DNA of 29,359 nucleotides from a virus, in IMG/VR virus record IMGVR_UViG_3300037149_000092, positions 1 through 29,359 of that record; one strand, written 5' to 3'. The notes beneath the pieces are model-generated. The model was not told the DNA's origin, searched no databases, and saw only the letters and a list, made by a program, of their open reading frames with translations. Numbering within the stretch: the stretch's first letter is position 1; each line of letters begins with the position of its first letter. This document shows, piece by piece, positions 1 to 29,359 of the stretch. The position numbers and the translations under genes are program-made.

Positions 1-1
1 C

Positions 2-220
2 GAAGGTGCAATCATTGCATTGGCTGACTTTATGGCTGTAGTATCGTATCTTTGGCAGGAAGCTAAGTTTGCAAGCCCTACCCTGTTCCTTAACTATAAG
101 ACTGTTGTGGAGTATCTTAAAACTTTTGAGCAGCCAAAGTTTATACTCCTCGTCCCCATTATCTATGAGCTTCGGGAAATCATTGAGGGAATTGTCAAGG
201 AAACCGGCCATGCAATCTAA
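2..220 (+). CDS. Hypothetical protein, 5' end outside window
   Basis: The reading frame is open from the window edge, so this is the C-terminal 72 residues of a longer protein. The visible part is mostly helical and moderately hydrophobic, with a run FILLVPIIYEL near the end that could be a buried helix rather than a clear membrane span. It overlaps the next gene by 11 bases in another frame, as is normal in this compact block. I do not recognise a family. The TTG at position 20 in the same frame is an unlikely start because the frame continues upstream. Confidence 0.6.
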   Translation, partial: EGAIIALADFMAVVSYLWQEAKFASPTLFLNYKTVVEYLKTFEQPKFILLVPIIYELREIIEGIVKETGHAI

Positions 221-593
221 ATGGAATCCTAATGGGGTGGGAGTTTGCAGAAATTGCGGGTTGATATCTGCCAATCACAAGAATGGTGAATGCCCTTTAC
301 CTTCTGGTGTGAAGAATTGGGGAAATACCAAAGCTGAGCGATCTAGAGATTATGGAGATCCGAAGATTAATCAGCACGCCACCGGACTAGCCTTTAGAGC
401 TATACTTTCTAATTGTTGGCAGATGAAGTTGCCGGAGATTCCCGATCATGTAGTGCCTCTACTGATGAACGCGCTCAAGGGTGTGCGGGCTGCGTACGAA
501 GGTAACGAGGATACAGATCCATGTGATACATATCACGATATGCATGGGTATACCAATATGGCAGAAGATATAGATCCAAGGATGCAAAAATGA
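210..593 (+). CDS. DUF6378-like phage protein with N-terminal zinc-binding motif
   Basis: A 127-residue protein. The ATG at 210 is preferred because AGGA lies 8 bases upstream; the longer upstream frame would run through the previous gene. Residues 13-28 contain a C-x2-C plus later Cys and His (CRNCG, NGECP), which suggests a zinc ribbon. Residues 53-123 carry the pattern typical of phage DUF6378-like domains: LPEIPDHVVPLLMNALKGVR followed by a conserved-looking Asp-rich segment (DTDPCDTYHDMHGY). The function of that domain is not established to my knowledge. The stop overlaps the start of the next gene (ATGA), so the two are probably co-translated. Family assignment is from memory of the motif. 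Confidence 0.65.
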   Translation: MQSKWNPNGVGVCRNCGLISANHKNGECPLPSGVKNWGNTKAERSRDYGDPKINQHATGLAFRAILSNCWQMKLPEIPDHVVPLLMNALKGVRAAYEGNEDTDPCDTYHDMHGYTNMAEDIDPRMQK

Positions 594-1336
594 ATATACT
601 ATTTACAGGCTGCACAACTGGCTTTGGAAAGCGAATTAAACTCGGCTTGGAAGCTCAAGGCCATAAGATTTTCGGAGTTGGACTGCAAGGTCCCGACTTC
701 TTTTATGATTTCGCCAAGATAGGGGTCGAAGGTCATCCAGATAATTGGGTAGAAAGTGTGTATACCCAAGCTGAAGAAGCTCTTGGTCCTATCGATTGTC
801 TCATCAACAACGCCGGCATCACTGCTATTGACTTTACAGCTCAGCACGAACTGCACAACTTCCAAGAGGTGCTATTCGTTAATCTAACTATACCTTGGAT
901 GTTGTCAAAAGGTCTCGTAGCTAGAGCGTGCAATTTAGGATATGGTGAATATCCAAAGCGCATCATCAACACATCCTCGATGGGTGCCACAGTTGCTCTA
1001 CGAGGCTCTCCGGGGTATTGCGCTTCAAAAGCTGGTCTCGAAGCAATTACGAAAGTGATGGCTAAAGAACTGGCTGGAACCATATCACCTTTCATTATAT
1101 GTGCAATTGCTCCAGGTGGCGTTGACGATACTGGCATGCAACGATATGCCGAACAGGAACTAGTTCGCACTCGTGGTTTCACACCAGAGAAAGCGGCGGT
1201 ATACAATCGGCAATCGCCTCTGGGTAGGAACATGACACACGAAGAAGTGTGGAAAATTTTTGATTTTGCAGTCAATCACATACCTGAGTATATGACAGGT
1301 ACAATTCTCAAGTGCGCTGGAGGGATGGGAATCTAG
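590..1336 (+). CDS. Short-chain dehydrogenase/reductase (SDR)
   Basis: A 248-residue NAD(P)-dependent oxidoreductase of classical SDR length. Visible motifs are the nucleotide-binding glycine motif TGCTTGFG (residues 6-13), NNAG (73-76), the catalytic Ser in NTSSMG (127-132) and YCASK with catalytic Tyr143 and Lys147, followed by the PGG segment after the sixth strand. All catalytic residues are present, so the enzyme is probably active. The substrate cannot be read from sequence. It is embedded between a DUF6378-like gene and a zinc-cysteine protein, and lies just upstream of the dCMP deaminase, ThyX homologue and glycosyltransferases. A role in making or altering a sugar or a modified base is therefore reasonable but inferred. 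Confidence 0.9.
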   Translation: MNILFTGCTTGFGKRIKLGLEAQGHKIFGVGLQGPDFFYDFAKIGVEGHPDNWVESVYTQAEEALGPIDCLINNAGITAIDFTAQHELHNFQEVLFVNLTIPWMLSKGLVARACNLGYGEYPKRIINTSSMGATVALRGSPGYCASKAGLEAITKVMAKELAGTISPFIICAIAPGGVDDTGMQRYAEQELVRTRGFTPEKAAVYNRQSPLGRNMTHEEVWKIFDFAVNHIPEYMTGTILKCAGGMGI

Positions 1337-1557
1337 TGGAATACATAAAAGATCCAAAACGGGATGATTGGCACAAGATTAGTGGCACTTATGAGGATGG
1401 GTATGCTACTGAATGTGGCAAGTTCATATCCATTACCGGAGCTTTAACCTCAGATACTATTGGAGGTTCCAACCAACCTGGCCATAATGTATCTACACAT
1501 ACATGCTTTGAGTGCTGGCATGGGAAGAAAGAACCTAAAGTTAATGTGCCGACCTGA
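1336..1557 (+). CDS. Small Cys/His-rich hypothetical protein
   Basis: A 73-residue protein. I chose the GTG at 1336 because it overlaps the preceding stop (TAGTG) and has GGAGGG about 11 bases upstream; a GTG at 1312 in the same frame lacks a good ribosome site. The C-terminal part has H-x-C-x2-C-x-H (HTCFECWH, residues 55-62) and an earlier ECGKF, which together could bind one zinc. The family resembles short phage proteins that start with a lysine/tryptophan-rich segment and an ECG motif, but I cannot name it. It overlaps the deaminase gene by 14 bases and is likely translated with it. Confidence 0.65.
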   Translation: MEYIKDPKRDDWHKISGTYEDGYATECGKFISITGALTSDTIGGSNQPGHNVSTHTCFECWHGKKEPKVNVPT

Positions 1558-1987
1558 TTGGCAAGAATATTTTATGGGTATTGCTATGCTGATTGCTCAG
1601 CGTGGTACATGTCCAAGACGAAAAGTTGGAGCTATTATCGTGGATCCTAATAATCGAATAATAGCTGGTGGATACGCAGCTTCTCCAAAAGGTCTTCCGC
1701 ATTGTGTCGATGTGGGATGTCTTATGGTGGACGGACATTGCTTGCGCACTGTACATGCCGAGCAGAATGCTATTATTCAATGTGCAACTGTGACGGGTAC
1801 ATGTCTTGGGACTACCATATATACAACCTGCCAGCCTTGCATTCATTGTGCTAAGATGATTATCAATGCAGGTATTCAGGCTGTGGTCATGGATGAAGAG
1901 TACATCGACTATGGTGTCGGAACTACCCCAACTGGCTTAGATATGCTGAAAGAGGCCGGTATTCATCTGGAATGGTATAAGCGATGA
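1544..1987 (+). CDS. Deoxycytidylate (dCMP) deaminase
   Basis: A 147-residue zinc enzyme that converts dCMP to dUMP, the substrate for thymidylate synthase. The ATG at 1544 gives the N-terminus MCRPDWQEYF, which fits the family; the longer upstream frame would extend far beyond usual length. The catalytic motif HAE is at 71-73 (HAEQNAI) and the zinc motif P-C-x2-C at 98-102 (QPCIHC). The segment GLPHC...GCLMVDGHCLRTV is typical of the dCMP deaminase branch rather than cytidine deaminase. It overlaps the following glycosyltransferase-like gene by 4 bases (ATGA). It supplies dUMP, which links it functionally to the ThyX homologue at 3878. Confidence 0.93.
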   Translation: MCRPDWQEYFMGIAMLIAQRGTCPRRKVGAIIVDPNNRIIAGGYAASPKGLPHCVDVGCLMVDGHCLRTVHAEQNAIIQCATVTGTCLGTTIYTTCQPCIHCAKMIINAGIQAVVMDEEYIDYGVGTTPTGLDMLKEAGIHLEWYKR

Positions 1988-2931
1988 TTACTCCAACCAA
2001 AGATAGTACTATTGTAGTTACCAGATGGCTAGGTCGTCCGCCGCGAAAGCAGTACATTAAACAAGTACGCACCCTACATCAATGGGCCCCATTATCTACT
2101 CATATGTTTGTGGCTTTTCATGGTAATGAGTCAATTGATGACTACACTCAATCTGCTCTGGATCAAGGATTGGCTATGGATTTGCGAGACGATGAGGATA
2201 ACGGTATTCAACCTCGCCTTACTCGTAAGATATTGCATTGGGCACTCAAACACAATTTGAAGTACATTGGTGTTCTGGATGATGATGCATATATTCGTTC
2301 ACCAGAGATCACTATCGATCGTATGCGTCAGAGTTTTGATAGAGGGGCAGGATCCACTGGACCTTTCGACAATTACATAAACTGGATTAAATTCAACAAT
2401 GCAGTTGAAGATCCTGTATACGAACTGCCAGCCCATCCTTGGTCCACTTGTGGATGCCAAATCTATTCAGTAGATGCATTACGACAATTCAAAAACCAGT
2501 GGTCCACTATGTGCCTTAATTCAACATGGCGGGTGGATTACCAATTCTGCCTTGGAGTTTGCCTTTATGGGTACCGAACATATGAATTTTGGAGCCCAGG
2601 GTACGACCATAAGATGTCCCAAGGTGTTGGCGCAAATTACGATGAATCATGGTTTATTCGCCGCCTTAAAGGGATGGCACAAGAGCACCAAGCTGCATGG
2701 GATATGTTCAAGGAAATTCCTAAAGGCAATTTAGTTGATGAGTTTCTTATTGAACAATTCGTTCGTGAATTCATTCGGTTGAACAACTTGGTATTAAAGT
2801 CTAAGGTAGACACTAAAAACTGGTCTATTCAACCTATATGGCATTCATACACAGTGAAATATCCTGTACGAGTAGCCAATGAAATTATGCCTGTAATATA
2901 TGATAAGTTGGGATTGGAGTTGCCACATTGA
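1984..2931 (+). CDS. Glycosyltransferase-like protein, DDD family, paralogue 1
   Basis: A 315-residue protein, first of three paralogues in this island. The N-terminus has a beta-strand followed by VTRWLGR. A hydrophobic strand then leads into VLDDDAYI, with acidic triad at 99-101. This resembles the metal-binding DxD of GT-A fold glycosyltransferases. Further shared motifs are STGPF (about 124-128) and WSTCGCQIYS (153-162), which recur in paralogues 2 and 3. It overlaps dCMP deaminase by 4 bases at the start and paralogue 2 by 4 bases at the end. Acceptor and sugar donor are unknown. Glycosyltransferase is inferred from the triad and topology; it is not a close match to a family I can name. 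Confidence 0.7.
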   Translation: MITPTKDSTIVVTRWLGRPPRKQYIKQVRTLHQWAPLSTHMFVAFHGNESIDDYTQSALDQGLAMDLRDDEDNGIQPRLTRKILHWALKHNLKYIGVLDDDAYIRSPEITIDRMRQSFDRGAGSTGPFDNYINWIKFNNAVEDPVYELPAHPWSTCGCQIYSVDALRQFKNQWSTMCLNSTWRVDYQFCLGVCLYGYRTYEFWSPGYDHKMSQGVGANYDESWFIRRLKGMAQEHQAAWDMFKEIPKGNLVDEFLIEQFVREFIRLNNLVLKSKVDTKNWSIQPIWHSYTVKYPVRVANEIMPVIYDKLGLELPH

Positions 2932-3869
2932 AAGATACTGTATTGTACATTACCAAATGGGGTAATCGAGTAGCTCGAAAACAATTTGAGCGTATGGTTA
3001 AGTCATATGGGGAATATCAAGCTAGCCCTATAGACTTGCAAATATCTTTTCATGGGGATAAGCCTATATATGATCCAGCGATGGATCTAGCTAAAAGTAT
3101 AGATATACCGATTATCCACTCCTCATTGAAATATTTTCCCGCTGTAAATGCTGCGCTAATACTTCGCGCGGCCAAACAGGGATATAAGTATATGGGATTT
3201 CTAGATGATGACTGTGCCATTTATGAGCCTACACTCTGCCATCAATCTATGATAGAAGCTTTCAATGCTGAAAGTCTTACCTGGTATTGGGATCACGTAC
3301 GTCCAGTAGGTGCAACTGGACCCTACGGCACTTATTGGCGCTGGTTACGTTACGACAACGACATGTCCCCTATTCAGGATAGTGGCCCCATTTGCCAATG
3401 GTCTACTGGCGGATGCCAAATCTATTCTGTGAAAGCTCTTATGGATACCCGACATTTATGGGAATCTGTAATGATCAACAGCCAACGATTTTGCGACATC
3501 ACTCTACAATTGTCTGTCGACATTGGAAAGTACTCTCGAAACTCATTTTTTCACCAGAGAATGGACCATAATCGATCTTATGGTATATCCACTGGAATAG
3601 ATGAAAAATGGTATATACGATCATTTAAGATGATTCACAATGATTACTCGTTTTTGGAAAAAAGCTTTGTAGCTAACAATGTGAATCCTGTATTTCTTGA
3701 ACAGGCAAAGAAGCTATGTTTAGGGGATTTTAAAGGCATATCAAAGTATGCATCAAAGCATGGAGTTAATCCAAGTACGTGGGTGATCAAGCCTTTAAGA
3801 ACTAAACAAGCTGACTTTTCTGAATTGTTTGATATATTTGATTTACAACCTATTCTCGGATTATCGTAG
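2928..3869 (+). CDS. Glycosyltransferase-like protein, DDD family, paralogue 2
   Basis: A 313-residue protein that starts with a rare TTG overlapping the previous stop (TTGA); GGAG sits about 8 bases upstream and the N-terminus MKDTVLYITKW matches paralogue 3 (MKDTLLIITRW), which supports this start. The acidic triad is in FLDDDCAIYE (93-95). GATGPYG (128-134) and QWSTGGCQIYS (157-167) are the shared family motifs. The C-terminal third is poorly conserved between paralogues and may hold acceptor specificity. It sits directly upstream of the ThyX homologue, which has its own strong ribosome site. Confidence 0.7.
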   Translation: MKDTVLYITKWGNRVARKQFERMVKSYGEYQASPIDLQISFHGDKPIYDPAMDLAKSIDIPIIHSSLKYFPAVNAALILRAAKQGYKYMGFLDDDCAIYEPTLCHQSMIEAFNAESLTWYWDHVRPVGATGPYGTYWRWLRYDNDMSPIQDSGPICQWSTGGCQIYSVKALMDTRHLWESVMINSQRFCDITLQLSVDIGKYSRNSFFHQRMDHNRSYGISTGIDEKWYIRSFKMIHNDYSFLEKSFVANNVNPVFLEQAKKLCLGDFKGISKYASKHGVNPSTWVIKPLRTKQADFSELFDIFDLQPILGLS

Positions 3870-3877
3870 GAGATACA

Positions 3878-5107
3878 ATGGAAGATCCAAGACCTCTAAA
3901 GGTCACACTTATATCGAGCACTACTTATCCGCTTCCGACCCTTTACTATGTATGGGAGCAGTCACGCAGCAATCGACAATTGCCTACCCCTCAGGATATC
4001 GACTTTCTTCTAAATGTCGAACCCGACAAAACTAATCTTGGGACATATGCATTTGTACTGACTATGCTTGGTCACGAGTGCGATCTAAAAGATTCAAGTA
4101 CCATCAAAGCTCAATTAGCTATTTTTCGCCAGAAGTTTGTCGACACAATCGACATGCTCTTGAACGAAGCAGTTCCGGTAACTGAGAACATCCACTTTAC
4201 CTTCGCTTTCGAAAACTGCCCGATCACTCTACGAGAGCAACTCGTTCGGCATCGTATCGGAACTCATATTGATCCACGTGTTGGTGTGGACATTGTAGTT
4301 ATGGATGTGATCCCTGACCTGGCCGAGAGTAGTTGGTGGTCTCAAACAAGCCGGGTGGTGCCTTGGGATACTTTCTATCAGGAAGGTCGATATATACTTC
4401 CTGACAGTATTGATAACACTGAGTGCAGTGCCCCTCAGGCATTTGTAGATGGGCGCTCTGGATATGGATATTCACGCAAAGATGTGTACCTTGAAGTTTT
4501 GGCTACACTAGAGGAGGCTTATGATAACCTTGTCAAATCTGGTGTACCTCTTGAAGACGCTCGCAATCTGATTCCTCTTGGAGCAACTCATTCAATTACC
4601 TGGAATCTCAATCTCAAGGCAATGATGCACATCTTCGGCAAGCGTAGTTGCTGGATTGCTCAAGCCAATCTCTGGGAAGAAGCTATGGCGCAAATGATTC
4701 AAGAACTGGTTAAAAAGGTGCATCCAGTAATGGGCACATTGTTGCAGCCAATCTGTATGAAGCGTGGTAAGTTCGTAGACTGCCCAGTGAAAGGTACTAA
4801 CCACGATCGTATAAAAGGTTGTGATGGAGATATGCCTCCGTGCCCTTTATATCTGCGATATCATACAAAGGATGCTGTAGATACATATTTCTCTGGAAAG
4901 GATGCTAATGGAACTTGGATACCTCCTGGCCCGAAAAGATCTGGATTACCTTTGGCTGAACAATATATTCCAGCATCTGATGCACTCAAATGGGCGGCCC
5001 CGACAGTGCGTGGGAAATTGATGATGACGGATAATGCCACCCGCTTCGGACGACTGTGGCAGTTGAATGCGTTCGATCCTAAGATTGGAGTAGACGAGTC
5101 TCGATGA
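3878..5107 (+). CDS. ThyX-like flavin-dependent thymidylate synthase homologue, enlarged
   Basis: A 409-residue protein with AGGAG six bases before ATG. ThyX makes dTMP from dUMP using methylenetetrahydrofolate, FAD and NADPH. The ThyX hallmark LREQLVRHR is present (RHR at 124-126), with SSWWSQTSR (151-159) as the likely equivalent of the following S-rich signature. The C-terminal signature ARNLIP...NLNLKAMMHIFGKR...AQ is at 228-262. Two things are unusual. About 17 extra residues separate RHR from the serine signature. About 130 residues follow the usual ThyX end, including Cys293, 302, 315 and 322, which may bind a metal. Bacterial ThyX is usually about 220-250 residues. The gene lies between DDD glycosyltransferase-like paralogues, so a non-standard product such as a hydroxymethylated pyrimidine is possible but unproven. 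Confidence 0.85.
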   Translation: MEDPRPLKVTLISSTTYPLPTLYYVWEQSRSNRQLPTPQDIDFLLNVEPDKTNLGTYAFVLTMLGHECDLKDSSTIKAQLAIFRQKFVDTIDMLLNEAVPVTENIHFTFAFENCPITLREQLVRHRIGTHIDPRVGVDIVVMDVIPDLAESSWWSQTSRVVPWDTFYQEGRYILPDSIDNTECSAPQAFVDGRSGYGYSRKDVYLEVLATLEEAYDNLVKSGVPLEDARNLIPLGATHSITWNLNLKAMMHIFGKRSCWIAQANLWEEAMAQMIQELVKKVHPVMGTLLQPICMKRGKFVDCPVKGTNHDRIKGCDGDMPPCPLYLRYHTKDAVDTYFSGKDANGTWIPPGPKRSGLPLAEQYIPASDALKWAAPTVRGKLMMTDNATRFGRLWQLNAFDPKIGVDESR

Positions 5108-5922
5108 AGGATACTCTGCTCATAATCACCCGCTGGCTGAATAGAGATCCAATGCCAGAATTCGAGAAGACAATGCTAGATTACCCAGAGTGGTGTGCAA
5201 CCTCTATAGATCTAGCATTGTCTGTTCATGGAGATATTAATCCAGATGACAAAAGTATTATATATGCAAACCATATCGGTATGCCTATTTACGAGACTAA
5301 CGATCTGGTGTTCCCACGAGTAATTGCAAACCTTTTGACGCGATTTCTTACGACTAAGTATCGTTATATAGGATTTTTAGATGATGACGCCTATTTAGGT
5401 AATCCTCAGCGATTTTCAGATCAATTACACGCTGCGTTTTTGGAGCCTGCATACGCATGGGACACCGGCTGGGAAGTGCCCTGTGGCGCCACCGGACCTA
5501 TAGCATATAAAGGCTTGTATGGAGAAACCATCACATATCCTGAGACAGGAGATTGGTCAGCTAGTGGTTGCCAGCTTTACACCAGAGAAGCTCTTGCAGA
5601 TAGTGTTGAAGGGTGGTATCCGGTACTTACTCGATGCAAACGTATAGCGGCCCCCATTATTGGAATGTGCATTGAATTGACAAACATGGGGCATACTAGA
5701 TTCTATCTGGATGAATTTAAACATAGACGAGCTACTCAGTATATGCAAACCGTTCAAGAATTCAATATGGGATTGCATCAGATAGAATATGACTATAATA
5801 TGCTTCGAGATCGGTTTCGATGTACTCCGTATGAAGCTAAGTTTGATACTGAAATATCTCGCAAAGCTGCGATGGATATCCTTGTCTTAAAAGATTATAT
5901 GAAGAGGCATAAATTAAAATGA
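5104..5922 (+). CDS. Glycosyltransferase-like protein, DDD family, paralogue 3
   Basis: A 272-residue protein, the shortest of the three paralogues. It starts with ATG overlapping the ThyX stop (ATGA), so the two are probably translationally coupled. Family motifs are ITRWLNR at 8-14, SVHGD at 40-44, FLDDDAYLGN with triad at 93-95, CGATGP at 127-132 and WSASGCQLYT at 151-160. The C-terminal region is about 40 residues shorter than in paralogues 1 and 2. The tight coupling to the ThyX homologue is the strongest sequence argument that this family works on the product of the nucleotide genes, though it is only positional evidence. Confidence 0.7.
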   Translation: MKDTLLIITRWLNRDPMPEFEKTMLDYPEWCATSIDLALSVHGDINPDDKSIIYANHIGMPIYETNDLVFPRVIANLLTRFLTTKYRYIGFLDDDAYLGNPQRFSDQLHAAFLEPAYAWDTGWEVPCGATGPIAYKGLYGETITYPETGDWSASGCQLYTREALADSVEGWYPVLTRCKRIAAPIIGMCIELTNMGHTRFYLDEFKHRRATQYMQTVQEFNMGLHQIEYDYNMLRDRFRCTPYEAKFDTEISRKAAMDILVLKDYMKRHKLK

Positions 5923-6860
5923 CCATGATTATAGATCCTCTGGGAAGAACAGCTACACATGTAACTCGGTACATACCTAAGCATCAATATGATGTAGCTG
6001 TTTGCATTGTAGCTAGCCATGGGTATGAATCTTGGTTGTATGGTGCATTAAACTCATTCAGACAGAACGCAGACTTTGAACCCTGCAGTGTATATGTATT
6101 TATGCTTAGCGGATCACCAGAATTACATGCCATATGCAATAAATTTAATGCCTGCGTAATCCCATGTGTACCTCTAGAGCCTCTAGCTGCGTGGTCTAAG
6201 TCTGTACTGTATATTGCAGCTTCTGCACTTCCTGAATATGAGTATTTTCTATGTCTTGATGTAGATATACTGGTCCTAAAATCCATAAGAGAATTGCGAT
6301 CAATGATGATGGCAACTCCTATGCAAATAGGATTCTCTAAAGATTGGTATATGTATAAACTACTAGGGTCTAAATCCCAATCTTTAAGGGATGTATGGAA
6401 ACGACGATACGGGTACATGGGTAATCCAGATCTAATTGGTCTCACAGAAGATAATCCGATAAGTCATATGCATCAAATAGTAAATGATGGTATATTCTTT
6501 TCCAGAAAAATAGCTCTTGAACTTCTTGAACAGAGTATATATCAACTATTTGATCGGTATCCAAATGAATTAAATAAGCCGCCAGCATACAGAAATCAGG
6601 GATATTTGAACATAGCTTTAGCTAATCTTCGACATGCTAAATTAGTAGACTATGTGCAATTACCTGAACAATACAATGTGCAAGTGGCCACTCCAGGTAT
6701 TCGTTGTGAAGATTTGTCTAATGGCAGAGTATATTTTCGAGAGGTTAATTCAGTTCACATAGCACATTTTTCGGCTGATACTGGTAAACGTAAATTGCCC
6801 AGGCTTCGTCAATATTATGCAAAAATAAACGAAAATCTTATGGGTACAGAGCAGGAATAA
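5919..6860 (+). CDS. GT8-like glycosyltransferase
   Basis: A 313-residue GT-A fold glycosyltransferase, different from the three DDD paralogues. It has the N-terminal strand DVAVCIVASHGY, a nucleotide-sugar binding layout, and the DxD motif in FLCLDVDILVL (DVD at 114-116). A C-terminal VHIAHFSADTGKRK resembles the His-containing metal/phosphate motif near the end of GT8-type enzymes. The start overlaps the previous stop (ATGA). Its donor is probably a nucleotide sugar, its acceptor unknown. As the last gene of the island it might extend a sugar placed by one of the DDD proteins, but that is inference. Confidence 0.8.
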   Translation: MTMIIDPLGRTATHVTRYIPKHQYDVAVCIVASHGYESWLYGALNSFRQNADFEPCSVYVFMLSGSPELHAICNKFNACVIPCVPLEPLAAWSKSVLYIAASALPEYEYFLCLDVDILVLKSIRELRSMMMATPMQIGFSKDWYMYKLLGSKSQSLRDVWKRRYGYMGNPDLIGLTEDNPISHMHQIVNDGIFFSRKIALELLEQSIYQLFDRYPNELNKPPAYRNQGYLNIALANLRHAKLVDYVQLPEQYNVQVATPGIRCEDLSNGRVYFREVNSVHIAHFSADTGKRKLPRLRQYYAKINENLMGTEQE

Positions 6861-6923
6861 CCCCTGCCTTTGGCGAACTATATCTTGTTGGGCGTTGAAC
6901 CACACGCCCTTGTGGAGGATCCA

Positions 6924-7130
6924 ATGGAAGATATGAATGTGAAACCAGTTGTTTCGGAAGAGCTCCTTGCGGCCTCTGGAGCCAAGCTGCCTGTGGATGA
7001 TCCAAACCATCCATTACAAGCGGGTGCGCCCGAAGGGTTTACAAAGACCACAGCGGGAGGCCTCGCAGCTAAAGGGCCTAACGATTTGAGCCAGTTGTCT
7101 CGAAAGGCCGCTGTCTCAACGAAGGGGTAG
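6924..7130 (+). CDS. Small hypothetical protein
   Basis: A 68-residue protein. I place the start at ATG 6924, which has GGAGG five bases upstream; a TTG at 6870 in the same frame lacks a ribosome site. It is rich in Ala, Pro, Gly and Lys, has no membrane segment and looks partly disordered. No family is recognised. Its codon use begins to shift to more G+C at third positions, as in the following gene. It ends 8 bases before the next gene and may be co-expressed with it. Confidence 0.55.
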   Translation: MEDMNVKPVVSEELLAASGAKLPVDDPNHPLQAGAPEGFTKTTAGGLAAKGPNDLSQLSRKAAVSTKG

Positions 7131-7138
7131 TTAAGGCT

Positions 7139-7804
7139 ATGCCGTCGACTATCCATCTACATATCTTCAAAGCAGAGATTATAGGGGACATTCTAAGAGG
7201 ATTACCTTTAAACCTGCTAGGGGATATTCATATCCATCTCGGGGAGGATCTCCAACCCGATATACTACGCCAGATTCTGGCAGAGGAGTCTAAAATATTG
7301 TCCGCAATCGATGATCTGAAAGCCGCCTTTAGCACCGAGGCCAAGAGTATTTCCGATGTTTCAACCGCCGTAACCAATCTCGCCAACCGCTTGACCACCG
7401 CTTCCAACACCGGAGACGATGACGAAGTCGAAGCTGTCGCGCAAGAGTTGACTAAACAGGCCGCTTCACTCGAAACCGTCGCCACCAATATCAATGGTCT
7501 TGCGGTTGCAGCGCCGACAGTTGGCGCTCCGACTCTTGCATCCATTGCAATCTCTCCGAGTACGGTGTCTCTCGCCCCAAGCGGTACCCAGGTCTTCACC
7601 ATCACAGGTACCGGCTCCGATGGCAATCCATATACTCTCGAAGATTCCGAACTCGCCGCAACCGACTCCGAAGGACCTCTGACCGTCTCCGGCGGGCAGA
7701 TTTCCTACGAAGCTCCGGGCACTGTTGGCTCCGATACGATCTCCGTCACAGCGACCGTTGGTTCAGCCACGGCGTCAGCGATGGCGTCGGTCACGATATC
7801 CTAA
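7139..7804 (+). CDS. Coiled-coil plus bacterial Ig-like domain protein, possible virion decoration
   Basis: A 221-residue protein in two parts. Residues about 45-125 form a helical segment with coiled-coil character and many Asp/Glu/Ser/Thr residues. Residues about 132-221 look like a single Big_2-type Ig-like domain: IAISPSTVSLAPSGTQVFTITG through a last strand ending SVTIS. Such domains are common on phage capsid and tail surface proteins, where they bind carbohydrates weakly. The codon use is richer in G and C at third positions than neighbouring genes and resembles the scaffold and capsid genes, suggesting high expression. It sits outside the structural module, before DNA polymerase, which is odd for a virion protein. 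Confidence 0.65.
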   Translation: MPSTIHLHIFKAEIIGDILRGLPLNLLGDIHIHLGEDLQPDILRQILAEESKILSAIDDLKAAFSTEAKSISDVSTAVTNLANRLTTASNTGDDDEVEAVAQELTKQAASLETVATNINGLAVAAPTVGAPTLASIAISPSTVSLAPSGTQVFTITGTGSDGNPYTLEDSELAATDSEGPLTVSGGQISYEAPGTVGSDTISVTATVGSATASAMASVTIS

Positions 7805-7850
7805 TGGTTACAGCGAGTTTATTCGCTTAATACCGTACGGCTGACCGACA

Positions 7851-7874
7851 GCGGGAGGGTTCAACCCCTCCCGC
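7851..7874 (+). terminator. GGGAGGG/CCCTCCC hairpin, terminator-like
   Basis: A perfect 9-bp stem GCGGGAGGG / CCCTCCCGC around a 6-base loop lies between the Ig-like gene and the polymerase gene. There is no strong T-run after it, so factor-independent termination may be partial. It could instead protect the 3' end of an abundant upstream transcript. The same GGGAGGG stem recurs at 15331 and 17300. Confidence 0.5.
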
Positions 7875-7898
7875 GCGTACTTTGAGAGGTAGATACTA

Positions 7899-10034
7899 AT
7901 GAGTTTCCAGTGCGGAGACTTTCTCGCTATTGACACCGAAACAACTGGTCTGTTTAGATATCACGGTCATGAGCCATTCGCTGTGAGCATGTGCAATGAG
8001 GATGGTGAGACCTGGTATACAGAATGGCCTGTTGATCCTTACACCAGAGAAGTATTCCCCAACTCCTCCGATCTTGATTTTATAGACTCATTCACTTCCA
8101 ATCCTAGTATCACAAAAGTCATGTTCAATGACAAGTTTGATATGGGAATGTTAGAGACGATAGGACTTACAATTACCGGTCCTGTTGAGGATGGGTCTAT
8201 TGGAATCCGCTGTTACAATTCCTCAGCTGATAATAACGGACTTAAAGAAGCTGCGTTCATGTACTGCGGTATCGCCAAAGATGACGAGACTGAATTACAT
8301 GATGCAGTTAAATTGGCTCGTAAGATATGTATGGCCCGTGGATATAATCTAGCTGAAACCTATCACGCAGACTATTGGCTTCCACGACATCTGCACACTA
8401 GAAGCCGAAGAGGTATGTTTAGTTATCTCCCAGATGAATGGGCTGAATATTGTGAAATCTACGCTCGACTAGATGCACGTCGTACAATGGTCTTGTGGAA
8501 GTTTCTTGAAAAAGCTTTTGCAGCGGACGAAATTGTTTACCTAGATTATCTAAACGAACGTAAACTATCTCCGATTATTCAAAAGATGGAAGCTCGTGGA
8601 GCAGCCATAGATCCTGGGAAGAACAATCGAGAACTTGCCAAAGCTGAGAAACTCGTTGCTGAATGTCGCGAGCGTATGTTCAAGATTGTTGGTCGATCGT
8701 TTAACTCCGGCTCTCCTAAGCAACTTGCTGAGCTCTTATACAAAGAGCGAGGTCTTACCCCAACCACTTTTACTGCATCAGGCCAACCCTCCACAGACTG
8801 GAAGTCTATTCTCAAACTTTCAGCTGATCCAGTCTGTCGAGAACTTCTCACGGATAGGGCTCAGTCCAAAGCTATCTCCACCTTCTTCTCGAAATACCCA
8901 ACTCTCTGGGCAGAAGATCCTCTAGTTCCACCTGGAAGAACTTGGTCTGAAGTAGACAAGAATGGTGATCCTATATACATAGATCATCCTCAAGGATATG
9001 TGATCCATCCAAACATAAATCAATGCGGTACGACTACCGGTCGTTTCAGCATGTCCAATCCTAACCTGCAGAATATTGCCAATGCGACAACTAATCCTAG
9101 AGGTAATGACCCAATACATGCCCGACAGGTATTCGGACCCAGGCCTGGATATTACTGGCTCATGGGTGATTTTGCCCAGCAAGAACTCCGAATATTCGCT
9201 GACATTGCAAATGTTAAGCCGCTCATTTCCGCTATACTTGCTGGAGAGGACCCTAACACTGCAAACGCCAATCTCATTTGGGGTGGGAAAGGTAATGAAT
9301 CTGCGCTTCATGCTGCTGTCCAATCCGGTGAGTTCATTAATGTGGCGCCTAGCACGCCTGCGGTGGGGGAAATGTGGGAGAAAATCGGATGGGAATACGG
9401 TATGGGTGCAGGAGGTGCTTATTCTGGACCTGTTCTCGACGCCGCTGAACGGTGGCTCGCACTTTACGACTACAAAATAGTAGCTGCTGAAGGTAGTATT
9501 GGTAAGAAGATGACTCGTAATAAGTCAAAGATGACTATATTTAACGAGATATACGGTGGTGGGACTGGTCCGTTGATGGAGTTGATGTACATTGATGAAG
9601 AAACTGCTCGTCAATACAAAAAAGATCTAAATTGTCGTTATCCAGAAGTGAAGCAGTATCAGCAGTACGCAATGTCGCGTGCTACTATGTGTGGGTACGT
9701 GGTGACCCGATATGGCAAGAAACTGCGTGCGGATCCCAATCGAATATACGCAGTAGTGAACTGGGAAGTTCAAGGTTCCGCAGCTGGTATGATGAAGGAT
9801 GGTATGATTCGATGTGATGAGTATATTAAGGACACAGGTCTGGATGCCCACATTCTTATAACCATTCATGATGAACTCATTTTTGAAGTGCGTAAAGAAC
9901 ATTGTTTCAAGTGGTTCGTTCGCGGACTCAAAGAGACAATGGAAGATACCGGTGGTCGATTCCGATTACCGATGGAAGTAGAGTTTTCCAAAGCCGATGT
10001 TCAATGGGACATGAAAGAAGCTATACACATATGA
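7899..10034 (+). CDS. DNA polymerase I family (family A) replicative polymerase
   Basis: A 711-residue replicative polymerase with 3'-5' proofreading and no 5'-3' exonuclease domain, as in T7-like polymerases. Exo motifs: AIDTETTG (Asp12, Glu14), FNDKFD (77-79) and YARLD (188-192). Polymerase motifs: A is GDFAQQELRI (Asp424), B is RNKSKMTIFNEIYGG (540-554) and C is IHDE (656-659). All catalytic residues are present. The distance between motifs A and B is about 115 residues, roughly 65 more than usual, so there is an insertion in the fingers region (about 450-530). The ribosome site is GAGAGG. It overlaps the next gene by 4 bases and is followed by the primase-helicase, making a replication operon. 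Confidence 0.96.
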   Translation: MSFQCGDFLAIDTETTGLFRYHGHEPFAVSMCNEDGETWYTEWPVDPYTREVFPNSSDLDFIDSFTSNPSITKVMFNDKFDMGMLETIGLTITGPVEDGSIGIRCYNSSADNNGLKEAAFMYCGIAKDDETELHDAVKLARKICMARGYNLAETYHADYWLPRHLHTRSRRGMFSYLPDEWAEYCEIYARLDARRTMVLWKFLEKAFAADEIVYLDYLNERKLSPIIQKMEARGAAIDPGKNNRELAKAEKLVAECRERMFKIVGRSFNSGSPKQLAELLYKERGLTPTTFTASGQPSTDWKSILKLSADPVCRELLTDRAQSKAISTFFSKYPTLWAEDPLVPPGRTWSEVDKNGDPIYIDHPQGYVIHPNINQCGTTTGRFSMSNPNLQNIANATTNPRGNDPIHARQVFGPRPGYYWLMGDFAQQELRIFADIANVKPLISAILAGEDPNTANANLIWGGKGNESALHAAVQSGEFINVAPSTPAVGEMWEKIGWEYGMGAGGAYSGPVLDAAERWLALYDYKIVAAEGSIGKKMTRNKSKMTIFNEIYGGGTGPLMELMYIDEETARQYKKDLNCRYPEVKQYQQYAMSRATMCGYVVTRYGKKLRADPNRIYAVVNWEVQGSAAGMMKDGMIRCDEYIKDTGLDAHILITIHDELIFEVRKEHCFKWFVRGLKETMEDTGGRFRLPMEVEFSKADVQWDMKEAIHI

Positions 10035-10558
10035 GCGTAATAATTATAGGTCCTGCCTTAGGGCAATCATTTCGATGGCGATGCACAGACTGCAAAGAAG
10101 AGATGGTATCCCTAAATGCACCTAAGCATACATGTGCATCCAATATGCCACCTTTGGATGTTCCAGCATCCATACCCTATATGTGGACACCTGCTATGTT
10201 AGCGATGATCACACGAAATACATACTGCAAGATGACCGGAGTTCCGGTAGTTTCCTGGGAAGAAATGGGAGCCCATGATAAAGCTCTATTTACTAACCTA
10301 GGGTATGCAGTAGTGGAAGCTACGGGTATGAGCGCTGCATATTCAGGTGTAGCAAAGCTAATCAATGCAGCTATTATTTATCGGTATTATCAGACCTGTG
10401 CAGATCGAACACGGAGTATGATGGAAGATACTCATAACGGTGTGATGCGTGCAGTGAATGAGCTCAAGATGGATATGGAAGCTGTTAAGATAATGGCTTC
10501 CAGTGCTATTAGCACCGTGGAGAATAGGGAAGAAGTTACTAATGTCGACACCAAGTGA
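10031..10558 (+). CDS. Hypothetical protein with N-terminal zinc motif, replication operon
   Basis: A 175-residue protein starting at the ATG that overlaps the polymerase stop (ATGA). Residues 17-38 hold C-x2-C and H-x-C (CTDCKEE, KHTCAS), a likely zinc-binding unit. The rest is predicted helical, with an amphipathic C-terminal helix (NELKMDMEAVKIMASSAI) that may oligomerise. No family is recognised. It lies between DNA polymerase and primase-helicase and overlaps the latter by 17 bases, so a replication accessory role such as a clamp, loader or single-strand binding partner is possible but not shown. Confidence 0.65.
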   Translation: MSVIIIGPALGQSFRWRCTDCKEEMVSLNAPKHTCASNMPPLDVPASIPYMWTPAMLAMITRNTYCKMTGVPVVSWEEMGAHDKALFTNLGYAVVEATGMSAAYSGVAKLINAAIIYRYYQTCADRTRSMMEDTHNGVMRAVNELKMDMEAVKIMASSAISTVENREEVTNVDTK

Positions 10559-12695
10559 GGTTCCGGCTAAACTACGTCCCTTCGTAGCGCTAGGATTTGA
10601 TTACGTAGCTTCCAAGCGTCGGGACAACCAGGCCTATGGTCAATGTGTATTTTGTGGCAAGCCAGACAAAATGCATATTAATATTGAGAACGGTAAGTGG
10701 AACTGCTTTGCAGGTCATTGCGGATTAAAAGGTAATGTATATACTTTTCTCCAGGAATGGTACAATCTACAAGAGCGCCTCAATATGGTAACACCTGCAT
10801 TGTGGAACTCTTTAGCTTCTAACCGACAGTTGCCCGAGCTAGCCCTAAGGGCGACTGGATTTGTATGGGACGGTATGAAGTGGTGGTTGCCCATATACAA
10901 TCCAACTGGAACACTTGTAACGTTTAGGTGGTATCAACTCGGCAATAAACTTTGGGCATTGGATGGTATGGATCTTGGTATTTGGAATGCCCCAGCGCTA
11001 TTTGATGAGAGATACCTAGACTATGAAGTTTGGATTGAAGAAGGTGAATGGGATGGTATTGCCACCCAGGAAATGTTGCGCCGAGAAGGTGTAGATGGCA
11101 TCGCTGTTGGTATACCAGGATGCACAGTTTTCAAAGCTAAATGGGCTCAATGGTTTCGTGGACGTAAGATTGTGTGCGCTTACGATCACGATATCGATGG
11201 GCAGAAGGGTGTTCGTAGGGTTCACGCACTTACCAAAACAGACATAATATCATATCATTGGATCAAATGGCCAGATCAAATTCCCTCTGGATATGATATG
11301 CGTCAGTTCTATATCGACAGCGGCACTATAACCATAGCCAGAACATTCGCCGAGAAATTGGATACCGTAGATGCAGACACAACTGATAGTGTTGGCGATC
11401 CTATTGTCAGTACGGCCAGCCTACCGATGTTATCCACAGGAACTAGACCCACTTATGAAAGTGTTCTATCAGTATTCGCTAAATATCTGTATCTTACTAC
11501 TGATCTGGAAGATGCTCTAAAGATACTATTGGCTACTTGTATATCTGTACAACTTGAAGGTGACCCTCTGTGGATTCACTTGGCTGGACCTCCTGGGAGT
11601 GGAAAGACCGAGTTGCTACTATCGGTATCCAATTCACCGTGGGCACACTTTGAATCTAGTGTATCATCCCATCAGTTGGTATCAGGATGGGCATCTAAGG
11701 AAGATCCATCCCTATTGCCTCGGTTAGATAACCGTAATTTGATCATCAAAGATCTGACAGAGTTGTTGAAGGGTGCTAAGTCTGAAAAGGAATCTGTGTT
11801 CAGCATTCTTCGAGGTGCGTATGATGGATCAGTTAATCGAGGTTTTGGTCACGGTGTGCAGCGTCGATATGATGTGCACTTCAATATCGTAACAGGTGTG
11901 ACCCAAGCTATCTTCGCTGATGTAGGGTCTGTACTAGGGGAGAGGTTTCTGATCTATCACTTGGTGAAGGGAGTTGGTTTCAATGCCGATAATGAAATCT
12001 ATGCGGCACTAACTAATTCTCCCCAGGGAAATACGATGCGTGCTGATCTTGGTAAGGCAGCTTCGGATTTTTTGAACTACCAAATTGATCCTTCAGATAC
12101 ACCTGAACTCAGCGACACTTGGATACGACGACTGGTGCATTTGTCTCAGTTTGTCAGTATGTTGCGTGCTGGTGTGGAACGAGACGCTGCACGTGATCGA
12201 CTTACTTACCGAGCACAACATGAAATGGGTACTCGTATTGCCAAACAGTTGAAAAAGCTGTTGCAAGGCTTATCTCTATTACGATATCCAGCTGAAATCA
12301 CTGAGAATGCATATAAGTTGCTCGTTCGGGTAGCTTTGGATTCTTGTATTGGATTTAATCTCGATATAGTTACTGAACTATTCAATCGAGAAGGTCGTAC
12401 ATTTCCTGAGTTGTCAGAAGCCTGTCGAATACCAATGACGACTTTGCGTGGTGCATGCGAAGATATGGAGCAACTTGGTGTTCTACGACGTGAGAAGGTA
12501 GCTAATGTAGCTGGTCGAGGTGCTCCAATGGCGTTGTGGAGTCTTACAGACAGTATTAAACGGCATTGGTACGGCGCTGGTTTAGATCGAGATCCCGCTA
12601 TACGTCAAACAGCTTCTCTCCAGAAAGATGCGTTCATCGCAGCACGCACTAAATCTGCAGGGAACAGTAAATATGATGTGGTTGGAATAGTATAG
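10542..12695 (+). CDS. Primase-helicase: zinc finger, TOPRIM, AAA+ ATPase, winged helix
   Basis: A 717-residue multidomain protein. ATG 10542 is chosen because the residues upstream of it in the longer frame do not resemble a primase N-terminus and GGAAG lies about 13 bases upstream. The zinc finger is CVFC...CFAGHC (35-60), as in DnaG-type primases. The TOPRIM fold has EEGEWDG (166-172) and DHDIDG (215-220). The ATPase has Walker A GPPGSGKT (349-356), Walker B-like LIIKDLTEL (400-408) and a GERF motif (466-469) that may contain the arginine finger. A C-terminal winged helix is suggested by TFPELSEACRIPMTTLRGAC. The ATPase looks AAA+-like, not the RecA-like DnaB fold of T7 gp4, which makes the fusion unusual. 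Confidence 0.88.
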   Translation: MSTPSEVPAKLRPFVALGFDYVASKRRDNQAYGQCVFCGKPDKMHINIENGKWNCFAGHCGLKGNVYTFLQEWYNLQERLNMVTPALWNSLASNRQLPELALRATGFVWDGMKWWLPIYNPTGTLVTFRWYQLGNKLWALDGMDLGIWNAPALFDERYLDYEVWIEEGEWDGIATQEMLRREGVDGIAVGIPGCTVFKAKWAQWFRGRKIVCAYDHDIDGQKGVRRVHALTKTDIISYHWIKWPDQIPSGYDMRQFYIDSGTITIARTFAEKLDTVDADTTDSVGDPIVSTASLPMLSTGTRPTYESVLSVFAKYLYLTTDLEDALKILLATCISVQLEGDPLWIHLAGPPGSGKTELLLSVSNSPWAHFESSVSSHQLVSGWASKEDPSLLPRLDNRNLIIKDLTELLKGAKSEKESVFSILRGAYDGSVNRGFGHGVQRRYDVHFNIVTGVTQAIFADVGSVLGERFLIYHLVKGVGFNADNEIYAALTNSPQGNTMRADLGKAASDFLNYQIDPSDTPELSDTWIRRLVHLSQFVSMLRAGVERDAARDRLTYRAQHEMGTRIAKQLKKLLQGLSLLRYPAEITENAYKLLVRVALDSCIGFNLDIVTELFNREGRTFPELSEACRIPMTTLRGACEDMEQLGVLRREKVANVAGRGAPMALWSLTDSIKRHWYGAGLDRDPAIRQTASLQKDAFIAARTKSAGNSKYDVVGIV

Positions 12696-12704
12696 GAGGT
12701 AAAT

Positions 12705-12890
12705 ATGGCAGATGTGCCAACAAGATTTGCAGGTGATTGCCCTATCCATAAGAGTAAGGTGATTATGAAACTTAACCCAACTGCTCGTGGACACGAGTGG
12801 TTGGGTGTATGTACTGATGGACATACAGTTGTATTACGTATGTCTAAGATTGAATCCGTGGCATGTGAAGATGAATGGTATTATTATTAG
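12705..12890 (+). CDS. Small hypothetical Cys/His protein
   Basis: A 61-residue protein with a near-perfect ribosome site (GGAGG five bases before ATG). It contains CPIH, GVC and a late Cys with several His residues, so a small zinc-binding fold is possible. It ends in WYYY. The gene starts 9 bases after the primase-helicase and closes the tightly packed replication block; a GC-rich, structured non-coding segment follows. No family is recognised. Confidence 0.65.
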   Translation: MADVPTRFAGDCPIHKSKVIMKLNPTARGHEWLGVCTDGHTVVLRMSKIESVACEDEWYYY

Positions 12891-12930
12891 CTGAAGCTGT
12901 GCCGGCGCCCGGCGCCCGGCGACGACCACG

Positions 12931-12955
12931 ACCACCAACAAGACGGCGCGATTTA
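12931..12955 (+). repeat. Non-coding CGCG repeat, copy a
   Basis: This copy reads ACCACCAACAAG followed by ACGGCGCGATTTA. It belongs to a dispersed family with consensus ACC(A)CCAACAAA-AACGCGCG-(A/T)TTAAT, found only between genes (other copies at 13011, 13043, 13571, 13637, 13724, 13985). Confidence 0.5.
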
Positions 12956-13010
12956 GCCGCCTAGCAGCCCCGTACACGCGTCTTGTGCTCGTCCTGGTAC
13001 TAGGACCAGG

Positions 13011-13032
13011 ACCACCAAAAACGGCGCGTGTA
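13011..13032 (+). repeat. Non-coding CGCG repeat, copy b
   Basis: ACCACCAAAA followed by ACGGCGCGTGTA. It overlaps the right arm of the outer inverted repeat at 12971-13034. A shorter relative, AGCGCGTTTAATTAA, lies just downstream at 13043-13057. Confidence 0.45.
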
Positions 13033-13067
13033 CGGCCCGTGTAGCGCGTTTAATTAAAGGAGATTCG

Positions 13068-13568
13068 ATGACATCTGAAGACTTAATTGAGGTACAGCGA
13101 TTATGCAAACGCTGTGCTATTGGAATAATGGCCGAGAGTGAAAACGGAGATCCCATCACTCTTTCGATCGTACCACAGCGTGCATGTGTTGTGTGTCGTA
13201 CTTTAGCGCGTCCAACTTCTGAGCAAGACCCATACGAAGTAACTACTACCGTATTGATGGATGTGCGTATCCGTCGACAAGAACAGGATTTAAAGCATGG
13301 CGATGCTCAAGCCAAACATCCAACTTTCTGGATAGCGATCATAGGTGAGGAGTTCGGACACGCATCTCGTGCGGCAATCCGTCTCACTACTAGAGATGGT
13401 TCACCATTCGATCTGCGTGATGAATATCTTGATGTGGCTGCTACTGCGATAGCTGCGATTGAAGATCTAGATCGTGTAGGGTATGATGAGCTTCATATTG
13501 AAGATCCTGTACCTATTACGCTCCCTGCATCTACCAATGGGAAGTGGAAATACCACGGACTCTCATAA
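13068..13568 (+). CDS. MazG-like nucleotide pyrophosphohydrolase-related protein with Cys4 N-terminus
   Basis: A 166-residue protein with ribosome site GGAG. The C-terminal part (about 67-138) matches phage MazG-like proteins: RIRRQEQDLKHGDAQAKHP, then WIAIIGEEFGHASRAA, then LRDEYLDVAATAIAAIEDLDR. These form the helices that carry the metal-binding acidic residues of all-alpha NTP pyrophosphatases (Glu94, Glu95, Glu119, Asp122). His98 stands where this family usually has a Glu (EExGE). The N-terminal 45 residues add C-x2-C pairs at 13-16 and 40-43, a likely zinc ribbon. It could remove unwanted nucleotides or ppGpp; activity is uncertain because of the substitution. It is the last + strand gene before the convergent region. 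Confidence 0.75.
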   Translation: MTSEDLIEVQRLCKRCAIGIMAESENGDPITLSIVPQRACVVCRTLARPTSEQDPYEVTTTVLMDVRIRRQEQDLKHGDAQAKHPTFWIAIIGEEFGHASRAAIRLTTRDGSPFDLRDEYLDVAATAIAAIEDLDRVGYDELHIEDPVPITLPASTNGKWKYHGLS

Positions 13569-13570
13569 CT

Positions 13571-13596
13571 TCAAACCCACAATAACGCGCGTTTAA
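13571..13596 (+). repeat. Non-coding CGCG repeat, copy d
   Basis: CAAACCCACAATAACGCG followed by CGTTTAAT. It differs by one base from the copy at 13638-13663, 67 bases away. It contains the 12-mer AAACCCACAATA that also occurs at the junctions of the 88-bp repeats near 18 kb. Confidence 0.6.
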
Positions 13597-13636
13597 TCGG
13601 CGCGGTTTGTCCGTAATACTGCTCTGATTACGACGA

Positions 13637-13663
13637 CCAAACCCACGATAACGCGCGTTTAAT
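13637..13663 (+). repeat. Non-coding CGCG repeat, copy e
   Basis: CCAAACCCACGATAACGCG followed by CGTTTAAT; the near-identical partner of copy d. Two such close copies in the same orientation make chance unlikely. Confidence 0.6.
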
Positions 13664-13723
13664 TCCCCGTCAATCCTCTAAATTTCGTTACTATCAACCA
13701 AGTACACGCGTTGGGTTATACAA

Positions 13724-13755
13724 GAACGGGCGATTAATGATTATAATCGCGTTCC
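13724..13755. repeat. Non-coding CGCG repeat, inverted pair
   Basis: The left half reads GAACGGGCGATTAAT. The right half, read on the opposite strand, is GGAACGCGATTATAA. The two halves can pair (AACG and CGATTA with TAATCG and CGTT, two-base bulge), so one element is present as an inverted pair. Confidence 0.45.
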
Positions 13756-13802
13756 TGCTGGTGGTAGTAGTACCAGCAGTTTCTGCTGGCGATCGTGTGT
13801 AG
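13737..13802 (+). CDS. Possible 21-residue hydrophobic peptide
   Basis: ATG to TAG encodes MIIIAFLLVVVVPAVSAGDRV, which looks like a signal peptide or tiny membrane peptide with a cleavage-like AVSA. The ribosome site is poor (AACGGG, 8 bases away) and the coding bases overlap a repeat and a stem-loop, so this may be chance. It is listed because such micro-genes are missed by length cut-offs. Confidence 0.25.
   Translation: MIIIAFLLVVVVPAVSAGDRV
13755..13779 (+). terminator. Stem-loop after the MazG-like gene
   Basis: An 8-bp perfect stem CTGCTGGT/ACCAGCAG with a 9-base loop, followed by TTTCTG. It is a candidate terminator for the + strand block, although the T-run is short. Confidence 0.35.
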
Positions 13803-13984
13803 GCGGTATTAAAGGGTATACGGAATGCACTCACGCATGCGCGTACACCTACATAATACATCACTATTATACATGCCTAACCTAAACTCGTATGTATCCC
13901 TGACCTATTCCATTTTACTTACTTATACATACAGTTATTTATTCTAAAGTCAATTTATCAATCGCCAGCGGAAGCCGCGCCGCC

Positions 13985-14008
13985 ACCACCAACAAAAACG
14001 CGATTAAT
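13985..14008 (+). repeat. Non-coding CGCG repeat, copy h
   Basis: ACCACCAACAAAAACG followed by CGATTAAT; close to copy a. It lies immediately before the 10-bp triloop hairpin at 14011. Confidence 0.5.
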
Positions 14009-14010
14009 AC

Positions 14011-14033
14011 CGTAGTATACGTAGTATACTACG
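14011..14033. terminator. Triloop hairpin, 10-bp stem
   Basis: CGTAGTATAC, loop GTA, GTATACTACG: a perfect stem with a 3-base loop. With the hairpin at 14071 it may act as a bidirectional terminator between convergent operons or as a protein-binding cruciform. No T-run follows on either strand. Confidence 0.4.
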
Positions 14034-14070
14034 AGGGCTCGCGCGTCGATATGCGTATACATAATCTTCT

Positions 14071-14089
14071 GTCAATACTACGTATTGAC
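14071..14089. terminator. Triloop hairpin, 8-bp stem
   Basis: GTCAATAC, loop TAC, GTATTGAC: a perfect stem 22 bases after the stop codon of the sigma gene on the minus strand. Its position fits termination of the minus operon, but there is no T-run. Confidence 0.4.
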
Positions 14090-14111
14090 CGCGCGCGTAA
14101 GGGAAGGGAAT

Positions 14112-14723
14112 TTATCGGTCTACAACTGTGGGGACTTTCTTCTTGAGGCGTACTAATGCGTTGTCCACGCACTTACGATTGCATCGAAGTTCCATACCAA
14201 TTTCTCGATAGGACTTGCCAGTCTGATATCGAATGAGAACGTCCCATTCGAAGTTGCTCAATCGGTTCTTAACAGCTTTGTCAATCTTTACCACGTCTTC
14301 ACGCTTGATCGCAGATACTTCAGGTGTATCTGCATTCTTGTCCATTAGTGTATCTTCAAGTGAAGTGCCTTCTTCACCTTCACCCATACCAACTGGAGTA
14401 CTGAAAGATACCGATTCATTCAGAAGAGTATACTTTTGTCGAGTTGCAGTCTTTACTGAATCAATCAAATTCCGTGTTATGACTATCTTGGCGTACGTAC
14501 CAAATCCAACGCCACGCTCTGGCTTAAAGTCTACAACTGCTTTCCATAACCCTAGCTTAGCCGTCTGGAGAAGATCTTCAAGATCTCCTCCAGGGATAAA
14601 GTACGCCTTGGCTCTCGATCGAACGAGATTGTCATATCGCTTTAACATGGTTTCAGACGCGGCAACATCACCGCGTTGCGCACGTCTGATAACCAGTTCA
14701 TCTGAGAAGTTCTCGTAGTTCAC
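14112..14723 (-). CDS. Sigma-H-like RNA polymerase sigma factor
   Basis: A 203-residue sigma-70 family protein resembling Bacillus SigH in its region 2 to region 4 layout. Region 2 is GGDLEDLLQTAKLGLWKAVVDF (about 45-66), then FGTYAKIVITRNLIDSVKTATRQK (74-97) for -10 recognition. Region 4 is SNFEWDVLIRYQTGKSYREIGMEL...VDNALVRLKKKV (156-197). The GTG start at 14723 is chosen because it overlaps the previous stop as GTGA and has GGGAG 5 bases upstream. It would redirect host RNA polymerase to phage promoters, probably late ones. It is the last gene of the minus operon. Confidence 0.88.
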   Translation of the reverse strand: MNYENFSDELVIRRAQRGDVAASETMLKRYDNLVRSRAKAYFIPGGDLEDLLQTAKLGLWKAVVDFKPERGVGFGTYAKIVITRNLIDSVKTATRQKYTLLNESVSFSTPVGMGEGEEGTSLEDTLMDKNADTPEVSAIKREDVVKIDKAVKNRLSNFEWDVLIRYQTGKSYREIGMELRCNRKCVDNALVRLKKKVPTVVDR

Positions 14724-14890
14724 TTGGTCTCCCGTAGAAACACCACAACTTCGATACACACTGAGTCGAAGTTTTCACTTGCCCACTTGGCTTGCATATA
14801 AGTATCTTGCTCGTCTTCCATACCGAAGGCTTTCATCGCTGCCACTTCAGCCTCCAGCAATTCATTACGGAGTTGCAGATATCTACTCAT
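14720..14890 (-). CDS. Small helical hypothetical protein
   Basis: A 56-residue protein rich in Glu, Ala and Met; the first 30 residues form a likely amphipathic helix (YLQLRNELLEAEVAAMKAF). The ATG at 14890 overlaps the end of the preceding 32-residue gene by 8 bases and gives tight coupling. An upstream start in the same frame at 14953 would overlap that gene almost fully and has no ribosome site. Its stop overlaps the sigma start (GTGA), so it may influence sigma translation. No family is recognised; an anti-sigma role is conceivable but without evidence. Confidence 0.55.
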   Translation of the reverse strand: MSRYLQLRNELLEAEVAAMKAFGMEDEQDTYMQAKWASENFDSVCIEVVVFLRETK

Positions 14891-14981
14891 CAAAAACTGC
14901 TTTCGCTTTTTCGCGATCATTGTGTACCGCTGTGATCTCTTGAGCATGCTCAATTGCAGCTTTCACTCCGTTGCTTGACAT
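14883..14981 (-). CDS. 32-residue hypothetical protein
   Basis: A short reading frame with an excellent ribosome site (AGGAGG seven bases before ATG). The start codon directly follows the TAG stop of the upstream gene, and its end overlaps the next gene. The product is a soluble, charged, probably helical peptide (MSSNGVKAAIEHAQEITAV...). The strong ribosome site and exact fit into the operon argue for a real gene despite the length. Confidence 0.55.
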   Translation of the reverse strand: MSSNGVKAAIEHAQEITAVHNDREKAKAVFDE

Positions 14982-15311
14982 CTATTTGCCTCCTAGTTTC
15001 CATACTTCAGCCTGTAATGACTGAGAAATCTCCCAGAGATTGTAGTACATTGCACACAAATATACTACAGCGATTATTCCGATAACATCCATCACTACCA
15101 ATGCCATTCGGTAGTTTTGAATGGTCTTCTGAAGTTCCTTCACCTTTCGACGCGCTCGCAGAAGTTCTAACTTTTCAGTTATCACCATCTGTTCTGAAGT
15201 GGCTGCAGGCTCAAACTTCTCACACGAACACATGCAGCAATGATCTTCCATTTCAGGACACTCGTACACAGCATGCGCCGCAGCTTCGTGACCGCATATA
15301 TAACTCTTCAT
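14982..15311 (-). CDS. Zinc-motif, coiled-coil, single membrane segment protein
   Basis: A 109-residue protein starting MKSYICGHEAAAHAVYEC. The ATG at 15311 follows the operon leader TCTCTGGGGAGAATCCT; the longer frame would run through that leader and a hairpin. The N-terminal part has many Cys/His residues (CGHE, ECPEMEDHCCMCSC), consistent with one or two zinc sites. A charged coiled coil follows (about 43-66), then one hydrophobic span VVMDVIGIIAVVYLCAMYY (about 71-89). A zinc domain on one side of the membrane and a short tail on the other is likely. Function is unknown; membrane-associated host takeover is only a guess. Confidence 0.65.
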   Translation of the reverse strand: MKSYICGHEAAAHAVYECPEMEDHCCMCSCEKFEPAATSEQMVITEKLELLRARRKVKELQKTIQNYRMALVVMDVIGIIAVVYLCAMYYNLWEISQSLQAEVWKLGGK

Positions 15312-15330
15312 AGGATTCTCCCCAGAGAAT

Positions 15331-15357
15331 GGGAGGGTTCTCACACTAAACCCTCCC
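15331..15357 (-). terminator. GGGAGGG/CCCTCCC hairpin
   Basis: A perfect 9-bp stem GGGAGGGTT/AACCCTCCC with a 9-base loop, between the 236-residue gene and the next minus-strand gene. It belongs to the same hairpin family as those at 7851 and 17300. There is no T-run, so it is either a partial terminator or an RNA stability element. Confidence 0.45.
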
Positions 15358-15366
15358 TACACACCG

Positions 15367-16077
15367 CTACTTACCATTCCCTGTTAACCGCAGCTTTCCG
15401 CGCTCAGCCATTGCCTTGTCAGCAGCTGGCTTGTTCGGATATGCACCTGGCGATAGCCCAGGCGAATTCTCTGGTGTCCGATCTTTGGCTGCAATCCCGT
15501 TGGTCAGAGAAGCTGCTTTACCAGCCTTCGTTGAAGTTGACGCCCACGGAAGTGGATTGCCGATCACGATTTGATCATACACAATCTTCGCTCGATTCAT
15601 CGGCAATCCGAAATACTGACCAGGCTTGTCACCAGCCTTGGTAGCCAGTACAGATAATACATCTCGAATCTCGGATTTCTGCTCGGCCAGCCACTGAGGA
15701 TAGATCTTGACGAAATATTCGTGATCGCGCCGACCCTCTGCGGTATCTGCCGCATCCATGATCTCGAAGGGAACTCGGGCAGGGATGATGGTTAATCGAT
15801 CATGCGCCCATTGTCTGGCTGTCTTGAAGTCGTCATACGTTCGTTCGAATGGTCCAGCGGGAACATCTTCTCGATGCTGCTGAAGCCACACAACCTTCCG
15901 AATATCCCCTGGCGCCGATACCATCGGTCGTGCATCATACCGAGTCAAAGTGGTCTCACCACGCACTACCCATCCGGTCTCTTCATTACGGACAGTTGCC
16001 CAACCCTTAGGGCTGGTGATGCGAGTTTCAACACCATCTCGCTCAGTTGTCGTCTCCCAATCTTTGTTGTATCCCAT
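15367..16077 (-). CDS. Hypothetical protein, 236 residues
   Basis: The largest protein of the minus operon. The N-terminal half reads like a small beta-rich domain (TRITSPKGWATVRNEETGWVVRGET) followed by a helical part with FKTARQWAHDRL. The C-terminal 60 residues are rich in Lys, Ala, Pro and Gly and probably disordered. AGGTAG lies about 8 bases upstream of ATG 16077. It is first after the consensus sigma-70 promoter at about 16200, with a 5' stem-loop between, so it is expected to be expressed early. No family is recognised. Confidence 0.65.
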   Translation of the reverse strand: MGYNKDWETTTERDGVETRITSPKGWATVRNEETGWVVRGETTLTRYDARPMVSAPGDIRKVVWLQQHREDVPAGPFERTYDDFKTARQWAHDRLTIIPARVPFEIMDAADTAEGRRDHEYFVKIYPQWLAEQKSEIRDVLSVLATKAGDKPGQYFGLPMNRAKIVYDQIVIGNPLPWASTSTKAGKAASLTNGIAAKDRTPENSPGLSPGAYPNKPAADKAMAERGKLRLTGNGK

Positions 16078-16132
16078 TGTTCACTACCTCTCGAATGGTC
16101 TGATCATCAGGCACAGGCGACCATCCCTGTAC

Positions 16133-16152
16133 AATCCAGCAGAAGCTGGATT
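16133..16152 (-). promoter_or_regulatory. Stem-loop in 5' leader of the 236-residue gene
   Basis: AATCCAGC, loop of 4, GCTGGATT: a perfect 8-bp stem about 55 bases upstream of the start codon and about 45 bases after the -10 box. It lies within the transcribed leader and may stabilise the RNA or allow attenuation. Confidence 0.4.
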
Positions 16153-16196
16153 TCACTAGTCTAGTTTACTAGTCCTCCTTCTACTCATCATACTAT

Positions 16197-16226
16197 ATTA
16201 TACCACAAACGCGCGGCTGTTGTCAA
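16197..16226 (-). promoter_or_regulatory. Consensus sigma-70 promoter, minus strand
   Basis: Reading the minus strand: TTGACA (16226-16221), 18-base spacer, TATAAT (16202-16197), with the extended -10 TGG before TATAAT. Both hexamers are perfect, so host RNA polymerase should use it at once after infection. The spacer contains a relative of the CGCG repeat (ACCACAAACGCGCG on the plus strand), a possible repressor site. It drives the genes from 16077 to 14112. Confidence 0.8.
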
Positions 16227-16262
16227 CAATAAACCGTTTTATTTTCAACGCGCCGGTTGAAG

Positions 16263-16499
16263 CTATCCATGGTCCAGTTCACAGAACTTTCCATCGATCC
16301 AGAAGTGGGTGAATGGTACTGAATCAACTGATGCAGCCACTATGTTGTTAAACTCTTGAGTGCCTATTGACTTACTGAACTCGTAGGCTACTTCAGGGTC
16401 GCTGAAGCTAACTAGCCACGTAGTCCCATCACATCTAAGCACTATGTATTCTGCAGTCTCGATCGCTTGAAGCACATAGATTGTGTCGGTGGACTTCAT
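16263..16499 (-). CDS. Small hypothetical protein
   Basis: A 78-residue protein, MKSTDTIYVLQAIETAEYIV, that appears beta-rich and soluble. It has the operon leader TCTCTGGGAGGAATTT before ATG. No motif is recognised beyond an alternating hydrophobic pattern. It is the last gene before the promoter at 16200. Confidence 0.6.
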   Translation of the reverse strand: MKSTDTIYVLQAIETAEYIVLRCDGTTWLVSFSDPEVAYEFSKSIGTQEFNNIVAASVDSVPFTHFWIDGKFCELDHG

Positions 16500-16527
16500 A
16501 AATTCCTCCCAGAGATATTTCCGATCA

Positions 16528-16551
16528 GGCTAGCCTCAGTTGAAGCTAGCC
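16528..16551 (-). terminator. Stem-loop after the 125-residue gene
   Basis: GGCTAGC/GCTAGCC, a 7-bp stem with a 10-base loop, about 10 bases beyond the stop codon at 16562 on the minus strand. There is no T-run; it may be a processing or pausing site rather than a full terminator. Confidence 0.35.
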
Positions 16552-16561
16552 AAATTGGAAG

Positions 16562-16939
16562 TTAATCGTCGATTGGCCTCATTGATCTCATAGGTCCGTA
16601 ATCGTCGGGCAGATCACCTGGATATTTCTTTGAAGTTCCTTTTGGGATCTCATACCGGTTACACTCAGCGCACTGTATACCTTGTGATCGATTTGGGCAG
16701 ATCGCGACTTCTTCATTGGTCAAGCCTTCGACAACTTGACCAGTTATAACTCGAAGTCCGTGATTCGTGCGCTCGCCTGTAATTGCATTGCCTTGAATCA
16801 CATAGTCTCGAATATAATTCCGAACCAACTCGCCTACCTTGTGGTTCAGTTGTGTAGGCACTGAAGCCTTACACTTGCGAGTTAGAAGCTCTTGCACCTT
16901 GTCATCCATATCGATGACTATCGTTATCTGCATTGCCAT
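16562..16939 (-). CDS. Hypothetical protein, possible DNA-binding N-terminus and zinc ribbon
   Basis: A 125-residue protein. Residues 3-45 (MQITIVIDMDDKVQELL followed by a basic, helical stretch) look like a strand plus two helices, as in ribbon-helix-helix or related oligomeric regulators, but this is a weak call. A later segment CPNRSQGIQCAECNRY (about 81-96) has three Cys and could hold zinc. The C-terminal tail is acidic and Pro/Gly-rich. The leader TCTCTGGGAAGGAATACC precedes ATG 16939; a second ATG six bases further is also possible. A transcription regulator is one option. Confidence 0.6.
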   Translation of the reverse strand: MAMQITIVIDMDDKVQELLTRKCKASVPTQLNHKVGELVRNYIRDYVIQGNAITGERTNHGLRVITGQVVEGLTNEEVAICPNRSQGIQCAECNRYEIPKGTSKKYPGDLPDDYGPMRSMRPIDD

Positions 16940-16972
16940 ATGGTATTCCTTCCCAGAGAATGCCTGCTGAAA

Positions 16973-17119
16973 CTATCTCCAAGCGTTGTTAAGGCCCGGT
17001 CGATATAGCCCATATCCGAGTTTATTGAGTGTGAAAGTGGAAATGGTCAGTTCACCAAATGGTCTTGCTGAAGCTGGATAATTCCGAAGGCGTGCTTTAC
17101 CACGCAATGTTTTACGCAT
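16973..17119 (-). CDS. 48-residue basic hypothetical protein
   Basis: A reading frame of 48 residues, MRKTLRGKARLRNYPASARP..., with strongly basic N-terminus and few acidic residues, so it may bind nucleic acid. AGAAAG lies about 8 bases before ATG. It begins 34 bases after the 22-residue membrane peptide and ends before the leader of the 125-residue gene, so it fills a gap that would otherwise be unusually long for this phage. Confidence 0.45.
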   Translation of the reverse strand: MRKTLRGKARLRNYPASARPFGELTISTFTLNKLGYGLYRPGLNNAWR

Positions 17120-17153
17120 CTGTATATCTTTCTGAAGCGAGTACTGAAGCGAA

Positions 17154-17222
17154 TCAATGCATCAGAAGTGCGAGATCTATGATCCCTGCGAATGTGAGCA
17201 TCCAACCGAATAGCTTGAACAT
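17154..17222 (-). CDS. 22-residue hydrophobic peptide
   Basis: ATG to TGA encodes MFKLFGWMLTFAGIIDLALLMH, a likely single membrane helix. GAGGG lies about 7 bases upstream. It is followed by the 48-residue gene in the same orientation. Small membrane peptides are common in phage early regions; the role is unknown. Confidence 0.4.
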   Translation of the reverse strand: MFKLFGWMLTFAGIIDLALLMH

Positions 17223-17299
17223 CTGAGTATCCCTCACACTACTGAAGCGACCGATTCGCTTGAGAATAGGCTTGTATGATTAGCCTATTCCGAAACGAG

Positions 17300-17324
17300 T
17301 TGGGAGGGAATTTCACCCTCCCAA
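17300..17324 (-). terminator. GGGAGGG/CCCTCCC hairpin
   Basis: TTGGGAGGG/CCCTCCCAA, a 9-bp perfect stem with a 7-base loop, immediately after the 90-residue gene on the minus strand. It is the third member of the hairpin family (7851, 15331). There is no clear T-run. Confidence 0.45.
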
Positions 17325-17332
17325 TTTACGAA

Positions 17333-17605
17333 CTAGGCCTTGGAGGGAACCAGGGCGGTTGAAGGTGCCGGAGCCGGCTTCGCATCCGCGACAGCCTTCT
17401 CGGACTTCTTGATCTTCTGATAGGCCTCGTACGACTTGTTCCAGGCCTTGCGCGCGGTGTCAGCCTCTTCCTGAAGCCGCTTCATTTCGGACCACAACTT
17501 GCCCTGCTCGATGCGAGCGGCGAACTCCTTCGCGCTCTCCGAAGGGCGCTGTTCGTTCCAGGGCAATTCGGTCTTCGTGGTCTTCGCGGTCTTTTCGGTA
17601 TTCAT
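17333..17605 (-). CDS. Highly charged coiled-coil protein, 90 residues
   Basis: The ATG at 17605 is chosen for AGGAGAATCC just upstream; a longer frame reaches 17656 but lacks a ribosome site. The protein has a polar N-terminus (MNTEKTAKTTKTELPWNEQR), then a continuous charged helix of about 50 residues likely to form a coiled coil, and an Ala/Pro-rich tail ending LVPSKA. Its G+C-rich codon use differs from the other minus-strand genes and matches the virion genes, which suggests strong expression. It is the first gene of the minus block, preceded by an extended -10 promoter. Confidence 0.65.
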   Translation of the reverse strand: MNTEKTAKTTKTELPWNEQRPSESAKEFAARIEQGKLWSEMKRLQEEADTARKAWNKSYEAYQKIKKSEKAVADAKPAPAPSTALVPSKA

Positions 17606-17668
17606 TGGATTCTCCTGCGAGAGCGCGATTTGGTGGTCGCCGCCTCTCCTCCCCACCCCAACACAGTT

Positions 17669-17674
17669 ATTATA
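17669..17674 (-). promoter_or_regulatory. Extended -10 promoter element, minus strand
   Basis: TATAAT preceded by TGG, giving GTGGTATAAT, identical over ten bases to the promoter near 16200. No good TTGACA is present upstream, so it probably relies on the extended -10. It lies about 65 bases upstream of the start at 17605. Confidence 0.6.
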
Positions 17675-17739
17675 CCACTATTCGGCGGGATTTGTTGCCA
17701 TTTTTAGACTATTTTCAAAAATAAACCACATTTTTTTGT

Positions 17740-17776
17740 TGGTCCTGGATTGGTCCTATCTGGTCACAATTTGGTC
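17740..17776 (+). promoter_or_regulatory. Four helically phased TGGTC sites
   Basis: TGGTC begins at 17740, 17751, 17761 and 17772, that is at spacings of 11, 10 and 11 bases. This places every copy on the same face of the helix, as expected for a row of protein-binding sites upstream of the minus-strand promoter. Confidence 0.5.
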
Positions 17777-17919
17777 TTTCCCAGCACCATTAACTTTAGT
17801 GGGTTAGGACACAATTTGTTGAGAGATCCACCCTCGACATATTAGGCATATTCACTCAATATTCCTTCTTTGATACTCATCATTTTTCGTATCTTTCCTA
17901 GTATATAGTAGTGCCCTAT

Positions 17920-18199
17920 CCCACAATATATTGGTAGCACCCACACAACCTGTTGTGACACGGGCCTTCTTTTAATACGGGTCTTCATACTATCAATTGT
18001 AATTAAACCCACAATATATTGTTAGCACCCACACAACCTGTTGTGACACGGGCCTTCTTTTAATACGGGTCTTCATACTATCAATTGTAATTAAACCCAC
18101 AATATATTGGTAGCACTCACACAACCTGTTGTGACACGGGCCTTCTTTTAATACGGGTCTTCATACTATCAATTGTAATTAAACCCACAATATATTGTT
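17920..18199 (+). repeat. 88-bp tandem repeats, three copies plus a partial
   Basis: Units start at 17920, 18008 and 18096, with a fourth cut off after about 16 bases at 18184-18199. The period is exactly 88 bases and only a few bases differ between copies. Each unit begins CCCACAATATATTG, contains the inverted repeat CACAAC-CT-GTTGTG and ends CAATTGTAATTAAA. On the minus strand each junction also shows TTGTGG, 16 bases, TAGTAT, a weak promoter-like pair. The array could bind a regulator or replication initiator, or provide repeated promoters. Confidence 0.9.
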
Positions 18200-18369
18200 C
18201 CGGGCCGCACGAAACCGACCCTGCATAGGTCGTCTGAACTGAGTGAGTAGGTTCCTATAAAAGTTTATGGGTTACTGAATTCCAGTGATTCCACATCCAT
18301 TTATCCATCTACAAATTATAAAAATACACAGAAGGAGATCCTTCCCAACCTACCGTACCATATATTACC

Positions 18370-19200
18370 ATGCCGCACGCAACTCCTAACGATCAATCCC
18401 CTTTAGGTCTATGCCACCGCTCCAAACCCATATGGGCATATGATGCATCCGGCAAGCCTATATGCGGAGCCCATCCTGACTGGACTGATCCCGTTACCGG
18501 AGCTCTAAAACCATGTGAGTCTCGCTTTCGTATGGCCAATGGCCGCTGCCGTATTCATGGTGGTCAATCTCCTTCAGGTCTTGACTCCGCCACCATTCTG
18601 GAGGGACATACATCCTCTAAGATTCCACACCACCTAGACAACGCCTATCACCGCATCCTCAAAGATCCTAACCTACTTTCCCTCCAGAAAGATGTGGCGG
18701 TGGCGGAATCTCATCTGGAAGAACTCGCTAAAGATCTAGACCTAGGATGGGACTACGAACTCACCCACGTCGTCCTAACCTTATGTGAAAGTCTCAGTAT
18801 CTACCTGCAATCTGACAAGGGCCAGTACGTGAACATGCCGGATGATTTCGCCGAACTTCTCGCCGAACTTCTCGATCGTGTAGCGGAACGATCCAATCCT
18901 CAAGCCACCTGGGAGCAGATAAAAGACTGGACCAAACACAAATCTCATCTGGTGCGAACCGAACAGCATGTACTACAACAGCAGAAACTTAATATCACCG
19001 CAGAGCAGGCAAAACTGCTTTTAAATGCAGTGGTGCATGGTATGCTTCAAGAGGTCGCCGTTTGGAAAGGTCAGGTTCTCGCCCTACTGTCTTCTACCCC
19101 ACCACGCATCGCCGAAGCCCGACAGATGCTGCAGAAAGACACTATCGGCACTCAGATCGCTATTCGTGTGCGCCAACTTATAACTGAACCCAACAACTAA
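18370..19200 (+). CDS. Probable terminase small subunit (HGG zinc-type)
   Basis: A 276-residue protein placed three genes before the large terminase. Residues about 49-75 have C-x-R-x4-G-x-C-x2-H-G-G (CESRFRMANGRCRIHGG), followed by G-H-x3-S-K-I-P and a helix with DPNLLSLQKDVAVAESHL. This arrangement is typical of a phage small terminase-like family that precedes TerL. The rest is helical, with likely coiled coil for oligomerisation. It would recognise phage DNA and load the large subunit. The ATG at 18370 is kept although a GGAG site is 30 bases upstream rather than adjacent. It is the first gene of the late block. Confidence 0.7.
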   Translation: MPHATPNDQSPLGLCHRSKPIWAYDASGKPICGAHPDWTDPVTGALKPCESRFRMANGRCRIHGGQSPSGLDSATILEGHTSSKIPHHLDNAYHRILKDPNLLSLQKDVAVAESHLEELAKDLDLGWDYELTHVVLTLCESLSIYLQSDKGQYVNMPDDFAELLAELLDRVAERSNPQATWEQIKDWTKHKSHLVRTEQHVLQQQKLNITAEQAKLLLNAVVHGMLQEVAVWKGQVLALLSSTPPRIAEARQMLQKDTIGTQIAIRVRQLITEPNN

Positions 19201-19217
19201 CCCTACTATAACCTACC

Positions 19218-19301
19218 ATGAAAACATTCATCACTCTCGTCGCCCTGATCGTGTGCGCCAGGCCAGGCTATGTATTCCGATTGGCGTTCCAAAGATGGTA
19301 A
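19218..19301 (+). pseudogene. Signal-peptide fragment, out of frame with the next gene
   Basis: ATG to TAA encodes MKTFITLVALIVCARPGYV..., a clear signal-peptide start (positive residue, hydrophobic core, small residues). The frame then leaves that of the downstream gene. The next frame continues ...PGQAMYSDW, so the two pieces would form one secreted protein with a cleavage site GQA/M. The frame change lies at a CCAGG-CCAGG duplication (19258-19267). One more CCAGG or loss of one base would join them. It may be a real frameshift, a sequencing error or slippage-based switching. Confidence 0.5.
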
Positions 19302-19644
19302 AGTGGCCTGGAATGGGTATGGATTAGACAATCGCTCACGTATGGATGTGTTCCTTAATACCACGCACTATCAGGTGCACGAAGATGGTGTTAAGATGGA
19401 AGATCATCCATGGCCTGTGCCACTAGCCTATTCCAAATGCTGGGTATATTTCGTACAGTATGTATACCATTCAGATTTGGACCACCAAGAACTTTTACAG
19501 AACTCTCCAACCGAAACTTACTGGCTTAATCAAGTTCCACATTCCGACGAACGACATTGGGCCAACTTTGGTATGGAAACTCTCAACACTACTGACTGGT
19601 CAACTACTTCCAAGTTTATTGGAGACTTCAACTACAAGATCTAG
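19270..19644 (+). CDS. Hypothetical protein, probably the secreted part of a split gene
   Basis: A 124-residue protein rich in Trp, Tyr, His and Asp (MYSDWRSKDGKVAWNGYG), compatible with a secreted or extracellular domain. There is no good ribosome site before ATG 19270, which supports the idea that the gene originally began at 19218 with a signal peptide. No enzyme motif is recognised. It lies between the small and large terminase genes, an unusual place for a secreted protein. Confidence 0.6.
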   Translation: MYSDWRSKDGKVAWNGYGLDNRSRMDVFLNTTHYQVHEDGVKMEDHPWPVPLAYSKCWVYFVQYVYHSDLDHQELLQNSPTETYWLNQVPHSDERHWANFGMETLNTTDWSTTSKFIGDFNYKI

Positions 19645-19653
19645 GAGATTCAA

Positions 19654-19971
19654 GTGGCAATCAACATCGCTAAGCAATTATTCGGTACGAACGAAGGGCG
19701 GAAAATCGAAAATGCAGAAGACAATGTGCTCAAGCCTATTCCCGAGGCCGTTGCCGATCTGGCTGAGGCTCTCGCAGTCAACGCTGGCGACACATTCCTC
19801 TCTAGTAAAGGTTTCCCACCCACGCCGGCGGGTGCCATTGCCTACGCCGATTCTGTGTTCGACAATGCTATTACCACAGCGCCGTTGCCACAGAATGTCA
19901 AGGCGACGCTCGTCGTTTTGCTGAATTCTTTAGCCGCTGCTGCCGAAGCGGCTGCCCCGAAATCCTTCTAA
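19654..19971 (+). CDS. Ala-rich hypothetical protein
   Basis: A 105-residue protein with GTG start and TAGGAGA upstream. It is acidic and Ala-rich, with helical segments and an Ala tail (LLNSLAAAAEAAAPKSF). The codon use is rich in G and C at third positions, like the capsid genes. It ends 4 bases before the large terminase start. No family is recognised; an abundant virion or head-assembly protein is a plausible guess from composition and position. Confidence 0.65.
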   Translation: MAINIAKQLFGTNEGRKIENAEDNVLKPIPEAVADLAEALAVNAGDTFLSSKGFPPTPAGAIAYADSVFDNAITTAPLPQNVKATLVVLLNSLAAAAEAAAPKSF

Positions 19972-19975
19972 TCCT

Positions 19976-21727
19976 ATGCGTGCTGAAGATATCATCAATA
20001 AACTACCTACTTTTGATTTTCCGACGCAGAGGCCTCCGCGTCTGATAGATGATCTTATTGAGATGGTAGCGGAGCAGTTTCATCCAGTTCAAGCTGTGCA
20101 ATCGGCTCGTTATACGGCATATAAGTCACACTATGAGTTTTGCACAAAAGAATTTGGCGAGATATATACGGATGATATCCGGCAGGTAATGGATTCGGTT
20201 GACGAAAATGAAGTAACTATCGCCAAATCGGGCAACCAGACAGGAAAGACACACGGGGCGGCTCGTATTATTATGTCTTTCCTGTCTCGTTTTGACGATG
20301 CTCAGGTATGGTGCGCTGCAGCCCCTCCCGAACGCAACTTACGTTCTCTACTGTTCGCTCAGGTTGATTTCCTCTGGCAGAAATATCAGACAACCGTGTT
20401 TTCAGGATTTCAACACCGACTAGGGAGTTTGAAAATTGCCGATCCACAAAACGCGTTGCATTATGCTGAGGGTGTGTCAATTCCTCAGTCGGCTGATTCG
20501 CAGGCTCGAAAGGCATCATTCTCTGGTAAGCATGCTCCTCATATATTGTTTGTCTTGGATGAGGCAGACGGCATTCCATCTGACATATTTAATGCTATAG
20601 AGTCTTGTATGTCAGGAGCTTATGTACGGTTATTACTTATGTTCAATCCGCGTGAAGAAAAAGGTCCAGTTGTTCAGATGGAACGATCTGGACATGGACA
20701 TGTTGTCACTCTCTCCGCGCTGACCCATACCAATGTTATGACGGGTGAACCTATCATCCCAGGTGCCGTGGACCGACCTACGGTGGTGCGCCGTATTAAT
20801 CAGTGGTCAATTCCATTGCAATCTGGTGAGAAACCTGATGGTGAATGTTTTGAGGTTCCTGACTATCTAGTAGGTGCCGTAGCGTATGACCGTTCCAGCC
20901 CGCCGAAACCGTTTCCTCCACTACCCAGAGGGTGGCGCCGAACTACAGAAGGTTTGCTGGACACGATGGTGCTGGCTCGATATCCAAGCCAATCGTCCCA
21001 GCAGCTTATCGCAAGAACTTGGATTGAGAATGCTCAGCAACGGTGGTTAATGTGGCAAGCTCAATTTGGGGCTAGACCACCCCATAATATACTACCTATT
21101 CATGGGTTAGATGTTTCTGATATGGGAGCAGATTACAATGCTCTATGCTCTCGTTACGGGGGTTGGGTAGCCCCTATCCGAACTTGGAGAGGTGTAGATC
21201 CAGGCATTACCGCCAAGCGAGCTACAGAGTTTTCATATAATGAGCAGGCTCAATACACCAATGTAGATTCAACTGGAGTCGGAGCAGGTGTTGCCCCAGA
21301 GATGGTACGGGGCGGCGTCGAAGCCTATCGAATTATGATGAACTCGAAACCCGACCCTAAATTGGTTCCTGAAAGTGTTATGGAGGTTGGAAACTTCAAA
21401 TCACTACGGGATTTAGGTTGGTGGTTGCTGAGGGAATGGTTACGTACAGATCCTAGTGCTTCATTGCCTCCAGATGAAGATCTTGCGGAAGAATTGCTGG
21501 TACCATCTTATGAGTTAAAAGGTAAGGATCTTATTGTCTCATCAAAAGATGTTTGGCTTGAGAAAATTAAACGATCTCCTGATCGTGCTACATCCCTTAT
21601 GATGACGTTTGTGCCCGTCATGGAAGATGGTGGTGAAATCGATCAGGATAACTATATAGATAGTGAGTTCCATGGTACTTATTTTGAACCTATAAAGGCT
21701 GGTTGGGTAGAGGGTGAGAATTATTAA
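19976..21727 (+). CDS. terL: Terminase large subunit
   Basis: A 583-residue DNA packaging motor. The ATPase domain has Walker A SGNQTGKT (85-92), Walker B LFVLDEAD (191-198) with catalytic Glu, and the coupling-type motif LLMFNPR (219-225). The nuclease domain has an RNase H-like beta strand with Asp (HGLDVSDMGAD, Asp379) and a second acidic strand (VDSTGVGAG, Asp431). It cuts concatemers and pumps DNA into the prohead with the small subunit. No strong ribosome site is present, so translation may be coupled to the previous gene 4 bases away. The stop overlaps the portal start by one base (TAATG). Confidence 0.94.
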   Translation: MRAEDIINKLPTFDFPTQRPPRLIDDLIEMVAEQFHPVQAVQSARYTAYKSHYEFCTKEFGEIYTDDIRQVMDSVDENEVTIAKSGNQTGKTHGAARIIMSFLSRFDDAQVWCAAAPPERNLRSLLFAQVDFLWQKYQTTVFSGFQHRLGSLKIADPQNALHYAEGVSIPQSADSQARKASFSGKHAPHILFVLDEADGIPSDIFNAIESCMSGAYVRLLLMFNPREEKGPVVQMERSGHGHVVTLSALTHTNVMTGEPIIPGAVDRPTVVRRINQWSIPLQSGEKPDGECFEVPDYLVGAVAYDRSSPPKPFPPLPRGWRRTTEGLLDTMVLARYPSQSSQQLIARTWIENAQQRWLMWQAQFGARPPHNILPIHGLDVSDMGADYNALCSRYGGWVAPIRTWRGVDPGITAKRATEFSYNEQAQYTNVDSTGVGAGVAPEMVRGGVEAYRIMMNSKPDPKLVPESVMEVGNFKSLRDLGWWLLREWLRTDPSASLPPDEDLAEELLVPSYELKGKDLIVSSKDVWLEKIKRSPDRATSLMMTFVPVMEDGGEIDQDNYIDSEFHGTYFEPIKAGWVEGENY

Positions 21728-23349
21728 TGACTAATATGATACCGGCTCCTGGAAAAGGTCAATTTTGGATTGATGCCAGCATGATACCCTCTCCTATGGG
21801 TATAGGGCTTAATGTAGGGGCATTGGCGCAGTCTAATCCCAATGCTCCTATAGATATCCGTATTCATATGGATAGAGACTTAGTAGACCCTCGTATGACA
21901 CGTATTTTTGTGTTTCGAGAATATTGCAAGGGGTGGCACACCAATATCTTAACCCCACGACAAAAGCAGATTCTTCGAAATCTATTATCACATAGGTTCT
22001 GCGATAATGTATGCCACCAGATCATACACGACGGTGTAGGTCGTGTTCGCTTTCTTCGATATGTTAGCAAAGACGAGAAAGTTAATGATTTCTTAGCTGA
22101 TCTTTATCGAGACAACAAACTCGAGGATCGCCAAACAGAAATTCACTACGATCAAGGATGCGATGGCAATACTTACCTTGGCGTAGCCTACAACTACGAC
22201 ACCAAGAAGGTGAATATCTATCGGGAGCCATCCTGGGACGGCTCTCAAGGGATGTTTACTGCATACGATATTGCGGATCAGCCACTTTATTCAGTAAAAG
22301 AGTGGTTTGATATTATGTCAATGAAGATTCGAGTGGTATATCTACCAGATCAAATTTTACGATTTACATCGACTACTGGAGCTATAGGCTCTTGGGAACC
22401 GTATCAACTAAATGATGATACTCAGTGGCCTATGATGTGGGTTAACCCAAACACCTATCAGCCTCTTGGTATTCCTGTGGTGCATATGCCAAATCCTGGT
22501 CGTGGAAATGGGAATTATGGTTGGTCTGATCTTCAAGGAGTGCCGGGATATCAAGACCAGCTCAATGATCTTCAGTTTGCTATGTCAGCAACTGGTCGTC
22601 AAACAGCTTATCAGATGTACTATGTGTCTGGATATCGACGACGCACTAACACCCCACCCAATTTGCAAGCTCTGCAAAAGCGTGGGGATGAAGCAGGAGG
22701 TCCTGATGGCCAAGGGGGTCTAGAGGCTGGCCCTGGCCAAGTTTGGACTTCAACTAGTCCTGACACCAGCTTTGGGGTGCTACCGGCTGGGGATTGCCAT
22801 GGTCTCATAGAGCTTTACGACAAGAAGTTGGAACGTATCGCCATGATGACTTCTACCCCACTGTCCGTGCTTAAAGGAATTACTGACAAGAGTGATGACA
22901 TAAAACCTGCTGTTGCCAAAGCTTGGATGAAGATTGGGAAAGCTCGAATTGCTTACATTGAGGTAGCAAAACTAGCTATAAAGTTGGAGAATGCATATGG
23001 TAAAGGAGGTTTGGATGAGGATGCGATTATAGATGCTCAATTCGCTGATCCTGAAATGATGGACCCAATATCTCAAGCATCTTTCGTCCAGAAAGTATCT
23101 CCACAACTATCTATTCGGGAATCCATTCGTCGTTTGGGATACAGCAAAGATCAAGCCGAGAGTATTTATCAAGAGATCTTGGAAGAAGCAAAAGACAAGG
23201 AAGCTATTGCTCTAACGGCTATGACAGGCAATACAGGCAAAGCTTCAGGCTTGTCAACACCAGGCAGCGATCCAACACAAGCCAATTCGGAGACACAAAC
23301 TCCAGGTGCCGACGTTACAACTCAGTTGCGTGTCAATGCAGATGTTTAA
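21727..23349 (+). CDS. Portal protein
   Basis: A 540-residue protein called portal from its place directly after terL, its size and the distribution of helices and strands. The C-terminal third has a long helical region with Ala, Glu and Gln (IARIAYIEVAKLAIKLENAYG-like composition), as in portal stems and crowns, ending in a disordered Thr/Ser tail. The family is not one I can name by motif. Portal forms the dodecameric DNA entry ring at one capsid vertex. Confidence 0.8.
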   Translation: MTNMIPAPGKGQFWIDASMIPSPMGIGLNVGALAQSNPNAPIDIRIHMDRDLVDPRMTRIFVFREYCKGWHTNILTPRQKQILRNLLSHRFCDNVCHQIIHDGVGRVRFLRYVSKDEKVNDFLADLYRDNKLEDRQTEIHYDQGCDGNTYLGVAYNYDTKKVNIYREPSWDGSQGMFTAYDIADQPLYSVKEWFDIMSMKIRVVYLPDQILRFTSTTGAIGSWEPYQLNDDTQWPMMWVNPNTYQPLGIPVVHMPNPGRGNGNYGWSDLQGVPGYQDQLNDLQFAMSATGRQTAYQMYYVSGYRRRTNTPPNLQALQKRGDEAGGPDGQGGLEAGPGQVWTSTSPDTSFGVLPAGDCHGLIELYDKKLERIAMMTSTPLSVLKGITDKSDDIKPAVAKAWMKIGKARIAYIEVAKLAIKLENAYGKGGLDEDAIIDAQFADPEMMDPISQASFVQKVSPQLSIRESIRRLGYSKDQAESIYQEILEEAKDKEAIALTAMTGNTGKASGLSTPGSDPTQANSETQTPGADVTTQLRVNADV

Positions 23350-23515
23350 TTCCTCACCAGAAAATAAACACCTGCATAGAAGGAATAAGCCAAGAACTAC
23401 AGGTATACTATACTATCAACCGCGATATGCGGACATATGGTCCACGACGAACCACATATCGTCGGGGTCGGTCCTACGATATGACCGCTAAATAAACTGT
23501 TGGGATGAGGACATT
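23350..23515 (+). promoter_or_regulatory. Non-coding gap with inverted repeats before the scaffold gene
   Basis: A gap of 166 bases in a module that otherwise has almost none. It has a stem CATATCGT/ACGATATG (23455-23483) and a second overlapping possibility CGACGA/TCGTCG. It may be a terminator or processing site that raises expression of the scaffold and capsid genes relative to portal. Confidence 0.4.
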
Positions 23516-24136
23516 ATGTGTATACATTGGGGCAACCAGCCCGGTTTCTATTACGAAGGTGACGGTACTGGGGGTGGAACTTCTCCTGCAGTACAGCCAA
23601 CAACTCCGCAGGCGGGGGCGCCGCCGAAACCGGATGATGCACCAGTCGACAAGGAAGTCAAAATGACTGAATCTGCCTTGAACAAGATGATCCAGGATCG
23701 CCTTGATCAACAGAAAAGGTCTTTTGATAAGCAGCAGAAGGATGTGCAAGATGCTGCCGCGCTGGAGGATGCTCGAAAGAAGGGTGAGCTCGAAACGGTA
23801 GTCGCTAAACATGAGACGACCATTTCCAAACTAACTCCGAAAGCCGAGGCTGCCGAGCGGTTGGCGACGAGCATTAACAAACTTGTCGATTCCGAGATCA
23901 AAGATTGGCCGGCCGAGCTGGTTCAATTGGATCCGGGTACGGATGATGCCGAAAAGCGTATGCTGTGGGTCGAGAAGTCTCGAGACCTAGCAAAACGTTT
24001 GTTGGCGACAGGAATACCGCCGAACACCCAACTCGGAAATCCGGGTGGTGGAGCTCGCCCTTCCCAAAAACCTGGGTTGGATGTGACCAAAACCCTGAAT
24101 AAGTATAAGGGTCCGGCGGCACCAGCTACTACATAG
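23516..24136 (+). CDS. Scaffold-like protein
   Basis: A 206-residue acidic protein with ribosome site GAGG. It has a Gly/Pro-rich N-terminus, then a coiled coil (about 50-120: MTESALNKMIQDRLDQQKRS onward with EKK-type heptads), a second helical part and a short basic C-terminus LNKYKGPAAPATT. This pattern, with position between portal and capsid genes, is typical of phage scaffold proteins, which organise capsid subunits and leave. No protease domain is visible. Confidence 0.75.
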   Translation: MCIHWGNQPGFYYEGDGTGGGTSPAVQPTTPQAGAPPKPDDAPVDKEVKMTESALNKMIQDRLDQQKRSFDKQQKDVQDAAALEDARKKGELETVVAKHETTISKLTPKAEAAERLATSINKLVDSEIKDWPAELVQLDPGTDDAEKRMLWVEKSRDLAKRLLATGIPPNTQLGNPGGGARPSQKPGLDVTKTLNKYKGPAAPATT

Positions 24137-24177
24137 TTACGCGGTTATCAATCGCGTAGCTGAGAGAGGAAACCTAA

Positions 24178-25188
24178 ATGGCCGGTGTTCTTTATTTCGG
24201 CAATACGCGAATCGCTCCAGCATGGGCTGGGGATTTCGGAAACCGCGAACACATACTACCGCAGCCCGGCAAGCTCGATCCGTCGCAATTCACAGACGCT
24301 TCCGGAGTGCAGGTCTCCGTTGCGGCTGCTGCGGCACAAAATGCTACGAGCATTACGATCAATGCCTTGCAACCCTCCCTATTGGCGAACACGATCCTGA
24401 TTGCTCAGGGGAATACCCTGATACCATCTGGAACCACGCTCAATTTGGGATTAGGTAAATACGCCACCTTAACGGCGGCAGCAATCGTGGGGGCGACCTC
24501 GCTTACTGTGCAGCCCTTGGTGACTGCCCTGACGGGAAATGAAACAGCGGTCTATTCCAAGTTCGGAGTGGAGCTAATCCCCTCCGGCACGTTGGTAGGC
24601 CGATACAACCCCGCCAGAAATTCGTCCGGACTTTATGTCCCTGCGGTAGTAGGGATGGACGAAATCTACCTTACTATGTTCGATATTCCCAACGCCAACC
24701 TGTACAATGACGTTGAGTTCTATCGACACTACTCTCTGGTGAAGGAAAACTACCTACCGAACTACGCCGCCATGACCGGGGATACTGGTTTGGCGTCACC
24801 AAGTACCGCTCCGACATTGTCGGTTGCTGGTACGGATGGTTCGGCAGGTGCCGGCGAATATCAAGTCGCATATACCTTTATCAATGGAGCGGGCGAAACC
24901 GAGATGTCTCCGATATCCACTATCGTCAAGACTACCACTCAGCACATCGCCATCGCAAGTATCGCTTTCCCGTCGGGGGCCACTGGCATTAACTACTACT
25001 GCTCCACCGCTCCGGGATCCGGGGAAATCGGGTTCTCCAAGACCCTTAGTTCTGCGGCAGCCACCAACCTTACGGCTGATGGTACCGCTGGGCATGTTCC
25101 TCCGTCACTCAACACTACTGTAGGACTGTACGGGATTCAGCTTCAGCTTATCCGACAGCTCTACACCTGCATCCAGGGGGTGAACTAA
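24178..25188 (+). CDS. Head decoration protein with Ig/fibronectin-like domain
   Basis: A 336-residue protein just before the major capsid gene. The N-terminal third contains the gpD-like feature FGVELIPSGTLVGR (residues 128-141) seen in head-stabilising proteins. Residues about 207-300 look like a fibronectin/Ig-like beta sandwich: GAGEYQVAYTFINGAGETEMS, then a second strand pair and TAPGSGEIGFSKT. It probably binds the outside of the capsid. The ribosome site is AGGA. Codon use is G+C-rich at third positions, as expected for an abundant protein. Confidence 0.78.
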   Translation: MAGVLYFGNTRIAPAWAGDFGNREHILPQPGKLDPSQFTDASGVQVSVAAAAAQNATSITINALQPSLLANTILIAQGNTLIPSGTTLNLGLGKYATLTAAAIVGATSLTVQPLVTALTGNETAVYSKFGVELIPSGTLVGRYNPARNSSGLYVPAVVGMDEIYLTMFDIPNANLYNDVEFYRHYSLVKENYLPNYAAMTGDTGLASPSTAPTLSVAGTDGSAGAGEYQVAYTFINGAGETEMSPISTIVKTTTQHIAIASIAFPSGATGINYYCSTAPGSGEIGFSKTLSSAAATNLTADGTAGHVPPSLNTTVGLYGIQLQLIRQLYTCIQGVN

Positions 25189-25197
25189 ACAAGCGCT

Positions 25198-26364
25198 ATG
25201 GACATCAAAGGATTAGTTCAAGGCATGATCGAAGATGGTGCGTTTATGCGCATCATCAACAACCCGCTTGCGCAGTTCGGTCCCGACCATCGCAAGTATC
25301 TCGGCGCCACGCTGCTTCCGGAACTCAATGTGCCGGAGAATGCATATGTCGAGGAAGGCATCAAGTACCGAACGCAGATTGCAAATGCTGGTACTCGGTA
25401 CTCGCCTGTACAACTCAAGCAAGGAATCTTGCAAGGATCAATGACCGTCGTGCTCGGCGAGTCCGATATTGGATCCCAATTCACCGGTTCCGATTACGAT
25501 GCCCTCATTCGAATTCTCGAAAAGGCTCAAGTCGGTACCGGCGGTGGTCTGGCCGGCACAGCTGATCGACCCACAATGACTGCGGCGACCTCCCTGCTCA
25601 ATTGGGTGGACGCTACTGTCAATCTTCCGCTGATCGAAATGAACGAAGTTCAGCGATGGCAAGCAATCATCAATGCTCAGGTGATCCGTACTGGCGACGG
25701 GGGCTACACCGAAACGGTGAACTACCCAAATCCAACCGGACATCGTGTCACCGCTGGTGGCACTTGGTCAAACAACTCGTATGATCCGTATCTGGACTTC
25801 ATGGCTGCACAGGCGTTCCTGGCGGCTCTTGGATACACGATCAACCGCATTATCACATCGACTCCGGTCATGCTGATTATGGCGGGAAATACGAATATGC
25901 GAGAGCGTCTCGGTATTGCGTCGGTAGCTGCAGGGCTTATCGTCGGTTTGCGAGGTCATGCGTCCAAAGCAGCGATCAATCAGTTTATCGCTCAGGATGA
26001 TCTGCCTCCAATCGAAACCTACGATCTGCAGTATCGTACGCAGACCGGATCGGGATACTTCTTCCCCAGAGGAACCATGGTCTTCGCCTGCACCACGCAG
26101 AGAGACATGGCTATCGACCTTGGCGATCTGCAGCCCTTCTTCTCAGATGGTATGCAGCAGCAGTGGGCCGATGGTGTCAACATTCCGAATACGCTTGGAT
26201 ATGTGGGTGTCGGCCGTGCGGCTGGTCAATCTCAGTCTGGTCGCGTTGTAGTGACCAATGCCTACGAGAACAAGCCGCCGCGTGTCGAGGCTGAAGGGTG
26301 GCAGACATCACTTCCGGTTATCACCGAACCGGAAGCGTTGTACGTTATCACCGGCATCGACTAG
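25198..26364 (+). CDS. Major capsid protein, lambda gpE-type
   Basis: A 388-residue protein of the phage capsid E family. Supporting features are the length, the position after scaffold and decoration genes, and the typical late segment TYDLQYRTQTGSGYFFPRGTMVFACTT followed by an acidic loop and a C-terminal strand. Capsid E proteins have the HK97 fold. The start ATG 25198 follows the previous stop by 9 bases with GGGGGTG as a weak ribosome site inside the upstream gene. A stem-loop follows the stop at 26373. Confidence 0.88.
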   Translation: MDIKGLVQGMIEDGAFMRIINNPLAQFGPDHRKYLGATLLPELNVPENAYVEEGIKYRTQIANAGTRYSPVQLKQGILQGSMTVVLGESDIGSQFTGSDYDALIRILEKAQVGTGGGLAGTADRPTMTAATSLLNWVDATVNLPLIEMNEVQRWQAIINAQVIRTGDGGYTETVNYPNPTGHRVTAGGTWSNNSYDPYLDFMAAQAFLAALGYTINRIITSTPVMLIMAGNTNMRERLGIASVAAGLIVGLRGHASKAAINQFIAQDDLPPIETYDLQYRTQTGSGYFFPRGTMVFACTTQRDMAIDLGDLQPFFSDGMQQQWADGVNIPNTLGYVGVGRAAGQSQSGRVVVTNAYENKPPRVEAEGWQTSLPVITEPEALYVITGID

Positions 26365-26372
26365 TTCGCCTC

Positions 26373-26402
26373 AGCTGGATGCTATCCTTGCGGTATCCAG
26401 CT
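26373..26402 (+). terminator. Stem-loop after the major capsid gene
   Basis: AGCTGGAT/ATCCAGCT, an 8-bp perfect stem with a 14-base loop, 9 bases after the stop codon, followed by AGGCTTTAAAT. It is a reasonable partial terminator or 3' protector for the highly expressed capsid message. Confidence 0.55.
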
Positions 26403-26435
26403 AGGCTTTAAATCCAATTGTGGGAGGTATTCAAT

Positions 26436-26648
26436 ATGCCGGATTCAAACTACAAGACAGTTAAAGTGGAAGTGGATCGAATATTCACTTTCAATGGGCA
26501 GCATCTCGGCCCAGGAATTGTAGAGGTGCCGGAGGGTCCGTTGGCGGATATGTTCAGAGCCAAAACCAAAAAGGTCATGACGGATAATCCGATCGTTCCG
26601 CGAGAAGTCGCAACACTACCGCCGGGTGTACCGCCTCCGCCGAGATAA
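26436..26648 (+). CDS. Small virion-module protein
   Basis: A 70-residue protein starting MPDSNYKTVKVEV; GGGAGG is 8 bases upstream of ATG 26436, and the longer frame would start inside the ribosome site region. It looks like a small beta fold with a Pro-rich tail (LPPGVPPPPR). Position between capsid and connector genes suggests a head-tail connection or head-filling role. No family is recognised. Confidence 0.65.
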   Translation: MPDSNYKTVKVEVDRIFTFNGQHLGPGIVEVPEGPLADMFRAKTKKVMTDNPIVPREVATLPPGVPPPPR

Positions 26649-26655
26649 CTATCAG

Positions 26656-27126
26656 ATGGCATGGACAGATTATACTCCACCAGACGAATTGACGTCTCCA
26701 ATGTCAGATGCACAGTACCAGGCTTTAGCTATGGACGAGTGCAACTTAAATATTGAAGTGTCAATCGCGGCTTCATGCACAGCAAATTTGCCGCTATGGT
26801 GGTCTATGTATATTCCAAAGGGGCAAGTAATTGCTTATTGGTATCTGCGTCGTGCCATCTGTATGTATATTATTGGGCAGTATCGTAAGATGCGCGACAT
26901 TAAGTTGGGCACCGATACTTTCAAAAATTCAGACGTGATGAAGAACACACAAGATATGCTTGTGATGATTCAAGCAGAGATAGATCGGTTGGATCCGGAA
27001 TCTCAGAGTTATGTAGATTCGTATTTCCCGGATACCCGAGAACGATTGATGGATTCTACAATGGAAGAGGAGCTACGTGTAGAACTTGGATATGTAGCCG
27101 ACTTCCCAATAATATACAGGCCGTAA
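26656..27126 (+). CDS. Head-tail adaptor-like protein
   Basis: A 156-residue protein; I start it at ATG 26656 (MAWTDYTPPDEL) because the upstream part of the frame overlaps the previous gene. It is mostly helical, with YLRRAICMYIIGQYRKM in the middle. Its place, size and helical content match the adaptor proteins that sit below the portal in siphoviruses (HK97 gp6-like). There is no sequence motif to confirm it. Confidence 0.6.
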   Translation: MAWTDYTPPDELTSPMSDAQYQALAMDECNLNIEVSIAASCTANLPLWWSMYIPKGQVIAYWYLRRAICMYIIGQYRKMRDIKLGTDTFKNSDVMKNTQDMLVMIQAEIDRLDPESQSYVDSYFPDTRERLMDSTMEEELRVELGYVADFPIIYRP

Positions 27127-27127
27127 T

Positions 27128-27499
27128 ATGGATGCTACTGAAATCCTGGACATGCAGCAAGTGGCTATGGAGGAAATGCCAGATGCTTTCATATTAACAA
27201 CTACTAGTCAGGTATCTGATGGGCGGGGAGGGGCTGTAGACTCTCCAGGCATCTCAACTGCCCCGATACCTTGTAGGTACCAATCTCGTATTTCAATGAG
27301 AGGATTGCAATTAGTAGCTGGGCGACCTACTTCAAAGAACCACGGCACCTTGATAACTGTATATGATGAAATGGTTCCTCTTAATGGGGAGATCAATCTT
27401 CAATCCACAGTATTCACCGGACTGGCTTCTATACTCGATGTTGAGTATTGGAGTGATCAAGTTCTTATGCATATCTTGATAGAGCATGACTTTGCATGA
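27128..27499 (+). CDS. Head closure (stopper)-like protein
   Basis: A 123-residue beta-rich protein. The segment TTTSQVSDGRGGAVDSP followed by a strand and a loop resembles head-closure proteins that plug the connector. The start follows the adaptor stop directly and the end overlaps the next gene by 4 bases (ATGA). Assignment rests on order, length and general fold. Confidence 0.6.
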   Translation: MDATEILDMQQVAMEEMPDAFILTTTSQVSDGRGGAVDSPGISTAPIPCRYQSRISMRGLQLVAGRPTSKNHGTLITVYDEMVPLNGEINLQSTVFTGLASILDVEYWSDQVLMHILIEHDFA

Positions 27500-27924
27500 A
27501 AGTAACATTCAACCAATCAGCAGGTTGGGGTAAAGTCTCCTCGGAATTTACTAAGGCCATTGAGCAGGCCCTAGCCGATACCGGAAGTGAGATAACTCAA
27601 GACGCTCAAGATCGTTGTCCAGTTGTGACTGGGATGATGCGGGATTCGATTTATTGGGTAGGGCCTAATTGGGATGGATATGATTCCGCATATATGCTAG
27701 TCGAGGAGACTGCAACTGACCATGGTAAGCGTCCTTGGTTAATAGATGAGCGGGAAACTGTTGAGTCTTTGGAAGTTAAAGTGGTCGTGCTGGCTGGGTA
27801 TGCTGAATATGTGCACGACGGAACGGTGAAACAGGGTGCTAATCCATTTCTCCGCAATGCGGTAGATGATTGTGAAGAGGTTTTTACCCAGAGAATACTG
27901 GGGGCGATAGAGGAGTTTGGGTAA
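27496..27924 (+). CDS. HK97 gp10-like tail completion protein
   Basis: A 142-residue protein with the family pattern: helix with A-x-D-T-G-S-E-I, then DAQDRCPVVTGMMRDSIYW, a central beta part and YAEYVHDGTVKQGANPFLRNAVD near the C-terminus. The R/K-C-P-V-x-T-G-x-(L/M)-R-x-S motif and the late YVxxGT...PFLR are characteristic of this family. It joins head and tail. ATGA overlap with the previous gene; the next gene starts immediately after its stop. Confidence 0.85.
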   Translation: MKVTFNQSAGWGKVSSEFTKAIEQALADTGSEITQDAQDRCPVVTGMMRDSIYWVGPNWDGYDSAYMLVEETATDHGKRPWLIDERETVESLEVKVVVLAGYAEYVHDGTVKQGANPFLRNAVDDCEEVFTQRILGAIEEFG

Positions 27925-28998
27925 ATGGCTGGATATGAGCCTGATGATGCAGTTACATGGATAATTGCTCAACTTTCGGCTAATACAGCTATAACGAGTG
28001 TTGTGGGGAATCATCCTGTAACCGGGGTGCCTCAAATATACGAGCGTGTGGCGCCGGCAGGAGCTACATACCCTTTGGTTCTCGTTGCACTTATAAATGG
28101 AGTTTTTAAGAAGGGCCAAGGTGGATATCGTATTTTCATGAGGGGGTTTTACGAGATCAAAGGTATTGATATTGGTGAGACCTATAGTGAAAACTTGTCC
28201 ACTTTAGCTAGAGCAATAGATTCAACGATGAATCTTAATCAGTTGAGTACTACCGATGTTGTTGCGGGTAGTTCGGCTGTTCGACCTGTTCAGCGGGAAG
28301 ATTACGAAGACAATACTAGGCATAATCATTACGGTGCTGAATATGAGGTTTGGATATACTCTAATAGTACTGATGTATTGCCAGTATATCAATTAGAACA
28401 ATTCCAGGTAAATGCTGTGACAATAGTCGTTTCAGGAACATTAACAGCGCCCTTGGTTCCTACGACCTATTTGTTTGATACGTCGTCTGGAGATATTGCT
28501 GAGACGCTATTCCCTGCTCTTGGGGATGGTAAAGCGTATCAATTTATAAATCTTGGATCTGGAAATGTTATATTGGCATTTCAAGGTTCCGATGTACTAA
28601 ATGGTGTTTCAACTTGGACATTAGGTCCATATGAATCAGTAACTATTGCATCATATACGACAGGTATTTGGAGTGGTCTTATGGCATACTTCCCAGGAAC
28701 CCCGGGTGGCAGCGCCCCGGAAGTTGTAATTTCAGCGACATCTGCTTTGTCTATGCCTGCTCAGGATACTCGATACACAATTCGAACAGCGGCAACAACA
28801 GTTACAACACTCCCTCAAGCAACAGGGAGCGGTCGAAAACTTTACTTCGATGTTGAATCGATTGTTGGCGGTTGGACATTAGCTCTCCATGCTGGAGATG
28901 CATATGTTACGGCACTGCCGACCAACCCAGCATACAATCAGGTTGGCTCATCGTTCGGCTTAGTCGACACTGCTGCTGGAAACTGGGATCTCGAATAA
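27925..28998 (+). CDS. Tail terminator fused to two C-terminal beta domains
   Basis: A 357-residue protein. Residues 1-147 look like a tail terminator: an N-terminal helix, PQIYERVAPAGATYPLVLV, then the long middle strand region and a YGAEYEVWIYS ending. Usual tail terminators are about 130-150 residues. Residues 165-252 and 265-357 form two similar beta domains, each with a G-K/R-x-(L/Y)-x-F core and a terminal W, likely duplicated. Such domains occur on phage surface and fibre proteins. The fusion is therefore unusual. TAATG overlap with the next gene. Confidence 0.7.
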   Translation: MAGYEPDDAVTWIIAQLSANTAITSVVGNHPVTGVPQIYERVAPAGATYPLVLVALINGVFKKGQGGYRIFMRGFYEIKGIDIGETYSENLSTLARAIDSTMNLNQLSTTDVVAGSSAVRPVQREDYEDNTRHNHYGAEYEVWIYSNSTDVLPVYQLEQFQVNAVTIVVSGTLTAPLVPTTYLFDTSSGDIAETLFPALGDGKAYQFINLGSGNVILAFQGSDVLNGVSTWTLGPYESVTIASYTTGIWSGLMAYFPGTPGGSAPEVVISATSALSMPAQDTRYTIRTAATTVTTLPQATGSGRKLYFDVESIVGGWTLALHAGDAYVTALPTNPAYNQVGSSFGLVDTAAGNWDLE

Positions 28999-29359
28999 TG
29001 AAGTTCTTGAAAGTGCTACTGTTTGGATTGCTGATATGGGCTACAGAGATGGATGCAGAGGCTGCCTACTTCCCTGGTAGTTCCACTATCACTATCAGTG
29101 ATCCAAATACTCCTGCTAATCAGATTGCAGTTAACGGATCGGGGCAGATCGGAATTAGCAACTTCCCTGGCTCGTTTTCCCTGATGGGGGGAATTCCTGC
29201 CGGGACGAATACTATTGGCAGTGTAATGGAGTCTGGTACGTGGAATGTAACAGGAACGTTCTGGCAAGCCACGCAACCGGTCTCTATTGCCTTGATGCCG
29301 ACTACGCCGGTGACTGGCACGTTCTACCAGGCGACTCAGCCGATCAGTGCGACGATCCT
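28998..29359 (+). CDS. Signal-peptide protein with GTFWQATQP repeats, cut by window end
   Basis: The frame is open to the window end, so only the first 120 residues are seen. It starts MKFLKVLLFGLLIWATEMDAEA, a good signal peptide, with a cleavage-like site after AEA. The mature part is beta-rich and then repeats GTFWQATQPVS and GTFYQATQPIS about 22 residues apart. This repeat type is common in phage head- or tail-surface proteins. A signal peptide on a protein in the virion module is unusual. The start overlaps the previous stop (TAATG). Confidence 0.75.
   Translation, partial: MKFLKVLLFGLLIWATEMDAEAAYFPGSSTITISDPNTPANQIAVNGSGQIGISNFPGSFSLMGGIPAGTNTIGSVMESGTWNVTGTFWQATQPVSIALMPTTPVTGTFYQATQPISATI

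Follow-up and report, generated by a model that had tools for sequence, protein, structure and literature searches.

Gene content and organization of the island

The window, that is, the whole 29,359-nucleotide stretch analysed here, is a 29-kb contig of an uncultured tailed phage. A first-pass annotation had described an island of eight genes at 590-6860, in the order SDR, small Cys/His protein, dCMP deaminase, GTa, GTb, ThyX, GTc and GT8-like protein. The ORF list confirms this order, with all eight genes on the + strand. The bounds enclose these genes correctly but are too narrow, as the island is preceded by a DUF6378 region and by the truncated C-terminus of a YfbR-like nucleotidase, and leads on downstream to PolA and a primase. 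The features are as follows.

20..220, + strand: C-terminal piece of a YfbR-like 5'-deoxynucleotidase, gene truncated by the contig start (tblastn to locus L061, E 9e-12, and to others too)
330..593, + strand: DUF6378 region, ORF running to 593, start unsure (PF19905, 30.1 bits)
590..1336, + strand: SDR oxidoreductase, FabG-like, 248 aa (PF00106, 88 bits)
1336..1557, + strand: small Cys/His protein (ORF; GTG start at 1336, alternative at 1312)
1544..1987, + strand: dCMP deaminase (PF00383, 91.5 bits; PHROG 174, E 7e-50)
1984..2931, + strand: GTa, DDD-motif glycosyltransferase-like paralogue 1 (paralogy, motifs, model)
2928..3869, + strand: GTb, DDD-motif paralogue 2 (TTG start, TTGA overlap)
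3878..5107, + strand: ThyX of a virus-only subfamily (PF02511, 76.8 bits; cut-off 24.8)
5104..5922, + strand: GTc, DDD-motif paralogue 3 (paralogy, motifs)
5919..6860, + strand: GT8-like protein (PF01501, 20.8 bits)
7899..10034, + strand: PolA-type DNA polymerase (PHROG 17, E 5e-84)
10503..12695, + strand: primase/helicase-like protein (PHROG 239, E 7e-7; synteny with relatives)

Most junctions had been said to overlap, and direct reading bears this out. ATGA overlaps join the stop of the upstream DUF6378 ORF to the SDR, the dCMP deaminase to GTa, ThyX to GTc and GTc to the GT8-like gene; the GTa/GTb junction is TTGA and that between the SDR and the Cys/His protein is TAGTG. The exception is GTb/ThyX, where an 8-base gap takes the place of an overlap.

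By sequence, the SDR, the dCMP deaminase and ThyX can be assigned firmly to their families. All classical SDR motifs (TGxxxGxG, NNAG, Ser, YxxxK) were read in the translation of the first, and the deaminase carries the zinc motifs HAE and PCxxC, its start lying more plausibly at ATG 1544 than at TTG 1460. The small Cys/His protein matched no Pfam family, and its best PHROG was only 6314 (E 0.015). A full-length homologue of the YfbR-like piece is present in L015 (PF12917, 69 bits), and the DUF6378 protein cluster occurs in 11 loci, the window counted. No ThyA-like protein was found among the island proteins compared with Pfam, and no sugar-nucleotide synthesis gene was identified within the window. 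Salinibacter phages were considered as kin; they have a terminase in common with the window and one marginal 39-aa match, and were rejected as the source of the island. Palindrome avoidance ratios in the window are 0.98 for 4-mers and 0.93 for 6-mers, values that are control-free and hence uninformative.

A virus-only ThyX subfamily

The window ThyX keeps REQ-VRHR, the C-terminal cysteines and the substrate arginines. RHR occupies residues 124-126, and R159, R229 and R256 are the equivalents of R90, R147 and R174 in Thermotoga maritima numbering; the positions of R229 and R256 hold arginine in all 62 aligned ThyX sequences. With RHR and the R147/R174 equivalents intact, synthesis of dTMP by this protein would be chemically possible.

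The ThyX motif is RHR(x)7S, a continuous spacing that is absent from the window ThyX, in which 25 residues separate RHR from the SWWSQTSR block, versus 2-3 in reference phage ThyX. Because this spacing is broken, the protein was filed in a variant subfamily, which comprises 60 viral loci. Canonical ThyX (PF02511) and the subfamily have in common the Thy1 domain, RHR and the equivalents of the dUMP-contacting arginines. The subfamily differs in an insertion of about 20 residues after RHR, which marks most members, in REQ before RHR, in extra conserved cysteines and in usually lacking the equivalent of the flavin-contacting Arg165. It also has no confirmed cellular relative: among 84,980 prokaryote species, 14 pattern matches were obtained and none was confirmed. 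The viral relatives were reached by alignment queries only, and single-protein scans of viral contigs with ThyX, GTa, TerL and PolA yielded no confirmed relative. No description of the subfamily was recognised in a literature search whose reach excluded most subscription journals.

Neighbours of ThyX in related viruses

The company kept by this ThyX falls into two types. PolA-type viruses share the order NDT, YfbR-like nucleotidase, ThyX, PolA and primase, plus a variable slot that holds a radical SAM enzyme (12 loci), an SDR (6) or a relative of the DDD proteins (1). PolA is the constant 3' partner of ThyX in the lineage of the window, and the order ThyX-PolA-primase recurs in its relatives. 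In PolIII-type viruses, ThyX is accompanied by an FAD enzyme, an NT5C-type deoxynucleotidase, a class III aminotransferase and a thymidylate-kinase-like (TMPK-like) protein.

The SDR linkage is consistent. An SDR is present in 6 of 50 records, in every case adjoining ThyX or within about 4 kb of it, and the SDR label changes at least four times on the ThyX tree. L061 and L110, which come closest to the window in ThyX, each carry an SDR of its type, 51% and 50% identical, respectively, to that of the window. In L111, an SDR, a methyltransferase, ThyX and a dCMP deaminase lie together; apparent GT4 and PIG-L-like genes read there from motifs were rejected, since neither is backed by Pfam and the GT4-like protein had no match in the PDB. 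The dCMP deaminase occurs in 10 of the 50 records with no special linkage to ThyX. GT2 genes (5/50) were discarded as neighbours, as their listed positions are not beside ThyX.

A second Thy1 match was found in 6 of the 50 records. The copy in G061 is of ordinary length, scores highly and lies 20 kb away, so that in this virus the subfamily ThyX need not be the source of dTMP. ThyA (PF00303) was found in none of the 50 relatives, whose records are fragments in which absences are weak evidence.

The DDD proteins and the GT8-like protein

Four glycosyltransferase-like genes had been proposed, of which three stand as true paralogues. Pairwise BLAST among GTa, GTb and GTc gives E 9e-37, 3e-36 and 3e-19, and all three contain the motifs DDD, G[AS]TGP and WS..GCQ.Y. 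Their identity as glycosyltransferases is weakly suggested by the DDD motif together with a GT-A-like model. In this low-confidence model (pLDDT 54), the N-terminal half is Rossmann-like, with a strand at 94-99 followed by DDD at 99-101; its Foldseek matches (TM about 0.3) are GT-A transferases and nucleotidyltransferases. A second model, with GTc first, was worse (pLDDT 47). No Pfam family was matched by the three proteins, no PDB glycosyltransferase by the sequence profile and no entry of the phage collection by GTa. The fourth protein carries "GT8-like" as a label only, because its PF01501 score lies below the 24.3-bit cut-off; it matched neither PDB nor phage proteins.

Outside the window, alignments and the DDD pattern confirmed no family member in viral or genome contigs, and an HMM built from the window proteins only gave a single non-window match among 1,025 ORFs, in L093 (E 1.8e-8). 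This relative shares the DDD motif and overlaps the start of ThyX by ATGA, and the ThyX proteins of L093 and the window fall on separate branches of the tree. Co-occurrence of ThyX and DDD genes across relatives, proposed earlier as a check, is known from L093 and the window only. With a DDD relative undetected in 59 of the 60 subfamily loci, the sugar genes are, judged from sequence, optional. Frequent loss of one partner had been named as evidence against a joint function, and for the glycosyltransferase-like genes this is literally what is seen; such islands fit an optional decorating branch, but also unrelated mosaicism.

Comparison with known modification systems

Glucosyl-hydroxymethylcytosine of the T-even phages depends on a pyrimidine-modifying synthase, sugar transferases and a dCMP deaminase, a combination that resembles the island. 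The synthase of T4 is a ThyA-type dCMP hydroxymethylase, whereas no ThyA-type protein was found among the island proteins or the 50 relatives searched, and T4 AGT and BGT are absent from the 50 Foldseek matches listed for the DDD model. In Wifcevirus, which includes the E. coli phages Bas98 and FEC19, a ThyX - HAD protein - SDR cluster lies next to DNA polymerase genes, with a single gene between ThyX and the SDR. This ThyX differs in having no insertion and RTR in place of RHR, and the stretch read contains no gene annotated as a glycosyltransferase.

A likeness in enzyme content is also seen to Bacillus phage SP-15, whose DNA contains 5-(4,5-dihydroxypentyl)uracil bearing glucose and phospho-glucuronolactone (PMC5977210). 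There, the SDR gp129 directly precedes the Thy1 protein gp130, and a nucleoside 2-deoxyribosyltransferase, an enzyme also found near ThyX in relatives of the window, lies two genes before the SDR. As in the window, the genome has a dCMP deaminase and glycosyltransferases (PMC5977210), but its sugar genes form a separate cluster. The SP-15 pathway was itself inferred by its authors (PMC5977210), and gp130 was rejected as a direct orthologue of the window ThyX, the match being E 0.005 over 45 aa.

A possible pyrimidine-modification cassette

We give a probability of about 0.5 to the reading that the island serves as a modular cassette for pyrimidine modification, to which the phage of the window adds a sugar branch. 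Such a cassette would probably make a decorated DNA base, because in related viruses this ThyX variant is accompanied, at the same position, by other modifying enzymes. The dCMP deaminase would supply dUMP, to which the virus-specific ThyX would add a carbon group at C5. Rather than plain dTMP, the product would probably be a 5-substituted dUMP whose substituent is a reactive handle, for example 5-hydroxymethyl, the form in which acid traps the intermediates of canonical ThyX (hydroxymethyl-dUMP on acid quench, PMC4913046). The SDR could then adjust the oxidation state of the handle, from keto or aldehyde to alcohol or the reverse, while the YfbR-like nucleotidase may help to clear competing canonical dNMPs and the neighbouring PolA may incorporate the modified nucleotide. 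The DDD proteins and the GT8-like protein would finally attach one or more sugars, which would shield the DNA from host nucleases. Gene order, paralogy, the ThyX subfamily, its conserved neighbours, the SDR linkage and the second DDD/ThyX pair are observed; the ThyX product, the sugar, its acceptor and the role of the cassette are what we infer here.

Counted in favour of the cassette are the virus-only ThyX, its swappable neighbours, the SDR linkage, the DDD overlap in L093, the L111 gene set, the second Thy1 proteins, the likeness to SP-15 and the acid-quench product; counted against it are the intact RHR and arginines, the marginal gp130 match, the DDD/ThyX pairing in only two viruses, the pLDDT-54 model and the lack of an identified sugar-nucleotide synthesis gene. 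The earlier proposal that ThyX and the glycosyltransferases make and decorate a modified pyrimidine is thus partly supported: the comparative genomics, with its one-slot enzymes, SDR linkage and L093, favours modification, the ThyX-glycosyltransferase pairing is rare, and DNA as acceptor and a ThyX product other than dTMP remain predictions.

More tentatively, the virus-only ThyX may form the invariant centre of a modular, so far unrecognised system of DNA-base hypermodification. It would make an activated 5-substituted dUMP, and the swappable neighbour (radical SAM enzyme, SDR, aminotransferase with FAD enzyme, or DDD glycosyltransferases) would decide the base, the window representing a sugar-bearing branch with an undescribed one. 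To our knowledge, the glycosylated phage pyrimidines are all built on ThyA-type hydroxymethylases, and a flavin-dependent, ThyX-based route has so far only been guessed at, for SP-15. If true, the subfamily with its interchangeable partners would open the way to several undescribed bases and would supply enzymes for DNA modification.

Alternative explanations

A rather unlikely alternative, and the most serious one, is that fast replication is served by dTMP from the dCMP deaminase and ThyX, while the targets of the sugar-transferase-like genes are virion proteins or the host surface. The intact RHR and substrate arginines speak for it, as do the absence of ThyA from all 50 relatives, expected of a ThyX that is the source of dTMP, the 59 of 60 loci with no detectable DDD relative and the AT-richness of the GT genes (GC 0.38-0.42 vs 0.46 for ThyX), which resemble later insertions. 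This explanation leaves unaccounted for, however, the company of ThyX in different viruses (SDR, radical SAM, aminotransferase with FAD enzyme), the second Thy1 protein in 6 of 50 records and the DDD genes that, in two viruses, overlap ThyX or lie beside it.

It is improbable that the DDD proteins activate a sugar, as sugar nucleotidyltransferases or other GT-A-like enzymes, instead of transferring it, with the modification left to other enzymes. The top Foldseek matches include GDP-mannose pyrophosphorylase and CMP-sugar synthetases as well as glycosyltransferases, and there is a precedent in phage Thanatos, where a protein picked by its glycosyltransferase fold proved to be a UDP-xylose pyrophosphorylase (PMC12838424). 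Three diverged copies and a GT8-like gene nevertheless fit a series of transfers better than a single activation step, and the DDD motif appears to follow a strand as in GT-A transferases.

Equally improbable is a mosaic accident in which functionally unlinked sugar genes landed around ThyX, an idea in keeping with the lower GC of the GT genes and the sparse distribution of the DDD genes but at odds with the 3' translational overlap with ThyX, the close 5' packing and the independent DDD/ThyX overlap in L093.

Gene content of the island

At roughly even odds (about 0.5), we read the island as a locus for base modification with sugar decoration. The window, a virus record of 29,359 bases, carries genes for terminase, portal, major head protein, PolA and primase, and its island is arranged as follows:

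590-6860, + strand: SDR, small Cys/His protein, dCMP deaminase, GTa, GTb, ThyX, GTc, GT8-like gene

This order, proposed in the first-pass annotation, is borne out, five genes lying 5′ of ThyX and two 3′ of it. The tight junctions described there hold as ATGA/TTGA overlaps and one TAGTG, except for an 8-base gap, read directly, 5′ of ThyX. Upstream lie a DUF6378 region and the C-terminus of a nucleotidase of the YfbR (5′-deoxynucleotidase) type, truncated by the contig end.

The three DDD proteins (GTa, GTb, GTc) are mutual paralogues (27-28% identity; E 9e-37, 3e-36, 3e-19) sharing the DDD motif, G[AS]TGP and a WS..GCQ.Y block. They matched no Pfam family, and the GT8-like protein scored under the cut-off of Pfam GT8. 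With a DDD protein structure model of low quality (pLDDT 54), Foldseek did not tell transferases apart from nucleotidyltransferases. Because the GT genes are more AT-rich than the SDR, ThyX and PolA genes of the window, they appear to have joined a pre-existing set of SDR, ThyX and PolA. A GC-rich ORF (7139-7804, GC 0.54) with an Ig-like C-terminal half lies between the GT8-like gene and PolA; a sigma-factor-like gene (PHROG 351, E 1e-26) occupies 14112-14759 on the minus strand.

The ThyX subfamily

Alignment searches yielded 60 viral loci with a window-type ThyX or close kin, while the ThyX alignment gave 14 pattern matches in genome_contigs, none confirmed as a relative. All close relatives are metagenomic or viral-contig fragments; the best match among isolated phages is Listeria phage LIS04 (25% identity). 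The subfamily signature starts with REQ-VRHR, and from RHR to S[WF]WSQ[ST][MS]R there are usually 20 to 39 residues, against 2-3 in reference phage ThyX. This insertion is absent from the kin at L016, L111, L113 and L114, and C258, C293, C302 and C322 are conserved in the subfamily. Arginines equivalent to R147 and R174 of T. maritima ThyX are present in all 62 sequences aligned, and substrate binding therefore looks kept; the position equated with Arg165 is mostly not arginine, often Ala, Gly or Ser.

Neighbourhoods of ThyX in relatives

When 1,025 ORFs, drawn from the ThyX loci and the window, were clustered, two settings emerged, one in PolA-type and the other in PolIII-type viruses. The PolA-type order, to which the window belongs, is Sak4, SSB, nucleoside 2-deoxyribosyltransferase (NDT), YfbR, (DUF6378), a slot, ThyX, PolA and primase. 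The slot is occupied by a radical SAM protein in 12 loci (PF04055, 37 bits), by an SDR in six and by a DDD relative in L093; elsewhere it is empty. At L065:1678-2628, an N6/N4 DNA methylase (PF01555, 175 bits) is flanked by ThyX and PolA.

The PolIII-type order, which varies by small permutations, is FAD enzyme, dUTPase/NT5C (deoxynucleotidase-type) protein, ThyX, class III aminotransferase, thymidylate-kinase-like protein and PolIII. Such a cassette, with an acetylornithine-type class III aminotransferase, stands beside PolIII at L011:6117-10695 and about 25 similar loci, and looks like a pathway to an amine-bearing pyrimidine. An NAD-dependent epimerase/dehydratase at L085:8771-10186 (PF01370, 79 bits), with ThyX on one side and the aminotransferase on the other, reads like a UDP-sugar enzyme. 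The PolIII alpha frame at L011:11083-15795 seems to carry an intein-like insertion; an HNH-like ORF overlaps it from within.

Linkage of SDR and DDD genes to ThyX

PF00106 was found in 6 of the 50 records searched, each time adjoining ThyX, except in L111, where it lies within about 4 kb. Since these records are 17 to 88 kb long, such proximity in 6/6 is unlikely to be coincidental. Most SDR pairs are 23-51% alike, and four or more changes are required to explain the SDR distribution on the ThyX tree; independent cases number fewer than six, L061 and L110 being almost duplicates (89%). These two hold the nearest relatives of the window ThyX, encode an SDR (51% and 50% to that of the window) between ThyX and PolA, and have no DDD gene.

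The co-occurrence of ThyX and DDD genes recurred at one further locus: an HMM of the window's three DDD proteins matched a single non-window ORF among the 1,025, L093_6877_7992 (E 1.8e-8), whose stop codon shares an ATGA with the start of ThyX; L093 is on a different ThyX tree branch from the window. dCMP deaminase occurs in 10/50 records and is not specifically linked to ThyX.

dTMP or another product

Because ThyA is missing from all 50 records, the subfamily ThyX could be the source of dTMP. Against this as its sole role counts a second Thy1 match in 6/50 records, that of L114 being a weak piece and that of G061 an ordinary-length protein 20 kb away with the highest Thy1 score. Tandem Thy1 loci are L064, L075, L100, L103 and L112 (and L114), with a radical SAM gene between the copies in 4/5 full pairs. 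The first copies in these five have no insertion, and in many the leading Arg of RHR is missing too (VHR/THR, SFFSESHQ), which suggests a second activity or a role as partner subunit. As for base modification, canonical ThyX yields hydroxymethyl-dUMP on acid quench (PMC4913046), and a small change could thus make it a product.

Glycosylated dihydroxypentyl-uracil occurs in the DNA of SP-15, which encodes two Thy1 proteins; its authors' guess for one, gp130, is hydroxymethyl-dUMP synthase (PMC5977210). As in the window, an SDR (gp129) belongs to the neighbourhood, immediately 5′ of gp130, with an NDT gene two genes further 5′. Orthology of gp130 to the window ThyX is unsupported by sequence, so SP-15 is taken as a functional parallel and not as the same family. 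LIS04, of the same genus as SP-15 per its record, has NDT and exonuclease genes around ThyX, the best isolate match.

In Wifcevirus phages, an SDR lies one gene from ThyX. These phages resist almost all restriction systems tested, EcoP1_I excepted, by a mechanism not explained (PMC11990801). The cluster of Escherichia phage Bas98 (L116, 6833-10784) comprises a ThyX with RTR, a HAD protein and the SDR; nearby is a protein without a Pfam match whose beginning resembles an FAD enzyme.
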